From assembly GCF_013215705.1 (NCBI RefSeq), contig NZ_JABSQR010000006.1, positions 62,001 to 126,000 on the forward strand: DNA of 64,000 nucleotides, read 5' to 3'. Positions within the stretch are counted from its first letter, which is position 1. Every line of letters starts with the position of its first letter. The notes beneath the pieces were generated by a model. That model did no database searches. It was not told the origin of the DNA and worked only from the letters and a program-made list of their open reading frames with translations. Source of the stretch: Moritella sp. Lineage in GTDB: Bacteria > Pseudomonadota > Gammaproteobacteria > Enterobacterales > Moritellaceae. Positions 1-64,000 of the stretch are shown here, piece after piece. The position numbers and the translations under genes were made by a program.

Positions 1-1028
1 TTATCAAATTTCACATTCAGTGATTTTTTCTTAGATTCAAATAGTACGATTTTTGCTTTATAAAAAGCGTTAAGTCTCTCACATAATACATCGTATTCTT
101 GATTAAGACGTAAAATAACTTCGTCAGCATTAGGCAAATGTTGCACTTTATCGTGACGGCGTTTAAGTTCCATCTTCAATTTAGCCTGTTCGATACGCGC
201 TTCTGGTACAGAACGTAAATCACTGGCTAAGTTGCACCACGCTAAAACATTGATTAACCATTTGGTTGGATCATATTGATACCATTTAATCCCATTACGA
301 TAATCTGTTTCAAAAATATGGTGGTAATTATGATAGCCTTCACCATGAGTGAAGATAGCCAATAAGGCATTATCACGCGCTGTATTACGGTCAGTATAAG
401 GCTGTGTGCCCCACATGTGTGCCCATGAATTGATGAAGAAAGTAAAATGATGGCTCAATACTAAACGCGCAACACCTAATAATAATATGCTAGCCCAAAC
501 ATCACCATACAACAGCCCAACTAAAATAGGCACGCCAACATTCATCACCAGTGCAAGTACGTTATAATATTTATGCTGCCATACTGCGATAGCATCTTTT
601 TGTAAGTCGCGCACATTCGTATAATCACTATACAACATTGCATGATACTCACGTAACATCCAACCAATATGAGAATACCAAAAGCCGTGACTTGCTGAGT
701 ACGGGTCTTTCTCATCGTGATCAACATGTTTGTGGTGACGACGGTGATCAGAGCTCCAATGGATTGCACTGTTTTGTAATGCAAACGCACCACCTAATGC
801 AAAAATCAATCGTACTGACCAATGCGCCTTGTAAGTACGATGAGACCAAAGCCGATGGTAGCCACCTGTAATAGACAAACCACACATGAAAATACCCATG
901 ATCATAGCAACAACTTCGAATGTCTCAAAGCCATACGTATAACCATACCAAGGCACTGCAGTGATAGCGACAAGGAAGGTTGAAGCAAAAACGAATACGT
1001 TTAACCAAATTAACGGTGGTTTTTTCAT
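1..1028 (-). CDS. Membrane fatty-acid (delta-9 type) desaturase, C-terminus cut by window edge
   Basis: The frame runs from an ATG at 1028 to the window edge without a stop, giving 342 residues; the C-terminal end is missing. Three histidine boxes of the membrane di-iron desaturases are present: HRLWSH at about residues 58-63, HRRHH at about 95-99 and HNYHH at about 232-236. Hydrophobic stretches lie before box 1 and between boxes 2 and 3. The family introduces a cis double bond into acyl-CoA or acyl-lipid chains at the inner membrane, which keeps membranes fluid in the cold. A FabR/DesT-like palindrome lies about 43 bp upstream of the start, suggesting control by unsaturated fatty-acid status (inference). 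The exact substrate (acyl-CoA or phospholipid acyl chain) cannot be read from the sequence. Confidence 0.93.
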   Translation of the reverse strand, partial: MKKPPLIWLNVFVFASTFLVAITAVPWYGYTYGFETFEVVAMIMGIFMCGLSITGGYHRLWSHRTYKAHWSVRLIFALGGAFALQNSAIHWSSDHRRHHKHVDHDEKDPYSASHGFWYSHIGWMLREYHAMLYSDYTNVRDLQKDAIAVWQHKYYNVLALVMNVGVPILVGLLYGDVWASILLLGVARLVLSHHFTFFINSWAHMWGTQPYTDRNTARDNALLAIFTHGEGYHNYHHIFETDYRNGIKWYQYDPTKWLINVLAWCNLASDLRSVPEARIEQAKLKMELKRRHDKVQHLPNADEVILRLNQEYDVLCERLNAFYKAKIVLFESKKKSLNVKFD

Positions 1029-1070
1029 AATACTATCTCTAAAGTCTGATGACGTAGTTTCATTAATAAC

Positions 1071-1088
1071 AGCGCACAAGTGTAAGCT
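1071..1088. promoter_or_regulatory. FabR/DesT-like operator upstream of the desaturase
   Basis: AGCGCACAAGTGTAAGCT is an imperfect palindrome whose ends and ACA/TGT core resemble the FabR box of enterobacterial fabA/fabB and the DesT box of Pseudomonas. It sits in the desaturase leader, where such a repressor would be expected to act. The match was made by eye against a remembered consensus. Confidence 0.5.
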
Positions 1089-1212
1089 GAGTTGTTAATT
1101 AAAGCAATCCAATGTTACAAAAATAGCTATATAATCGACTATTTGCCTGCCTTTAATTGAATATACTACACAAATCATGTTTTTAGCTAATACCGTCGAG
1201 GGCTTGATAGAC

Positions 1213-1247
1213 ATAAAAAAATCCAAGTGTTGAAGACACTTGGATTT
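1213..1247 (-). terminator. Rho-independent terminator after tdh
   Basis: A 12-bp perfect stem (AAATCCAAGTGT with ACACTTGGATTT) and 5-nt loop is followed on the minus strand by a run of T. It lies about 90 bp beyond the tdh stop. The rest of the 1029-1337 gap holds the FabR-like box and nothing else recognisable. Confidence 0.85.
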
Positions 1248-1337
1248 TGACAACTGAGAATAGTCATTCAACCGGTCATACTTTGCTTAACTGATCAACA
1301 TTAAGCCAAGTACCTCTGGGTAGATCTTATGTTTTTA

Positions 1338-2363
1338 TCATTCCCAATCAAGGATCACTTTACCTGACATGCCTGAACGCATAATATCAAAACCTTCTTG
1401 GAATTTATCAATGGGGAAATGGTGCGTAATGATTGGTGTTAGGTCTAAACCTGACTGAATTAATGCAGCCATTTTGTACCAGGTTTCAAACATTTCACGA
1501 CCGTAAATACCTTTAATGACTAAACCTTTAAAGATAACATTGCCCCATTCGATGCTCATGTCATTTGGAGGGATACCCAACATAGCAATTTTACCGCCAT
1601 GGTTCATCTTGTCGAGCATATCGCGAAATGCAGATGGCACACCTGACATTTCAAGGCCAACATCGAAGCCTTCTGTCATTTTAAGCTCGTCCATCACATC
1701 TGTAAGTGACTCTGTTGTTACGTTCACTGCACGTGTAACACCCATCTTGCGAGCGAGGTCTAAACGGAATTCATTCACATCAGTGATCACAACATTACGT
1801 GCACCAACGTGCTTACATACTGCCGCAGCCATGATACCGATTGGGCCAGCGCCGGTGATTAATACATCTTCACCAACCACATCAAATGATAACGCTGTGT
1901 GTACTGCATTACCAAACGGGTCAAAAATGGCCGCCATGTCATCAGATATATCATCTGGCAGTTTGAATGCGTTAAATGCAGGAATAACTAAGTATTCAGC
2001 AAATGCGCCTTCACGGTTAACACCAACACCAATCGTATTACGACATAAATGGGTACGGCCGGCACGACAATTACGACAGTGACCACACGTAATGTGACCT
2101 TCACCAGAAACGCGATCACCGAGAGTGAAACCACGAACTTCTTGGCCGATACCAACAACTTCACCCACATACTCGTGGCCAACAACCATAGGTACTGGAA
2201 TTGTTTTTTGTGACCATTCATCCCAGTTATAAATATGGATATCAGTACCACAAATTGCAGTTTTGCGGATCTTGATTAACAGGTCATTGTGGCCAAGCGT
2301 TGGCTTCTCCACATCTGTCATCCAAATACCTTGTTCAGGTTTTAATTTTGCTAGTGCTTTCAT
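1338..2363 (-). CDS. tdh: L-threonine 3-dehydrogenase
   Basis: Zinc-dependent medium-chain dehydrogenase of 341 residues, the same length as E. coli Tdh. It oxidises L-threonine with NAD+ to 2-amino-3-ketobutyrate in the cytosol. Visible features are catalytic zinc ligands C38 and H63-E64 (in GHEYVGE), a structural zinc site with cysteines 93, 96, 99 and 107, and a Rossmann motif GAGPIG near residue 170. It follows kbl on the same strand with a spacer of about 100 bp, so the unstable product can pass directly to Kbl. A strong terminator follows. No anomalies were seen. Confidence 0.98.
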
Positions 2364-2390
2364 TTTCTTTAATCCACTTGTCTCGATGAT

Positions 2391-2454
2391 ATTAAGCTTC
2401 GATACTTAGACTCTAGATAGTAGGTACTAGGTACTAGGTACTTCGAAGCTTAAT
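2391..2454. repeat. Inverted repeat and 7-bp triplet repeat in the kbl-tdh spacer
   Basis: ATTAAGCTTCGA at 2391-2402 is repeated inverted at 2443-2454. Between them TAGGTAC occurs three times in tandem at 2421-2441. The arms could fold in the kbl-tdh mRNA. No T-run follows, so it is not an ordinary terminator. Confidence 0.7.
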
Positions 2455-2465
2455 TAATTGTCTAT

Positions 2466-3656
2466 TTAGATGATGCCAAGGTCTTTACCGATACGGGTAA
2501 ATGCGGCAATGGCAATATCAATTTGTTCTACGCTGTGCGCTGCTGACATTTGTGTACGGATACGTGCTTTACCATGTGGAACCACTGGGAAAGAGAAACC
2601 GATCACATAAATGCCTTCTGCTAATAAACGATCTGACATTTCAGCCGCCAGTGCCGCATCGCCAATCATCACAGGTACAATCGCGTGGTCTGCACCAGTA
2701 AGTGTAAAGCCTGCTGCACTCATTCCACGGCGGAAATGTTCAGCGTTAGATTTAACTTTGGCACGTAATTCATGGCCTTCTTCCATCATGTCGATAACAC
2801 GAATTGATGCAGCAACAATCGCAGGAGCAACCGAGTTTGAGAATAAGTATGGACGTGAACGCTGACGTAACCAATCAACAACTTCTTTTTTAGCTGAAGT
2901 GTAACCGCCTGACGCGCCACCTAGTGCTTTACCTAATGTACCGGTGATGATGTCAACACGATCCATTACGCCACAATGTTCAGGGGTACCACGACCGCCT
3001 TCACCCACAAAACCAACAGCGTGTGAATCATCAACCATCACCAGTGCATTATATTTGTCTGCAAGATCACAAACGCCTTTTAGATTCGCGATCACGCCGT
3101 CCATTGAAAATACACCATCCGTTGCGATCAATTTATGACGCACACCTGCAGCATCGGCAGCAATAAGTTGCTCTTCTAATGATGCCATGTTGTTATTTTT
3201 ATAACGAAAACGTTTTGCTTTACATAGACGTACGCCATCAATGATTGACGCGTGGTTTAGTTCATCTGAGATGATTGCATCTTCTGCACTTAATAACGTC
3301 TCAAATAAACCCGTGTTTGCATCAAAGCAAGACGTATACAAGATAGTATCTTCCATTCCTAGGAAAGTACTGATCTTACTTTCTAATTCTTTATGTTTGT
3401 CCTGGGTACCACAGATAAAGCGTACTGATGCCATACCAAAACCGTGGCTTTCTAAACCTGATTGTGCAGCCGCAATTAAATCAGCATGATTAGCCAAACC
3501 TAAATAGTTGTTCGCACAGAAGTTAACAACTTCATTACCTGCCACTTGAATGTTGGCATTTTGGGCTGAAGTAATCACTCGCTCGTGTTTATAAAGGCCA
3601 TCAGCTTTAGTTTGTTCTAGCTGAGATTGAATTTGCGAATAAAATGACGTGGTCAT
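2466..3656 (-). CDS. kbl: 2-amino-3-ketobutyrate CoA ligase (glycine C-acetyltransferase)
   Basis: PLP-dependent alpha-oxoamine synthase that cleaves 2-amino-3-ketobutyrate with CoA into glycine and acetyl-CoA, the second step of threonine degradation. The PLP lysine is in GTLGKALGG, and [11 protein letters not shown] is the expected cofactor-binding segment. The frame is open further upstream (to 3704), but the ATG at 3656 has AGGAG eight bases before it and gives 396 residues, matching E. coli Kbl (398). First gene of the kbl-tdh operon. Confidence 0.97.
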
Positions 3657-3816
3657 CTGGCCAACTCCTAAGGTTAATGTTGATTTGATAGATAAACGCC
3701 ACATATTTTACTAAACATAGCTAATCAAGCCAGAAGTATATGGTAAATACACAAGTATTTTTTGCAAAATTGTTACGTAGCACTACTTATTGCAACATAT
3801 AACCAGTAAATTTTAT

Positions 3817-3847
3817 AAAAAAACCAGCTAAAATAGCTGGTTTTTTT
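3817..3847 (-). terminator. Terminator after maeA (bidirectional in form)
   Basis: The stem A-rich/CCAGCTA pairs with TAGCTGG/T-rich around a 3-nt loop and has T-runs in both directions. It lies between the maeA stop and the kbl promoter region, about 50 bp past maeA. Confidence 0.85.
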
Positions 3848-3896
3848 TAATGTTAGTATAGAACACCTATATGCATCGCATATTTAGTGGTATTAA

Positions 3897-5585
3897 CTAG
3901 TTAGCGACACGCTTATATTCACGATACTCTGGTAACCAGAAGTTCTTTTCAATCTTGTTACGGATCGCTTCATCAGAAGTCTGCAGAGCAACACCTTGCA
4001 GTTGTGCTGTTTTAGCTACCCAGAAAGCAATCTCTTTACTTACCGAATGAATGTCCGTTAATGGTGGTAATAGTGGACCTTCACCATCACGACCTAACGG
4101 TGAACAATCCGCTAATGCACGACTTGCTGCCATTAACATTGCATTTGTTACACGCGTCGCTTCTGCAGCCAACACACCTAAACCAATACCTGGAAAAATG
4201 TAGCTGTTGTTACATTGTGCAATAGTGATCAATTCATCACCATAACTTACCGGTGGGAACGGGCTACCAGTAGCGACTAATGCACGACCTTCTGTCCAAC
4301 GGATAAGATCTTGTGGTGTTGCTTCGACTCTAGATGTCGGGTTACTTAACGGGAATATAATCGGACGCTCAGTATTTGCCGCCATGGTTTTAATCACTTG
4401 TTCAGTAAACAGACCCGGCTGCCCAGATACACCAATTAAAATCGATGGTTTAGCATGTTTCATCACGTCAAGTAGTGAGATCACATCACTATTAATGTCC
4501 CACTCGTCTCGCAGTCCCTGATGTTGTACCAGTTTCTGTTGGAAATCGAGTAAGTTTGGCATTTTGTCGGTTAGCACACCAAAACGGTCAACCATAAATA
4601 CACGCTCACGTGCTTGACCATCAGATAAACCTTCTGACTTCATTTGCGCAACGATCTGCTCGGCAATACCACAACCAGCAGAACCCGCACCTAAGAAAGC
4701 AACTTTTTGCTCACTGAGTTTGGTTTTTGCAGCGCGACATGCCGCCATCAAGCTACCAAGCGTAACCGCAGCGGTACCTTGAATATCATCATTGAAACAA
4801 CAAATCTTATCTTTGTAACGTTGTAATAATGGCATTGCATTTTGTTGTGCAAAATCTTCAAACTGTAATAATACATTTGGCCAACGACGTTTTATTGCAT
4901 CAATGAACAACTCTAAAAATTCATTATATTTATCTTGGTCAATACGCGGGCTACGCCAGCCCATGTACATTGGGTCTTGCAGACGTTTTTCGTTATTGGT
5001 GCCCACATCGAGCACTATAGGTAAACAGTTCGCCGGGCTAATACCACCACACGAAGTATAGAGTGATAGTTTACCAATTGGGATACCCATGCCACCGATA
5101 CCTTGATCACCCAAACCAAGAATACGCTCACCATCCGTTACAACGATCACTTTTACATTTTGTTTATTTACATTATGTAAAATATCATCAATATTTTCAC
5201 GCTCTGGGTAAGAGATAAATAGACCACGAGCACGACGGTAAATATCCGAGAATTGCTGACAAGCAGCACCAACCGTAGGGGTATAAATAATTGGCATCAT
5301 CTCTTCAAGATGATTATCAACTAAACGGTAAAATAATGTTTCATTAGTATCTTGGATGTTACGTAAATAAACGTGTTTATCCATCGCACTTTCAAAGCCA
5401 GAAAATTGCTTATAAGCACGTTCAGATTGTTCTTGAATAGATTCAACCATCGGTGGGATTAAACCAGTAAGGTTGAAACTTTGACGCTCAATTGCACTAA
5501 AACCACTGCCTTTATTTAATAAAGGGGTTTCTAATAGTGTAGAGCCAGCGTAGGGTAAATACAGAGGACGACTTGTTGTGCTCAT
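3897..5585 (-). CDS. maeA: NAD-dependent malic enzyme
   Basis: Oxidatively decarboxylates malate to pyruvate with NAD+ in the cytosol. The 562 residues match E. coli MaeA/SfcA (565). The N-terminal malic domain carries [14 protein letters not shown] with the catalytic tyrosine and [20 protein letters not shown]. The metal-binding segment is FEDFAQQNA with [10 protein letters not shown]. The NAD-binding domain has [11 protein letters not shown]. It is monocistronic with its own terminator, and no partner gene is adjacent. Confidence 0.97.
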
Positions 5586-5784
5586 TGATATCTCATATAT
5601 ATGAAAAAGTGCAGTATGTTACAATCCGTAACTACTGGACGGGCTAAAATGACGAAGGAATATACCCATCTAAAGTATCATGATCTAAAGAAAAAAACTA
5701 AAGATAACAATAATCGCTGACAATATATTCCAATATATTCTTTTTTATATATACAAAAAGTTAACAAGCACTGAGGCCGATTAT

Positions 5785-6639
5785 TTAATTGAGATAATCT
5801 TGTTTTTGTACTGTGTTTTGTAGTAACTCAGGTTGAATTTTCTGTAAGCTTAAATTAATAATTTGGCGAATTCGCTCTCTCGACATCGATAGACGTTCGC
5901 CGATAACATGTAGAGTCAGTGGATCTTCTTCACCTAAGCCAAATCTTAATTCAATGATTTTTCTATCACGTTCAGATAAATGTCCTAATACTTCATTCAA
6001 ATAACATAATGTATCAGCATGTTCGAGTTCATCGTTGGGTTTACAGATAGAATAATCTTCTAACATATCGACCAACGCCGTACTCGAATCACGATCAGTA
6101 ACGATTGTTTTATCTAAACTTGCTTCATTAAAGTAATAGGATAACACTTCATTAACTTGTGCGTACTGCATTTCCAGAAATTCTGCCAATGTCATCACAT
6201 CATGATTACACTGCAAATCCAATTCTTGTTCACGTGCTGTTTTTAAAATGCGTTTATATACTTTACCAATATGGATTGGCACACGGATAGTACGTGACTG
6301 ATTCATAATAAAGCGTTCGATATTATTTTTGATCCACCACACTGCATAAGTAGAGAAACGAAAACCTTTGGTCGCATCAAACTTCTCGACAGCATGGATT
6401 AACCCCGTATTCCCTTCCTGGATAATATCAACGAGCGGTAGAGAGGTATGTTGGTAGCGTTTAGCGATATTAATCACCAAACGTAAATTAGATTGGATCA
6501 TGCGTTGTCTGGCTTTTTCATCACCTTCATTAGAAGCGATAGCCGTTTCATATTCTTCCTCTTTAGTTAATAGTTTACTACTTTGGTTAACTTGATACAT
6601 GTATACGTCTAGCGCATTCGACTCGTTAGATAATTCCAT
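5785..6639 (-). CDS. RpoS-like (group 2) RNA polymerase sigma factor, short divergent form
   Basis: A sigma-70 family factor of 284 residues. Region 1.2/2 is clear (QSNLRLVINIAKRY, then IIQEGNTGLIHAVEKFD and FRFSTYAVWWIKNNIER). MNQSRTIRVPIH follows in region 3.0, and the C-terminal helix-turn-helix carries SMSRERIRQI. The wording is closest to RpoS, but the protein is about 45 residues shorter at the N-terminus than E. coli RpoS (330) and lacks the nlpD/pcm/surE neighbourhood. The second half of region 3 is poorly conserved and no RpoH box was seen. A second RpoS-type factor, as with Vibrio/Aliivibrio RpoQ, is the most likely identity (inference). GGGAG eight bases before the ATG supports the start. 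Confidence 0.88.
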   Translation of the reverse strand: MELSNESNALDVYMYQVNQSSKLLTKEEEYETAIASNEGDEKARQRMIQSNLRLVINIAKRYQHTSLPLVDIIQEGNTGLIHAVEKFDATKGFRFSTYAVWWIKNNIERFIMNQSRTIRVPIHIGKVYKRILKTAREQELDLQCNHDVMTLAEFLEMQYAQVNEVLSYYFNEASLDKTIVTDRDSSTALVDMLEDYSICKPNDELEHADTLCYLNEVLGHLSERDRKIIELRFGLGEEDPLTLHVIGERLSMSRERIRQIINLSLQKIQPELLQNTVQKQDYLN

Positions 6640-7039
6640 TTTTCTATCTCCCTAAGCGAGTCTCTCCACATGAAACCACGCTTACAAATTAAACATACCT
6701 AGCAACAACTATAAAACTAACTAGAAACAAATTTTGATTAGAAAATAATGTAGTAGAAATAAGGTTAGTCGGGAATTAATTTTTAGAAAGGTTATTCTTA
6801 AAAAAAACAATAACATTATTAGATTAGTCATAAAATACAATAAAACCAAACAAGGTCGGACCAGACAATAATTATCAGCCCCTATTGTTAATAAGTTTAT
6901 CTTGATCGTTATGATGCTGAGAATACCAAATTGAATACGGCGTGAGCTAATGACGAGGGGTTAACCCTAAATTTTAGCTATAAAAAAGGGCGTTCCCACT
7001 AAGAACACCCTACTGCATGATTATCACTTTATTTCTGCA
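6640..7039. other. 400-bp intergenic stretch upstream of the sigma-factor gene
   Basis: AT-rich leader of the sigma gene plus the yciA terminator at 6981-7011. No open frame with a ribosome site and no recognisable operator were seen. It is long enough for complex regulation of the sigma factor. Confidence 0.5.
6981..7011 (-). terminator. Terminator after yciA
   Basis: On the minus strand AGGGTGTTC pairs with GAACGCCCT (one G-U pair) and is followed by six T. It lies about 30 bp past the yciA stop. Confidence 0.8.
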
Positions 7040-7447
7040 TTACGATGGCAGTTCGCACGTACGTTCAATTTTACGCGACTTACCATTATCATCAATTGCG
7101 ACATAGGTGAATATTGCTTCGGTAACGATATAACGGAAATTAATCGATTTAGGGGCATTAAGAACGGGCTTAACCCAAACCTCTAAGTTAATCGTCATTG
7201 ATGAATTACCAATGTGAGTACACGAGCCATAACAACAAACAACATCACCAACAGCAACCGGTTTATGAAATGTCATACCATCAACTGAAATAGTAGCTAC
7301 TCGTCCTTGTGCCACCTCTTTTGCTAAAATACCACCTGCGATATCCATTTGTGACATTATCCAACCACCGAAGATATCGCCATTTGCATTGCAATCACTC
7401 GGCATTGATAACGTACGTGTTAATAGTTGGCCTTTTGGTATAGTCAT
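7040..7447 (-). CDS. yciA: Acyl-CoA thioesterase, YciA type
   Basis: Single hotdog-fold thioesterase of about 135 residues that hydrolyses acyl-CoA esters in the cytosol. NANGDIFGGWIMSQMD contains the Asn/Asp active-site residues of the family, and GMTFHKPVAVGDVVCCY is the second conserved block. E. coli YciA is 132 residues and closely similar. Two ATGs are possible; the one at 7447 has the AGAG spacing that fits, while 7453 overlaps it. Single gene with its own terminator. Confidence 0.93.
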   Translation of the reverse strand: MTIPKGQLLTRTLSMPSDCNANGDIFGGWIMSQMDIAGGILAKEVAQGRVATISVDGMTFHKPVAVGDVVCCYGSCTHIGNSSMTINLEVWVKPVLNAPKSINFRYIVTEAIFTYVAIDDNGKSRKIERTCELPS

Positions 7448-7608
7448 AATCATCTCTTAGTATTTAATTTTATTTTTATTAGTTAAAAAGTAGCGATTCT
7501 AAGTAAAACATATTATTTAGCCGCTATTCTATCTGACATGCTAACTCTGATATTGCCTTTATTATAATTATATTCGATCTGCCCTGTTTACGCGAAATAA
7601 GACTTAAT

Positions 7609-8619
7609 TTACATTGAATGAAAATGCTTAATCTCTGTAATTAATAAGTCGATTGCGTCAACTGTAATGTCTTGATGAACAACAAAACGGATCGCATTAC
7701 TGGCACTAATAATAATGCCTTTAGTACGTAAATATGCCGACAGTGCTTTACCATTCCCCCCCGTGTATTGGGTGAAAATCATATTGGTTTGTACACTGTC
7801 TAAATCAAACGAGAACTCAGGTAACGTCAGCAACTGCTGTGCTAAGTACTGCGTATTTTCATGATCAATAGCCAGTTTTTCAACTTGCTCATCGAGCGCA
7901 AGAATACCCGCAGCCGCTAAAATACCCGCTTGACGCATACCGCCGCCCAGCATTTTACGCCAACGTCTGGCGGTGCGGATCAATGACTCAGAGCCAAGTA
8001 ATAACGAACCGACTGGTGCAGCAAGTCCTTTCGATAAACAAATCGACGCAGAATCAAAATATTGGGTAATTTCGCTCGCATCTACGTTAAGTTTAACCGC
8101 AGCATTAAAGACACGCGCACCATCAAGGTGAATGCGTAATCCATGCTCAAAGGCCAATGCTTGCGCTTGAGCTAGATACTCAAGCGATAAGACTTTACCG
8201 CCAATGGTATTTTCTAATGATAATAATTTGGTTTTAGCATGGTGATCATCATCAGGTTTAATGTTGTCACGGATCGCTTGCAGACAAATACTACCGTCGG
8301 CTTCGTTGGCAATCGGTTGTGGTTGTACACTACCTAGTACCGCAGCACCTCCGCCTTCCCAACGGTAATTATGGGCATTTTGACCACAAATATATTCATC
8401 ACCACGCTGACAATGCGCCATAATAGCTAACAAGTTAGCCTGTGTACCTGACGAGCAAAAGATAGCGGCATCGAATCCATAACGTTCAGCGGCCATTGCT
8501 TCCAACTTATTTACCGTCGGATCTTCACCATAAACATCATCCCCCACAATGGCGGTCGCCATCGCGTTACGCATTGCAGCGGTGGGTTGTGTGACAGTAT
8601 CACTTCTAAAGTCGAACAT
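7609..8619 (-). CDS. ltaE: Low-specificity L-threonine aldolase
   Basis: PLP-dependent fold-type I enzyme of 336 residues (E. coli LtaE 333) that splits threonine or allo-threonine into glycine and acetaldehyde. The N-terminal DFRSDTVTQPTAAMRNAM block is diagnostic, HLDGARVFNAA follows mid-protein, and the PLP lysine is in ICLSKGLAAPVGS. Together with kbl-tdh it gives the cell two threonine-to-glycine routes within 6 kb. It is separated from neighbours by long spacers and so is probably monocistronic. Confidence 0.96.
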   Translation of the reverse strand: MFDFRSDTVTQPTAAMRNAMATAIVGDDVYGEDPTVNKLEAMAAERYGFDAAIFCSSGTQANLLAIMAHCQRGDEYICGQNAHNYRWEGGGAAVLGSVQPQPIANEADGSICLQAIRDNIKPDDDHHAKTKLLSLENTIGGKVLSLEYLAQAQALAFEHGLRIHLDGARVFNAAVKLNVDASEITQYFDSASICLSKGLAAPVGSLLLGSESLIRTARRWRKMLGGGMRQAGILAAAGILALDEQVEKLAIDHENTQYLAQQLLTLPEFSFDLDSVQTNMIFTQYTGGNGKALSAYLRTKGIIISASNAIRFVVHQDITVDAIDLLITEIKHFHSM

Positions 8620-8848
8620 TTGTCTCTTCCCTTGGCCGTGCTTTATACAAAAAACTATCTTTTCATCTTAAATCGATGATTAATGTTTTAATCCATTACT
8701 ATTTCGGTTCTCCGAATTGTAAATGAGTATAACATCCGAGTAACAAGAGTCAGGTTAATTTCGTATTTTTTCACTATAATTTTATATTGTGTTACGACTA
8801 TGATTTTCTATTCAGTCACTAATCGTTACGTATTTAAAATCAACCAAT

Positions 8849-8885
8849 AAAAAAGCAGCCTATTATGACTAAATGGCTGCTTTGT
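8849..8885 (-). terminator. Terminator after sstT
   Basis: AAAGCAGCC pairs with GGCTGCTTT across a 14-nt loop, with a T-run on the minus strand. The remainder of 8620-8961 shows nothing else recognisable. Confidence 0.8.
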
Positions 8886-8961
8886 TATTCAATATACTGA
8901 CGTAATTCACCTAGCCTCGTAGACTAAAAATCACATAAACTAATCAGAGTAACGCTTATTT

Positions 8962-10176
8962 TTATACGTCAGTTTTACGCTCATAAGCATGGCTCACGGC
9001 AGCAGTAAATACCACATCCGTGGAGCTGTTTAACGCTGTTTCAGCAGAATCTTGTAATACGCCGATAATGAACCCCGTTGCCACAACTTGCATTGCAATA
9101 TCATTATCAATACCAAACAAACTACAAGCTAATGGGATTAACAATAATGAACCACCAGCCACACCAGAAGCACCACACGCAGAAATAGCCGCAATTAAAC
9201 TAAGTAATAATGCTGTCGGTAAATCAACCGCGATACCTAAGGTATTAACCGCTGCGAGTGTGAGTACTGTAATCGTGATCGCTGCGCCACCCATGTTAAT
9301 AGTAGCTCCCAGAGGGATAGAGACCGAGTACGTATCCTTGTGTAAATTAAGTTTTTTACACAGTTCCATATTTACTGGAATGTTCGCAGCTGATGAACGG
9401 GTAAAGAAGGCAGTAATGCCACTTTCTCGTAGACACTGGAAAATTAATGGATATGGATTTTGGCGTGACATGACGAACAAGATAATTGGGTTAATCACTA
9501 ATGCAACCACAGCCATCGAGGTTAATAATACCGCTAACAAATGAGTATAGCTAACCATCGCAGAGAAACCGACTGTCGCAAACGTTGATGCGACTAAGCC
9601 AAAGATACCCAATGGTGCGAAACGGATAACAACATGCACAATTTTAGATACGCCACCGGCAACATCTTTGATCACTTGCTTCGTGGTCGGTGATGCATGT
9701 TTTAGCGCAGCACCAAAACCAATACCCCAAGTTAACACACCAATAAAGTTGCTGGTTACAATCGCATTAATCGGGTTATCGACGACCTTGTAAATCAAAT
9801 TACGCAGCACGTCAGTAATATTACTCGGCGCTGTATTTGTTGCAGCTTCCGTCACTAGGCTAAGTTGAACGGGGAATAAAAAGCTTAAACTTACTGCGAC
9901 AAGCGCCGCTGCAAAGGTTCCTAATAAATACAAGGTCACAATTGGGCGTATATTAGCATTAGTGTTAGATTCTTGATTTGCAATTGCAGAGATAACTAAT
10001 ACAAATACCAATAAAGGTGCGATTGCTTTCAACGCACTGACAAATAACCCACCAAACAAACTTGCTTCGACAGCAATACTAGGGGCTGCATACGCTAACG
10101 CGATACCCGCAATAATACTAATCATGATCTGCTTAACCAAACTTAATTGAAAAAGCTTTGCTACTTTACTACCCAT
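8962..10176 (-). CDS. sstT: Sodium/serine-threonine symporter
   Basis: A DAACS-family inner-membrane transporter of 404 residues (E. coli SstT 414) importing serine and threonine with Na+. Multiple hydrophobic segments are present. The signature [13 protein letters not shown] lies near the first re-entrant loop and [15 protein letters not shown] in the substrate/Na+ region, followed by [19 protein letters not shown]. It fits the threonine-handling theme of this region. The start has AGGA six bases before ATG. Confidence 0.97.
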
Positions 10177-10328
10177 ATCACGTCCTAAATATCCATAAAC
10201 ACCAATAAAGGCAGGATAATACCAAATTAAAAAGATAATATAATACTAAATATGAGCGATTCACCACAAATTGACAATAAATATTAACTTATTTGGAAAT
10301 AATAGTTCACACCGCCTGCATTGCGCCA

Positions 10329-10766
10329 TTAATTCACAATAACGTCCTGATTCAGCATAGTCATGCTACTGATTATCTGAGGGGAATTAGTCTTATCCAG
10401 CCAATGAATCTTAATCTCGACTTCCTTTAGCTGACTTGAGGTGGTAAGCGTAGTTAACGATCTCACTTGCCAAGTTAAATTAAACCAGTGCTGATCATAT
10501 TGAATATCCCCCGCACTCAAGTTACCGCCGATATTGGTATTCAAAGCAGTATATCCATCAATCGAATCCGTCAAATACCGTATTTCATTCAGCTTATACT
10601 CCATTAACGCCCATGCTGCTGTGTATTGTGATTGCTGTAATATAATTTGAGCCTGCGTTAGCTTTAAACTCGTGACGCCAAATATAGCGGTGGTCAGCAT
10701 AAATAAACTGATCATAACTGCAAGTAAACTTCCACCTTGCTGCAAAGTATGTTGTCTCAACCGCAT
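10329..10766 (-). CDS. Type IV pilus minor pilin, PilV-like
   Basis: 145 residues with a prepilin-like leader (MRLRQHTLQQG) followed by GSLLAVMISLFML. Alignment to the usual PilV motif GFSLLEV puts alanine where glutamate-5 is normal. Last gene of a four-gene cluster, its ATG directly abutting the stop of the PilX-like gene. Minor pilins of this set prime pilus assembly in the inner membrane after PilD cleavage. Assignment rests on motif and position; sequence conservation beyond the N-terminus is weak. Confidence 0.75.
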   Translation of the reverse strand: MRLRQHTLQQGGSLLAVMISLFMLTTAIFGVTSLKLTQAQIILQQSQYTAAWALMEYKLNEIRYLTDSIDGYTALNTNIGGNLSAGDIQYDQHWFNLTWQVRSLTTLTTSSQLKEVEIKIHWLDKTNSPQIISSMTMLNQDVIVN

Positions 10767-11234
10767 TTAAAAACCGTATAATGAAGTTGGTTGCCAAGTC
10801 CAAGGCATTGATGTCGTAATAAGCTGACGCTGCATGACAATTAGCTCCGTATTATTGTAGGTAACCTCTATCGCAATATTGAACACTGCGTCCTCTGCAA
10901 TGCATAAATACAATCGCTCTGACAACAGATATTGATGCATCAGGTCATTAGCAATAACTAACTGATGAGTATCTAACGCTAAGTTGGTACATGGCGGTGA
11001 TAGAACCAGCAATTCAGGTGATTCATAGAGCACGATATAAAACAAATCCAATTTATTGGCCGCTATAATTTTAGCTTTCAGGTAATTAATATGGCGCTGA
11101 TTACGTTGAATACGCTGTTGCTGGATATAAGTAAATGCCAAACTGCTGCTGATCGTAATGAATACTAAGATTAGCGTCATTGATAACATAAAAAAACCAC
11201 GAACAGCATGGGATTGCGGTTGCTTAGACGTCAC
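10767..11234 (-). CDS. Type IV pilus minor pilin, PilX-like
   Basis: 155 residues, starting at a GTG that overlaps the stop of the pilW-like gene by one base. A leader of 13 residues ends in RG, followed by FFMLSMTLILVFITI. Position 5 of the mature form is serine rather than glutamate, as is common in PilX/GspK-type tip subunits. The C-terminal part has two cysteines that could pair. Function is inferred from operon position between PilW-like and PilV-like genes. Confidence 0.68.
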   Translation of the reverse strand: MTSKQPQSHAVRGFFMLSMTLILVFITISSSLAFTYIQQQRIQRNQRHINYLKAKIIAANKLDLFYIVLYESPELLVLSPPCTNLALDTHQLVIANDLMHQYLLSERLYLCIAEDAVFNIAIEVTYNNTELIVMQRQLITTSMPWTWQPTSLYGF

Positions 11235-11854
11235 TATAGAAAAGCCCTCGCACTGCTATTGCGAAAATAACCGAGTTCAAACTCGGTGAATTGACGATGA
11301 CGTATACTAAGCGCGATACTGACATAACCTTTAACTTTATGCGGTAGCGTGTATAGCTGTTGTGACACAGTGAATTGCAATTGGATAATTTCGGTGTTCG
11401 CCGCATCTGAAATCATTTCCCAACCTAAGCCACCATCACAGTCAACTTCGCTGCCTTTGCGCTGCTGTATCCCTCCACGATGCAAACGAAAACCAAAGCT
11501 TTCATGACTAAAAATACCATCTTCGTTACGATCATAACGATAGACAATACAATCATTACTGGGATTCAGAATATAAATTTTATCATCGTTATAAATAAAA
11601 GGATTCGCTGCGGAAATATTGCTGTTATAACCTGCTCGACCTAACTCTCGCTGCATAATAGTCAGTACATTCTGAGCCTCCTGCTGCACGAGATAATATT
11701 GTTCAGCCCGATTATTTTGAATTTCATGTGTGGCGTATATATAACTCGACCCAGTAAAAATAATACCCCCTAGCGCTATTGATATCATCAACTCAATTAA
11801 CCCATGTCCACACATGTGAAGACGCCCGGAGCAAAAGGGTTTAACAAGGCGCAT
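11234..11854 (-). CDS. Type IV pilus minor pilin, PilW-like
   Basis: The ATG at 11854 gives about 206 residues; the frame is open to 11911 but that extension would overlap fimT further. The prepilin motif is G-HGLIELMISIALGG with glutamate at mature position 5. QRELGRAGYNSN is typical of PilW-family proteins. It overlaps the end of the fimT-like gene by 14 bp, indicating translational coupling. The long C-terminal domain contains a cysteine pair. Confidence 0.83.
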   Translation of the reverse strand: MRLVKPFCSGRLHMCGHGLIELMISIALGGIIFTGSSYIYATHEIQNNRAEQYYLVQQEAQNVLTIMQRELGRAGYNSNISAANPFIYNDDKIYILNPSNDCIVYRYDRNEDGIFSHESFGFRLHRGGIQQRKGSEVDCDGGLGWEMISDAANTEIIQLQFTVSQQLYTLPHKVKGYVSIALSIRHRQFTEFELGYFRNSSARAFL

Positions 11855-12380
11855 AAATAGCACTATCTCCCCGCACCATACAAACTCGAATACGTCCCTG
11901 AGTACTGACAATAACCATAGTACTAAAGCGACCTAAGGAAAGTTGATAACTGGCACCATTTGTCGTGCCAAATAATGGTGAAAAAGATAAGTGGGGTCGA
12001 TTAACGGTGAGCTCTATATCACTTATCGCTGCGCTGGCTTGTCCATCGGTAGACTGACATAGCGTAGTCGATGTTAAACAATCACAATTTTCGTGATGAC
12101 TGATAATCCAGCATGACTTGACTGTGCTATTGACAGCATTATTAACCTGGACATTAAAATAATGCCGTTCACCTCGCAGTAGCGCTAATTGTTTCGTGAT
12201 ATTTAGCGCTTCAACTAATTGTCTGGTGAGATTGCCTAGTTTATTTTTATGCACATATGCACTATATGAAGGCACACTTAAAGCCATCAATATAGTCACG
12301 ATCGCCAACGTTAACAGTAACTCGATTAAGGTTAGCCCGGGGGATTTTAATTTACGGTGTATCATTCGCATTAGCTTCAT
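11841..12380 (-). CDS. Type IV pilus minor pilin, FimT/FimU (GspH) family
   Basis: 179 residues, first gene of the minor-pilin cluster. The leader ends SPG, followed by LTLIELLLTLAIVTIL, a classic class III prepilin signal with Glu-5. The C-terminal GspH-like domain is rich in cysteine (C-D-C and others) and ends SAIYAPC. No strong ribosome site is visible before the ATG at 12380. No pilY1 or pilE homologue follows in this cluster, which is shorter than the Pseudomonas fimU-pilVWXY1Y2E operon. Confidence 0.85.
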   Translation of the reverse strand: MKLMRMIHRKLKSPGLTLIELLLTLAIVTILMALSVPSYSAYVHKNKLGNLTRQLVEALNITKQLALLRGERHYFNVQVNNAVNSTVKSCWIISHHENCDCLTSTTLCQSTDGQASAAISDIELTVNRPHLSFSPLFGTTNGASYQLSLGRFSTMVIVSTQGRIRVCMVRGDSAIYAPC

Positions 12381-12557
12381 TTATTCGTGATCGACTAACA
12401 CTAACCCTAGAATAAAATGTAATCACTGATACTTTTATATTAATAAACAGGTAAAATGTTCCATTATTATTGAATACAGCCACAGTGACTGCTTGTTCGC
12501 TTTGATTAAACGCAGTGAAATAAACAAGTAAATTACAGGTGTAATTAAAGAGTTATT

Positions 12558-12779
12558 ATGTCAAAAATAGATTTTTCAGCAATTAACAAAAGCAGTTCAA
12601 AATCGTTTCATGAACAGCGTAATACCATCAAAAATGTATGCCTTGGAAAAACGGTTTTATGCCCAGTGTGCCAGCAAGCATTAAAGTTATTACCACCAAA
12701 GAACAAAAATGATGAATCTAAAACCGGAGTGGGCTGCGTAAAAGGTTGCACGTTTATTGAATTGGAATTTGAGCTGTAG
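12558..12779 (+). CDS. Small four-cysteine (zinc-ribbon-like) protein of unknown function
   Basis: 73 residues, the only plus-strand gene in the first 22 kb. CPVC near residue 36 and CVKGC near residue 60 form a plausible metal-binding pair of knuckles. AAAGAG five bases before ATG and a strong terminator 65 bp downstream support a real gene. It is divergent from the minor-pilin operon. The function is not recognised. Confidence 0.72.
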   Translation: MSKIDFSAINKSSSKSFHEQRNTIKNVCLGKTVLCPVCQQALKLLPPKNKNDESKTGVGCVKGCTFIELEFEL

Positions 12780-12844
12780 TTGCAATAGTTCTGTAAACTG
12801 TCATTGAAGTCATCACGATTTTAATGACGCTAAATTGCAGATAT

Positions 12845-12899
12845 AAAAAAACCTCGCTACTTATTGTTACTAACTGTAACTGAAGTAGCGAGGTTTTTT
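12845..12899. terminator. Bidirectional terminator between the small plus-strand gene and carB
   Basis: AAAAACCTCGCTACTT pairs with its complement around a 20-nt loop, with T-runs on both strands. It serves the convergent 73-residue gene and carB. Confidence 0.88.
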
Positions 12900-12927
12900 A
12901 TTAACTATAAATACTGCTATTTACTGC

Positions 12928-15900
12928 TTACTTAATGCGAGTATGTAACTCTTGTATTGAACGAACAGTACCACGGGCATCGGCAGAGTGCGCTTGGCAC
13001 GTTGCAAATGCTGCATTCATTGTGGTTGTGTAGTTCACTTTATAACGTAAAGCAGCTGCACGTAGTTGACGAGAATCTTCAATCGCAACACGACCTTCAG
13101 TCGTATTAATGATGTAGCTGTATTCGCCATTTTTGATACGGTCAAGAATATGAGGACGACCTTCATGTACCTTGTTAACTAGACGAAGATTAATACCTGC
13201 TTCACCTAGCGCAACGGCAGTACCGTGAGTTGCATCAATCTCAAAACCGAGTTCAATTAACTGCTTCGCTAATTCAGCTGCGCGCGCTTTATCACCGTTA
13301 CGAACAGAGATAAGTGCACGACCACTCTTAGCAACTTCAGCAGAAGCACCAAGCTGTGCTTTAGCATAAGCTTCAGCAAAGGTATCACCCACGCCCATTA
13401 CTTCACCAGTAGAACGCATTTCAGGGCCAAGTAACGGATCTGAACCTGGGAACTTACCGAATGGTAATACTACTTCTTTAACAGAGTAATATGGAGGAAT
13501 CACTTCTTCAGTGAAACCAAGTTCAACTAACGTTTGACCCGCCATGACACGTGCAGCAATTTTTGCTAATTGCACACCCGTTGCTTTTGAAACAAAAGGA
13601 ATCGTACGTGCAGCACGTGGGTTTACTTCAATCAAGTAAACTTCATTATCTTTCACCGCGAACTGGGTATTCATTAGACCAATAACACCTAGCTCTAATG
13701 CTAACGCACGTACTTGGTCACGCATAACATCCAGAATTTCAGGGCTTAATGAATGAGGAGGTAATGAACAACCGGAGTCACCTGAGTGAACACCTGCTTG
13801 TTCAATGTGCTCCATGATGCCGCCAATAACAACATCTTTACCATCACAGATTGCATCAACGTCAAGCTCGATTGCGTTATCTAGGAAACGGTCAAGTAAT
13901 ACTGGTGATTCGTTAGAAACACTGACCGCTTCTTTGAAGTAACGACGTAAATCGATTTCGTCATATACAATTTCCATTGCACGGCCACCAAGTACATATG
14001 ATGGACGAACAACTAACGGATAACCGATACCTTCAGCTGAAATAACCGCTTGCTCAGTCGTTGTTACCGTCGCATTGTCAGGCTGTAACAAACCTAAACG
14101 CTCAACCGCTTGTTGGAAGCGTTCACGATCTTCAGAACGGTCAATCGCATCCGGTGATGTACCTATGATTGGTACGCCAGCTGCTTCTAATTCACGCGCT
14201 AGTTTAAGGGGTGTTTGACCACCGTACTGAACGATCACGCCTTTCGGTTTTTCAATACGCACGATTTCTAATACGTCTTCTAGTGTAATAGGTTCGAAGT
14301 ATAAACGATCAGATGTATCGTAATCAGTTGAAACCGTTTCAGGGTTACAGTTAACCATGATAGTTTCGTAACCATCTTCACGCATTGCTAATGCCGCGTG
14401 TACACAGCAGTAATCGAATTCGATACCTTGACCAATACGGTTAGGACCGCCACCGATGATCATGATCTTATCGTTATCTGTTGGGTTTGCTTCACATTCT
14501 TCATCGTAAGTAGAATACATGTAAGCGGTGTCACTTGAGAATTCAGCGGCACAAGTATCGACACGTTTGTAAACCGGAAAGATCTCTAAACGATGACGTA
14601 ATTTACGGATTTCATTTTCACTTACACCAGCAAGTTTACACAGACGTAAATCAGAGAAACCTTTACGCTTAAGTTGACGTAATGACGTTTCGTTTAGACC
14701 CGCTAAACCAATTTTACTGACGTTTGCTTCAGCGTTAACAATGTCTTCGATTTGCACTAAGAACCAAGGGTCAATACATGTGATCGCATAGATCTCATCT
14801 GTTGACATGCCAATACGGTAAGCATCCGCTATATAGAAGATACGCTCAGCGCCCGCTTCTGTTAGCTCTTGACGGATCTTAGCTGCTGCAGACTCGTCGT
14901 TTAAGTTCACTTCTGGATCAAAACCGTTCTTACCGATTTCCAGGCCACGTATTGCTTTTTGCATTGACTCTTGGAAGTTACGACCAATCGCCATGACTTC
15001 ACCCACAGATTTCATCTGGGTAGTTAGACGGTCATTCGCACCGGCAAATTTTTCGAAGTTAAAGCGTGGCATCTTAGTGACCACATAATCCAGTGTTGGT
15101 TCAAATGATGCTGGCGTTGCACCACCTGTAATATCATTGGATAGTTCGTCTAACGTGTAACCAACCGCTAGTTTTGCCGCAATTCGAGCAATTGGGAAAC
15201 CCGTTGCTTTTGATGCAAGTGCAGATGAACGAGATACGCGTGGGTTCATCTCGATGATGACCATACGGCCATCAGCTGGATTGATACCGAACTGTACGTT
15301 TGAACCACCTGTTTCTACACCAATTTCACGTAGAACAGCCATCGATGCATTACGCATGATCTGGTATTCTTTATCCGTGAGAGTTTGCGCTGGTGCCACC
15401 GTAATTGAGTCACCGGTGTGGATACCCATTGGGTCAATGTTTTCAATGGTACAGACGATAATGCAGTTATCGTTTTTATCACGTACAACTTCAGTTTCGT
15501 ATTCTTTCCAACCAATTAGTGATTCATCGATCAATAGTTCAGTTGTTGGTGAAAGGTCTAAACCTAACGTACAAATGTCTTCAAACTCTTCCATGTTGTA
15601 AGCGATACCGCCACCCGAACCACCCATAGTGAATGATGGACGAATAATACACGGGAAACCAACTTCAGCTAGCACGCCTTTTGCTTCTTCTAGAGTGTGT
15701 GCGATACCAGCGCGAGGCGTTTCAAGACCAATGGCTTTCATTGCTTTGTCAAAACGGCTACGGTCTTCCGCTTTATCAATCGCGTCAGCTGTTGCGCCAA
15801 TCAGTTCAACGTTAAACTCTGCTAAAACACCTTTGCTGTCTAGCTCAAGTGCACAGTTTAATGCTGTTTGACCACCCATTGTTGGTAAGATCGCATCTGG

Positions 15901-16146
15901 ACGCTCTTTTTTAATGATGTTACGTACAACTTCCCAATGGATCGGCTCGATGTAAGTCGCGTCCGCCATTTCTGGGTCAGTCATAATGGTAGCTGGGTTT
16001 GAGTTAACTAGAATAACTCGGTAGCCTTCTTCACGAAGTGCTTTACAAGCTTGAGCACCGGAATAGTCAAACTCACACGCTTGACCAATTACGATAGGAC
16101 CTGCGCCCAAGATTAGAATACTTTTTATATCATTACGTTTTGGCAT
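12928..16146 (-). CDS. carB: Carbamoyl-phosphate synthase large subunit
   Basis: 1072 residues (E. coli 1073). It makes carbamoyl phosphate from ammonia (delivered by CarA), bicarbonate and two ATP, feeding pyrimidine and arginine synthesis. Two homologous ATP-grasp halves are visible: [19 protein letters not shown] and [11 protein letters not shown] in the first, [18 protein letters not shown] and [11 protein letters not shown] in the second. The C-terminal MGS-like allosteric domain follows. It is separated from carA by 27 bp, so co-transcribed. Confidence 0.99.
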
Positions 16147-16173
16147 AGTTCAATTCTCTACTAGGTATCAGGC

Positions 16174-17319
16174 TTAGGCTTGGCTTTTTTCCATACTCTT
16201 TTCCATCAACTCTATAAAGTGATTGAAAAGTGGAGCTGCATCGTGTGGACCAGGACTTGCTTCAGGGTGACCCTGGAAGCTAAATGCAGGTTTATCTGTA
16301 CGATGAAGACCTTGTAAAGAGTCATCAAATAATGATTTGTGCGTCATTATTAGATTGTCAGGTAATGTGGTTTGATCAACTGCGAAACCATGGTTCTGCG
16401 CCGTAATCATCACTATGCCACGTTCCAAGTCTTTTACAGGATGGTTAGCACCGTGATGACCGAACTTCATTTTTAATGTTTTAGCACCACTTGCTAATGC
16501 AAGTAATTGGTGACCTAAACAAATACCAAATACTGGAATATCTGTAGTCAAAATTTCTTTGATTGCTGCGATTGCATAATCACACGGTTCTGGATCACCG
16601 GGGCCGTTTGATAAAAACACACCGTCAGGGTTTAATGCCAGTACATCTTTCGCCGATGTTTGCGCAGGGACAACCGTGATACGGCAGCCGCGATCAACTA
16701 ACATACGTAAGATATTGCGCTTAACACCATAATCATAAGCAACCACGTGGAAGCGAGAGTCTGTCGCATCAGCTGGTAAACCACCCATTAATGTCCAGCT
16801 ACCTTGGTTCCATTCGTATGCTTCTTTCACTGTTACTTCTTTCGCTAAATCCATGCCTTTTAGGCCAGGGAATGCTTTAGCAAGTTCTAATGCTTTCGCT
16901 TCATCTATACTTTCACCTGCGATGATACAACCCGCTTGCGCACCTTTTTCACGTAAAATACGGGTAAGTTTACGGGTATCAATATCAGCGATGCCAACAA
17001 CATTACGTTCTTTTAGATAGTCAGTAAGTGATTGTTGATTACGGAAATTAGAAGTAACTAAAGGAAGATCTCGAATGATTAGTCCACAAGCATGAACATC
17101 TGAAGATTCTGCATCTTCATCATTTGTACCGGTGTTTCCGATATGTGGGTAAGTGAGAGTAACGATTTGGCGAGAATAGGAAGGATCGGTTAATATTTCT
17201 TGATAACCCGTCATTGAAGTATTAAAAACTACTTCACCTACCGAATGACCTTCTGCACCGATAGACACACCACGGAATACTGTTCCGTCTTCCAACACCA
17301 ACAAGGCGATATTACTCAA
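16174..17319 (-). CDS. carA: Carbamoyl-phosphate synthase small (glutaminase) subunit
   Basis: Class I glutamine amidotransferase subunit that hydrolyses glutamine and channels ammonia to CarB. The C-terminal domain has the catalytic cysteine in [16 protein letters not shown] and the His/Glu pair in [12 protein letters not shown] place the start at a TTG at 17319, five bases after GGAGG, giving 381 residues (E. coli CarA 382). The TTG at 17331 lies within the ribosome site itself. E. coli carA is known to start at UUG too. First gene of carAB. Confidence 0.97.
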
Positions 17320-17391
17320 GACAACCTCCAAAAAATAGATAGAAAAATAATAAAATAAATCAACTATTTACCCCAGGCTGTCACACAGCAT

Positions 17392-17431
17392 AGTAATTCG
17401 AGATTAAAAAAAAACAATCTCTGAATTACTA
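17392..17431. repeat. Imperfect hairpin in the carA leader
   Basis: AGTAATTCGAGATT pairs with AATCTCTGAATTACT (one bulge) around an A9C loop. It lies between dapB and carA. On the minus strand the loop is T-rich and no T-run follows the stem, so it is not a standard terminator. A small GCTGT-CAC-ACAGC palindrome lies next to it at about 17379-17391. Confidence 0.65.
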
Positions 17432-17501
17432 AATTTTGGCAAATTCCGCGGATAATACAGATAAAACAAATGTTACGCAACTGTTTTATTACGTTTTTAA
17501 T

Positions 17502-18320
<819 letters not shown>

Positions 18321-18436
18321 CTAGACTTCTCCCTGTGTTTATTATTAATCAAATAGTTAAAGTACTTTGATAATAGCACTCCTCGAAACACATCAACAAC
18401 GCTAACTTGCGTTTCTTAAGCATAAAAATTAGGCAT

Positions 18437-18475
18437 AAAAAAACCCGCTATTCTAATTGTTAGAAGGCGGGTTTT
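18437..18475 (-). terminator. Terminator of the 36-residue protein gene
   Basis: AAAACCCGC pairs with GCGGGTTTT and an inner TTCTAA-TTG-TTAGAA stem, followed by T7 on the minus strand. It lies 20 bp past the stop of the small gene and ahead of dapB, so a separate short transcript ends here. Confidence 0.85.
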
Positions 18476-18495
18476 GTTATACTGAATATTAGCAA

Positions 18496-18606
18496 TCAAC
18501 CGAAGATACCAAATAGGCCAGCCCATAGGTGCATCGTTGGTATTGTTAAAAACACAATTAAAAATACTAATGCATATTTCCAGTTAAAATCGTTATACGT
18601 TGCCAT
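18496..18606 (-). CDS. Probable 36-residue single-span membrane protein
   Basis: An ATG at 18606 opens 36 codons ending in TGA at 18496. The product starts MATYNDFNWKY, continues with a 14-residue hydrophobic stretch (ALVFLIVFLTIPTM) and ends HLWAGLFGIFG. That layout is a short hydrophilic N-terminus, one membrane span and an aromatic/glycine tail. Support comes from its own strong terminator just downstream and an exact FNR palindrome 18 bp upstream. The ribosome site is weak (GGAT or TGAG). It is not a fragment of a neighbour. The function is unknown; small subunits of respiratory complexes are one class with this shape (speculation). Confidence 0.68.
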   Translation of the reverse strand: MATYNDFNWKYALVFLIVFLTIPTMHLWAGLFGIFG

Positions 18607-18623
18607 TACTCATTATCCATCAA

Positions 18624-18637
18624 TTGATCTAAATCAA
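18624..18637. promoter_or_regulatory. FNR-type palindrome
   Basis: TTGATCTAAATCAA matches the FNR consensus TTGAT-N4-ATCAA at every fixed position. It lies 18 bp before the start codon of the 36-residue gene. Such closeness suits repression or a site overlapping the promoter better than classic activation at -41.5. A related CRP/FNR-family regulator could also use it. Confidence 0.65.
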
Positions 18638-18802
18638 AAATCATCTTACCTAAATAATATTAGCTCAGCAGCAACTATATCAGCCACACAACAAATTTAT
18701 ATCTTTATAGGTAGTTCAAATTTAAGATATTACGACTAATGAAAAAACGCAGAGCATGCAGATATAGTACCAACGAATGAACTAAAAGCATATTTCAGAC
18801 AT

Positions 18803-18842
18803 AAAAAAACGCCTTGCTCATATCGCGATGAACAAGGCGTTT
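18803..18842 (-). terminator. Terminator, probably the original one of fklB
   Basis: AAACGCCTTG pairs with CAAGGCGTTT over a 16-nt loop, with T7 on the minus strand. The nearest upstream minus-strand gene is fklB, 280 bp away, with a palindromic element lying between. The likely history is insertion of the element between fklB and its terminator. Confidence 0.75.
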
Positions 18843-18850
18843 AGCTAGTT

Positions 18851-19113
18851 TATACCCAAGCTACGTCAAGATGCACAATCAGCAAACCGAATGAAGAGTA
18901 TATTCAAGGCATGAAGTCGAGGATTTAGTTATTCTAAATCAAGACTTCATAACGCCGAAGATGCCTTCATTCGTTTTGCCCTACGGGAGGCGAGCAGGAA
19001 TAACAGCACAGCGTTGCAATATTTGAAAATGGATAACCATTATCTACATATTGCGCCTTGTTCTGTTATCCCTGCTCGTCTCTGATATAGCATCTTGAAG
19101 TAACTTGGGTATA
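18851..19113. mobile_element. 263-bp nested palindromic element (MITE-like repeat)
   Basis: The ends are 24-bp inverted repeats (TATACCCAAG...TCAAGATGC), matching at 22 of 24 positions. Inside are two further long palindromes: one built on GCAAACCGAATGAAG near 18892 and its inverse near 18970, with inner GGATTTAG/CTAAATC arms. The other is built on GAGCAGGAATAACAG near 18993 and its inverse near 19070. There is no open frame. Similar TATACCCAAG-bounded repeats are, from memory, frequent in Vibrio/Photobacterium-type genomes. No second copy lies in this window. Confidence 0.7.
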
Positions 19114-19124
19114 TATAGGACTAA

Positions 19125-19742
19125 TTAGATGATGTCTAATAGTTCTACTTCAAATACTAGCGCTTGGAATGGACCGATTGCAGCGCCTGCGCCCTGTTCG
19201 CCATAAGCAAGGTTGTGTGGGATAGATAGCTTGAATTTATCACCAACGTTCATTAGTTGTAGTGCTTCAGTCCAACCAGCGATAACGCCGCCAACTGGGA
19301 ATTCAGCAGGTTGACCACGTTCAACAGAGCTGTCAAATACAGTACCGTCAGTTAGCATGCCATGGTAATGAACACGCACTGTAGATTCTGCAGTTGGTTT
19401 TTCCTCGATGTCGCCACGAGCGATAACTTCATACTGTAGACCAGATTCAGTTACAGTAACTTCTTCACGCTCTGCATTTTCAGTTAGGAACTTTTCGCCT
19501 TCAGCAGCAAATATTTTAGACTTTTCAGCTTTTTCAGCTTCTAATTTCTCATGGATCAGTTTAAAAGCATCGTTTAGCTCTTCATCGCTAACTTTGCTGT
19601 CTACACCAGCGAACGCATCAGCAAGACCAGCTTGAACAGCTGAAATGTCTAGACCTTCGAATGGATTAGCAGCAAGCTGTTGACCCATTTGTAGACCAAT
19701 ACCGTAACTACCTTTTTGTTCACTTGTTGCAAATTCAGACAT
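19125..19742 (-). CDS. fklB: FKBP-type peptidyl-prolyl isomerase, FklB/FkpA type
   Basis: About 205 residues from the ATG at 19742, which has GGAAG eight bases before it; an upstream in-frame extension to 19826 lacks support. The N-terminal dimerisation domain has SYGIGLQMGQQL. The FKBP domain has VRVHYHGMLTDGTVFDSS, GVIAGWTEALQLM and IPHNLAYGEQGAG. There is no signal peptide, so it is likely cytosolic as for E. coli FklB (206). It catalyses proline isomerisation during folding. It is followed by the palindromic element. Confidence 0.95.
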   Translation of the reverse strand: MSEFATSEQKGSYGIGLQMGQQLAANPFEGLDISAVQAGLADAFAGVDSKVSDEELNDAFKLIHEKLEAEKAEKSKIFAAEGEKFLTENAEREEVTVTESGLQYEVIARGDIEEKPTAESTVRVHYHGMLTDGTVFDSSVERGQPAEFPVGGVIAGWTEALQLMNVGDKFKLSIPHNLAYGEQGAGAAIGPFQALVFEVELLDII

Positions 19743-19880
19743 AATTAAACTTCCATAATTCTTAATGATAAACACAGTAACTGTGTTGCTTAAATAACTA
19801 GGTATGGGCGATTTGTATAAAAACAAGGGAGAACATAAATTTTTTCTACTGACTACGGCTTAATTGACATCAATTGATTA

Positions 19881-20339
19881 TTAATCTAAAAATTTCAGAG
19901 ATAAACATTCAAAAAATAGACTTCCCTCTTCTTGAAAAGTGTTATCGAAATATTTAATCAAACTTATTCTGGCTTGTTTTGGTAAAACCATTGGATCATA
20001 ACTTGTGTCACTCACAGCATGAAAAAATTCATCCGTCGCTTTAACCTTAATAGCGACTTGAAAACTGGTGATGAGATAAGCGGTTCCTCTAGACATAACA
20101 CCGTTCGTAAAAACCCAAAATTCATATTTTTCATTTTCACCAATGAGTGTCGATCCTTCTATATCTTTTTTTTGCCCGATCAATGACACATTACTGCTTG
20201 TTGAATAATGCTCAATGCCATCATAATTTGAAATATATACGCCACATTTTAGATCCAGCGGAGTGACTATCAGTGCTGCATAGCTTGGTTCAATATAAAA
20301 AGTGAGTATTAAAATAAAAGTGCTTATTATTTTAGACAT
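19881..20339 (-). CDS. Secreted or periplasmic protein of unknown function, cassette gene 3
   Basis: 152 residues with an N-terminal signal peptide (MSKIISTFILILTFYIEPSYA, cleavage likely after SYA). The mature part contains two cysteines that could form a disulphide and no recognised domain. Its ATG overlaps the stop of the 139-residue gene by 13 bp, with AGG six bases upstream, so it is translationally coupled. Base composition is AT-rich like its two partners and unlike fklB and nagK. The function is not recognised; an accessory immunity or periplasmic partner of the cassette is one possibility (inference). Confidence 0.78.
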   Translation of the reverse strand: MSKIISTFILILTFYIEPSYAALIVTPLDLKCGVYISNYDGIEHYSTSSNVSLIGQKKDIEGSTLIGENEKYEFWVFTNGVMSRGTAYLITSFQVAIKVKATDEFFHAVSDTSYDPMVLPKQARISLIKYFDNTFQEEGSLFFECLSLKFLD

Positions 20340-20731
20340 TCCACACCTGCTTTTAAGTAAACGTTAAAATCTATCATTCTCATTGATTTACTCATTGCTT
20401 CACAGTAAGTATATCCAGCATCCACAACCTTCGATTCTAACCAAAAATCAAACCAAAAATTAGTTACCAATAAACATAAAAAAATAAAAATAAAAGCGTA
20501 GTTAACATATCTTGTATTAAGATTATTTTTTTTAATACAACTAACACCATGAATGATTGGAATTATAATAGAGATAAAAAAGAATCCATAATTACTTTGA
20601 AGTGTAATATTATCAACAAGTTCGTAAACATTTTTAGTAATGTTTATATATTCAATGTAAACATAAATACAAGCTAAGAATGCGGCTAAATCAGCAATTA
20701 TCAAGACTATGTGATCCTTTATTTTTATCAT
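20327..20731 (-). CDS. Three-span membrane protein of unknown function (DUF1240-like), cassette gene 2
   Basis: 134 residues from the ATG at 20731 (a GTG at 20746 would give 139 and overlap the upstream gene). Three hydrophobic spans lie near residues 8-28, 45-62 and 79-97. A C-terminal segment with DAGYTYCEAMSKSM and a final cysteine follows, likely periplasmic. The layout and Cys-containing tail recall DUF1240 membrane proteins, which are small orphan membrane proteins of enterobacteria and relatives (memory-based, unsure). It lies between the putative pore-forming protein and the secreted protein, as an immunity protein would. Confidence 0.75.
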   Translation of the reverse strand: MIKIKDHIVLIIADLAAFLACIYVYIEYINITKNVYELVDNITLQSNYGFFFISIIIPIIHGVSCIKKNNLNTRYVNYAFIFIFLCLLVTNFWFDFWLESKVVDAGYTYCEAMSKSMRMIDFNVYLKAGVECLK

Positions 20732-20732
20732 T

Positions 20733-21506
20733 TTAGTTAAATCCACTCAATCCGAGTGGTAAACCATTGATAATTCTCCACTTCAATTCACGTTCAACTC
20801 GGTTAATTTCTCTTGAAAAATTACCAATAGTATTATCAACTGAATCATCTATAAATTTAATCAAAGCATCTGTAACGCCAAAATGATTATCAATAGCATC
20901 AAGCGTTACACTAACTAATAATCCAACTGCTATAGCGATAAGCAATGGACCAACAGCATAAGTTGCCGCAACACCAGAAGCAGAAACTAAACCAGCCAAA
21001 GCAACTGCAACACCAAGTTTAACTAGATCGGTTGCTGTAGAACCAATCAACCTTGACATCGATTGCTCATCACTCAAAATTACATTAATAATATTCATTG
21101 GTACAATCAGGTAAATAGTTAATCGAGTTCCTGATATTATTGAATTCCTAACGCCGACCTGTCCAATTGCCATATCTACAACTTTAACATTGGTAGATAA
21201 GTAGCGAGTAGCCGTAAAAATAGAGCGTACACCAGCATAACCTTTAAATATTACATATTGTTTAGCACCTACAGTTTTCAGTACCACTTTACCGGTTATA
21301 CCTAAATCGTTTATAACTTTCATCGCTGTAACCGAATCTAGGGCTGCAGCTGCAAAATTTGATACATATCTAACAGACGTCATGAGTTCCTGAATGGATT
21401 GGCCTGTTACTTTATGCCAAGCGTTAAGCAGCTGCTCTGTAGACAGTATGTTTATAGATTGGGTATTTTCATTTATTTTGGCTTTGATTATCTGAGCTTG
21501 TGACAT
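20733..21506 (-). CDS. Putative membrane-active (pore-forming-like) protein, cassette gene 1
   Basis: 257 residues from the ATG at 21506, five bases after AAGGG. No signal peptide. The N-terminal 90 residues are amphipathic. A block FKGYAGVRSIFTATRY near residue 90 precedes a hydrophobic span (TIYLIVPMNIINVIL). A long glycine/alanine-rich hydrophobic region then follows at about 155-205 (LVKLGVAVALAGLVSASGVA, then GPLLIAIAVGLLVSVTLDAI), ending in a charged helix. A cytoplasmic-start protein with a long hydrophobic hairpin resembles colicin-like or type VI membrane-permeabilising effectors. No enzymatic motif was seen. First gene of a coupled three-gene, AT-rich cassette. The function is not established. 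Confidence 0.75.
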   Translation of the reverse strand: MSQAQIIKAKINENTQSINILSTEQLLNAWHKVTGQSIQELMTSVRYVSNFAAAALDSVTAMKVINDLGITGKVVLKTVGAKQYVIFKGYAGVRSIFTATRYLSTNVKVVDMAIGQVGVRNSIISGTRLTIYLIVPMNIINVILSDEQSMSRLIGSTATDLVKLGVAVALAGLVSASGVAATYAVGPLLIAIAVGLLVSVTLDAIDNHFGVTDALIKFIDDSVDNTIGNFSREINRVERELKWRIINGLPLGLSGFN

Positions 21507-21623
21507 GTTCACCCTTGAAAAATAAGAGATAAATTAATATCTTAAATTTAAAGATAACACTGATGCGGGACTTCATTAATAGAAATTCAGTTAAACCATA
21601 CTAATTTCATACTATGCAACTAA

Positions 21624-21649
21624 ATAAAGGCCTGAAGAAGCGCCTTTAT
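21624..21649 (-). terminator. Possible terminator after nagK
   Basis: ATAAAGGC pairs with GCCTTTAT around a 10-nt loop, 46 bp past the nagK stop. The T-run after it on the minus strand is poor, so the call is tentative. Confidence 0.4.
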
Positions 21650-21695
21650 AGAAACCATTTACGCTCTAATCAGTTGGGGAAAACGTATAGAAAGA

Positions 21696-22628
21696 CTATT
21701 TATAATTCAACAGCGCTGCACCACGAACACCGCCTTCACCACCAAATTCGGCTTGCTTTAACTGCGGCAATTTCATGTTATCAAATACATAAGCCTTTAT
21801 CTTTTCAGGTAGTTGAGTATACAAGGCCTCAAAGCGCGCCAAGCCACCTCCGAACACCACCACATGGGGATCAAGGATCATAATCAAACTGCCTAGTGCA
21901 GCGGCTAAAATATCTAAAAATACCGTCACGGTTTTGACTGCTACGGCATCATTCGCTTCATATGCAGCAATAATATCCGGGCCTTTCAGCGCCTGTTCTT
22001 CGTTACATGAACCATCGATATGGATTTTGTAAAATTTATATAACGCAGCAAGTCCAGTGCCTGAACAATAAGTTTCTAAACAAGAATGCCCCCCACATCC
22101 ACAATGAGTCAATGGAAGCTCAGGATAACGTTGTAACATGGTGCCAGGAATAGCCATATGACCAAACTCACCTGCGCCAAAGTTATGCCCAGACAAAATG
22201 GTTTTATTTATGCAAATGGCACCACCTAAACCTGTGCCTAAAGTCACCGCGATAGCAATATCGGCGTCTTCCGCTGCACCCTTAAAACATTCTGATAGCG
22301 CAAAGCAGTTGGCATCATTCTGCACTTTTACGTCACGACTAATACGTTTCTGTAAATCAGTTTGTAAATTCTGGCCATGTAAACTGGGTAAATTAGGGCA
22401 AATGGTGGTATTAGTTTCTGGGTCCATCACCCCTGGATACCCGATACCAACCATGCCCTTACAACCAAACTCTTTATCGGCTTTAAAAATAAAGGTATCA
22501 AGTGCATCTAATAATTCTTCGTAATCTTCGGTAGGTGCGGGGATCCGCTCATTGAAAACACACTCAAGATCTGTGTTATATACCGAAAATTCTATCTTGG
22601 TACCGCCAATATCAAAACCGTAATACAT
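21696..22628 (-). CDS. nagK: N-acetyl-D-glucosamine kinase
   Basis: ROK-family sugar kinase of 310 residues (E. coli NagK 303) that phosphorylates GlcNAc from peptidoglycan or chitin recycling to GlcNAc-6-phosphate. The ATP loop is DIGGTKIEFSV. The zinc/ROK signature is HCGCGGHSCLETYCSGTGL near residue 178, preceded by GEFGHMAI. The start ATG has GGGGG upstream. A CRP-like site and an inverted repeat lie in the divergent promoter region. A related fructokinase or glucokinase activity cannot be excluded by sequence alone. Confidence 0.93.
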   Translation of the reverse strand: MYYGFDIGGTKIEFSVYNTDLECVFNERIPAPTEDYEELLDALDTFIFKADKEFGCKGMVGIGYPGVMDPETNTTICPNLPSLHGQNLQTDLQKRISRDVKVQNDANCFALSECFKGAAEDADIAIAVTLGTGLGGAICINKTILSGHNFGAGEFGHMAIPGTMLQRYPELPLTHCGCGGHSCLETYCSGTGLAALYKFYKIHIDGSCNEEQALKGPDIIAAYEANDAVAVKTVTVFLDILAAALGSLIMILDPHVVVFGGGLARFEALYTQLPEKIKAYVFDNMKLPQLKQAEFGGEGGVRGAALLNYK

Positions 22629-22689
22629 TTAACCCCCATAACCGTTAAATAACAGCTAAATAATTGATGATATAGTGATATTTCAATTC

Positions 22690-22751
22690 AGTATGAAAGT
22701 GTAATCAATTTCATACTAATGGGCAGGTTTATATCTGTGTAATCAATCACA
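22690..22751. promoter_or_regulatory. nagK/ligase divergent regulatory region: inverted repeat and CRP-like site
   Basis: AGTATGAAA at 22690 is repeated inverted at 22709-22717 across 10 bp. At 22736-22751 TGTGT-AATCAA-TCACA differs from the CRP core TGTGA-N6-TCACA at one base. The spot is 60-120 bp upstream of nagK and about 100 bp upstream of the divergent gene, so either could be controlled. Confidence 0.45.
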
Positions 22752-22856
22752 CATCAACAATTTATTAAATATCCTGTAACCAGAAATACCGAAGAACAAG
22801 ATGAAATCACGCTCAGTTAATCTATATTACACCAACTTAAGAGTTTGTAGTTACAG

Positions 22857-23627
22857 GTGATAAAGCTTAAAGTAGCAGTAACGGTCCAAACTATAGACTT
22901 TAAAATGCTGCCACCTAAAAATAAATCCATCCGTTTTAAAAGTATCGATATCGATAATGCTTTCGCTAAAGAAGCACAATTCATTGCCCAAATAAAACAG
23001 GATGAATTAAGCCAATGTTTAATGTTATGGCAAGCTAAGACACCAACACTGGTATTACCGGCAGGGAATAAATGGCCTGAATCGAATACCCTGAAACAAG
23101 CGCTTGCAGAACAATCTTGGCAGGTATTATCGAGACGAACAGGGGGCGCGCCAGTGCCTCAATCACCCGGTATCATCAACTTATCCCACATCTATCTTTG
23201 GCCAGAAAAAACAGCTTACTCTACGGCTACTGCTTATGTACATTTGTGTACTGTGCTAAAGGACTTTTTTTCTCAATATGGATTAGAAAGTAACGCGGCT
23301 GCAACCCCCTTCTCTTATTGCGATGGTGATTACAACTTAAATATTAATGGTCGAAAAATTGTTGGTACTGCACAGCGCGTCATACTAAAAAAAGGCGGCC
23401 GTAAAATCGTTCTGGCGCAAGCATTTATATTAATTGATGTACTGCTCGATGAATTAATTAAACCGGTCAATCTTTGTTATGGAATGTTAGGTAAGACACC
23501 ATTAGTGAAGGCGAATGCGCACACTTGTTTGTTTGAGCATATTCAAGAACGTCCAAGTATAGACACAATATATCAGCAACTAACCCAAGCATTTTTACGT
23601 AGTACTTATGCCATCAAGAGCGATTGA
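22857..23627 (+). CDS. Lipoate-protein ligase-like (BPL/LplA/LipB family) protein
   Basis: 256 residues from a GTG; the next ATG (codon 17) has no ribosome site, so the start is uncertain. The LplA family motif RRTGGAPVP near residue 93 replaces the usual RRxSGGGAV. The catalytic-lysine block appears as NGRKIVGTAQRVI, and YCDGDYNLNI precedes it. The family attaches lipoate (or octanoate or biotin) to carrier proteins through an acyl-adenylate. Length suggests the catalytic domain alone, without the LplA C-terminal domain. It is divergent from nagK and convergent with dnaJ. Which acyl group and partner it uses is unknown. Confidence 0.8.
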   Translation: MIKLKVAVTVQTIDFKMLPPKNKSIRFKSIDIDNAFAKEAQFIAQIKQDELSQCLMLWQAKTPTLVLPAGNKWPESNTLKQALAEQSWQVLSRRTGGAPVPQSPGIINLSHIYLWPEKTAYSTATAYVHLCTVLKDFFSQYGLESNAAATPFSYCDGDYNLNINGRKIVGTAQRVILKKGGRKIVLAQAFILIDVLLDELIKPVNLCYGMLGKTPLVKANAHTCLFEHIQERPSIDTIYQQLTQAFLRSTYAIKSD

Positions 23628-23662
23628 GTAGAGTCGAGAAAAGTAATAATAATGGATAAAAA

Positions 23663-23690
23663 TAAAGCCGCCGTAAAAACGGCGGCTTTA
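23663..23690. terminator. Bidirectional terminator between the ligase-like gene and dnaJ
   Basis: AAAGCCGCCGT pairs perfectly with ACGGCGGCTTT around AAAA. It sits between convergent stops at 23627 and 23719. T-runs are short on both sides. Confidence 0.75.
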
Positions 23691-23718
23691 TAATAGTAAA
23701 ATCAATAAAATGACTTAA

Positions 23719-24846
23719 TTATTTAGTAAAATCATCAAAGAAGCTTTTCACACCGTCAAAGAAACCTTCTGACTTTGGCTTATGTTTCTTTGCCGACGCA
23801 TTGTTTAATGATGCTTCAAACTGCTGTAACAACTCTTTCTGCTCAGCGTTTAGCTTGACCGGCGTTTCAAGTGTTACTTTACACAGTAGATCACCCGTCG
23901 CACCGCCACGTACTGATTTCACGCCTTTACCGCGTAAACGGAACATACGACCAGTTTGTGTTTCAGCAGGTATTTTTAATTTAACGCGACCGTCTAAGGT
24001 CGGTACCTCAATTTCGCCACCGATAGCGGCATGGGCAAAGCTAATTGGCACTTCACAGTACAGGTTGCTGCCGTCACGCTCAAAAATAGCATGTTGACGC
24101 ACACTGACTTGCACATATAGATCACCGGATCCGGCGCCCATATCCCCCGCTTCACCTTCGCCAGTTAAGCGAATACGATCGCCAGTATCAACACCTGCCG
24201 GAATCGTTACTTTGAGATCTTTGCTACGTTCGTAACGACCTTCACCATGACATTTACGGCAAGGATCTTTAATGATTTTGCCTTTACCATGACAGGTTGG
24301 GCATGCTTGGTTTACAGCAAAGAAACCTTGACGCATTTGCACTTGGCCTTGGCCATGACAAGTACTACAAGTTGTTGCTTTAGTACCTGTTTTAGCACCA
24401 GAACCATTACATACTTCACAATGACATTGGCTTGGAATGCGGATTGTTTTACTTACACCACGCACCGCTTCTTCAAGGGTAAGTTCCATGTTATAACGCA
24501 GATCACTACCACGTGCAGCACGTTGCTGACGACCACGGCCACCACCGCCGCCAAAGATGTCACCAAATACATCGCCAAAGATATCACCGAAGTCACCTTG
24601 ACCACCGTGTCCGCCTTGTTGATTTAAACCTGCATGTCCATATTGGTCATAAGCCGCTTTTTTCTGTGCATCATTTAGCACTTCATAAGCTTCTTTAACT
24701 TCTTTAAATTGCTCTTCCATCGCTTTATCACCCTTAGTTCGATCAGGGTGATATTTCATAGCCATGCGTTTATAGGCTTTTTTAACATCTTTTTCGCTAG
24801 CGTCGCGTGATACACCTAGCACTTCGTAATAATCGCGTTTTGACAT
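23719..24846 (-). CDS. dnaJ: Chaperone DnaJ (Hsp40)
   Basis: 375 residues (E. coli 376). The J domain (1-70) carries the HPD motif in YHPDRTKGD and stimulates DnaK ATPase. A Gly/Phe region around 75-110 follows, then four zinc repeats [24 protein letters not shown] and CRKCHGEG, then the C-terminal substrate-binding domains. It lies downstream of dnaK with a strong hairpin in the 95-bp spacer that may lower its expression relative to dnaK. Confidence 0.99.
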
Positions 24847-24882
24847 AATAATCAGCTTAAATTGAAATAATTTAGATACACG

Positions 24883-24911
24883 AAAGGCGTTGGTGAAGCA
24901 CCAACGCCTTT
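24883..24911 (-). terminator. Hairpin in the dnaK-dnaJ spacer (attenuator or partial terminator)
   Basis: AAAGGCGTTGGTG pairs perfectly with CACCAACGCCTTT around a 3-nt loop. Only three T follow on the minus strand, all within the stem end. Its place between dnaK and dnaJ suggests partial termination or mRNA protection rather than a full stop. Confidence 0.65.
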
Positions 24912-24941
24912 GCTATTTAAAAACGAATAACTTAGGCGTTA

Positions 24942-26867
24942 TTATTTTTTGTCTTCTTTCACTTCTTCGAACTCAGCGTCAACAACATCACCAGTTACAT
25001 CTTTCTCTTTTGGCTGTTCACCGGCTTCTGGGCCAGCTTGTTGTGCTTGAGCTTGCTGTTGAGCAATTTCCATCAATTTTTGAGCCGCTTCCATTAACGT
25101 TTGAGTTTTCGCTTCAATCGCTTCTTTGTCGTCGCCTTTAATTGCTGCTTCTAGCTCAACAATTGCTGTTTCAATTTTTTCTTTTTCATCAGCAGGTAGT
25201 GCTTCGCCAGCTTCTTCAATTTGCTTACGCGTACCGTGAACCATTGCATCAGCTTGGTTACGTGCTTGTACTAGCTCTTCGAATTTAGCATCTTCAGCAG
25301 AGTTTGCTTCAGCATCACGTACCATTGCATCTACTTCTTCTTCTGAAAGACCAGACGATGCTTGGATTGTAATTTTTTGTTTTTTACCCGTATCTTTATC
25401 AGTTGCAGATACGTGTAAGATACCATCCGCATCAATATCGAATGAAACTTCGATTTGTGGAATACCACGTTGTGCAGGACGAATACCTTCTAGGTTAAAT
25501 TGACCTAGTGAGTTGTTGTCTGCAGCACGTTTACGCTCACCTTGGATTGCGTGAACGGTTACCGCTGATTGATTATCTTCTGCAGTAGAGAATGTTTGTG
25601 ACGCTTTAGTCGGGATAGTTGTATTTTTCTCGATAAGCTTAGTCATAACACCACCCATAGTCTCAATACCCAGAGATAGAGGTGTAACGTCTAGAAGAAG
25701 TACGTCTGTTTTTTCACCAGAAAGTACCGCACCTTGAATCGCCGCGCCCATCGCTACAGCTTCATCAGGGTTAACGTCTTTACGTGCTTCTTTACCGAAG
25801 AACTCAGTAACAGCCGCTTGAACCATAGGCATACGAGTTTGACCACCAACTAGGATGATGTCGTTAATGTCACCAACTGCTAGGTCTGAATCTTGTAATG
25901 CAATACGTAGTGGTTCCATCGTTGCTTTAACTAGGTCTTCAACTAGAGATTCTAATTTAGCACGTGTCACTTTGATGTTTAAATGTTTAGGACCTGTTGC
26001 ATCAGCAGTAATGTAAGGTAAGTTAACATCTGTTTGTTGTGTTGTAGATAGTTCGATCTTCGCTTTTTCTGCAGCTTCTTTTAGACGTTGCATTGCTAGC
26101 GGATCGTTTGTTAGGTCAAAGTTTTGTTCTTTTTTGAATTCTGCTACTAGGTAGTTGATTAGACGTGTATCGAAATCTTCACCACCTAAATGCGTATCAC
26201 CGTTAGTCGCTAATACTTCAAACGTTTTTTCGCCATCAACTTCATCGATTTCGATGATAGAGATATCGAATGTACCACCACCAAGGTCATATACAGCTAC
26301 GATGCTGTCGCCTTTAGCTGTGTTTACACCATAAGCGAATGCAGCAGCAGTTGGTTCGTTGATGATACGTTTAACATCAAGACCAGCAATACGACCAGCA
26401 TCTTTCGTTGCTTGACGTTGTGAATCGTTAAAGTATGCAGGTACCGTAATTACGGCTTCAGTTACTGCTTCACCTAAATAGTCTTCAGCAGTTTTCTTCA
26501 TTTTTTTCAAAACTTCAGCAGAAATTTGTGGCGGAGCCATCTTTTCGCCTTTAACTTCAACCCATGCATCACCATTGTCAGCTTTCACAATTTTGAAAGG
26601 CATGATTTTGATATCACGTTGGATCTCTTCATCTTCAAAACGACGGCCGATCATACGTTTGATTGCAAACAACGTGTTTTCAGGGTTAGTTACAGCTTGG
26701 CGTTTTGCAGGCTGACCAACTAACGTTTCACCATCTGCGCTATAAGCGATGATTGACGGAGTAGTACGATCACCTTCAGCATTCTCGATTATGCGAGCAG
26801 TGTCGCCATCTAAGATTGATACACAAGAGTTCGTTGTACCTAAATCGATACCAATGATTCTACCCAT
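24942..26867 (-). CDS. dnaK: Chaperone DnaK (Hsp70)
   Basis: 641 residues. The ATPase domain begins [15 protein letters not shown] and contains [26 protein letters not shown] and [14 protein letters not shown]. The interdomain linker is [16 protein letters not shown]. The substrate domain and helical lid end in a Glu/Asp/Lys tail with [12 protein letters not shown]. It binds hydrophobic peptides in an ATP-driven cycle with DnaJ and GrpE. A sigma-32 promoter lies about 150 bp upstream. Confidence 0.99.
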
Positions 26868-27013
26868 AATCGTAATTCTCCAATAAAGACTTTCATTTAC
26901 AAATTTGATACAGAATAAATGGTGATGGTTAAAGTAATTTCAAGTCAATTAAAATACTTTCCCCATCACTGACAACCCGCGCCTTGCAAGGTTATCTCTG
27001 CGATTGAAAATAA

Positions 27014-27041
27014 ATATGGGGGCGAAATTGAACGCTTCAAG
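27014..27041 (-). promoter_or_regulatory. Sigma-32 (RpoH) heat-shock promoter of dnaKJ
   Basis: On the minus strand CTTGAAG, a spacer giving about 13-14 bp between cores, and CCCCCATAT match the heat-shock promoter consensus. Transcription would start near 27005, giving a 5' leader of about 140 nt. No other clear signal is seen in the 26868-27345 gap. Confidence 0.8.
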
Positions 27042-27345
27042 CAGAAAAATGAATTTATTAAAAAAAAATTGAATATAATTGCAAAAGTTGACTTAAATAC
27101 TCGGTGTTCGACAGTAAATAGCGCATATTAAAGCTAGATTAGGTCTCTGTTATTCTACAATAAACTTTGCTTTATTAATCACGTCACTCGATAACTCAAC
27201 GTCCATACGTGGATTAAGAGAAAAAACGGGTTGAGCAAGGACGGTTTCGCCGCTAAATTTAGCCAATTTAGTAAAGACGCACAAAACTTAGCGACCGTAG
27301 CCAAAGAAGGTAATCGAGGTAAAATCAAAATAACCACGACCATAT

Positions 27346-27381
27346 CTAAAAAAGGCGAACAATGTATATTGTTCGCCTTTT
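27346..27381 (-). terminator. Terminator after the hybrid sensor kinase gene
   Basis: AAAAGGCGAACAAT pairs perfectly (14 bp) with ATTGTTCGCCTTTT around a 4-nt loop, with T6 following on the minus strand. It starts 18 bp after the kinase stop. Confidence 0.88.
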
Positions 27382-27398
27382 ATGTTTGCGCCCCTCAG

Positions 27399-29717
27399 CT
27401 ACGCTGTATCAATGTCTATCACGGTATACTTGTAAGGCGTATCCGCTAACCAAGGCGATAAATGTTTCTGTAACATCAGGGTTAATACCTGTTTACTGAC
27501 GGGCTTAGCGATAAAATCGTCCATCCCAGCCGCAAAGCACTTATCTTTTTCGGTTTGCAGTACATTCGCGGTTAATGCAATGATGGGAGTGTGCTGACCA
27601 GCAGTTTCACTGTCGCGAATAATTTTTGTCGCATCAAAGCCATCAAGTACAGGCATCTGACAATCCATCAATATTAAATTAAACCCTTGCTCTTTACATA
27701 AGTCTACCGCTATTTGGCCATTGCCAGCAATCGTAACTACAATGCCTAGCTTTTGTAACATCATCTTAGTTACTTTCTGATTGATTAAGGTATCCTCAAC
27801 CAATAACACCTGCATTTCATCGGCAGCCACGGTTTGCTCTACAGCAGTTTCAATTTGCTTAGGCTGCTCATTCATCAGCGTTTGAAGTACAACCTTTTTT
27901 AATACATCGGCTTTATAAGGACGACTCAAAAATGCTCTTACCCCGAGTTGTCTTGCCAATACATCATCACCTACTTGAGCCTCTGCAGACATAAGCATTA
28001 ACCGAGGAGTGAGTTCAGCAAACTCATCTTGTAATTGTTTCGCAACCGTAAAACCGTCCATTGTCGGCATCACTTTATCGATGATAACTAAATCAAAAGG
28101 CTTACCTTTATCTAACGCATCAAGTACAACGTTCTTGCTTAAACAGGGATCATCACAACATATCGATGTCGCCCCAAAACTTTTCAATTGCGCAGAGGTA
28201 ATTCGCATATTCAACATACTGTCATCGATCAACAATATAGATAACCCGGCAAGACTTTGTTCTGAATCAGACCTCAGCAATGATTCGTCAATAGATTCGA
28301 ATTGCACAGCAAACTCAAAGCGGCTACCTTTACCTGGCTTACTGTAAACAAGAATGTCACTATCCATTAATTTTACAATGCTACGGCAAATGGCTAAACC
28401 TAAACCCGTACCACCATAATTACGTGTTGTACTGCCATCTGCTTGCTGAAACTTTTCAAATATTTTTTGTTGGTTCTCAGCAGCAATGCCAATACCACTA
28501 TCAATAACCTGAAACATAACTCCGGCATTATTATCTTTACGAACCATTAATTTGATATTCAAACGAACACAACCTAAAGAAGTGAATTTGATCGCATTAG
28601 ATAATAGGTTATTCAAAACTTGACGTAATTGCGTAATATCACCGAGTACCATATCAGGTATGTTGTCATCAATATGACAGACTAGCGCGATCTGTTTCTG
28701 TCTCGCGATAATAGAAAAGTTGGATTCAATCTCTTTACATAACTCAAATAGATTCAATGGATTTTTCGCCAGAATAAGTTGGCCAGACTCTATTTTTGAG
28801 AAATCGAGAATATCGTTAATCAAATCAAGTAGCGTAATAGACGAAGAGTAAAGCATATCAACAAACTCTTTCTGCTCCCTCCCCATTGGCATTTCTTGTA
28901 ATAAGGATGCTGTACCAATGACCCCATTCATTGGTGTGCGGATCTCATGACTCATATTTGCCAAAAATTCACTTTTCTTCAAGTTGGCATTTTCAGCTTG
29001 ACGTTTTGCAGTTTCAAGTTCGCGATAGTGATGGCGGGTGTGTTTAACCGAGGCATTATAACTGGTGGTGAGAGTGGTGATTTCATCATCAAATAACCGC
29101 GTTGTTAGCTCAAGCGGTTGTGGTAATTGTTCGCTATCAAATTTGCTGACCGCATCTGACATCTCAGTCAAGGGGCGAATAATAATTTTATACACCACAA
29201 AAATAATGAAAAGTGCAACCATGAAGGTCTTCACTGCTTGCGATAATAACAAGACAACAAATTTATCCCACAAGCCTTTGTAAATAGGATAAAGATCGGC
29301 CTGAACCTTAAATATACCCAGCTCAAACGTCTTACTGGCAAAGTGATGCTGCATTGGCCAAGTTACATTATACTGATATTCAACAAGCGGTTTTCCTAAT
29401 TGCAGGACAATGCCGCTGTCATCTCTAATTTCGAGATAATTAACACTTGGTAACTGCATTATCCCCTCTGCCTGCAGCGTTAAGTGTTCACGATCTTCAA
29501 TCCACAAACTTGCCGTTAAACTGGATAAATAACTTTGTTTTATTTGATCAAGCTGAGTTTCAATACCTGAGATATCTTCTTTATAATCAAGATAGACATT
29601 CAAACCTGTAATGAGTAATGTAAAAATAGAGCTGATAAGCATGATTGATACGAGCAATTGCCTCGCAATACCTATTTTTTTTTTGTGTAAAGTCGCTTTC
29701 TTCATCCCTAAACTCAC
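27399..29717 (-). CDS. Hybrid sensor histidine kinase with two receiver domains
   Basis: 772 residues. Order: membrane span at about 20-43, periplasmic sensor about 45-150, second span about 155-180, linker/HAMP-like to 230, HisKA with H257 in [12 protein letters not shown], HATPase ([26 protein letters not shown]), receiver 1 ([17 protein letters not shown]) and receiver 2 ([17 protein letters not shown]). No HPt or output domain is present, so a separate phosphotransfer protein is needed. The start (GTG at 29717 or ATG four codons on) is unclear. It is divergent, by 69 bp, from a solute-binding protein gene that may supply the signal (inference). Confidence 0.93.
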
Positions 29718-29786
29718 ATCCTGTTACTAATCGACTAACCTAATAATAGACACTAGAAAGGGAATTACGACGATAAGGACATAAAA

Positions 29787-30542
29787 ATGAAACGCTTTAT
29801 TACAATAATGTTAACTCTACAGATTTGTCTTGCTAGCTTTACTGTTCATGCTGAATCTATTAATTATTATGTCATTGCCAAACAAGCAATGCCATTTCAA
29901 ATCATAAGCAACAATAATCAGCATTCCGGTATGGTTTCAGATATTGTATCCAGTGTCTTTGCTGAAAAATATACTGTTAATTATCACACCTATCCGTTCA
30001 ACAGAATGATCTTAGAATTGGAATCTGGTGGTGAAAAAAACTGGATAACTTATGGCAGTCCAAATTGGGGGGGAGTGCAAGCAGCGAACTTATCTGACAT
30101 ATCTATTTATACCGTGAGTCACAGTATATTGACTCATGCTAAATCTGACTTTGTGTTCCGTGATTTTAAAGACATAAACGACAAAATTTTTATATTACTC
30201 AATGGTTTTGATTACCCGAGCTTACAACCTTTTATTGATAGTAGCGAAATTAAAGAATTACGAGTGAACGATTATGCAGCCGCCTTTCGTATCTTAGATA
30301 GAATGCCGCAAGATGCTGTATTTGTTGAAATGACATCACGCATTAAATATAATCTTAAGCTGCTTTCAAGGAACCTAAAGGATTATAAGCTACAAGACTT
30401 TTCTGCATTGATTCCAAGTTATCCTATCTACTTAGCACTCGACCCAAATATGGATGGCGATATCCAAAAATTTATTAATCAGCAATTATTATTATTATCG
30501 AATTCAGGTACTTTGACAGAAATTATTAATCGCTATATTTAA
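29787..30542 (+). CDS. Periplasmic solute-binding protein (SBP family 3-like)
   Basis: 251 residues with a signal peptide ending VHA-ES near residue 22. The mature protein has the two-lobe SBP_bac_3 look: YYVIAKQAMPFQI at the start, GMVSDIVSSVF (usual G-x-x-x-D-h segment) and the C-terminal LTEIINRYI. No transporter permease or ATPase gene is adjacent. Its only partner is the divergent hybrid kinase, so it may act as a ligand sensor rather than in import (inference). The ligand cannot be read from the sequence. Confidence 0.8.
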   Translation: MKRFITIMLTLQICLASFTVHAESINYYVIAKQAMPFQIISNNNQHSGMVSDIVSSVFAEKYTVNYHTYPFNRMILELESGGEKNWITYGSPNWGGVQAANLSDISIYTVSHSILTHAKSDFVFRDFKDINDKIFILLNGFDYPSLQPFIDSSEIKELRVNDYAAAFRILDRMPQDAVFVEMTSRIKYNLKLLSRNLKDYKLQDFSALIPSYPIYLALDPNMDGDIQKFINQQLLLLSNSGTLTEIINRYI

Positions 30543-30613
30543 TACCATAACACCGGTAAATAAGTCGTCAACTTAGTTATCGGTGTATGTAAACCTATTC
30601 TGACGTATCACAT

Positions 30614-31666
30614 TCAATTAATAAAATTAGATTCAAACATATGCCCTAGCTTGTTCGCCTTGGTTTTAAGGTAACCTGCATTATGCGGGTTATGACCTTC
30701 TTGTAACGGCACGCGTTCGGCAATACTAATACCCGCTTTCATTAATGCATCTACCTTACGCGGATTATTGGTCATTAAATTAACCGTATTTATATTCAAA
30801 TAACCTAACATACCTTGGCAAAACGTATAATCTCGCATATCCGCCGCAAATCCTAAGCGTTCGTTTGCTTCGACAGTATCGGCACCGTCATCTTGTAAGT
30901 GATAAGCTCTGATCTTATTCAGCAAACCAATACCACGGCCTTCTTGACGCAGGTAAAAAATCACCCCACTGCCTTTGGCGACAATATTTTTCATTGCTTT
31001 TGCTAACTGAAAACCACAATCACAACGCGCACTGAATAGCGCATCCCCAGTCAAGCATTCCGAATGTAAACGGATTAATACCGGTTTACTGGTATCAAGC
31101 TGACCATAAACTAAGGCTAAGTGCTCTTTACCCGTGGCGTGTTCGATAAAACCATTCATCTGAAATGTGCCAAATTCGGTCGGTAACTTTGCACTATCAA
31201 CATAACTGACAAGATTATACGGCGCTTGTGATGCTAACAGATGACGTACATCCATTAATATTTTACCCAGCTCATTACGGCCGAGACCATCACCACCGTC
31301 GCCCCAATACGCGTCTTTATGCGAATGTTCTGTTAATACTTGTTCACCTGTCGCAACAAGTTGGTAGGCATAAAATGGATTCTGACTAAATTTTGCCATC
31401 ACGACATCACGCATTACACCGTCACGTACTGCCATCCAGTCCGATTTTACCAATTGTGCATACTCTCGACTTAAACTAAAAGCTTCATCTGGTGTAGTAG
31501 CGGTGCGAATGAAACCTTGTAATTGCGGATCATTGAATTTCTGCGCTTGATAAAAATGCTCACTGCTCGGCCATACAACGCCGTCTATCCTAACTGCTGC
31601 TAGCGCAAAATTAGACAGAAAACCAAATTCATCATTCGGTTCATAAAACTGTATTTCATCTATCAT
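30614..31666 (-). CDS. NADAR (YbiA-like) - GTP cyclohydrolase II fusion
   Basis: 350 residues with two domains. Residues 1-145 form a NADAR/YbiA domain ([37 protein letters not shown]), known to hydrolyse the N-glycosidic bond of reactive early riboflavin intermediates. Residues about 150-350 form RibA, with zinc cysteines in [35 protein letters not shown] and [10 protein letters not shown]; RibA opens the GTP ring in the first committed step of riboflavin synthesis. The fusion couples synthesis to disposal of a damaging intermediate. GGAG eight bases before the ATG. Similar fusions have been described in Vibrio. Confidence 0.95.
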
Positions 31667-31810
31667 TTACTCTACTCCATGAATATAGATATTAATGAAC
31701 ATCGATATATCAGATATAAATACGTGAATATCATGCATAAAAATGAGTATAGGGCTGATAGTAAGGAATGAGCTATGGCGAGAGCAATAGTGTTACATGC
31801 TTAAAAGTTT

Positions 31811-31844
31811 AGACATTAAAGTTAAAAAATTAACTTTAATGTCT
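31811..31844. repeat. Perfect 15-bp hairpin with AAAA loop
   Basis: AGACATTAAAGTTAA pairs fully with its complement. It lies 40 bp past the cytochrome b561 stop and 145 bp before the NADAR-RibA start. No T-run follows on either strand, so it may be a weak terminator, an mRNA stabiliser or an operator. Confidence 0.6.
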
Positions 31845-31883
31845 GCAAGAATACATTTTATACATTATTTTAAATAGTTAGAC

Positions 31884-32555
31884 CTAATAAAGCAGGTAGC
31901 CTAAATTTTCATGTCCCCATTGCCACCAAATGATCCCAGCAATGCACACAAATATAAGCCAAGCCACCAAGCCATTCATCATTGTAGGCTGTATAATAGA
32001 ATTCACTAACTTATATTCTGCAGCGCCAGTAAACATTGCTTTTACTAGCGGCTGCTTCTTGAATTTATAAGTGCCGATGGCAATGACATGTAAGCCTATT
32101 GCCCAAAGTAGTAAGTCGAAATTAACGCTATGTAACCAGGTCATGAAGCTGACCGTATCTGCAGAAAAATATTGTGCTAATGGACCTTCTGACAAGATAT
32201 CATCACTGGCACTCAGTCCACTGAATAACTGGGTTGCAAGTAAGGCTAAAAACAATAGCACCATGCATGCGCCAGCAGGATTATGACCAAACTTAACCCG
32301 GTCAAATTTGTTTTTATCCGCGAGGTAATCGATTAACGCTTTTGGACTTTTTATAAAATAACTGAATTTAGCCGTATCACTGCCAATAACCCCCCAAATA
32401 AAGCGGGTGATCCAAAGCGCAAGTAATGTGTAGCCAAACACAAAGTGCCATTCCATTTCGCCATTATCAGCGCAATACCACAATGCAAATAACAAGCCCA
32501 CTTGTAACCAGTGATAGCCACGAATAAATCCGTCCCAAACTTTAACCTTAACCAT
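31884..32555 (-). CDS. Cytochrome b561 family diheme membrane protein
   Basis: 223 residues from the ATG at 32555, which has AGAGGG upstream; a longer frame to 32627 is less likely. Four or more membrane spans. The family start VKVWDGFIRGYHWLQVGLLF carries a heme-ligand histidine, and HFVFGY, FGHNPAGACMVLLF, WLHSVNFDLLLWAIGLHV give further candidate ligands. Such proteins pass electrons between quinol and a periplasmic partner. It sits 58 bp after the transporter gene, possibly in one transcript. The partner is unknown. Confidence 0.88.
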   Translation of the reverse strand: MVKVKVWDGFIRGYHWLQVGLLFALWYCADNGEMEWHFVFGYTLLALWITRFIWGVIGSDTAKFSYFIKSPKALIDYLADKNKFDRVKFGHNPAGACMVLLFLALLATQLFSGLSASDDILSEGPLAQYFSADTVSFMTWLHSVNFDLLLWAIGLHVIAIGTYKFKKQPLVKAMFTGAAEYKLVNSIIQPTMMNGLVAWLIFVCIAGIIWWQWGHENLGYLLY

Positions 32556-32613
32556 ACAACCCTCTGTAAATCGTAACGACGTAAATGCCCAGCTCACATT
32601 GAGATAATGTGGG

Positions 32614-33588
32614 CTATTTTCTAACACTTAACCAGACAATAGCAACAATTACCATCGACATACCTACAAAATGGAAAATAGTGAATACTTCATCCAGTAA
32701 AAATACCGCCATTAACTCCGTTAATACTGGGCCGCTGCCCCCCACAATCGAGGTTTGCTCAGGCCCCACTCTAGCAATAGCTTCACTCATTAAAAAAGAA
32801 GGGATCACAGTACAGCCAATCGCTAACCACAGCGATATCCAAAATACAGGCATAGGTATACTTAGATCTGCGACATCGTGCTCAATGGAAAAATGCACAA
32901 AGATCATAAAACTGGCGCCAAACATAGCAATACAGGTAAAAACTAAACTGCCTAATTTCTGGATCTTAGTTTTACTAAATAGCAAATAACAAGCAAACGT
33001 AAAGCACGCAGTTAACACCAATAAAGATCCCGTTATCACACCCTCCCCCTGCTTACCCAAGTCATGATAAAACAGTACAAAAACCCCCGCATAGGCCAAG
33101 ATAAGCGCACCAATCACTTGTCGATTAATGCGGTTACCCAATACCAGCCAGCTGAGGAGCACCACGATTGTTGGGTAGGTAAATAACAATAACCGTTCTA
33201 GCTGTGAGCTAATATAGTTAAGTCCTTGCAGATCAAAATAACTGGACAAGTAATAACCTAAAAGACCAATGCCCATCACCGGCATAAACTGTGCTTTTAT
33301 CGGTAATTTTAATGCAGGTTTTTTTCTTATTATCCACACAAATACGGCGATATAAAAAGGCAGCGACAAGAACATGCGATACGTCATTAACGTGATGCTA
33401 TCGATCCCATATTGATAAGCCAGTTTAATGAAAATACCTTTTGTCGAAAACAAACAGGTAGCAAAAAATGCACACAACAGACCAATTTTATGGGCTGATA
33501 GCTTATTCCGTAAAGCTGAACGAATAGTGCGTTGCTTTGTATTATTGGTCGTACTGGTGCTATTGCTGGTGATAGTAGTCTGTTCCAT
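32614..33588 (-). CDS. EamA/DMT-family transporter
   Basis: 324 residues with about ten membrane spans in two EamA repeats (first begins LLCAFFATCLFSTKGIFIKLAY, second near GSLLVLTACFTFACYLLFSK). A hydrophilic Ser/Thr/Asn-rich N-terminus of 30 residues precedes the first span. The GGAGGGG ribosome site is strong. The family exports or imports small metabolites such as amino acids; the substrate here is unknown. Confidence 0.88.
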   Translation of the reverse strand: MEQTTITSNSTSTTNNTKQRTIRSALRNKLSAHKIGLLCAFFATCLFSTKGIFIKLAYQYGIDSITLMTYRMFLSLPFYIAVFVWIIRKKPALKLPIKAQFMPVMGIGLLGYYLSSYFDLQGLNYISSQLERLLLFTYPTIVVLLSWLVLGNRINRQVIGALILAYAGVFVLFYHDLGKQGEGVITGSLLVLTACFTFACYLLFSKTKIQKLGSLVFTCIAMFGASFMIFVHFSIEHDVADLSIPMPVFWISLWLAIGCTVIPSFLMSEAIARVGPEQTSIVGGSGPVLTELMAVFLLDEVFTIFHFVGMSMVIVAIVWLSVRK

Positions 33589-33937
33589 GACCCCTCCAAG
33601 ATAAAATGAAGGCTAGGAATAAGTAGAATAAAACAGATAGCAGACTACAGATCCCGTAGCCTCGCCAAAATTAGTTAGCTGCTACTCTGGTTTCCAGAAC
33701 AGCCATAATCGAATAATAGAGTAAGCGCGAAAATAAATTGTCATTAGTATTCACCCTTACCTTGATCTAAAGTTAAAATTCATCATGACAGTTACCATAA
33801 TATTGAACAAGCTCATAATTTTGATAAGCAGCGAATCAATATAAATGCTCACTTTAGCGCGAGGGTTAACTTTTATATAGTAAAAATATAGCGATAAACA
33901 GGATAGATTTAATTATGTATTACTCAATAGACGCGGC
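33589..33937. other. 350-bp gap between AraC and DMT transporter genes
   Basis: Contains the promoter region of the DMT transporter and the 3' flank of the AraC-type gene. I saw no open frame with a ribosome site, no strong hairpin and no repeat. Confidence 0.5.
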
Positions 33938-34951
33938 TTAATTTTTATAACGCTGCATTAACTCACCCGGCGTTACAGCAAACTTCTTCTTAAATGCAGT
34001 AACAAAATTTGAGCTATGCTGATATTTAGCTTGGTAAGCCGCTTCAGCGACACAGTTTATCTGACCACTCTTAATACCCGCCATGACATGCTCTAACCTG
34101 CGCTCTTTAATATAAAATGCAATCGTCACTCCAAACTCGGCTTTAAACTTACGCTGCAGACTACTCATACTCATCGCTTGACTATAGGCAAGTTCTGTCA
34201 GATTAATATCATTATGTAATTGCTCTTCCAAATAATTTACCACTAATCCGATCGCTTTATTGTTATGCGGTTTATCATGATTTTCGACTTCTGTATCAGA
34301 GTTTGATAACGAGTTATTCTCAACAAGTAGTTTTAACATTTGCTGTAAAATAAGTGACACTATACGCTCAGCCGAAAATGCAATTTGCCACTCAGGCAAT
34401 TCTTCAATAAAGAAATTATTAATAGCCATAACAACATCAGTGGAAGGCGTCCAATAAAATGCAGCTAAGTGTGTTTGTAGCCGTGCCAGTGGCAACCCTT
34501 GTAATTGACACCCTTGCAATGTGAACCATTCAGGCGTTAAAACTATATGTAATTTTTTAATATGCTGATTTAATTTTAAGGTTCGCGTGAATGGAATACC
34601 ATGCTTAAGTCGTACTGCGACCGCATGGGCTTTTCCTTCTTTGCCCTGTAATTCAAATGCACTATCGCCATAACTAAAATTCAGCTTACCTTCTAACACC
34701 AAACAAATAGATAAACTCTGCCCAGCTCTCCCTAACACTGTTCGACTGTCTTGCTCTAATGTTGAACCACCAAACAATAAGATGCCTGAAGGTAATTTTA
34801 AATTAACCAATTTCCCCTTAATTAAAACCTCATTTTTAATCTTACCTCTATTGATAATTTGGGTGCCATTGACGACTTCCGTCATTGCAATATGCTGCGC
34901 ACCGACAACCACCCCTTTATTTGAACTTTTTCCTGTTTGCTCAATTTTCAT
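33938..34951 (-). CDS. AraC-family transcriptional regulator, PchR-like (iron/siderophore)
   Basis: 337 residues. The N-terminal ligand domain is long and divergent. The C-terminal 100 residues have the double helix-turn-helix, with LAYSQAMSMSSLQRKFKAEF and HSSNFVTAFKKKFAVTPGELMQRY. Siderophore-responsive regulators (PchR, AlcR) share this build. It is divergent from a TonB receptor operon across an interval with a Fur box, so it probably activates that operon when the cognate ferric siderophore is present (inference). Confidence 0.88.
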   Translation of the reverse strand: MKIEQTGKSSNKGVVVGAQHIAMTEVVNGTQIINRGKIKNEVLIKGKLVNLKLPSGILLFGGSTLEQDSRTVLGRAGQSLSICLVLEGKLNFSYGDSAFELQGKEGKAHAVAVRLKHGIPFTRTLKLNQHIKKLHIVLTPEWFTLQGCQLQGLPLARLQTHLAAFYWTPSTDVVMAINNFFIEELPEWQIAFSAERIVSLILQQMLKLLVENNSLSNSDTEVENHDKPHNNKAIGLVVNYLEEQLHNDINLTELAYSQAMSMSSLQRKFKAEFGVTIAFYIKERRLEHVMAGIKSGQINCVAEAAYQAKYQHSSNFVTAFKKKFAVTPGELMQRYKN

Positions 34952-35015
34952 AATTCAACGCCGATTTCGAATAACGCTTTCATCTATTAGTTTGTGTCCA
35001 AAATGCTAACATTAA

Positions 35016-35030
35016 TGAGAATTATTATCA
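35016..35030. promoter_or_regulatory. Fur box between AraC and TonB receptor genes
   Basis: TGAGAATTATTATCA matches the 7-1-7 Fur palindrome TGATAATNATTATCA at all but one base. It lies 75 bp upstream of the receptor start and 65 bp upstream of the araC-type start, so it could repress both. Confidence 0.75.
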
Positions 35031-35090
35031 AAAAGAATAATGATTTATACAACCCAACTTTTTTATTATAAAAACAACAGGATCTCGTTC

Positions 35091-37145
35091 ATGACTTGCA
35101 GTATCCCATCAACAAGTAAAAAATATTTACTGTCTTACCTTACTCGCTGTCTAAAGCTGTCATTATTAATATTGCCAATAAATGTCTATGCAAATATTGA
35201 ATCTACCAATGACGAGCAAGATACGACGAGTACCACCACAGTTTGGGCGACTGAAATTAATAGCTCATCGGTATTTTTAGGGGATGATCAAATAGCCATT
35301 AAACAAGCCGATCATTTATCTGATTTATTAAGGGATACACCAGGGGTCGATGTTGGTGGAACCCACTCAGTCAATCAGCGTATCAATATACGCGGCATGA
35401 ATGAAACAGACTTACAGATCCGATTAGATGGCGCCTCACAGTCAGCAAACATGTTCCATCACATTGGTAATTTAACCTTAAATGCCGATATTTTGAAATC
35501 TGCAGATGTGCAGGTTGGCGCTAACTCAGTGGTGAATGGGGGCATTGGTGGTGCAGTTAGCTTCACCACCAAAAATGCACAAGATCTGTTACAGGCAGAT
35601 GAAGACTTTGGTAGTCGCATAAGCCTGAATTACGGCTCAAATGATTACCAACAAGCATCATTAGCACTTTATGGCCAACTTTCAGAAAAGTTTGATGCCA
35701 TGGTTTATGGCTACATTTATGATAGAAACAATTTCTCTGACGGCGACGGTACGCCAACATTCGGCTCTGACGGCACCATAGGCAACGCCTTATTCAAAAT
35801 CGGATTCGCACCAGATTCCCAGCAACGATTCGACCTTGCTTATGATTTTTATAAAGATAAAGGTGACTATAACCCAAGACCTGACATGGGCTCTTCTGCC
35901 AATGAAGCCCTGTCACAAGCGACCGTAATGCCAACTGAATATATTAGACAGACGCTGAGTTTAAATTACTTATTACAAAAAAATGAAGAGCTGTATTTAA
36001 CCAGTAGCCTCTATCGCAACCACATTGATTTAACCCGTGATGAATCGGGATTAACGATCCGCTGGCCTGGCGATCGATTATCTGAAAACAATGCGAAAAA
36101 TATTAATACCGGATTTAATACCACGGCGATAAGTCAGGTTGAACTTGTGAATATGTACCACAAAATCACTTATGGTATTGATGGTAACGAGCAACAAAGT
36201 ATTAGCCAATACGGTAATGCCGAAAAGACCAAAGAAAAAGCAATCAGTGGTGCAGTATTCGTCGAAGATAGAATCAATATTACTGATAGTTTATCTATCA
36301 CACCCGGTGTTCGCTATGACTACTTTAAACGTAAAGCCGTTACCAGTACCAAAAGTTTTGATGATATAAGCTTTGCACTCGCCGCTGAATATGACATCAC
36401 AGATGGATTCACACTATTTGCGAACAGCAGACAATTGTTCAAAGCACCGCAACTGCTCGAAACCTTTATTAACTATCAAGCGGTGACCTATTTAGATCCT
36501 AATATCAAAGCAGAATCAGGCTTGAACACTGAAGTTGGTTTCCGTTTTGAACATGACTTAGGTGATGGCAGTATCGCCACTAACTTAACGGTATTTAGAA
36601 CTGATATCGACGATTATATCCAAAAAACATATAACCCACAGAACCATGGTTACGATGTTGAAAATATTGGTGATGTGGAATACGAAGGCTTTGAGGCAAG
36701 TATTTTATACCGTATTTATGATTTTGGTGCGCAGCTTACCTACGCCAAATCAGATAACTGGGATAAAACGGCAAACACCCCGATTATTTCTCGAGACTCT
36801 GCACGTAGTACTGATATTGGTGATTCAATCGGACTTAATCTTGATTATGACCTGACGTCATTAGATGTCATCTTGGGTTGGAATTCTCGCTTTATCCTTG
36901 AAGAAGATAACGTCGCTCAAGACCAACCTGTCAAACCAAGCTACGATGTGCATAACTTATATGCGCAATGGTTACCTCGTCAAATTGAAGGGTTAGCGCT
37001 CACCTTTGGCATCGACAATATCTTTAACGAGCAGTATGCGTCTCATGCATCGCGCAGCGGTACCGTTAATCGTGGTCAGCTAATTAACATGACTGACTAT
37101 GAACCCGGTCGAAATGTTAAAGCAACGCTTGCTTATCAATTCTAA
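35091..37145 (+). CDS. TonB-dependent outer-membrane receptor (iron system 1)
   Basis: About 684 residues from the ATG at 35091 (AGGA eight bases before), with a signal peptide ending VYA-NIES. A TonB-box-like TTTVWAT follows. The plug domain has LSDLLRDTPGVDVGG, INIRGMNE and VNGGIGGAVSF; a 22-strand barrel ends ATLAYQF with the usual C-terminal phenylalanine. It resembles heme/hemoglobin and catecholate receptors more than ferrichrome types. It is followed by a binding-protein ABC importer and the DUF2218 gene, so an iron complex is the likely substrate. Confidence 0.93.
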   Translation: MTCSIPSTSKKYLLSYLTRCLKLSLLILPINVYANIESTNDEQDTTSTTTVWATEINSSSVFLGDDQIAIKQADHLSDLLRDTPGVDVGGTHSVNQRINIRGMNETDLQIRLDGASQSANMFHHIGNLTLNADILKSADVQVGANSVVNGGIGGAVSFTTKNAQDLLQADEDFGSRISLNYGSNDYQQASLALYGQLSEKFDAMVYGYIYDRNNFSDGDGTPTFGSDGTIGNALFKIGFAPDSQQRFDLAYDFYKDKGDYNPRPDMGSSANEALSQATVMPTEYIRQTLSLNYLLQKNEELYLTSSLYRNHIDLTRDESGLTIRWPGDRLSENNAKNINTGFNTTAISQVELVNMYHKITYGIDGNEQQSISQYGNAEKTKEKAISGAVFVEDRINITDSLSITPGVRYDYFKRKAVTSTKSFDDISFALAAEYDITDGFTLFANSRQLFKAPQLLETFINYQAVTYLDPNIKAESGLNTEVGFRFEHDLGDGSIATNLTVFRTDIDDYIQKTYNPQNHGYDVENIGDVEYEGFEASILYRIYDFGAQLTYAKSDNWDKTANTPIISRDSARSTDIGDSIGLNLDYDLTSLDVILGWNSRFILEEDNVAQDQPVKPSYDVHNLYAQWLPRQIEGLALTFGIDNIFNEQYASHASRSGTVNRGQLINMTDYEPGRNVKATLAYQF

Positions 37146-37169
37146 CAACTTGTTTATTAAATAAAAAAC

Positions 37170-37209
37170 CTAAAGCCAATAAATGTAGTTATGCATTTAT
37201 TGGCTTTAG
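37170..37209. repeat. 16-bp perfect hairpin between receptor gene and importer genes
   Basis: CTAAAGCCAATAAATG pairs fully with its complement around an 8-nt loop. The stem ends one base before the ribosome site (AAGGA) of the next gene. The T-run is on the minus side, so in the plus direction it is not a standard terminator. It could protect the receptor mRNA end or mask translation of the binding protein. Confidence 0.7.
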
Positions 37210-37222
37210 AAAGGAACTCAAA

Positions 37223-38368
37223 GTGCAATATAATTTAAAAAACCTGTTATATTTCTTCACAATTTTTTCGTGTTTTTCATTATCGGCGATGAATATACAG
37301 GTTACCGACCTGAGTGGCAGAACGGTGAGCGTCCCGCTTGAGCCCCAAAAAATCATACTTGGTGAAAGTCGATTCATTCCTGCTATCGCCATTGTTGAAC
37401 CAGAAATAACATCACGCATCACAGCTATGCTGGCTGACTTTCGTAAGTATGATGCCGATGGATATCAAAAATATCTAACGCAATATCCACACCTCAAAAA
37501 CATTCCTGAAGTGGGTGGTAATGATGCAAGTAGTTTTAGTATCGAAAAAGTGATCGCACTCAAACCTGATTTAGCTATATTTGGTTTAGGGGGACACGGT
37601 CCAGGCTCAAAAAGCGCGCGCGTCATCGCGCAATTAGAAGCCGCAGACATCGCAGTTGTGTTCATCGATTTTAGACGAAAGCCCATGCAAAATACCCTAC
37701 CGAGTATTAGATTACTTGGACAGATATTTAACAATACAGCCAGTGCAGAAATCTTTATCGACGCCTACCAAGCAGAAATGGACAAGGTCACTCAAACACT
37801 TGCGACGATCAACACTCCACCACCAAGCGTATTTTTACATAGCCGCTTAGGGCTTTCTGAAAGTTGTTGCGACTCGATGTCACACGGTATGTTGGGCGAA
37901 ATGGTCACCACCGCTGGGGGAAATAATATTGCTCAAGATTTGCTACCCGGTACCCATGGTATTATTAATTATGAATATTTATTAACTCATCAACCCGATA
38001 TCTATATTGGTACCGCAATTGGTTCTAAAGCCTTTTTTGAACAAGGTGGCAATCGTATCTTTCTTGGCGCGGCAAGTAACAAAGAAAATGCCCAGCAAAC
38101 ATTAGCAAGTGCGATCACCAGCTATAAATTACACTACTTAAAAGCCGTACAACAAGGCAATGCTTATGGCATTTGGCACCACTTTTATAATTCGCCATTT
38201 AATGTTGTCGCAGTCCAACAAATGGCAAAATGGTTTTATCCTCAAGCATTCAAAGATCTGGATCCAGAACTCACGTTAAAACGCCTGTATGCCCAATTCC
38301 AACCGATAGAATATAGCGGGCAATATTGGGTTGAGCTGAAACACAATAGCGCGAAGGACCTGTTATGA
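37223..38368 (+). CDS. Iron-siderophore/heme ABC transporter substrate-binding protein
   Basis: 381 residues from a GTG with AAGGA seven bases upstream; N-terminal signal peptide ends SLSAM near 22. A class III (FecB/BtuF-type) binding protein: VTDLSGRTVSVPLEPQKIIL at the N-terminus and ALKPDLAIFG mid-protein. It is longer than typical (about 300), with extra segments including ESCCDSMSHGM. It delivers the iron complex to the following permease. The stop overlaps the permease start (ATGA). Confidence 0.9.
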   Translation: MQYNLKNLLYFFTIFSCFSLSAMNIQVTDLSGRTVSVPLEPQKIILGESRFIPAIAIVEPEITSRITAMLADFRKYDADGYQKYLTQYPHLKNIPEVGGNDASSFSIEKVIALKPDLAIFGLGGHGPGSKSARVIAQLEAADIAVVFIDFRRKPMQNTLPSIRLLGQIFNNTASAEIFIDAYQAEMDKVTQTLATINTPPPSVFLHSRLGLSESCCDSMSHGMLGEMVTTAGGNNIAQDLLPGTHGIINYEYLLTHQPDIYIGTAIGSKAFFEQGGNRIFLGAASNKENAQQTLASAITSYKLHYLKAVQQGNAYGIWHHFYNSPFNVVAVQQMAKWFYPQAFKDLDPELTLKRLYAQFQPIEYSGQYWVELKHNSAKDLL

Positions 38369-39447
38369 GCTTATCATCAACACAAGCCATTAACTCAGAC
38401 GATAGTTCGCCAATACCATTACAACAGGAGTATAACCAGCAAATACGTCGAAAGTGGCTATTACTTGGTAGTTTATTGGTCTTCACCCTGTTCGTTTTAC
38501 TGTTTGATTTAAGTAGTGGTCCCGCAGAGATGGGACTAGATACGGTATTATCTGTTTTATTTGATCAGCAACAAGCAGACCTCTATCAACAAGTCATTGT
38601 TTGGGAGGTTCGGTTACCTTATTCCCTTATGGCGATAGTGGTCGGTGCTTGCTTAGGGCTCGCAGGGGCTGAAATGCAAACGGCGTTAAACAATCCTTTA
38701 GCGAGTCCTTTTACATTAGGTATTTCTGCCGCCGCAACATTAGGCGCAGCCATTGTAGTGGTGTTTAATCTACAAATACCGGGAATTTCAAATCAATACC
38801 TATTACCTATCATGGCGTTTGTTTTTTCACTATTGGCAACCATGATCATCTTGCTTGTGATCCGCTACATTAACGCCAATATCAGCACTATTGTCTTGTT
38901 TGGTATATCACTATTTTTTGCTTTGAACGCTGCGGTGTCCTTTCTACAATTCTTAAGTGACGATAATGCACTACAACAAATTGTATTCTGGACAATGGGT
39001 TCGCTTAGTCGTGCAAGCTGGCTAACAGTTATCATTGTCTCCGTGTGTTTATGCATATGTTTACCGCTTGCACTGCGTAACGTCGCGGCAATGACGTTAT
39101 TACGCTGCGGCGAACAGCATGCACAAGCCAATGGGGTTGATGTCAGTAAGCTGCGTTATGGCATTATGATCCGCGTCTCATTACTTACGGCAATTTCGAT
39201 TTGCTTTGTCGGTGAGATTGGCTTTATTGGTCTGATTGCGCCGCATATTGCACGCTTACTAGTGGGTGAAGATCATACTTTCTTTCTGCCCATGAGTGCG
39301 ATCTCTGGCGCGTTATTAATGTCCTTTGCATCCATTGCCAGTAAAGTACTTATTAGTGGTGTTGTGCTGCCTATTAGCATCGTCACCTCCATTGTAGGCA
39401 TTCCCTTATTCATCACTTTAATCTTATCGCGTCAGAGTCGTTTATGA
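38365..39447 (+). CDS. FecCD-type iron ABC transporter permease
   Basis: 360 residues with about ten spans. An N-terminal hydrophilic stretch of 30 residues precedes the first. RLPYSLMAIVVGACLGLAGA is the conserved family start and GEIGFIGLIAPHIARLLVGEDH is the EAA-like cytoplasmic loop that contacts the ATPase. A single permease gene implies a homodimer. It is coupled to both neighbours by ATGA overlaps. Confidence 0.95.
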   Translation: MSLSSTQAINSDDSSPIPLQQEYNQQIRRKWLLLGSLLVFTLFVLLFDLSSGPAEMGLDTVLSVLFDQQQADLYQQVIVWEVRLPYSLMAIVVGACLGLAGAEMQTALNNPLASPFTLGISAAATLGAAIVVVFNLQIPGISNQYLLPIMAFVFSLLATMIILLVIRYINANISTIVLFGISLFFALNAAVSFLQFLSDDNALQQIVFWTMGSLSRASWLTVIIVSVCLCICLPLALRNVAAMTLLRCGEQHAQANGVDVSKLRYGIMIRVSLLTAISICFVGEIGFIGLIAPHIARLLVGEDHTFFLPMSAISGALLMSFASIASKVLISGVVLPISIVTSIVGIPLFITLILSRQSRL

Positions 39448-40271
39448 AGCAGCACATAGTTTTACCGCACAAACAACAAATAGCGTCATCGCATGAGCTG
39501 CAAGCCGGTTTACATGGCCAGTTTGCTAAACTTGGCTATCGTAAAAAAACGCTATTTGAACAAATAATAATTCCTCATATACAACCTGGTCAACTAGTGA
39601 CACTCATCGGAGCCAATGGCATAGGTAAATCGAGTTTATTAAAAGCAATCGCAGGGTTACTAAAGGTTGAAGGTGAGCTGTGTTTAAATCAGTTACCACT
39701 CAGTGATATGACCGCAAAACAGCGCCTAGAGCATATTGGTTATGTGCCACAAGCATTGCCACAAACAACCCCTCTCACCCCTTTCGAAATGTTAAGGAGT
39801 AGCCTTTTACATCTCCAGCAAACGCCAAAACACCAGATAAATACCTTAATTACTCAAGTGTTTAAGCAATTAGAAATATCAGATATTGCACTTACACCGT
39901 TATCGCAACTATCTGGAGGGCAACGGCAAATGGTGGCGGTGGCAAACGTACTGACTAGAACACCGAAATTACTATTACTTGATGAACCAACCAGTGCCCT
40001 TGATCTACGCTGGCAATTAAAAGTCATTAATACTTTAAAACAACAAGTACAACGCACCAATTGTATCGCCATTATTGCTATCCATGATATTAATTTGGCA
40101 TTGCGCTTTAGTGATCAAGTATGGGTATTAGGACACGCAGGGCTTACCCATTTTGGAAAACCAAATGACGTTGTTAACAGCGCCATGCTAGCGCAAATTT
40201 ATGGCATTAAAGCGCGTGTAGAGAACTGCTCACAAGGTTATCCGATGATCATTACTGATGCTGCAATTTAA
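39444..40271 (+). CDS. Iron ABC transporter ATP-binding protein
   Basis: 275 residues. Walker A GANGIGKSSLLKAI, signature LSGGQRQMV, Walker B LLLLDEPTSALD and switch histidine in IAIHDINLAL are all intact. FepC/FhuC-type ATPase energising the FecCD permease. Starts within the permease stop (ATGA). The C-terminus carries a normal short extension. Confidence 0.96.
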   Translation: MKQHIVLPHKQQIASSHELQAGLHGQFAKLGYRKKTLFEQIIIPHIQPGQLVTLIGANGIGKSSLLKAIAGLLKVEGELCLNQLPLSDMTAKQRLEHIGYVPQALPQTTPLTPFEMLRSSLLHLQQTPKHQINTLITQVFKQLEISDIALTPLSQLSGGQRQMVAVANVLTRTPKLLLLDEPTSALDLRWQLKVINTLKQQVQRTNCIAIIAIHDINLALRFSDQVWVLGHAGLTHFGKPNDVVNSAMLAQIYGIKARVENCSQGYPMIITDAAI

Positions 40272-40286
40272 TAGAGGAACTAAACA

Positions 40287-40598
40287 TTGAAATACGCAAT
40301 AACGTACATAGAAACAGAAAAAGCCAGTAAGTACCTGAGTGTTTTATGCCGACATTTTAGCCGTAAGGTGGCAGCAACATGGAATGAGGCTCATGGAGAG
40401 ATAAACTTTCCAGTTGGGCGATGTATGATGATCGTGAATGACAACGAATTATTAATTGAATGCCGAAGCAAGGATGAGGAGCAACTAGAAAAACAACAAA
40501 CAATTATAGATTCGCATCTACATTTATTTTCTAGAAGAGAACCTATAGAGGCGGTTTGGCAATATTCGACACAACCTGCGCGGGTAGTAACGAACTAA
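40287..40598 (+). CDS. DUF2218 family protein
   Basis: 103 residues, last gene of the plus-strand iron operon, 15 bp after the ATPase gene. The family hallmark is YLSVLCRHFSRKV followed by GEINFPVGRCMM and a closing IDSHLHLFSRREPIEAVWQY. DUF2218 proteins often accompany siderophore/iron uptake genes; their biochemical role is unknown. No signal peptide, so likely cytosolic, perhaps in iron release or handling (inference). Confidence 0.87.
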   Translation: MKYAITYIETEKASKYLSVLCRHFSRKVAATWNEAHGEINFPVGRCMMIVNDNELLIECRSKDEEQLEKQQTIIDSHLHLFSRREPIEAVWQYSTQPARVVTN

Positions 40599-40620
40599 TG
40601 GACATACTTTCGTTGAGATA

Positions 40621-40652
40621 AAAAAATGGCCAATCGAAATTGGCCATTTTAA
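40621..40652. terminator. Bidirectional terminator between the two iron systems
   Basis: AAAATGGCCAAT pairs perfectly with ATTGGCCATTTT around CGAA. It lies between the convergent DUF2218 and TonB receptor stops. Confidence 0.88.
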
Positions 40653-40674
40653 TAGTTAGAAAAGTAACCCGCTG

Positions 40675-42753
40675 CTAGAGCATATAACTAATACCAAATT
40701 TAAAGGTTCTTGGTTCGCCCACATTTACCTCGCCATTTTCACCGCCAGCAAGATAATCGGTATCGAACAGGTTATCGATATTAAGACGAAGTTGCAGCGC
40801 GTTACCAGCAACTGAAGTCTGGTAATTAATCCCGGTATCAATGCGGATATAGCTGCCTTTTAAGAATTCATTATCCTCATCACCATAACGTTCGCCTTCA
40901 TAATACGCGCCTAAATTAACTGATAATTGCTCAGTAAATGCATATTTGCTCCAGATTGATGCAGTCCATTCCGGTACATCTTCCGGACGATTGCCTTCTA
41001 ACTTATTATGATTCGCATATTTAGCGTCAAGATACATCACCGAGGTGATCAAAGACAAATTAGAACTAACCTTACCGATCGCGCTAAGCTCTGCACCCTG
41101 GTGATGCTGTTCACCGCCCTGAGTGGTGATTGGCTCATCTTTGGTGCCTTCATTCAGCACGATGTTACTGCGAGTAATATCAAAGATAGCGGCGTTAATC
41201 GCTAACTTATTATCCATAACTTGCCATTTAGTGCCCAGTTCGTACATCTTGCCCTTAACTGGATCTAACTCCGTACCATTATTACCACTAGGGCCGTCTT
41301 CAAGTACACGCCCCAGAGGTTCAAAGCTTTCACTGTAGTTCGCGTAAATTGATGCATTATCTTGTGGGTGATAAATGACGCCAAACTTCGGTAATAGCGC
41401 ATTGTTATTCGCATTGGTTTTATCCTGACGGTCATAACGAACGCCTGCGAGTACCTGCCACTGATCATTTAAGGTCATCAGGTCCTGAACATAAATACCA
41501 TAGTACTTATAATCTTCACTCTCAGCGTCACCATCAGCATAATCTAATACCGGTTGCTCAATAATAATACCATCGTTAATATTGCCATCTAGCTTTGCTT
41601 TATCCTTCACTTTTAATGACGTTTTTTCATAAGAAAGATAGTTTCCACCCACTAATAACTCATGACTAATACCGCCAGTTGTCACCGAGCCCATCAGATC
41701 AAAATAGAATGACTGCTGTTGCCAGTCTTCTAACTTGTTATAAGGCTTGTTGCCATAACTGCCATCAACGGGATCATACTTACCGGTTTGCGGTTTACTT
41801 TCCCAACGTTCACGTTCGTTATGTTGGTGATTATAACCCGTCGACGCTTGCCAATATGAGTTCACTTGATACGTCACATCCACACCGTAGTTTTCACTTT
41901 GCGCATCGATCTTAGTCCAGGGCATATCCCAGATGGTGTTATCACCACCGATCACATTGCCATTATCATCAACCAATGCGCCACTGTCCTGACCAGAAAC
42001 ATCATCCAATTTATCGTAATGCAGGGCGATAGTCAGCGCATCAGTCACATCAAACTCAGCCACTAAACTGCCAACCACAGACTCACTTTCTAAGTTGCTG
42101 CCGTCTTGATACTCACGCCAGCTGTTATTTTTTTGCTGCTCGATAATGGCACGGTAACGAATAGTTTTATTGTCATTCAAGCTGCCAGTCGCATCAATCG
42201 AGTTACGGAATGAACCGTGGTCATCACCTTTTACCGCAAATTTAACTGAACGTTCATTCGATGGTTTTTTGGTGACTAAGTTAACGATACCGCCGGGTGT
42301 TGACTGACCGTATAATAAACTTGATGGTCCTTTTAATACTTCAACATTATCGATTAATGCCATCGGCATCCGGTATTTAGCAAAATGCTGATGACCATCT
42401 TTCAGGATATTAGTATTTTCTTCCAAGCTAAAACCACGCAGACTAAAGCGTTCTCGATCCGATGTAACTCGACCTAATGAAACACTCGCGTCATTTCTTA
42501 ATGCATCACCTAAGGTGACAACTAACTGATCCTCTAACACCTCAGCAGGGATCACTGTGACCATTTGCGGCGTTTCTAACAAGGAGACATCCGAACGCAT
42601 CGCGGCATGAGCCTGATCGATTTTATAGTGCTGCTGATAGCCAACCACTGTCATCGTTTCTGTAGTGTCTGCTGGAACAGCCTGTGCGAGGCTCGCTTGT
42701 GAATAAAGGATTGTCGAAATAACGGCGGATATAAATTTAACTTGAGTGTTCAT
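40675..42753 (-). CDS. TonB-dependent siderophore receptor (FhuE/ferrichrome type, iron system 2)
   Basis: About 692 residues from the ATG at 42753 (AAAGG upstream); the open frame to 42786 is less likely. Signal peptide ends SLA-QAVP. TonB box ETMTVVGY. The plug carries TPQMVTVIPAEVLEDQ, FSLRGFSLEENT and VEVLKGPSSLLYGQSTPGG, typical of hydroxamate-type receptors (FhuE, FoxA). The barrel ends RTFKFGISYML. It imports a ferric siderophore across the outer membrane for the neighbouring FecBCDE-like importer. Confidence 0.95.
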   Translation of the reverse strand: MNTQVKFISAVISTILYSQASLAQAVPADTTETMTVVGYQQHYKIDQAHAAMRSDVSLLETPQMVTVIPAEVLEDQLVVTLGDALRNDASVSLGRVTSDRERFSLRGFSLEENTNILKDGHQHFAKYRMPMALIDNVEVLKGPSSLLYGQSTPGGIVNLVTKKPSNERSVKFAVKGDDHGSFRNSIDATGSLNDNKTIRYRAIIEQQKNNSWREYQDGSNLESESVVGSLVAEFDVTDALTIALHYDKLDDVSGQDSGALVDDNGNVIGGDNTIWDMPWTKIDAQSENYGVDVTYQVNSYWQASTGYNHQHNERERWESKPQTGKYDPVDGSYGNKPYNKLEDWQQQSFYFDLMGSVTTGGISHELLVGGNYLSYEKTSLKVKDKAKLDGNINDGIIIEQPVLDYADGDAESEDYKYYGIYVQDLMTLNDQWQVLAGVRYDRQDKTNANNNALLPKFGVIYHPQDNASIYANYSESFEPLGRVLEDGPSGNNGTELDPVKGKMYELGTKWQVMDNKLAINAAIFDITRSNIVLNEGTKDEPITTQGGEQHHQGAELSAIGKVSSNLSLITSVMYLDAKYANHNKLEGNRPEDVPEWTASIWSKYAFTEQLSVNLGAYYEGERYGDEDNEFLKGSYIRIDTGINYQTSVAGNALQLRLNIDNLFDTDYLAGGENGEVNVGEPRTFKFGISYML

Positions 42754-42846
42754 GTAAGTAAAACCTTTGTAGCTTAATACATCCATTGGATATATTTCAT
42801 CGCTAAAATATTTTGTATGGGAGTGTAACCACCCAAATACAAACTG

Positions 42847-42867
42847 AAATAGGAATCGTTCTTATTT
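42847..42867. promoter_or_regulatory. Fur-box-like palindrome upstream of the system 2 receptor
   Basis: AAATAGGAA and TTCTTATTT flank a TCG centre, an almost perfect inverted repeat that fits the Fur consensus at about two thirds of positions. It lies 95 bp upstream of the receptor start on the minus strand. Confidence 0.5.
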
Positions 42868-43041
42868 GCCTTTATTTTATTGATTAGCTTACTGGTGTCA
42901 AGTTTTAAATGCTTGGTTTTTAATAATTTACAGAATAAATATGTAAAACATCAATTAACGGGGAACTTTTTGACAATGAAAGAACTGGTAAATCAGTGAA
43001 TAAAATTAATCAGATCATTAAAATAAAGGGTCATCTCGACC

Positions 43042-44010
43042 CTATTTTCTATTTTTCAAAATCTGTTGTTCTAATGCATGTAATACATAATCTGCAGAAA
43101 CAAAAGTCGGCGTATACGCTTGTTCACGGTTTAAACGAATAAACTGGTTGTTTTGATAGGCCGTTAAGGCAAATTGCCAACCGGGTGCAACATCATCAAA
43201 ACCGGCGTCGATTGACTCCGGACCCACGCCTAACTGCGATGTGTAGGTACTAAAAAACCAATCTGCATCTAATGACTCAATCAGTTCAGAACTCACTTCG
43301 GCACCCGCATCGTCAGGGTCAAAATTATCTTTCAAAAATGCTGGTCGGGTTAAGCCTAAATCAAATAATACTTGGGTAATGACCCCTGAATTTTGGCGGA
43401 TCTTAATTTCCGCCTGACCTTTACTAGGGACCGCATAAATAAATGTTTTACCCGATAATTCATCTGCGTATTTATCTTTAAAGCGGACAATTTTTTGTTG
43501 GTACTGGCCATAATTATGTTCGAAAATCTCTTTCTTACCCACCCAGGTAGCCACATCGCGATAAGCATCAAAAATGTTCGGCGTATACCGTTGGATCAAT
43601 ACAGTTGGGGCAATTTTAGAGAGCTTATCAAATATTTTTTTCTGATATTTGACCGTGCCGATAATCAGGTCTGGTTTTGATGCTTTTATCTGTTCGATAT
43701 CACTGCCTTTATTACCGTAGTTGAAGTAACCCGTATCGGCAAATTTAATACCAAAGACCTCTTCACCGCCGCGAATATAAGGCATATTCCCCGGTAATTT
43801 AATATAAGTTGAAGTGCCTACTATCGGGGCATCAACATCTAACAAAATAGACGTTGTCGACATCACATGCAGGGATGCGATACGTTTCGGGTGGGTTAAT
43901 ATCTCAACCTTGTTGCCCGCATGATCGGTTATCATCATGGTTTCGTTAGCAACTGCTTGCAACGATAAGCTTAGCAACAACGCACTCTGCACAATTTTTT
44001 TAAATTTCAT
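43042..44010 (-). CDS. Siderophore ABC transporter substrate-binding protein (FecB-like)
   Basis: 322 residues from the ATG at 44010 (AGGA upstream). Signal peptide ends AVANE near residue 22. Class III binding protein: ITDHAGNKVEILTHPKRIASL and SDIEQIKASKPDLIIGT. Last gene of a minus-strand importer operon after two permeases and an ATPase. Probably binds a ferric siderophore in the periplasm, as with FatB/FecB. Confidence 0.92.
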   Translation of the reverse strand: MKFKKIVQSALLLSLSLQAVANETMMITDHAGNKVEILTHPKRIASLHVMSTTSILLDVDAPIVGTSTYIKLPGNMPYIRGGEEVFGIKFADTGYFNYGNKGSDIEQIKASKPDLIIGTVKYQKKIFDKLSKIAPTVLIQRYTPNIFDAYRDVATWVGKKEIFEHNYGQYQQKIVRFKDKYADELSGKTFIYAVPSKGQAEIKIRQNSGVITQVLFDLGLTRPAFLKDNFDPDDAGAEVSSELIESLDADWFFSTYTSQLGVGPESIDAGFDDVAPGWQFALTAYQNNQFIRLNREQAYTPTFVSADYVLHALEQQILKNRK

Positions 44011-44074
44011 AATTTTCCTATATTCTTTCATCATTACACTAAATTATTTAATCATTATATTAACGAGCACCAGG

Positions 44075-45121
44075 CTACGGCCTAACAATGTAACGCGTCA
44101 TGATAATAAAAAATAATGCGCCGATTAACGCAATAAATACCCCGGCATTGATCATGATCGGCGCAAAGAGTGTCCGTCCAAGGGTGTCGGCCCAGAGCGT
44201 CATAATAGCCCCTAACAACATGCTGACAATACCTAATTCCGTACCGCGATAGCCAATAATATTTTTAGCTAAAAAGGTAGCAATCAGGCCAATAAATCCA
44301 ATAGAACCAACCAGAGCAATCACAGGCGCCATAGCAAATACCGCTAATATAATAATAAATATATAATATTTTTTGGCATCAACGCCTAATGACATGGCGT
44401 GCTGATAACCAAAATTGAGCGGATTAATATAACGGCTTAACAACAAAAACACCCCGATGATGACCGTCATCCAGATACTTAAAAAGCTGGCACTGGCAAG
44501 ATCCAGAGATAAAAAACTGCCGGATAAAAACGCCATAAGAAAAGCCATATCTTCGATAGTAACCGATGATAAGAGTATATCGCTAAACGCAGACACAACC
44601 GCCCCCACGGCAATACCGACTAATACGATAAAGGTACCATTGAGGTTTTTATGGACAAACCAGAGCACCAGCAACGCGGTAACGAATACCCCAAAGAAGC
44701 TAGCAAGAATACTCGCCGTTAAGGAAACCTGTGAGAACACCACATACAGCACAATGACTGACAGCGCTGCACCATCAGAAAGTCCTAATACGCCAGGATC
44801 GGCCAACGCGTTACGCGCGGCAGTCTGTAACAAGTAACCTGATAACGCCATCAAGGCGCCCGCAGCAATAGCCCCCATAATACGCGGTAATCTTAGTTCA
44901 TAGATAGTAGACGTGGCGTCATTAAGCGCGACATCAAAGCCGATAACCGCGTACACATCAGCCCATAAAACACTGACCGAGCCTAATTTAAGACTAAAGA
45001 TAAAACTCAGACTCAACAATATCACTAATGCACAAAGCACCCAAAAAGTGCGCTTATAAATCGGTAAGCTGATCCCTTTCGAGGGACTTATGATCATATT
45101 TTGATCGTCAAATATATTCAT
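44075..45121 (-). CDS. Siderophore ABC transporter permease (FecD-like)
   Basis: 348 residues, about nine to ten spans. RLPRIMGAIAAGALMALSGYLLQ and GSIGFIGLIATFLAKNIIGY are the FecCD signatures. Its ATG overlaps the stop of the preceding permease (ATGA), so the two form a heterodimeric channel. Confidence 0.94.
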   Translation of the reverse strand: MNIFDDQNMIISPSKGISLPIYKRTFWVLCALVILLSLSFIFSLKLGSVSVLWADVYAVIGFDVALNDATSTIYELRLPRIMGAIAAGALMALSGYLLQTAARNALADPGVLGLSDGAALSVIVLYVVFSQVSLTASILASFFGVFVTALLVLWFVHKNLNGTFIVLVGIAVGAVVSAFSDILLSSVTIEDMAFLMAFLSGSFLSLDLASASFLSIWMTVIIGVFLLLSRYINPLNFGYQHAMSLGVDAKKYYIFIIILAVFAMAPVIALVGSIGFIGLIATFLAKNIIGYRGTELGIVSMLLGAIMTLWADTLGRTLFAPIMINAGVFIALIGALFFIIMTRYIVRP

Positions 45122-46182
45122 GACATGCGTTTATCCCGGACCATAAAATACAGTAAACATAAAAAGCAGATACTGCCAATAGATGCACTGACACCACCGA
45201 CAATCAATACTTTGGGCGCAATCACGATACGGGCGAGTAAGTCTGACAAACTCAATAATAAGCCACCGATAAGCATCGATAACCAGGCCCCTTTATTACC
45301 CACCTCGCTGACAAAAAGCTTACTGATATGCGGTACGACCAAGCCAATAAAACCGATAGGACCGACAATCGAGACAACCAACGAGGCCAGTAAAAAAATA
45401 CACAGCAAGGTGACATTACGGGTTCGGGTGACATTAACCCCGGCACTGTGCGCCTGTTTCTCCCCCATGATCATCACGTCCAACGAGCGTCCTTGACTTA
45501 ACAGCACCCCTATCGCCAGCAATGCCAGCGGATAAATCCGACTTAAATCGGTGAAGTCAGCGGGACTTATATCTCCCAGTAACCAGTCTTGAACATTGGC
45601 AAAGCGCAGTGGATCAAGCTGCATCAAAAAGCTACTTAACGAGGAGAACAACATAGAAACCAGACTGCCCGCCAGCACAATATGCAAGTTCTTGGAAATA
45701 CTAGAGCGGTTCATCATTTCCGTCATCGACAGCGTAAAGAGCCCGGCAATCGCGGCACCGAGAAACGCTGGAATAAAAATATCATTCTCAGAGACATTAA
45801 AGAAATAGATGGCACACAAACTGAAGAATACCGCCCCACTACTGACCCCGAGCGTAGAAGATGATACCAGCGGATTCTGAAACATTTTCTGGGCGCTAAA
45901 ACCGGCCAGACCTAACATTGCCCCACAGGCCATGGCGACAACCAAACGCGGTAATCTTTGTTTGATCACGATGTGGTGAACAAACTGCTGGCTGTCAAAA
46001 GAGAAAATGGCTTTAAAAATATCTTCCCAGGCTATCGCCCGCGCACCAATACTGATGTGAGTTAACGCCACCAGTAACAGCATCAACGTCAACAAAAATA
46101 CCGCACCGAGGAAACGATAGCCAGGTAATATTCTCGATAAAGATCGCGATACAGTACTAGGCAATGAGGTGCGTTGGAACAT
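45118..46182 (-). CDS. Siderophore ABC transporter permease (FecC-like)
   Basis: 354 residues from the ATG at 46182 (AAGG nine bases before); an upstream in-frame start at 46209 would overlap the ATPase gene further. Family blocks RLPRLVVAMACGAMLGLAGF and GPIGFIGLVVPHISKLF are clear. It overlaps the end of the ATPase gene by 26 bp, indicating coupled translation. Confidence 0.94.
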   Translation of the reverse strand: MFQRTSLPSTVSRSLSRILPGYRFLGAVFLLTLMLLLVALTHISIGARAIAWEDIFKAIFSFDSQQFVHHIVIKQRLPRLVVAMACGAMLGLAGFSAQKMFQNPLVSSSTLGVSSGAVFFSLCAIYFFNVSENDIFIPAFLGAAIAGLFTLSMTEMMNRSSISKNLHIVLAGSLVSMLFSSLSSFLMQLDPLRFANVQDWLLGDISPADFTDLSRIYPLALLAIGVLLSQGRSLDVMIMGEKQAHSAGVNVTRTRNVTLLCIFLLASLVVSIVGPIGFIGLVVPHISKLFVSEVGNKGAWLSMLIGGLLLSLSDLLARIVIAPKVLIVGGVSASIGSICFLCLLYFMVRDKRMS

Positions 46183-46933
46183 GGATACCGACCTTTTCGT
46201 TACCAACACGTGACGTATTTACATGAAAAACATGTTGCATCATGGTATCGGTGATCACCGATTGTGCCGCACCTTGTGCATATATTTTTTGCTCGGCAAG
46301 CACGATCACATGATCCGCGTATAACGCCGCTTGGGTCATATCATGTAAGATAGCAACCACAGTTTTACCTTGCTGAGCCAACTCTCGACCTAGATCTAAC
46401 AGCATATATTGATGCTTTAAATCTAAATGTGTAGTCGGTTCATCCAGCAATACGATGTCTGTTTGTTGGGTGAGTAACATCGCCATTCTGGCACGTTGTT
46501 GTTGACCACCGGACAGTGTCGACAAACGTTTATTTGCCAGTTCGGTCAGTTGCATTTTTTGCATTGCTTGCTCAGCTATCGTTCGGTCTTCGGCACTAAA
46601 TCGAGAAAAAAAGCCTTGATAGCAAAAACGCCCTTGCATCACCATATCCGCGACAGTCATAAACTCAGGCAATGGCATGGACTGCGATAATACTGAAACG
46701 CGCTGTGCTTGCTCTTTAAAAGAAAGTTGCTGTAGGTCTTTGCCATTAATGCGGATCTGACCTGATGACAAGGGTAAATGACGCATGATCAAATTGAACA
46801 GGGTACTTTTACCACAGCCATTTTGACCAATGATCACATAGAACTTTCCCGGTTTAAAAGTCAGAGAAATAGTATCTAATATTTTACGGTCAGCTTGGTA
46901 GGAAAAACTGACGTTATCGATTTTGAGAGTCAT
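46157..46933 (-). CDS. Siderophore ABC transporter ATP-binding protein (FecE-like)
   Basis: 258 residues, first gene of the second importer operon. Walker A GQNGCGKSTLFNLI, signature LSGGQQQRA, Walker B DIVLLDEPTTHLD and switch histidine in VAILHDMTQA are intact. A Fur-like element lies 20-40 bp upstream. Drives uptake by the two permeases. Confidence 0.96.
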   Translation of the reverse strand: MTLKIDNVSFSYQADRKILDTISLTFKPGKFYVIIGQNGCGKSTLFNLIMRHLPLSSGQIRINGKDLQQLSFKEQAQRVSVLSQSMPLPEFMTVADMVMQGRFCYQGFFSRFSAEDRTIAEQAMQKMQLTELANKRLSTLSGGQQQRARMAMLLTQQTDIVLLDEPTTHLDLKHQYMLLDLGRELAQQGKTVVAILHDMTQAALYADHVIVLAEQKIYAQGAAQSVITDTMMQHVFHVNTSRVGNEKVGIHVPTHLIA

Positions 46934-46953
46934 AGTGTGTCAACAAGATTATG

Positions 46954-46973
46954 TTGATGAGAATGATAACCAA
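46954..46973. promoter_or_regulatory. Possible Fur box upstream of the system 2 importer operon
   Basis: GATGAGAATGATAACC carries the overlapping hexamer pattern (GAGAAT-GATAA) common in Fur sites, but its right half is weak. Position just upstream of the ATPase gene supports it. The rest of the 46934-47329 gap holds a short tandem repeat and no convincing gene. Confidence 0.45.
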
Positions 46974-47188
46974 TAACAAATATGATGTAAACCGCAGGTA
47001 TAACATGGCTAAAAAAAGGACAAATATAACAGGAAGGTGATAACAGACTAATGAGCAGGCTTTAGTTGAAGTAAATGCAGGTTTTATCGGATATAATTTA
47101 CGGATTAGGTTCAAGATATGACAGTAATCGACCACAATAAATTGAATCAACCTAAATTTTATACCTAAGGTGGTAAAACACAAAGAAT

Positions 47189-47212
47189 GTTATAGTGTTA
47201 TAGTGTTATAAT
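47189..47212. repeat. Three 8-bp tandem repeats
   Basis: TGTTATAG occurs twice and TGTTATAA once in direct tandem, 115 bp upstream of the GGDEF gene. It may vary in copy number by slippage. Confidence 0.7.
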
Positions 47213-47329
47213 GTTTCATCAATTAAATAGACTCAACCAATCACAACGCCATAGATATATCCCTTTATTTTTCAATTAGTTAATATCTAATACGGTGATG
47301 GTAAAGTTAACGGTAATAAGGATATCCAA

Positions 47330-48550
47330 TTGCTCTGCAAAATACTTGTTGTTGAAGACAGCCGAGCTTTTCGCAAATACCTGAATATCCAGCTGAGCCA
47401 AGCTGGTTTTCAAGTAGTATTTGCTGAATCAATAGCACAAGCGCGCGAGATCTTAGCACGAGAAAGCGATTTTCTTTGTTCTGTACTCGACTATTGCTTA
47501 CCTGATGGTCATGACGGGGAGATCATCGAACATGTATTGAGTTATGGTGTACAGGCCATTATTTTAACCGCTCATTTCAGTGATCATATCCGCAAAAAAG
47601 TATTATCAAAAGGTGTCATTGACTACTTGCTAAAAGACAGCATATCGTCAGTATCCTATCTCATCCCATTATTACAACGTCTGCAAGACAATAGCCACCA
47701 TAAGGCGCTGGTCGTTGAAGATTCAGCAACCGTGCGTTTCCATCTCATTAATTTACTAGAGAGACAAAACTTGCAGGTCATTGCGGCTGAAAACGGTGAG
47801 CAGGCAATCCAGTTATTACAACAGCATCCCGATATCAGTTTGATCATCACAGATCATGACATGCCCAAAAAAGACGGTATAACGATGACCCGAGAGATCC
47901 GGCGACAGTTCGATCGGAATCAACTGGCCATTCTAGGTCTATCTGGCAGTAGTGATCGCTCGATGACGGCCCGTTTTCTTAAAGCTGGCGCTAATGATTT
48001 TCTCTATAAGCCTTTTAATCAAGAAGAATTTTATTGTCGAATCCATCATATTCTCAACATGAAAGATACCGCCGACAAACTCTACAAGATGGCTAATCAA
48101 GATGCGCTCACTGGTTTATGGAACCGACGCTACTTCTTTAGTCAACACAGTAGCAGTAGCGCTGCTGAACATAAGAATATTGCCATGCTGGACATTGATT
48201 TTTTCAAAAAAGTGAATGATAACTATGGCCATGATGGTGGAGATACAGTCTTAGTGGCAATCGCCCAGCAATTACAAAATCATTTTTCAGATGCTATTGT
48301 GGCACGTTTTGGAGGTGAAGAATTTTGTATTCAAAGCAATAGCGACCGCGCTATTTTTGTGCCGCAACTGGAATTAATGCGCCATAAGATTGAACAATTA
48401 ACCATGAAGCACAATGACGAGAACATCAAGATCACGATCAGTATAGGCGTCAGCTTTGGCAATAAACCGATTGATGAAATGATCTCCGAAGCCGATGCTC
48501 GTTTATATAAAGCTAAAACTAATGGCCGTAACCAAGTTGTCTACCAATAG
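47330..48550 (+). CDS. Response regulator with two receivers and GGDEF domain (diguanylate cyclase)
   Basis: 406 residues from a TTG with AAGGA seven bases upstream. Receiver 1 is residues 3-118 with phospho-acceptor D54 (SVLDYCLPDG). Receiver 2 is 124-243 with D175 (IITDHDMPKKDG). GGDEF domain is 250-405 with DALTGLWNRRYF, DIDFFKKVND and active site GGEEF at 328-332. The c-di-GMP inhibitory RxxD site is absent (FSDA occupies it). It should make cyclic di-GMP when phosphorylated. The cognate kinase is not adjacent. It lies 7 kb from the lateral flagellar genes and their PilZ-like gene. Confidence 0.94.
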   Translation: MLCKILVVEDSRAFRKYLNIQLSQAGFQVVFAESIAQAREILARESDFLCSVLDYCLPDGHDGEIIEHVLSYGVQAIILTAHFSDHIRKKVLSKGVIDYLLKDSISSVSYLIPLLQRLQDNSHHKALVVEDSATVRFHLINLLERQNLQVIAAENGEQAIQLLQQHPDISLIITDHDMPKKDGITMTREIRRQFDRNQLAILGLSGSSDRSMTARFLKAGANDFLYKPFNQEEFYCRIHHILNMKDTADKLYKMANQDALTGLWNRRYFFSQHSSSSAAEHKNIAMLDIDFFKKVNDNYGHDGGDTVLVAIAQQLQNHFSDAIVARFGGEEFCIQSNSDRAIFVPQLELMRHKIEQLTMKHNDENIKITISIGVSFGNKPIDEMISEADARLYKAKTNGRNQVVYQ

Positions 48551-48655
48551 TGTGATAAGAAGAGTGAAAAAGTTATCAATTCTCTGTGTCATATTATGCT
48601 AACAAGATGAATGTTGTACTTCACATTACAACATTCATTAGATAATCAACATAAG

Positions 48656-49024
48656 CTATTTACTGATCGGATAGCTTTTCATTTTCCATTCACGGAAACC
48701 GCCATCCATTGAGATTACGTCTGTATAACCCATACGTTGGATGAACTCAGCTGATAACGCGGAACGATAACCGCCACCACAATACAGTACGATACAGGTA
48801 TCAAGTGCTGGATATTTAGCTTCTAAATCACGCTCGATGATGCCACGGCCCATGTATTCAGCGCCGCTTATACGACTTGCAGCCCATTCGCTTTCTTCGC
48901 GCACATCAACCAGTGCAAATTGCTTACCTTCGTCTTGCCACTGCTTTACATCATTACAGCTACATTCTTTGACTACTTTACGTGCTTCATTACATAAATC
49001 TAAAAATCGTTGACTATGAGCCAT
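48656..49024 (-). CDS. Single-domain rhodanese-like protein
   Basis: 122 residues. The rhodanese fold is shown by ALVDVREESEWAASRISGAEYMGRGIIERD and the six-residue active loop CGGGYRS with catalytic cysteine near residue 81; DGGFREWK closes the domain. No signal peptide. Sulfur transferase or persulfide carrier in the cytosol; the partner is unknown. Two further cysteines (ECSCND) lie near residue 20. Monocistronic. Confidence 0.92.
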   Translation of the reverse strand: MAHSQRFLDLCNEARKVVKECSCNDVKQWQDEGKQFALVDVREESEWAASRISGAEYMGRGIIERDLEAKYPALDTCIVLYCGGGYRSALSAEFIQRMGYTDVISMDGGFREWKMKSYPISK

Positions 49025-49257
49025 GTTGTTACCCTTTCAGTTAAATACCAAGTGTTTACTAAACTACTATTTCATTTTGTATCTGATAATTCAATCTCTA
49101 AACAAAAAATAATGATTGATCATATTCTGCCATTAACTAAGAGCTGAATCTTGTTATCACACAAAAAACCAAGTCTGTTATAACTAAGAAGACTGATATC
49201 CTCAAGTTTTATTGGTAACCATGTCGCACTTATTACAGAACTGAACCTAAGCTTAAT

Positions 49258-49620
49258 TTACCCAAAGATAGACGCTTTACTGCAATCAAGTAACCCTTTA
49301 CCAAGATACTGATTAAATAACCGTGGTTTTTCCTGATATTGTAAAAAATCTATTTTTTGCATCGTTTCTTGCAGCGCGCAAGCACATATCCGCTGGCGTT
49401 CTTTCTCCGAATTATCTTTTAGCAAAGCATGACCAGCGTTGGCACAGCCATAAATAATAGCCGCCTCTTCGTAGAGGGGATAACGAGGCTCAGTAACAAA
49501 GTTATCATTAAACCACAATATAATATAACCACCCGCAGCGAAGGAGACCAGTAATAAACTAAGAATGAATTTATGGATGTAGCCAAAATGCAGCACTGTT
49601 TGTATTAACTTAGACAACAT
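49258..49620 (-). CDS. Single-span membrane-anchored protein of unknown function
   Basis: About 120 residues from an ATG at 49620 (open frame to 49683; no clear ribosome site at either). A membrane span FILSLLLVSFAAGGYIILWF at the N-terminus is followed by a soluble domain with four cysteines (YGCANAGH, RICACALQ, LLDCSK), probably periplasmic and disulphide-bonded. Not recognised. Neighbours (rhodanese and secF) give no functional hint. Confidence 0.65.
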   Translation of the reverse strand: MLSKLIQTVLHFGYIHKFILSLLLVSFAAGGYIILWFNDNFVTEPRYPLYEEAAIIYGCANAGHALLKDNSEKERQRICACALQETMQKIDFLQYQEKPRLFNQYLGKGLLDCSKASIFG

Positions 49621-49821
49621 AATTATTTTTGATTGAGAAATGATACCGTCACTATAAAGTATTGCAGATAAAATGTCATACATTAGTCAATATAAAGTTT
49701 TAAATCATAGCGTTACAACGTAAAACATCTTAATCATCCCGCTGTTCAAGGACTGATTATGGTGTCTACAAAAATAAAAACTTCATTTAGAACTGCATAT
49801 TTTAGTTTTCGACAGACCCAT

Positions 49822-49847
49822 AAAAAAACCCGCACTAGGCGGGTTTT
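49822..49847 (-). terminator. Terminator after secF
   Basis: AAAACCCGC pairs with GCGGGTTTT around ACTAG, followed by T7 on the minus strand, 45 bp past secF. It ends the queA-tgt-yajC-secDF transcript. Confidence 0.88.
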
Positions 49848-49891
49848 ATAACAGTCTGAAGACCAATAAGTTAACTAGGTTTCCCTAAGGC

Positions 49892-50836
49892 TTACATCAT
49901 TGGGTCTTGATCTGCGCCTTCTTTTTCGACCACTGGTGGTAACATCGTTTCACGACATACGCCTAAGCGCAGTGCTAATGCACTCGCTACGTAAATCGAA
50001 GAATAGGTACCAACCACAACACCGATTAATAGTGCCAATGCAAAGCCGTGGATCAGTGCGCCACCTTTCAGGAATAATGATACTAATACCATTAATGTTG
50101 TACCTGAGGTGATTAACGTACGTGACAATGTCTGCGTTAATGATACATCCATGATCTCCACAGCGTCATCAGTACGCATGCGACGGAAGTTCTCACGGAT
50201 ACGGTCAAATACCACGATCGTATCATTCAATGAATAACCAATCACGGTCAATAGCGCCGCTAAAATAGTTAAATCGAATTCAATCTGCAATACCGAGAAG
50301 ATACCTAACGTGATGATAACGTCATGCGCAAGCGCTAATACCGCGCCCGATGCTAAACGCCATTCAAAACGTACACCAACATAAAGCAAGATACAAATTA
50401 ACGCAGCAAGCAGCGCTAGGCCACCTTGTTCAGCTAATTCATCACCTACATTTGGACCAACAAACTCGATACGGCGCATTTCTACACTCTTATCATAGCC
50501 CTGTAATGCTGTAATAATTTGGCTACCAAGATGCTCATTGTCCAAACCTTCACGTGGGGCAAGGCGGATCAATACATCACGGCTAGAGCCGAAATGTTGG
50601 ATCACCGCATCACCAAACCCTTCCGCAGATAACAGCGGACGAATCACTTCAAGATCAGCAGGTTTATCATAACCCACTTCAATCACCGTACCACCAGTGA
50701 AATCAAGACCCCAATTAATACCTTTAATCGCAATAGAAGATATCGATAAAATAACTAACAGCGCGGATAACATAAACGCGGGTTTCGTCATCTTCATAAA
50801 GTGGATCGTGCGTTTTGTTTTAATAATTTCAAACAT
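49892..50836 (-). CDS. secF: Protein-export membrane protein SecF
   Basis: 314 residues, six spans. IKGINWGLDFTGGTVIEVGY at the N-terminus and GYSLNDTIVVFDRIRENFRRM are hallmark blocks. Partner of SecD in proton-driven late steps of Sec translocation. 11 bp after secD, with AAGGGG before its ATG. Confidence 0.98.
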   Translation of the reverse strand: MFEIIKTKRTIHFMKMTKPAFMLSALLVILSISSIAIKGINWGLDFTGGTVIEVGYDKPADLEVIRPLLSAEGFGDAVIQHFGSSRDVLIRLAPREGLDNEHLGSQIITALQGYDKSVEMRRIEFVGPNVGDELAEQGGLALLAALICILLYVGVRFEWRLASGAVLALAHDVIITLGIFSVLQIEFDLTILAALLTVIGYSLNDTIVVFDRIRENFRRMRTDDAVEIMDVSLTQTLSRTLITSGTTLMVLVSLFLKGGALIHGFALALLIGVVVGTYSSIYVASALALRLGVCRETMLPPVVEKEGADQDPMM

Positions 50837-50847
50837 AATTAATCCCC

Positions 50848-52692
50848 TTAGATTGAAAGTTTATCGATCTTTTTATTACCCCAAAGGAAATTCACGATCG
50901 CACGTGTCCCTATGATGGAAGTAAACATAGAAGCAGCAATACCAATTGCTAGCGTAATAGCGAAACCTTTGATCGCACCAGTACCAACCGCAAACAAAAT
51001 GATCGCCGTTAATAGCGTGGTAATATTGGCATCAGCAATGGTTGATAACGCATTCTCATAACCACGATGAATCGCTTGTTGCACGCTACAGCCTTCTTTT
51101 AGCTCTTCACGAATACGTTCAAATACTAATACGTTGGCATCGACAGCCATACCAATCGTTAATACGATACCGGCAATACCTGGCAGCGTCATTGTCGCAC
51201 CCGGGATCATCGACATAATACCAATGATCATGATGATGTTGGCAGATAAGGCCACATTGGCAACCAGACCAAATTTACGATAGTAGACAGCCATGAAGAC
51301 AACAATAGCAATCATGCCATAAATCATCGCAGCTAAGCCGTTTTCAATATTTTGCTTACCTAGGCTAGGACCAATGGTACGTTCTTCAACGATTTGAACG
51401 GGCGCCACTAACGCACCTGCACGTAATAATAACGCCAGATTTTTCGCTTCGCTGCTACTGTCTAAGCCAGTAATACGGAAACTACGCCCTAACTGCGCTT
51501 GAATTGTCGCCACGTTAATGACTTCTTCAATTTTTTGCAGTTTCGATTTGCCATCAGCCGTTTTTTCACCCGTTGGTTTGTATTCAATGAATACTGTCGC
51601 CATGGATGTGCCGATTGCTTTTTTCGTCGCACGAGACATTTTACTGCCGCCTTGCGAGTCAAGATCGATATTCACCTGGGCACGACTAAATTCATCTAAG
51701 CTCGACGTTGCACCTGTGATGTGATTACCGGTTAAGATCACTTGTTTTTTCAGTACTACAGGACGACCGTCGCGCGTGGTGTACTTTTGGCTACCAGCAG
51801 GTACTCGGCTGCTATAAGGGTCCGCTTTATTATCAACTAAACGGAATTCTAACGTAGCTGTAGCGCCTAAAATTTCTTTCGCGCCAGCAGTATCCTGAAC
51901 ACCCGGTAATTCAACCACGATACGGTCTGCACCTTGACGCTGTACTAGCGGCTCAGCAACACCTAATTGGTTGACACGGTTACGGATAATAGTGATATTT
52001 TGTTGCAGAGCATATTCTTTAATTTCAGCAAGTTTGTCTTCTGACATTTTTGCCAACAGGCTAAATTGACCATTATTTTCACTATCGGTTAACAGTAGGT
52101 CGGCATATTTAGAATTAAGGAATTCTTCGGCTTTATCACGAGTTTCAGCATCACGAAAACGCACGGTGATACCGTTACTGTTTTTACGAATTGCGGTATA
52201 ACGCAATTTTTCTTCACGTAAATCGGTACGGAAATCTTGTAACATTTGATCTTGTGCTTTCACTAACGCTTCTTGCATATCAACTTCTAATAAGAAGTGA
52301 ACACCACCACGTAAATCAAGACCGAGTTTTAATGGTCCAGCACCAATACTTTGTAGCCAGTCTGGTGTGGCAGGGGCAAGGTTTAAAGCAACAATGAATT
52401 TCTGACCAAGTTGCTCTTTTAAGATTTCACTAGCAAGTAACTGTTGTTCACTGTCGTTTAAACGCACCAATACTTGATTATTTTCTAATGAAACACTTTT
52501 ATAGCTGATATCTTGTTTATCGAGTTCGGTTTTCACTTTATCGAGAGTTGATACTTCAATAACAGCACCACGTGCAGCAGAGACTTGAACAGCGGGGTCT
52601 TCCCCGTATAGATTCGGTGTGGCATAGAGTAAACAAATGGCGATCGTAGCGATCACCATTAGATACTTCCACAGAGGATATTTGTTTAACAC
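50848..52692 (-). CDS. secD: Protein-export membrane protein SecD
   Basis: 614 residues (E. coli 615), starting at GTG with AAGG seven bases before. N-terminal span, large periplasmic P1 domain with [16 protein letters not shown], then five C-terminal spans with [33 protein letters not shown]. Works with SecF and YajC. Confidence 0.98.
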
Positions 52693-52721
52693 AATATTAC
52701 CTTACTGGGATACGGAAAAGA

Positions 52722-53060
52722 TTAAAGCGACTGCATGCTACCTTTTGGTAATACTGCGGCAATGTAATCACGCTTAATAGTAACTTTAGTTGCATCAGCA
52801 ATACTGATCACAACGTAATCATTACCGTCAGAAATCTTTGTAATTTTACCTACGATGCCACCAACAGTAAGAACTTCTTCACCTTTTGACAACGATGACA
52901 TTAGGTTCTTCTGTTCTTTTTGACGTTTCGCTTGTGGGCGATAGATCATGAAGTAGAAGATCACACCAAAAATACCTAACATGATCAACATTTCGTAACC
53001 ACCACCTGCAGGACCTGTAACACCTTCAGCAGCAACTGCATTTGCAATGAAAAAACTCAT
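52722..53060 (-). CDS. yajC: Preprotein translocase subunit YajC
   Basis: 112 residues with one span (YEMLIMLGIFGVIFYFMIYRPQAKRQKEQK) and a soluble C-terminus, MSSLSKGEEVLTVGGIVGKI. Auxiliary subunit of the SecDF complex; E. coli YajC is 110 residues. Located between tgt and secD as usual. Confidence 0.97.
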   Translation of the reverse strand: MSFFIANAVAAEGVTGPAGGGYEMLIMLGIFGVIFYFMIYRPQAKRQKEQKNLMSSLSKGEEVLTVGGIVGKITKISDGNDYVVISIADATKVTIKRDYIAAVLPKGSMQSL

Positions 53061-53178
53061 TTTTATTTCCCTTTATAAATTTTAATATTGATATGATAAA
53101 CCAATCACATTACATTACTACTAATGAGAAAGGTTTACCAAACTTAGATCGACAATCAGGTTAGTGTTTGCTTAATAA

Positions 53179-54330
<1,152 letters not shown>

Positions 54331-54451
54331 TCAGAGAAACAGTCTGACATTACTTCTCTCAAAAAATTCAAACAACGTACTTTATCAGTCGTTATTTATC
54401 GTTAACAAACTAGCCGTGAATAGATAAACAGCAACGCACGACTAATTGAAT

Positions 54452-55501
54452 TTATGTTGCAGTTTGCTTAGTGACAAACATCGCGTCACCATAACTGAAG
54501 AAACGGTATTTCTCAGCAATCGCATGTTGATAAGCAGGCATCACATGATCATACCCTGCGAACGCAGATAACAGCATGATCAAGGTTGATTCTGGTAAAT
54601 GGAAATTGGTTATCATGGCATCAACAAGTTGGAACTTGTAACCTGGATAAATAAAGATCTCCGTATCTTCAAAGAATGGCGCTAACGGTAAGCCCTTGGC
54701 CATTGTTGCTTGCGCGGCACTTTCTAAAGACCGTACCGATGTTGTACCCACCGCGATCACACGACCACCATTGGCCTTTGTTTCAGCAATTTTAGCGACA
54801 ACGTCTGCAGATACTTCGGCATATTCAGAATGCATGTGATGATCAAGAATATTATCCACACGTACGGGCTGGAAAGTACCCGCACCAACGTGTAGCGTCA
54901 CAAACGCGGTGTTTACACCTTTCTCAGTGAGTTCTGCTAACAATGCTTCATCAAAGTGTAAGCCCGCTGTTGGCGCCGCGACAGCACCCGGTTTTTCATT
55001 ATAAACCGTTTGGTAGCGCTCTTTATCTGAATCTTCATCCGGGCGGTCGATATAAGGTGGCAGTGGCATATGGCCAATGTCTTCCAATATTTCTAATACA
55101 TGACGCTCGTCTAAAAATTTCAATTCAAATAATGCATCATGACGGGCAATCATTTCGGCCTTCACGGTACCTTCTAAGATAAGTTGAGCACCTACTTTTG
55201 GCGACTTAGAAGAGCGCACATGCGCAAGTACTGAATGATCGCCAATAACCCGCTCGACAAGCACTTCGATTTTACCGCCAGAGGATTTTTGACCGTACAT
55301 ACGCGCAGGAATCACGCGGGTATTATTAAATACCATCAGATCGCCGGCTTCAACTAAATCAAGGATATCTGCGAATTGTTTATCAACCAGCTCACCGCTA
55401 TTACCGTTTAGTTGGAGTAGACGGCTTGAACGGCGATCCGCTTTCGGGTAACGGGCAATTAACTCGTCAGGAAGACTAAAATTGAAATCTGAAACCTGCA
55501 T
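54452..55501 (-). CDS. queA: S-adenosylmethionine:tRNA ribosyltransferase-isomerase
   Basis: 349 residues (E. coli 356). Converts preQ1-tRNA to epoxyqueuosine using the ribosyl group of [22 protein letters not shown] and [15 protein letters not shown] with [11 protein letters not shown] are diagnostic. First gene of the queA-tgt-yajC-secDF run. AAGG seven bases before ATG. Confidence 0.98.
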
Positions 55502-55610
55502 GAAGGTACCTTAAAATCGAACTTAAAATTGAAATAGTCCGCTAGTCTAGTTATCAAGTCGCAGAAGATCAAGTTAAGAACACCACAGCTTCAAACATCA
55601 AATTGAATAC

Positions 55611-55647
55611 TTATAAAAAACACGCTAAAGTAGTGCGTTTTTTATAA
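55611..55647 (-). terminator. Terminator after the PilZ-like gene
   Basis: A 16- to 17-bp imperfect stem (TTATAAAAAAC.. with ..GTTTTTTATAA, one mismatch and one wobble) with T6 on either strand. It ends the lateral flagellar transcript 10 bp past the last gene. Confidence 0.75.
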
Positions 55648-55656
55648 CACATTCAT

Positions 55657-56073
55657 TCACCTTTTAACAAATTCACTGACATTACTCGTTGTTGCATCGC
55701 CTCTAAATGCTTTACGGCTGTAAATTTTTAACAAAGGTAAAATTCGGCTGGCTTCATGCTCACTCCAAGCTACACCGTAAAAAATAAGTTTACTACCAAT
55801 ATCAAAGTGATGTTTTTCAGTACAGAGCATACGTTCTCCATTCGGCCAACGAATTACAAATTTACGCGCTAATTTACGACCTGATGTACGTGAAATAACA
55901 AAACCCACACCACCAATACTAATATCTTTAGCCACTGCTTTAGCCCAAAAAAAATCCATAAACAAAAAACGTCGATAAATTTTTATTGGCACGCCTTTAG
56001 TTTGATAGATAAGTGGAATAGATTTTGATTCAAATTTCCAACGATAAAATTTACGATTCGGTTCAATCTCCAT
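55657..56073 (-). CDS. PilZ-like domain protein at the end of the laf operon
   Basis: About 138 residues from the ATG at 56073 (AGGA eight bases before); a GTG two codons earlier overlaps the lafU stop. VAKDISIGGVGF matches the PilZ DxSxxG half-site, and arginines in IYRRFLF upstream could provide the RxxxR part, though not in exact form. The remainder is a beta-rich fold ending AFRGDATTSNVSEFVKR. Placed directly after the stator genes, it may couple c-di-GMP to lateral flagellar rotation, as YcgR-type proteins do (inference). c-di-GMP binding is not certain. Confidence 0.7.
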   Translation of the reverse strand: MEIEPNRKFYRWKFESKSIPLIYQTKGVPIKIYRRFLFMDFFWAKAVAKDISIGGVGFVISRTSGRKLARKFVIRWPNGERMLCTEKHHFDIGSKLIFYGVAWSEHEASRILPLLKIYSRKAFRGDATTSNVSEFVKR

Positions 56074-56075
56074 GA

Positions 56076-57080
56076 TCACTTTCCTACGCTATCAAACAAG
56101 ACTTTTGATCTTAATACGGGTCTATTATATTCAGCTCTATCAACCGCGTTATCAATAGCATTATCCGGTTTATCTCGATTAAATAACGACTTAATGGCTT
56201 CCTCTGCGTCTTCGGTCAGCAACAATAACTCGATCCGGCGGTTAACACTCGATTTAGGGTTCGCAGCATCAATAGGCATCGTATCTGACATAGCGACGAC
56301 TTGTGCAACCCGCTCTCTGGGCATACCGCCAATCTGTAGCATTTGCCTTGCTTGCAGCGCCCGTTGGCTAGACAGCTCCCAGTTAGTAAATGCCGCATTA
56401 TGAAACTTAGAGCGATCGGTATGCCCAGAGATCATTAACTTATTCTCGATAGGAATAAAAACGGGCGCTAATGAGCGTAAGACATCCTGAAAAAATGGTG
56501 TCATCTGAGCACTACCACGGCGGAACATTTTATGGTTAGCATTATCATGTAATAGAATTCGTAAACCTTGTGGCACCACTTCAATGTCAATATTTTCCGC
56601 TGCACCAATCGAATCAGCAAGAGCCTCTAATTTAGAGGCTAATAATGCTAATTGCTCTGGAGAAGTTAACTGCCCTTTCAGCAATGAATTCATCATTGGC
56701 TTATCACCGTAACCACTATCCCCTTCATCATCTGCAGTACGCTGATTTAAAGAACGAGCCGTTTTTTTAGATATTGAACGTTTTGTTAAATCTAGCTTAT
56801 TTTTACTGTCTAATATAGATAAATCAGCACCCATACTTGTCGGCAAAGGATTCCCGCTAAAATCGAATGGATTACTTTCACTCTCAAATAATGAGTAATT
56901 ACGTATACTTTCAGAAAATTCCTTACGTTCATCGGCGTCTGAAACAGCGAGGATCCACAGCACCATAAAAAAAGCCATCAACGCTAACATAAAATCAGCA
57001 AATGCGACTTTCCAAGCACCGCCACCTTTAGATTTACCACGACTTCTTCTTTTACGCTTAATAATAATATTTTCTGACAT
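56076..57080 (-). CDS. lafU: Lateral flagellar stator protein LafU (MotB homologue)
   Basis: 334 residues. After a basic N-terminus (KRKRRSRGKSKGGG) one span FADFMLALMAFFMVLWIL carries the proton-binding aspartate at 29. The C-terminal OmpA-like peptidoglycan domain has ISGHTDRSKF, NWELSSQRALQARQML and NRRIELLL. Its ATG overlaps the lafT stop. Forms the stator with LafT and anchors it to the cell wall. Confidence 0.95.
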   Translation of the reverse strand: MSENIIIKRKRRSRGKSKGGGAWKVAFADFMLALMAFFMVLWILAVSDADERKEFSESIRNYSLFESESNPFDFSGNPLPTSMGADLSILDSKNKLDLTKRSISKKTARSLNQRTADDEGDSGYGDKPMMNSLLKGQLTSPEQLALLASKLEALADSIGAAENIDIEVVPQGLRILLHDNANHKMFRRGSAQMTPFFQDVLRSLAPVFIPIENKLMISGHTDRSKFHNAAFTNWELSSQRALQARQMLQIGGMPRERVAQVVAMSDTMPIDAANPKSSVNRRIELLLLTEDAEEAIKSLFNRDKPDNAIDNAVDRAEYNRPVLRSKVLFDSVGK

Positions 57081-57937
57081 TAGCTTGCCTTAGCGTTAAG
57101 CCACTGTTCCATTTCAACAAATGTTGGCTTAATTTCTCGATCTATCAACTTGCGTCCAGAATCAACAGATAGCACTGGTGATTTACCTGAAATATGTGCC
57201 ACCATCATCGTTTTGACACAAGTTAATAGCAGTAATTGATTATGTATTCGTGCAGCAAGTGATTCACCAATCGGTTCAAATAAGCAGTAGCAGAAAAAAA
57301 TACCAAGGAAAGTCCCGACTAAAGCGGCACCAACGTGCAAACCAATCATCATTAATGGTCCGTCTAGCGAAGACATAGTAATAATAATACCCATTACAGC
57401 CGCTAAAATACCAAATCCTGGCATAGCTTCACCAGTGGTATGCAAGGCTTCAGATGGTTTTAATAAATCATCTTCAAGCGCTTCAATCTCACTTTCTAAC
57501 ACATGTTCTAATTCATGAGACGACATTTTCCCCATTGACATCATACGAAAGTTGTCAGTAATAAAATGCATTAACAGACGATCTGAATGGATGTGTTGGT
57601 ATTGTAAAAATAATGAACTGGTTTCCCAGTTTTCAATGTGTTCATCAATCGACTTTAGTCCTTTATTGCGAACCATTTCCATCAGCGTATGCATCACCAA
57701 CAGTAATTCTTTCATTACTTCGCCGCGATCGGCTTCTTTTTTAAAAGATGCAAAGAACTGATTTTTTAATTCAACCAATACATACTTAGGATTTGCGATC
57801 AGCATTGAACCAATACCAGCACCTAGAATAATCAGTAATTCAGCGGGTTGCCACATAACAGCAAGTTTTCCTCCTGCGAGCATAAAACCACCAAAAACAC
57901 AGAGGAGGATGACCCCCAGACCTACAAATTTTTGCAT
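57080..57937 (-). CDS. lafT: Lateral flagellar stator protein LafT (MotA homologue)
   Basis: 285 residues, four spans, with a large cytoplasmic loop. GEAMPGFGILAAVMGIIITM holds the first conserved proline of the channel and FEPIGESLA the second; RNKGLKSIDEHIENW is the region that contacts FliG. Belongs to the proton-driven class as judged by similarity to LafT/MotA. Confidence 0.95.
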   Translation of the reverse strand: MQKFVGLGVILLCVFGGFMLAGGKLAVMWQPAELLIILGAGIGSMLIANPKYVLVELKNQFFASFKKEADRGEVMKELLLVMHTLMEMVRNKGLKSIDEHIENWETSSLFLQYQHIHSDRLLMHFITDNFRMMSMGKMSSHELEHVLESEIEALEDDLLKPSEALHTTGEAMPGFGILAAVMGIIITMSSLDGPLMMIGLHVGAALVGTFLGIFFCYCLFEPIGESLAARIHNQLLLLTCVKTMMVAHISGKSPVLSVDSGRKLIDREIKPTFVEMEQWLNAKAS

Positions 57938-57945
57938 AACAAGCC

Positions 57946-58662
57946 TTACAATAAATTGGTTAAATGAGAATGGAGCTTCTTAAGCGCCAATTGATGTAAC
58001 TGACACACTCTAGATTCGGTGATCCTAAGGGTAAGGGATATTTCTTTCATATTAAGTTCATATTGATAATATAGGGTCAGTAATAATTGATCTCTTTGAT
58101 CGAGTAAAGACAGCGTTTTCTTAAGGCTACGCTTCATATCAAATTTTTGAATATCTGAGTTTTCATCTGTAATATCAATACCTGATTGCAGTAACTCATC
58201 GAGGCTCTGCATCTCTTCAGATACACTATCAAAGATCATATCTTGCAGCTGCCCAGCATCTATCTCTAAAAATGCCATTAACTCTTTTTCATTCGCTTCC
58301 CGGCCTAACGTACGAGATAAAGTACGTCTAGCATGATTTAATGAATGGCCTTGTTGACGCGCTTGACGTGGGCGCCAATCCTGCCTCCTTAGTTCGTCCA
58401 GTATCTCACCTCGTATGCGCTGAAAAGCGTAGCTTTCAAATCCATAATCTGGCTCACTGCCATAACGGCGAATAGCTTCGAGCAGACCCATTGTCCCTAT
58501 CTGAACAAGATCCTCATAGGATTGCAACGTACCAATCTGGCTACGTAAATGCGTCACAGCTCGCTTGACTAAATGCATATACTTAATCAATAACGCATTT
58601 TCATCTACCACTGATGCCCTAGCATTAAAAGAACTGTTGTCCCAAACAACCGAGTTTGTCAC
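57946..58662 (-). CDS. lafS: Lateral flagellar sigma-28 factor LafS (FliA homologue)
   Basis: 238 residues from a GTG preceded by AGGAG. Region 2 has YEDLVQIGTMGLLEAIRRYG and FESYAFQRIRGEILDELRRQDW, the FliA hallmark. Region 4 has MKEISLTLRITESRVCQLHQLAL. Directs transcription of late lateral flagellar genes such as lafA. No FlgM homologue lies in the window. Confidence 0.95.
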   Translation of the reverse strand: MTNSVVWDNSSFNARASVVDENALLIKYMHLVKRAVTHLRSQIGTLQSYEDLVQIGTMGLLEAIRRYGSEPDYGFESYAFQRIRGEILDELRRQDWRPRQARQQGHSLNHARRTLSRTLGREANEKELMAFLEIDAGQLQDMIFDSVSEEMQSLDELLQSGIDITDENSDIQKFDMKRSLKKTLSLLDQRDQLLLTLYYQYELNMKEISLTLRITESRVCQLHQLALKKLHSHLTNLL

Positions 58663-58671
58663 TGCAAGCTC

Positions 58672-59109
58672 CTATTGAACGACCAGTTTGGTAATCAGCA
58701 CATCATCAATGATGCCATTCATTTCATATCGCGTGAGTTCTTTATCTAAGCCTGATAGCATCTCTATTTGTAATTGTTCTATATTTTTCAAATTTTTACG
58801 GATCGTGTCATAACTGCGTTGACTGAGGTTTCGGACAAAAGAATTGCGGATCACTGGCATGTAATAATTAATCCCCTCAATAGACGCTTCTAATTTAGTC
58901 TCTAAAGTAACCTCCATCATGACATAGTAAATTGTGCGTTCACTTTCAACACTCACCACCATTTTATCAAGCGGTATATAAAACGGTCGGGTTGATTTTA
59001 CGACTTCAGGCGTTTGTATAAATGCTTGAATCTGCACCTGATATTTAAAACCTAAAAAGCCCATTGCAGCGATAATAACTAACGCAATAATTAATATTTT
59101 TACTTTCAT
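58672..59109 (-). CDS. lafF: FliL-like lateral flagellar protein LafF
   Basis: 145 residues, one N-terminal span (ILIIALVIIAAMGFLGF) and a periplasmic FliL domain with YYVMMEVTLETKLEA and a YMPVIRNSFVRNLSQRSYDTIR segment. FliL proteins ring the stator and raise torque. Position between lafE and lafS matches the Vibrio laf order. Confidence 0.88.
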   Translation of the reverse strand: MKVKILIIALVIIAAMGFLGFKYQVQIQAFIQTPEVVKSTRPFYIPLDKMVVSVESERTIYYVMMEVTLETKLEASIEGINYYMPVIRNSFVRNLSQRSYDTIRKNLKNIEQLQIEMLSGLDKELTRYEMNGIIDDVLITKLVVQ

Positions 59110-59137
59110 TATGTATTAAAACCTTAAATTTTTAAAA

Positions 59138-60151
59138 TCACACCAGAGTATTAAATAAGCCGTGCTGCTCGATAGGTAAAAGCGTTACATTTTCTGTTTG
59201 TTCCTCAGAAGAAGAGAGTACGACATTATGCCCACGTTCCTTAAATTCTTCTCCTCCAGAGCCGCCTCCCACATTAACATCGACACCGGCACCAAACTGA
59301 TTAGAAAGCTCACTTCGAAGCTGCTGTAATGATGCCTGTAGTGCCTCTCGAATCATGCTGTTACTGGTATTAATCATCACAGTCAAGCGGTCTCCGTCCA
59401 TGCGAACAGATAAATCTAAACGTCCAAGATCAGGTGGATCCAAACGTATATTAGCTTGCTTTATGTTTTGATGAACTTGCATTTCAATACGATCTTGTAG
59501 CACATTAAATAACTGCTTAGACCATGCATTTTGCTGACTCTCCATTTTGACGGCAGACCACTCATGTCGTCCTTGTGTCATCAGGCGTTCAGGGGAGTTA
59601 ATATCGGCTATTTGCTGCTCGATACGCAGGCTTGCAACATCAACGGGCTTTTTATCGTTAAGATTCGCGCTTGTTAATTTATCCAGTAATACGGCTGTCG
59701 ATAATTTGGCCACGTTAGCTTTTACTGCATCCGTCGCGCTCATATTTAAATGATTAACTTGACGTTCTATTACACTCGTCTCTACAGATTGTGTTTGATG
59801 CCGAACAGCTTGTAACAGCGAGATTGACGGTGATTGTTGATGACTAAGTTCAACATTATTAACAGCAAGTAGCGACGTAGGGACCTTCGTTGTTGTTGCG
59901 GTATCTGTGGTATTCGCTTCAGGTGCTAAAAAATGAGCAAAATCATTGTTTTTACTTTGGTCTCGATGGGCTAGATTGTCTTGATGCTCAGGGCTAACAA
60001 AATCAATACTATCTTGCTCTTCAGCATCAATGCTATGACCGCTTTGCTTATCAGCCTCTTTAGCTTGCAGAGATTGCGGTTTGATAGCATTCGTCGCAGT
60101 ATTATTTTTAGCGCCTGCATGACTGGCTGTTGTCGTGTTCATTGCAATCAT
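59138..60151 (-). CDS. lafE: Flagellar hook-length control protein LafE (FliK homologue)
   Basis: 337 residues. The first 220 are low-complexity, polar and poorly conserved, as in FliK rulers. The C-terminal Flg_hook domain has IRLDPPDLGRLDLSVRMDGDRLTVMI and REALQASLQQLRSEL. Its ATG overlaps the lafD stop. Controls hook length and the export switch. Confidence 0.9.
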   Translation of the reverse strand: MIAMNTTTASHAGAKNNTATNAIKPQSLQAKEADKQSGHSIDAEEQDSIDFVSPEHQDNLAHRDQSKNNDFAHFLAPEANTTDTATTTKVPTSLLAVNNVELSHQQSPSISLLQAVRHQTQSVETSVIERQVNHLNMSATDAVKANVAKLSTAVLLDKLTSANLNDKKPVDVASLRIEQQIADINSPERLMTQGRHEWSAVKMESQQNAWSKQLFNVLQDRIEMQVHQNIKQANIRLDPPDLGRLDLSVRMDGDRLTVMINTSNSMIREALQASLQQLRSELSNQFGAGVDVNVGGGSGGEEFKERGHNVVLSSSEEQTENVTLLPIEQHGLFNTLV

Positions 60152-60483
60152 ATTTCTAGTTCCTGATAAGCCATAATACCTTCTCTATTTTTGGTATGGT
60201 TTGCCATTACACCAGCGAGACGCGCTTGTTGCTGTTTGCATAGCTCTAGGACTTTATAATGGCTGCTTTTTAAGGCTGTGAGCTCTCTATGTAATTGTAA
60301 CTTTAGCGCGGGTTTTAAATTCAATAACGAGAGTAAGGTGGCGACTTCATTATCTAACTTAACCACCTCGTTAACGTTAATATTTTCATTACTTGCTTTT
60401 ACAACACGGCAAAAATGAGCATGTAAAATTATAATTTTCTGCTGTAATGATTTTATATCTAACACGCTTATCACCTTAGTCAA
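60148..60483 (-). CDS. lafD: FliT-like flagellar export chaperone LafD
   Basis: 111 residues, wholly helical in look, with repeated heptads and no signal sequence. Sequence identity to known FliT is not visible by eye. The call rests on length, composition and position between fliS (lafC) and fliK (lafE), exactly as in Vibrio and Aeromonas laf loci. It would chaperone the LafB cap protein. Confidence 0.7.
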   Translation of the reverse strand: MTKVISVLDIKSLQQKIIILHAHFCRVVKASNENINVNEVVKLDNEVATLLSLLNLKPALKLQLHRELTALKSSHYKVLELCKQQQARLAGVMANHTKNREGIMAYQELEI

Positions 60484-60583
60484 TACGGCCTAATGAAATA
60501 TTATGCAAACTACAGTCCAACTTTTAAGGCTTTGTTATTAAAGGAAAATAAAATAAAACAAGGAAACTTAACTTCCGCCAGGC

Positions 60584-60623
60584 TTCCGCTAGCGGAAATA
60601 ATAATGCCGGGATGCCCAGCATT
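60584..60623. repeat. Two adjacent palindromes in the lafC-lafD gap
   Basis: TTCCGCTAGCGGAA at 60584-60597 is a perfect 14-bp palindrome. AATGC-CGGG-ATG-CCCA-GCATT at 60603-60623 is a hairpin with one mismatch. Both are GC-richer than their surroundings, REP-like in form, within an otherwise compact operon. Neither has a T-run. Confidence 0.65.
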
Positions 60624-60650
60624 CTTATTAGCTACATAAGCGCGCTGAAA

Positions 60651-61043
60651 CTAAGCTGCATCTCGGCCTATATTGGCCCAACCTTCTTTCAAGTTTTCCA
60701 TCACATTAACCACAGTACTGAGTTCTTTAACATCATTACTAATGCTGATGTTATATAGTGTATTTGCACAGTACTCATATAAGTGATGAAGATTAGCCGC
60801 TACTTCGCCACCCTCTTCCATATCAAGAGCCGCATCTAAACCCGATACAATATCTAAACATTTGCTGATAGATTTACCTTTATGCTCATATCGGCGACCT
60901 ACAATATGACCTTCTGCACGTGCTATTTCATCTAATAGCCCGTCAATTAACATCACCACTAATTTGTGGGGATCGGCCGTGGCAGCCTGTGCTTCGGTAT
61001 TGGTTTCCTGGTAGGCATCATAACCCAGATCAAATTCGTTCAT
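60651..61043 (-). CDS. lafC: Lateral flagellin chaperone LafC (FliS homologue)
   Basis: 130 residues of four-helix FliS fold. Typical start DLGYDAYQETNTEAQAATAD and HKLVVMLIDGLLDEIARAEGH, then ISKCLDIVSGLDAALDMEEGGEVA. Binds the C-terminus of flagellin and holds it export-ready. AGGA before ATG, 24 bp after lafB. Confidence 0.95.
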   Translation of the reverse strand: MNEFDLGYDAYQETNTEAQAATADPHKLVVMLIDGLLDEIARAEGHIVGRRYEHKGKSISKCLDIVSGLDAALDMEEGGEVAANLHHLYEYCANTLYNISISNDVKELSTVVNVMENLKEGWANIGRDAA

Positions 61044-61066
61044 GTTTCTATCCTAATTGACTAAAA

Positions 61067-62434
61067 TTATTGGCTCATACCAAACAGACCACTGGTCTGC
61101 TGCATCTGATTCTGTAATTGCTGCATCGCGGTAAACTGTTTCAGGTAACGCTGATACAGACTCTCCATCTGCACATCTAACTGCGCGGTTTTGTCTTGCA
61201 GTCTATCAATTTCTGAATTTAAACTCGACACCCGATTATCAAAGAGACCGTTAGACTTGCTATAAGGCTTTAACGTCGTGGATAATCTGTCCACAATACT
61301 ATCTTTACCTAACAACATGTTATTGAGAATATCCGGATCTTTATCTAACGATTTAGCCAACGCTTTTTTATCTAGAGATATTTCGCCGTTTTTGTCAAAC
61401 TTGAGACCAACCTGACTCAGGTAGGCACCATCGGGCAAATTAGAAAACACAGCGCGTAACTGCCGCATCATCGAGGAAGCAGTGCTGTCGCCAGAAAGGG
61501 CTGCCCGGGTTATCTTTTTAGTATCGCCACTCTCGACCTTAGAGATCGTCGCGGTTTTAACCCGGCCGACTAGGCCATTATAGGCACTTACCAGCGACTC
61601 TAATGATTTGGTGATGGCATCATCATCACGCCCGACCGTTAATGTCAGCGGTTCGCCGACATTGGTTTTAGTCAGCTCCAGGGTGAGATTATCGGTAATG
61701 TTTTCAACATTATTTGACTGCGAAGTAATAGCGATTCCGTTAAAGGTTAATTTGGCATTCTGCGCCTTGCTCAATTCGATTTGACCTGTGACTATAGTTT
61801 TCTTGGGATCAGCAGGGTCTGTAATAGTTTTAGGGGTAACTATTTCATCTAATGTCTTAGAACCTCCAGCATACTCTACTTTCAGCGCATGCTCGGTACC
61901 GGTTTTTGTACTGCTCAATACCAGTTTAACATCTGTACCGGTGCGAATAATGGCAGCCTGCACCCCGGGATTATCTTTCGCATTGTTGATCGCGTTACGC
62001 AGATCCATCAGGTTAGCGTCGGCAGGTAATACCTTGGTATCACTGAGCGTGAGCGTCCACGGCTTACCGCCTACCGTAAAAATGAGTTCGCCCTCATTCG
62101 GTATCTTCACATTCTCATCTGTAAACGTCAGGCCGATGCGCGATGCCTTGGCCAACTGGCTGACCTCGATGCTGTAATCACCCACAATAGCACCGTCAGT
62201 GGTGCTGGCTTTAATAATGCCTTCACTGCTTAACTTGGTGTCGGTCGCCCTTAAATCACTGCTTTTACTTAAGTCTTTAAGCGCCGTTGATAAATTACCC
62301 ACCTTTCCGTCTAATGCTTTGAACGCTCTGATCTTATTATTGACAGTCGCTTGCTGCGTATTATTGTGTTTATCCAAACCTGCACGGGTAGCAGCTACTA
62401 ACTGCGAGGAAAAAGAAGCGGGATCTACCGTCAT
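61067..62434 (-). CDS. lafB: Lateral flagellar cap protein LafB (FliD homologue)
   Basis: 455 residues. The N-terminal FliD_N region spans about 1-110 (DPASFSSQLVAATRAGLDKHNN), a variable middle follows, and the C-terminal FliD_C has LVSAYNGLVGRVKT and LNSEIDRLQDKTAQLDVQMESLYQRYLKQFTAMQQL. Caps the growing filament and folds incoming flagellin. GGAG before ATG. First gene of the lafBCDEFSTU run. Confidence 0.95.
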   Translation of the reverse strand: MTVDPASFSSQLVAATRAGLDKHNNTQQATVNNKIRAFKALDGKVGNLSTALKDLSKSSDLRATDTKLSSEGIIKASTTDGAIVGDYSIEVSQLAKASRIGLTFTDENVKIPNEGELIFTVGGKPWTLTLSDTKVLPADANLMDLRNAINNAKDNPGVQAAIIRTGTDVKLVLSSTKTGTEHALKVEYAGGSKTLDEIVTPKTITDPADPKKTIVTGQIELSKAQNAKLTFNGIAITSQSNNVENITDNLTLELTKTNVGEPLTLTVGRDDDAITKSLESLVSAYNGLVGRVKTATISKVESGDTKKITRAALSGDSTASSMMRQLRAVFSNLPDGAYLSQVGLKFDKNGEISLDKKALAKSLDKDPDILNNMLLGKDSIVDRLSTTLKPYSKSNGLFDNRVSSLNSEIDRLQDKTAQLDVQMESLYQRYLKQFTAMQQLQNQMQQTSGLFGMSQ

Positions 62435-62450
62435 AACGACTCCATAAAAA

Positions 62451-62487
62451 CAAAAAAGATCCTATATTCATAGTTGGATATAGGATC
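62451..62487 (-). terminator. Terminator after lafA
   Basis: GATCCTATAT pairs with ATATAGGATC around a 10-nt loop, with T6 on the minus strand. A smaller AATTCC-AAAC-GGAATT hairpin precedes it at 62497-62510. It separates abundant flagellin mRNA from lafB, partly or fully. Confidence 0.85.
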
Positions 62488-62536
62488 ATATTTTTAATTC
62501 CAAACGGAATTAATGTATAACTCGGTTATTACGCGA

Positions 62537-63676
62537 TTAACGTAATAGACCCATTACCATGCCGCCGATCTGGTTGCTCTTACCAAGAACAGACATACCA
62601 GATTGCATTAACAGTTGTTGCTTAGTCATGCTTGCAGATTCTGAAGCAAAATCAGCATCCATAATACGGCCTTTAGACAGTTCCGTATTTTGGTTCATGT
62701 TGCCAAGGTTATTGATAGTATGATCTAAACGGTTGATAGATGCACCGAACTGGCCACGTAAAGAGCCAACTGCGTCAATTAGAGCATCAGTGCTCTTCAT
62801 TGCCGCCTGTGCGCTTGCCTGATCGCTCACGTCTCCCAGATTTGTCTGAGCTGTCGCCAAAGTGCTTAACTTCTCCGTTACGTCAAGTTTCATATTTTCG
62901 TTCGCAGAAGCACCGATCTGGAAAGAGATCTCTTTAGCGAATGCACCGGCTTTTGATTCAATATTACTTTCTTTTCCTAGAGCTGTTTCAGCAGTTTTAA
63001 CCGCTTTTTCAGCCGCTTCAATAGCTGTATTTTTTAGATCTTTAGTTTCATATATCGCTGCTGAACCTGCTTTAGTTACTACTGATGTTGCTTTACCTGA
63101 CGCATCCATCACTGCTGCTATTGTTGAAACAGCAGCTTTTTTAGTCGCTTTATCGACTACAGCTCCTTCCGCCAATGCCAGATCTTCTTTCGCAGCGGTA
63201 AGTGTGTTATTAGCGTTAGCATAATCCTTAACTACATTTTCATTAGTCACTTCTTTTGAAAGTAGTTTCTTGCCTTCACCGTACTGAGTATTTTGCGCGA
63301 TGTTAGTTAATTCTGCCGCTAACTCTTTGTATTCATCATTTAGCGCTGTGTATTCTGCTTTGCCGTTAGTGCCGTTAGCCGCTTGCGTAGCAATATCTTT
63401 CATACGTTGACCAATGCTGGTCATCTCTGACAATGCGCCTTCTGCAGTTTGCATCATAGAGATTGAATCCTGCGCGTTACGCATACCCACTTTCTGACCG
63501 TTAGATTGAGTTTGTAGACGGGTTGCGATCTGTAGACCAGCAGCATCATCAGACGCCGAGTTGATACGTAGACCAGTACCTAAACGTTGCATTGCAGTTG
63601 ACAGCATGCTGTTCGTTTTGCCCAGTTGGTTTTGAGTAGCCAGTGACGCGTAGTTAGTATGAACTGATAAAGCCAT
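62537..63676 (-). CDS. lafA: Lateral flagellin LafA with enlarged central region
   Basis: 379 residues. The N-terminal D0/D1 (MALSVHTNYASLATQNQLGK to about 140) and C-terminal D1/D0 (FGASINRLDHTINNLGNMNQ, QQLLMQSGMSVLG) are standard. Residues about 143-250 form an Ala/Lys/Glu/Val-rich insert with coiled-coil look, absent from the about 285-residue lateral flagellins of Vibrio parahaemolyticus. Transcribed alone, with AGGA before ATG. It forms the lateral filament used for swarming on surfaces. No cysteine or export leader, as usual. Confidence 0.95.
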   Translation of the reverse strand: MALSVHTNYASLATQNQLGKTNSMLSTAMQRLGTGLRINSASDDAAGLQIATRLQTQSNGQKVGMRNAQDSISMMQTAEGALSEMTSIGQRMKDIATQAANGTNGKAEYTALNDEYKELAAELTNIAQNTQYGEGKKLLSKEVTNENVVKDYANANNTLTAAKEDLALAEGAVVDKATKKAAVSTIAAVMDASGKATSVVTKAGSAAIYETKDLKNTAIEAAEKAVKTAETALGKESNIESKAGAFAKEISFQIGASANENMKLDVTEKLSTLATAQTNLGDVSDQASAQAAMKSTDALIDAVGSLRGQFGASINRLDHTINNLGNMNQNTELSKGRIMDADFASESASMTKQQLLMQSGMSVLGKSNQIGGMVMGLLR

Positions 63677-64000
63677 GTGAAAGTATCCTAATTCTATTGA
63701 TTATAAAGAGATGGAATAGAAGTATTTAATGCCTTCTCATCTCGCTTATAAATACAAAGCGACACTCGATCCTAAAAACTTAAATTTATTTTTATTTTTA
63801 TTTTAAATAAATAAACATAATGCATTGTATCTTTTAATTTAAGCGTTTAATGCACACGAACAATCGCGAGCTATTTTACGTGTCACTGTAGCTCAGACTC
63901 CATCCTACTCATTATATAACAACAGGTTAATAATTATAAAACCAAAATTAACCTCGTGATGTCACTCACTGCATTATCGTTTTTCTATGATATCCAAAAC
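63677..64000. other. Leader and upstream region of lafA (to window edge)
   Basis: AT-rich 324 bp. On the minus strand a TTTAAGTTT...GTCGCTTT arrangement near 63750-63785 could be a poor match to a sigma-28 promoter (TAAAG-N-GCCGATAA), but it is too weak to assert. No gene was seen. Confidence 0.4.

Follow-up and report, generated by a model that had tools for sequence, protein, structure and literature searches.

The 64 kb window, the whole stretch of 64,000 nucleotides of Moritella sp. DNA that we analyzed, carries on its minus strand a 36-codon gene that, by sequence comparison, is the Moritella branch of an unnamed family of small membrane proteins from related, mostly marine bacteria. Our best explanation of the whole, which we put forward tentatively, is that the family encodes an aerobic small protein, repressed by FNR and accessory to the cytochrome c/cbb3 branch.

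The reading frame (18496..18606, minus strand, 36 codons plus stop) starts with an ATG at 18606 and stops at 18498-18496; its product, obtained by reading-frame analysis of the window, is MATYNDFNWKYALVFLIVFLTIPTMHLWAGLFGIFG, with a single predicted transmembrane helix. A sequence-only reading had already placed a 36-residue, single-span frame here, which stands, without giving its strand; the plus-strand reading of 18496-18606 is closed by many stops. The frame is present in all 11 Moritella genomes, with 89-100% identity, and the 27 variable columns among them fall 4, 4 and 19 on the first, second and third codon positions, respectively (binomial p = 9e-5). With pN at 0.021 and pS at 0.286, dN/dS across these genomes is about 0.07. 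The frame is thus conserved through the genus with mostly synonymous changes, as the sequence-only reading had anticipated for a true gene, and its counter-case, conservation as an RNA structure only, does not agree with 19 of 27 variable columns being third positions. AlphaFold2 modeled the single peptide as one helix spanning residues 2-35 (mean pLDDT 88). The frame is short, and its own promoter and terminator resemble a small-RNA unit, features that would suit a small RNA or a chance frame lying between the two. This is nevertheless very improbable given the third-position substitutions, the dN/dS of 0.07 and a wider family with a conserved peptide; in Rfam, moreover, the region had no match above the gathering score, only sub-threshold chance matches. 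The frame is almost certainly a real protein gene, and we infer that it is translated, from a monocistronic unit, into a single-span inner-membrane protein. The Moritella peptide as a single query matched nothing in Pfam or NCBIfam, and no match for the gene was found in phage records. Among named sequence records, a degenerate DNA pattern for the N-terminus matched those of Moritella only.

Within Moritella the surroundings of the gene are stable. An intrinsic terminator (18437..18475, minus strand), in which a U-tract comes after a stem of about 34 nt, is kept in all 11 genomes at -14.6 to -19.1 kcal/mol; the stem begins about 21 nt past the stop codon. The stretch downstream of the gene has a folding energy of -21.9 kcal/mol (z = -5.7 relative to 200 shuffled sequences), in agreement with the strong T-tailed terminator that had been noted about 20 bp after the stop, and this terminator is not among the elements listed by a consensus terminator scan of the window. 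Downstream, the same strand continues with dapB (17502..18320) and then carA-carB (12928..17331, minus strand), and the upstream neighbor is an fklB-type peptidyl-prolyl isomerase gene (19125..19742, minus strand) with a terminator of its own from the window scan (18807-18842). DapB and FklB flank the small gene in 11 of 11 Moritella genomes. A MITE-like element of 263 bp, bounded by imperfect terminal inverted repeats of 32 nt (TATACCCAAG...), lies between fklB and the small gene at window positions 18851-19113, and in genome G005 a 95% copy of it lies between the small gene and dapB.

Relatives outside the genus were reached through weak seeds. A Moritella-only profile run over 394 genomes of the order gave weak results that were mostly noise, and most of its matches were dismissed as chance. 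Among them were full-length small frames just upstream of apt-dnaX or ybaN; these had E-values of 0.009-0.06, which are not significant alone, and they were admitted only after synteny, operator and a leave-Moritella-out test. A profile built from the apt/ybaN-linked frames plus Moritella then recovered about 120 small frames across the order, with hardly any genome having more than one (when a profile contains Moritella, its E-values for Moritella are not independent), and 78 members from other families were read. Given such weak seeds, three additional tests of homology were made, using hhalign, a non-Moritella HMM and synteny. The Moritella alignment matched the alignment without Moritella with 97% probability over 29 columns, and an HMM built on 74 distinct members from outside Moritella scored the window frame at E=7.3e-10 in a set of 1738 six-frame fragments, where the next best scored 0.15. 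An HMM of members from one bacterial family, f11, also ranked it first, weakly (E=0.015 vs 0.016 for the next), so that sequence alone does not link the Moritella frame to f11 in particular. (The f-numbers are family labels within the order, and taxonomic names for families other than Moritella are ones that we infer.)

About 92 of the 217 genomes of the order have one copy of the gene, and the consensus of its products is approximately M-x(3-5)-FK[DE]P[FY]N-x2-YFLGFL-x-VL-x2-PTLPA-x-L-x-W. Two genomes (L097/G243, L098/G365) hold a divergent variant in which GIGCLN replaces PTLP in the helix, with synteny unchanged. Among 274 genomes of the class, the search gave no member from beyond the order. 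Twenty members had no meaningful match in Pfam or NCBIfam, the family profile had no relevant match among PDB sequences up to E=10, and the literature text searched contained none of three family peptide motifs. The gene is likewise unmentioned in the searched text of three FNR regulon papers (PMC1805755, PMC3223726, PMC3078092).

Outside Moritella and f11, nearly every family has the gene immediately upstream of (ybaN-)apt-dnaX, often behind a DUF2063/BufC gene. It is found directly upstream of carA-carB in f11 and upstream of dapB-carA-carB in Moritella, and in both the region upstream of apt holds no such frame. Moritella therefore shares its neighborhood with the rest of the family through the (dapB-)carAB site common with f11, not through apt, and the simplest story would be one relocation in the common line of Moritella and f11. 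In f21 (L075, L083, L084, L101, L163-L166 and others) the gene is kept close before ybaN, with which it may be co-transcribed. The conserved synteny with ybaN-apt-dnaX and the single helix could also describe a small membrane protein outside any respiratory complex, a regulator or stress protein interacting with a transporter or protease and under oxygen control for some other reason, the usual neighbors ybaN and apt perhaps hinting at a different role. We consider this unlikely. The gene has its own terminator in Moritella, f5 and others, and in Moritella and f11 it sits elsewhere yet retained its operator; a relocated gene with these features does not require the ybaN-apt neighborhood.

That operator is a perfect FNR-type palindrome at 18624..18637, TTGATCTAAATCAA (TTGATTTAGATCAA on the minus strand), with 17 nt between it and the ATG; the 64 kb window has no other perfect TTGAT-N4-ATCAA. 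The full FNR consensus noticed earlier shortly before the start was thus recovered, and it is perfect in 11 of 11 Moritella genomes even though its spacer differs (TTAG, TTAT, ATAT). Across the family, 42 of 89 members have a perfect box within 120 nt of the ATG, vs 0.035 expected from first-order Markov shuffles. Besides Moritella, perfect boxes were observed in f12 (4 of 4), f11 (10 of 12), f9 (6 of 8), f15 (2 of 3, plus one near match), f20 (2 of 6), f6 (4 of 16, plus three near matches) and f5 (3 of 17). None of the 11 f21 members has one; neither FNR-type nor CRP-type operators were found there, and the operator is also absent in parts of f6, f9 and f20. The feature by which FNR-regulon members are recognized in sequence, a conserved TTGAT-N4-ATCAA palindrome at the predicted promoter, is present at the small gene, which is very probably under the control of an FNR/CRP-family regulator.

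The position of the box bears on the direction of this control. Candidate -10 elements, assigned as consensus matches and conserved within the genus, lie just upstream of the operator on the minus strand (18643..18659), either TAAGAT (18648-18643) or TATTAT (18659-18654). Relative to start sites predicted in this way, the box is centered at 0 in f9, +12 in f5 and f12, +4 or +8 in f11, about +5 to +16 in Moritella, -28 in f15 and -48 or -50 in f6. All of these registers overlap the polymerase footprint of the predicted promoter, and no lineage places the center at the activating -41.5 or -61.5. Since the box overlaps the predicted promoter and is mostly too near the ATG for activation, FNR should repress, and with FNR active without oxygen the protein should be made in air. 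Anaerobic FNR dimers would bind the palindrome covering the region of transcription start and block RNA polymerase, leaving the gene on with oxygen and off without it. An upstream FNR box is usually read as a site of anaerobic activation, a reading to which the perfect consensus lends itself and which the distance to the ATG permits in f6 and f15. In Moritella, f5, f9, f12, f20 and most of f11, however, the box center is at most 43 nt before the ATG, so that a class II start would land at or inside the reading frame, and activation seems rather improbable. Judged by this geometry, repression by FNR is the probable outcome. The earlier proposal of an oxygen-regulated small membrane protein thus keeps its conserved FNR-type operator, whose position predicts anaerobic repression and not induction.

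The FNR-repressed genes of aerobic respiration in E. coli include ndh and cydAB. The small gene would resemble these in having an FNR site over the core promoter and repression without oxygen; it differs in encoding an uncharacterized small protein and in an operator whose register varies by lineage and which is of CRP type in most of f5.

In f5, probably the Shewanellaceae (loci L151-L162, L076, L080), 3 genomes have an FNR-type operator and the other 14 a CRP-type one (TGTGA-N6-TCAC), a pattern with a chance of about 0.5% per upstream region. In 12 of the 14, the CRP-site center lies 22-25 nt past the first base of the -10 hexamer, and the three FNR boxes lie at 24. With the CRP site mostly at the spacing of the FNR box, the f5 operator seems to have changed its reader in place, and the same operator position would usually be read by CRP in this family. 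The cco (cbb3) and cyd (bd) operons of S. oneidensis are under direct cAMP-Crp control and are repressed by high cAMP (PMC4830989), which fits the logic that a CRP-type operator in f5 would have. The apparent change from FNR to CRP at a fixed promoter position would be a neat natural case of regulatory rewiring.

The distribution of the gene points to a possible partner. Among the 217 order genomes, 92 have the small gene and 133 have CcoO/FixO; both are present in 90, cbb3 only in 43, neither in 82 and the small gene only in two, both of them incomplete (75% and 60% complete). The association is strong (Fisher p = 7e-25, a value inflated by relatedness). More telling than this test across 217 genomes is the contrast among the five f15 genomes, three of which have the small gene and cbb3 and two neither, with nqrA kept in all five; the contrast may be a single event. 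At the locus in one f15 genome without cbb3 (L114, G024; compare L113, G048), BufC almost abuts ybaN and the small gene is missing. NQR was dropped as a discriminating partner, being present in many lineages, and in f15 genomes, without the small gene. The cytochrome c/cbb3 branch is the partner that we would name from co-occurrence, with less than even confidence, and the small protein would sit beside, or help assemble, the oxidase of this branch. The earlier idea of a respiratory-complex subunit accordingly gains the co-occurrence with cbb3 (90 of 92), and as a subunit the protein is still putative.

The relation to cbb3 has clear bounds. Families f3, f7, f13, f14, f16, f23 and f25 are cbb3-positive and have no detectable copy, and with 43 cbb3 genomes lacking one and none found outside the order, the small protein cannot be a general cbb3 subunit. 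The gene was not seen inside any cco operon. Nor is the product CcoQ/FixQ: it is not encoded within ccoNOQP and has no FixQ domain match, and in the window's genome a separate 63-residue frame occupies the ccoQ position between ccoO and ccoP. This genome also has two perfect FNR boxes ahead of ccoN, at distances of about 200 and 250 nt (L129, G000:C5:179000-189000, reverse strand). The absence from 43 cbb3 genomes would equally suit an FNR-repressed gene whose partner is another aerobic membrane complex (bc1, a dehydrogenase, or bd in the manner of CydX/CydH), which would make the cbb3 link a by-product of shared lineage history. Where cbb3 was lost, bc1 or other c-type components may have gone with it; cbb3-less lineages may also be without other c-type respiration genes, and the co-occurrence data here do not separate a link to bc1 or cytochrome c from the one to cbb3. 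Against such a partner, NQR does not discriminate, being kept where the protein is absent (f15 included), and the protein has no similarity to the solved small subunits of respiratory complexes among PDB sequences. We regard another complex as a possible partner, though a doubtful one.

Small subunits of known oxidases offer a comparison for the cytochrome c/cbb3 reading. The protein is similar to CcoM, a 36-residue subunit of the Pseudomonas stutzeri cbb3 oxidase (PMC10433244), in its size, its single helix, a gene apart from the cco operon and a link to cbb3, which for the small protein is one of co-occurrence only. It differs in belonging to a different clade and in having no sequence similarity to CcoM in the PDB profile search (up to E=10). 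The CcoM gene is itself located away from the cco operon, and a CcoM chain is present in the PDB. A CcoM-like accessory subunit or assembly helper of cbb3, of unrelated sequence, spread through many mostly marine Gammaproteobacteria and with an operator at or just behind the start site that switched in place between FNR and CRP, is conceivable, though we would not call it likely. CydX and CydH/YnhF of cytochrome bd are also small single-span proteins (about 30-40 residues for CydX/CydH) of oxygen respiration. Unlike these, the family has no Pfam, NCBIfam or PDB match (20 scanned members and the family profile), its identified locus neighbors are other genes, and its distribution tracks cbb3; the Pfam/NCBIfam scan of the 20 members gave no CydX (YbgT family) identity.

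Annotation often overlooks small membrane proteins, several of which have proved to be needed subunits of respiratory enzymes. The family described here is cleanly distributed, suggests a partner that can be tested and is predicted to be regulated contrary to what an FNR box usually implies. If its place in the cbb3 branch is true, the small protein would be a missing piece for Moritella and related, mostly marine genera.

What the first reader, a model, noticed from the sequence alone, without database searches (positions are those of the whole stretch)
19881..21506. AT-rich coupled three-gene cassette: candidate membrane-permeabilising effector with membrane and secreted partners
Between fklB and nagK lie three coupled genes of unknown function. 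The first encodes a 257-residue leaderless protein with a long Gly/Ala hydrophobic hairpin region, as in colicin-type pore formers and type VI membrane-permeabilising effectors. The second encodes a three-span, Cys-tailed membrane protein, and the third a secreted protein with two cysteines. Gene ends overlap or abut and base composition is visibly more AT-rich than both flanks, which suggests a transferred toxin/immunity-like unit. Homology was not checked, so the effector idea is inference.
Basis: partly seen in the sequence, partly recalled or inferred. Interest (0 to 1): 0.7.

Follow-up and report, generated by a model that had tools for sequence, protein, structure and literature searches.

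The report
Type VI membrane-toxin cassette, extra secreted partner
Between two housekeeping genes this bacterium carries a small transferred cassette that very probably encodes a toxin injected into rival bacteria to breach their membranes, the matching membrane immunity protein, and a third secreted protein of a previously undescribed family that may be a second layer of protection.

Summary
Three coupled minus-strand genes (19881-21506) form an AT-rich insert (25-36% GC against 42% for neighbouring genes) between fklB and nagK; all 10 sampled congeners have an empty site there. Gene 1 (257 aa) is a standalone Tme-type (type VI membrane-disrupting effector) protein: it has the DxxK-plus-hydrophobic-helix signature, and relatives are fused to PAAR or lie inside T6SS clusters. 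Gene 2 (134 aa) is a divergent DUF1240-like Tmi immunity protein, matched by a held-out Tmi profile at E=5e-7. The host encodes a T6SS elsewhere. Tme/Tmi is a published family (Fridman 2020), so this part is a new member; I could not compare directly with Tme1. New is gene 3: a Sec-exported, two-cysteine, predicted all-beta protein of no known family. The same three-gene order, with the same 13-nt overlap, occurs in a MAG labelled Desulfobacterium. Another relative follows a degraded Tmi gene and a fourth is an orphan. This pattern (kept when the toxin is broken or lost) suggests a second, periplasmic immunity protein, but that is inference. No toxicity was tested; the gene-1 structure model was unusable.

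The parts
20733..21506 (-). Gene 1: Tme-type T6SS membrane-disrupting effector, 257 aa, standalone (no N-terminal delivery domain)
   Evidence: Relatives in 34 of 395 order genomes; PAAR-fused or T6SS-embedded relatives; DxxK motif, D160/K163/D206
20327..20731 (-). Gene 2: divergent DUF1240-like Tmi immunity protein, 134 aa, three spans, GYxxC...C tail
   Evidence: Held-out Tmi profile E=5e-7; invariant Cys pair; 13 of 18 aligned partners match DUF1240
19881..20339 (-). Gene 3: Sec-exported two-Cys protein, 152 aa, new family; candidate second (periplasmic) immunity protein
   Evidence: Relatives in L108, L134, L135; all-beta model pLDDT 68; no family match
19846..21690 (.). Approximate extent of the insertion between fklB and nagK
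   Evidence: Alignments to 10 congeners stop at 19839-19847 and resume at 21688-21701, facing each other across a 40-60 bp spacer

Best explanation
The locus is a horizontally acquired effector-immunity island. [quoted passage not shown] After injection into a rival's periplasm its hydrophobic region would insert into the inner membrane, collapsing the membrane potential and making the membrane leaky without lysing the cell. Gene 2 is a DUF1240-like Tmi immunity protein that sits in the inner membrane and blocks the effector in the producer and its kin. Gene 3 is exported by Sec, folds as a small beta-rich domain probably closed by a disulfide, and most likely acts as a second immunity factor that meets incoming toxin in the periplasm. 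Shown here: the homologies, gene order, empty sites and a T6SS in the genome. Taken from the literature on Tme1/2: the membrane effect and its neutralisation by Tmi. Inferred: delivery by this host's T6SS (about 0.85 likely) and the gene-3 role (about 0.5 likely). The confidence below is for genes 1 and 2.
For: Relatives of gene 1 in 34 of 395 order genomes; PAAR fusion, location within T6SS clusters on plasmids and in congener G004; DxxK motif in gene 1 and in 36 of 42 relatives; Tmi profile built without the window hits gene 2 at E=5e-7; 13 of 18 partner proteins match DUF1240; T6SS core genes in the same genome; TssK in 29/34 Tme-positive against 144/361 Tme-negative genomes, p=2e-7; empty site in 10 of 10 congeners; the whole three-gene unit in L108; gene-3 relatives kept beside broken or absent effectors. 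Function of Tme/Tmi: PMC7046647.
Against: No direct comparison with Tme1/Tme2 was possible. Gene 2 alone reaches only E=0.61 against DUF1240, below the Pfam cut-off. The cassette lies far from the T6SS genes and gene 1 has no recognisable delivery domain. Five of 34 Tme-positive genomes lack a TssK hit. The role of gene 3 rests on four loci, one of them a broken copy in a MAG. The gene-1 structure model is unusable.
Confidence: 0.85

Rival explanations
1. Gene 3 is not immunity but an accessory secreted factor of the cassette, for example a periplasmic helper or modulator of gene 1, or a second small toxin with its own target.
For: Most Tme cassettes manage with Tmi alone, so a second immunity protein is not generally needed; no fold match shows a binding function.
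Against: A relative stands alone as an orphan (L134) and others persist beside broken or absent Tme (L108, L135), as expected for immunity rather than for a helper of the toxin. A Sec-exported toxin would be released in the producer's own periplasm.
Confidence: 0.35
2. Gene 1 is a membrane-active effector of a sister family that only resembles Tme, with an analogous but separate evolutionary origin or mode of action (for example an ion-selective pore like Ssp4 or Ssp6).
For: No direct comparison with Tme1 or Ssp4 was possible; Ssp4 is likewise reported within a three-gene insertion away from T6SS genes.
Against: The DxxK-helix-Asp signature and the DUF1240-like partner are the published marks of Tme; Sip4 is described as a four-span protein, gene 2 has three spans.
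Confidence: 0.1
3. The cassette is a decayed or neutral insertion with no working effector function in this host.
For: No T6SS gene beside it; very AT-rich; present in one of 11 sampled genomes of the genus at this site.
Against: All three frames are open and coupled, family-conserved residues are intact, and a patchy distribution is usual for effectors.
Confidence: 0.06
4. A colicin-type bacteriocin released by the cell rather than a T6SS effector.
For: A long hydrophobic Gly/Ala-rich region resembles that of pore-forming colicins in general terms.
Against: No Pfam match at E<=1, no receptor-binding or translocation region in 257 aa, no lysis gene; relatives carry T6SS delivery domains.
Confidence: 0.03

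Closest known systems
Tme1/Tmi1 and Tme2/Tmi2 of Vibrio parahaemolyticus and the Tme/Tmi family (Fridman et al. 2020, PMC7046647)
   Same: DxxK plus hydrophobic helix plus Asp signature; C-terminal-type domain; a DUF1240-like three-span partner directly downstream; T6SS in the genome; PAAR-fused relatives
   Different: Gene 1 is the bare domain without N-terminal extension, its Tmi is divergent, and a third secreted gene follows Tmi
Ssp4/Sip4 of Serratia marcescens (PMC12669606)
   Same: Membrane-targeting T6SS cargo effector encoded away from T6SS genes in a three-gene insertion between housekeeping genes
   Different: Sip4 is described as a four-span protein; Ssp4 does not permeabilise the membrane, unlike Tme; no sequence comparison was made here
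BPSL0067/STY0301 gene pairs
   Same: Small, apparently exported proteins in what look like effector-immunity loci; a relative of L008's secreted gene lies next to such a pair (L127)
   Different: Gene 3 itself matches neither family; its link to L008's secreted gene is unsupported

Membership tests
[quoted passage not shown]
   D160-L-V-K163, hydrophobic stretch, D206; motif found in 36 of 42 relatives
[quoted passage not shown]
   The published PSSM and Tme1 sequence were not on hand; only homologues found from the window were used
[quoted passage not shown]
   Met for the family and for this genome; gene 1 itself has no delivery domain and no T6SS neighbour, which the paper allows
[quoted passage not shown]
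   Needs the expression and competition assays
Tmi (DUF1240 or DUF1240-like immunity) | Encoded directly downstream of Tme, with three to six spans | tested here: met
   1 nt gap, three hydrophobic spans
Tmi (DUF1240 or DUF1240-like immunity) | Sequence link to DUF1240 | tested here: met
   Indirect: held-out profile of Tme partners hits gene 2 at E=5e-7 and 13 of 18 aligned partners match DUF1240; on its own gene 2 scores E=0.61, below the cut-off
Pore-forming colicins | Colicin pore-forming domain match and receptor/translocation regions | tested here: not met
   No Pfam match for gene 1 at E<=1; protein is 257 aa with the Tme domain filling it
Any known family, for gene 3 | Significant profile or fold match | tested here: not met
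   Pfam, NCBIfam, PADLOC; plasmids and phages; Foldseek against PDB best E=0.011 with TM 0.19 on a pLDDT-68 model

The most novel reading that the evidence does not exclude
Gene 3 founds a new family of Sec-exported, disulfide-closed periplasmic immunity proteins that act together with the membrane-embedded Tmi against one T6SS membrane-disrupting effector: a two-layer immunity in which the toxin is caught in the periplasm before it reaches the membrane. It would be one of the non-DUF1240 Tme immunity types that the 2020 paper expected but did not identify.
Probability: 0.45. Interest if true: 0.6.

Novelty: new variant of a known kind. Interest (0 to 1): 0.45.

Why it matters
Tme effectors are widespread, but the 2020 paper left open both their structure and how Tmi stops them. 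A naturally soluble periplasmic partner would be far easier to purify and study with the toxin than a three-span membrane protein, and would make the mechanism directly testable. It would also give a marker for orphan immunity in genomes that lack the toxin.

Tried and rejected
Pfam, NCBIfam and PADLOC on the three proteins gave nothing above threshold; the succinate dehydrogenase cytochrome b hit of gene 1 (E=0.006, far below its cut-off) is taken as a hydrophobicity match and was rejected, as were the PDB sequence hits at E about 0.5. AlphaFold of gene 1 with 10 sequences gave pLDDT 38.6 and was not used. Gene 3's fold search found no significant match. Homology between gene 3 and L008's secreted protein P0004 looked tempting (28% in a two-sequence alignment) but failed BLASTP (E=0.12) and hhalign (probability 1%), so it is not claimed. 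Gene 3 has no relative besides itself in 395 order genomes, nor in plasmids or phages. I saw no repeats or integrase at the insertion edges by inspection; the mechanism of insertion is unknown. Promoter and terminator scans were near chance level. The first named-genome scan with gene 1 alone found nothing because its patterns fell on non-conserved stretches.

Full report
WHAT IS THERE. Three minus-strand genes lie between fklB and nagK (nagK from 21696). Gene 1 is 20733-21506 (257 aa), gene 2 is 20327-20731 (134 aa from ATG) and gene 3 is 19881-20339 (152 aa). Genes 1 and 2 are separated by one base; genes 2 and 3 overlap by 13 bases. GC is 36.3, 25.4 and 32.7%, against 42.2 +/- 2.3% for 36 other coding ORFs in the window. 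In all 10 congeners sampled, the fklB and nagK sides face each other across a 40-60 bp spacer with nothing between them. The unit is therefore an insertion found only in this genome among those sampled.

GENE 1. A protein search found relatives in 6 of 59 related genomes (the own genome counted), and an alignment search found them in 34 of 395 genomes of the order, a patchy spread. Several relatives are longer, with the gene-1 region at the C-terminus: a 471-aa protein has a PAAR domain (E=8e-14). On plasmids, relatives lie inside T6SS clusters: a PAAR protein between TssA and TssF in Lelliottia, and a standalone form directly after TssH in Leisingera. In congener G004 the relative lies among genes that look like ClpV, TssF and TssG (identified from their sequences by inspection, not scanned). 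In the order sample TssK is found in 29 of 34 genomes with the domain and in 144 of 361 without it (Fisher p=2e-7; genomes are not phylogenetically independent). This matches the published Tme family (Fridman 2020, PMC7046647): a C-terminal domain with a near-invariant DxxK followed by a transmembrane helix flanked by Asp. Gene 1 has D160-L-V-K163, a hydrophobic stretch and D206; 36 of 42 relatives carry a DxxK pattern by a simple text search (a few of those matches may lie off the aligned position), and K163 is invariant in a ten-member alignment.

GENE 2. Almost every Tme relative examined is followed at once by a small protein with two or three hydrophobic spans ending in a Gly-Tyr-x-x-Cys ... 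Cys tail. A profile built from those partners, leaving the window and L008 out, hits gene 2 at E=5e-7, while the best ORF outside such pairs or arrays scores about 0.06. In an 18-member alignment both tail Cys are invariant and the Tyr nearly so. Thirteen of the 18 match Pfam DUF1240, best at 2.3e-38, though gene 2 alone reaches only 0.61. The 2020 paper names DUF1240 and DUF1240-like proteins as the main Tme immunity family, Tmi. Gene 2 is a divergent member.

THE HOST HAS A T6SS. Contig C22 of the same genome carries TssA, TssC, TssE, TssJ, TssK, TssL, TssM, FHA and VgrG by Pfam, plus a ClpV-type AAA+ ATPase, with TssB and Hcp. A second set of T6SS genes lies on C4. Delivery of gene 1 by either is inferred.

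GENE 3. It has a hydrophobic leader, two Cys (32, 145), no family match and no relative besides itself in 395 order genomes. A scan of named genomes found the full three-gene order in a MAG labelled Desulfobacterium sp. (L108): Tme 53-54% identical but frameshifted, Tmi open (29%, E=3e-25) and a gene-3 relative (39%, E=6e-26) with an in-frame stop near its end and the same 13-base overlap with Tmi. The taxonomic placement of one MAG contig may be wrong, and the breaks may be assembly errors. A class-level search found two more relatives in one genome (G446): one standing alone (L134, 38%, E=9e-34) and a diverged one directly after a degraded Tmi-like gene (L135). G446 has a T6SS and another Tme/Tmi pair; one of its contigs has the same length and ORFs as a contig titled uncultured Ectothiorhodospiraceae (L117 and L139), so it is probably that MAG. 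The model of gene 3 is all-beta at pLDDT 68, made from two sequences only, with no convincing PDB match.

HOW IT PROBABLY WORKS. From the Tme1/2 experiments: toxic only or mainly in the periplasm, dissipating the membrane potential and admitting propidium iodide without lysis, neutralised by the cognate Tmi. By homology gene 1 should do the same and gene 2 should protect. Gene 3's retention next to Tmi where the effector is broken or absent, its export signal and its paired Cys fit a periplasmic second immunity protein. This is inference: only four loci, one of them a broken copy. An accessory role is the main rival.

A CAUTION. L008, the nearest order-level relative of gene 1 (39-40%), has no Tmi in its cassette but an overlapping secreted two-Cys gene (P0004). 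A relative of P0004 sits beside BPSL0067- and STY0301-family genes (L127). This hints that secreted immunity may be used repeatedly, but P0004 and gene 3 could not be shown to be homologous.

NOVELTY. Tme/Tmi is known; this is a new, extension-free, standalone member with a divergent Tmi. The paper noted that some downstream genes are unrelated to DUF1240 and may be other immunity families. Gene 3 is a candidate of that sort, but as an addition to Tmi rather than a replacement. Hence: new variant of a known kind.

Noticed in passing
window 18851-19118: MITE-like repeat of about 265 bp downstream of fklB with 24-bp terminal inverted repeats (TATACCCAAG...), a very stable fold (z -13.7) and many near full-length copies in this genome and its congeners.
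   Followed up: partly
L069 (G175), L084, L094, L073, L085: Arrays of extra Tmi copies, and in L069 repeated partly broken Tme/Tmi units, in related genomes.
   Followed up: partly
G000 contig C4, 215212-215687: TssB of the second T6SS gene set is found in two overlapping pieces, perhaps a frameshift or a sequencing error.
   Followed up: no
L128 (G062) compared with L008 (G042): At the L008 cassette's site a congener has a sulfotransferase-like gene and only a 36-aa, 94% identical remnant of P0004: a turnover site for cassettes.
   Followed up: partly
L127:4043-5427 (G117): BPSL0067-family gene, STY0301-family gene and a P0004-like secreted gene in a row.
   Followed up: partly
L010:8872-10557 (G004) and L102:9016-13497 (G000): In the T6SS cluster a similar N-terminal module is fused to Tme in G004, but in G000 it belongs to a 313-aa gene followed by a 1174-aa gene that begins with a LysM-like stretch: an apparent effector-swap slot.
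   Followed up: no
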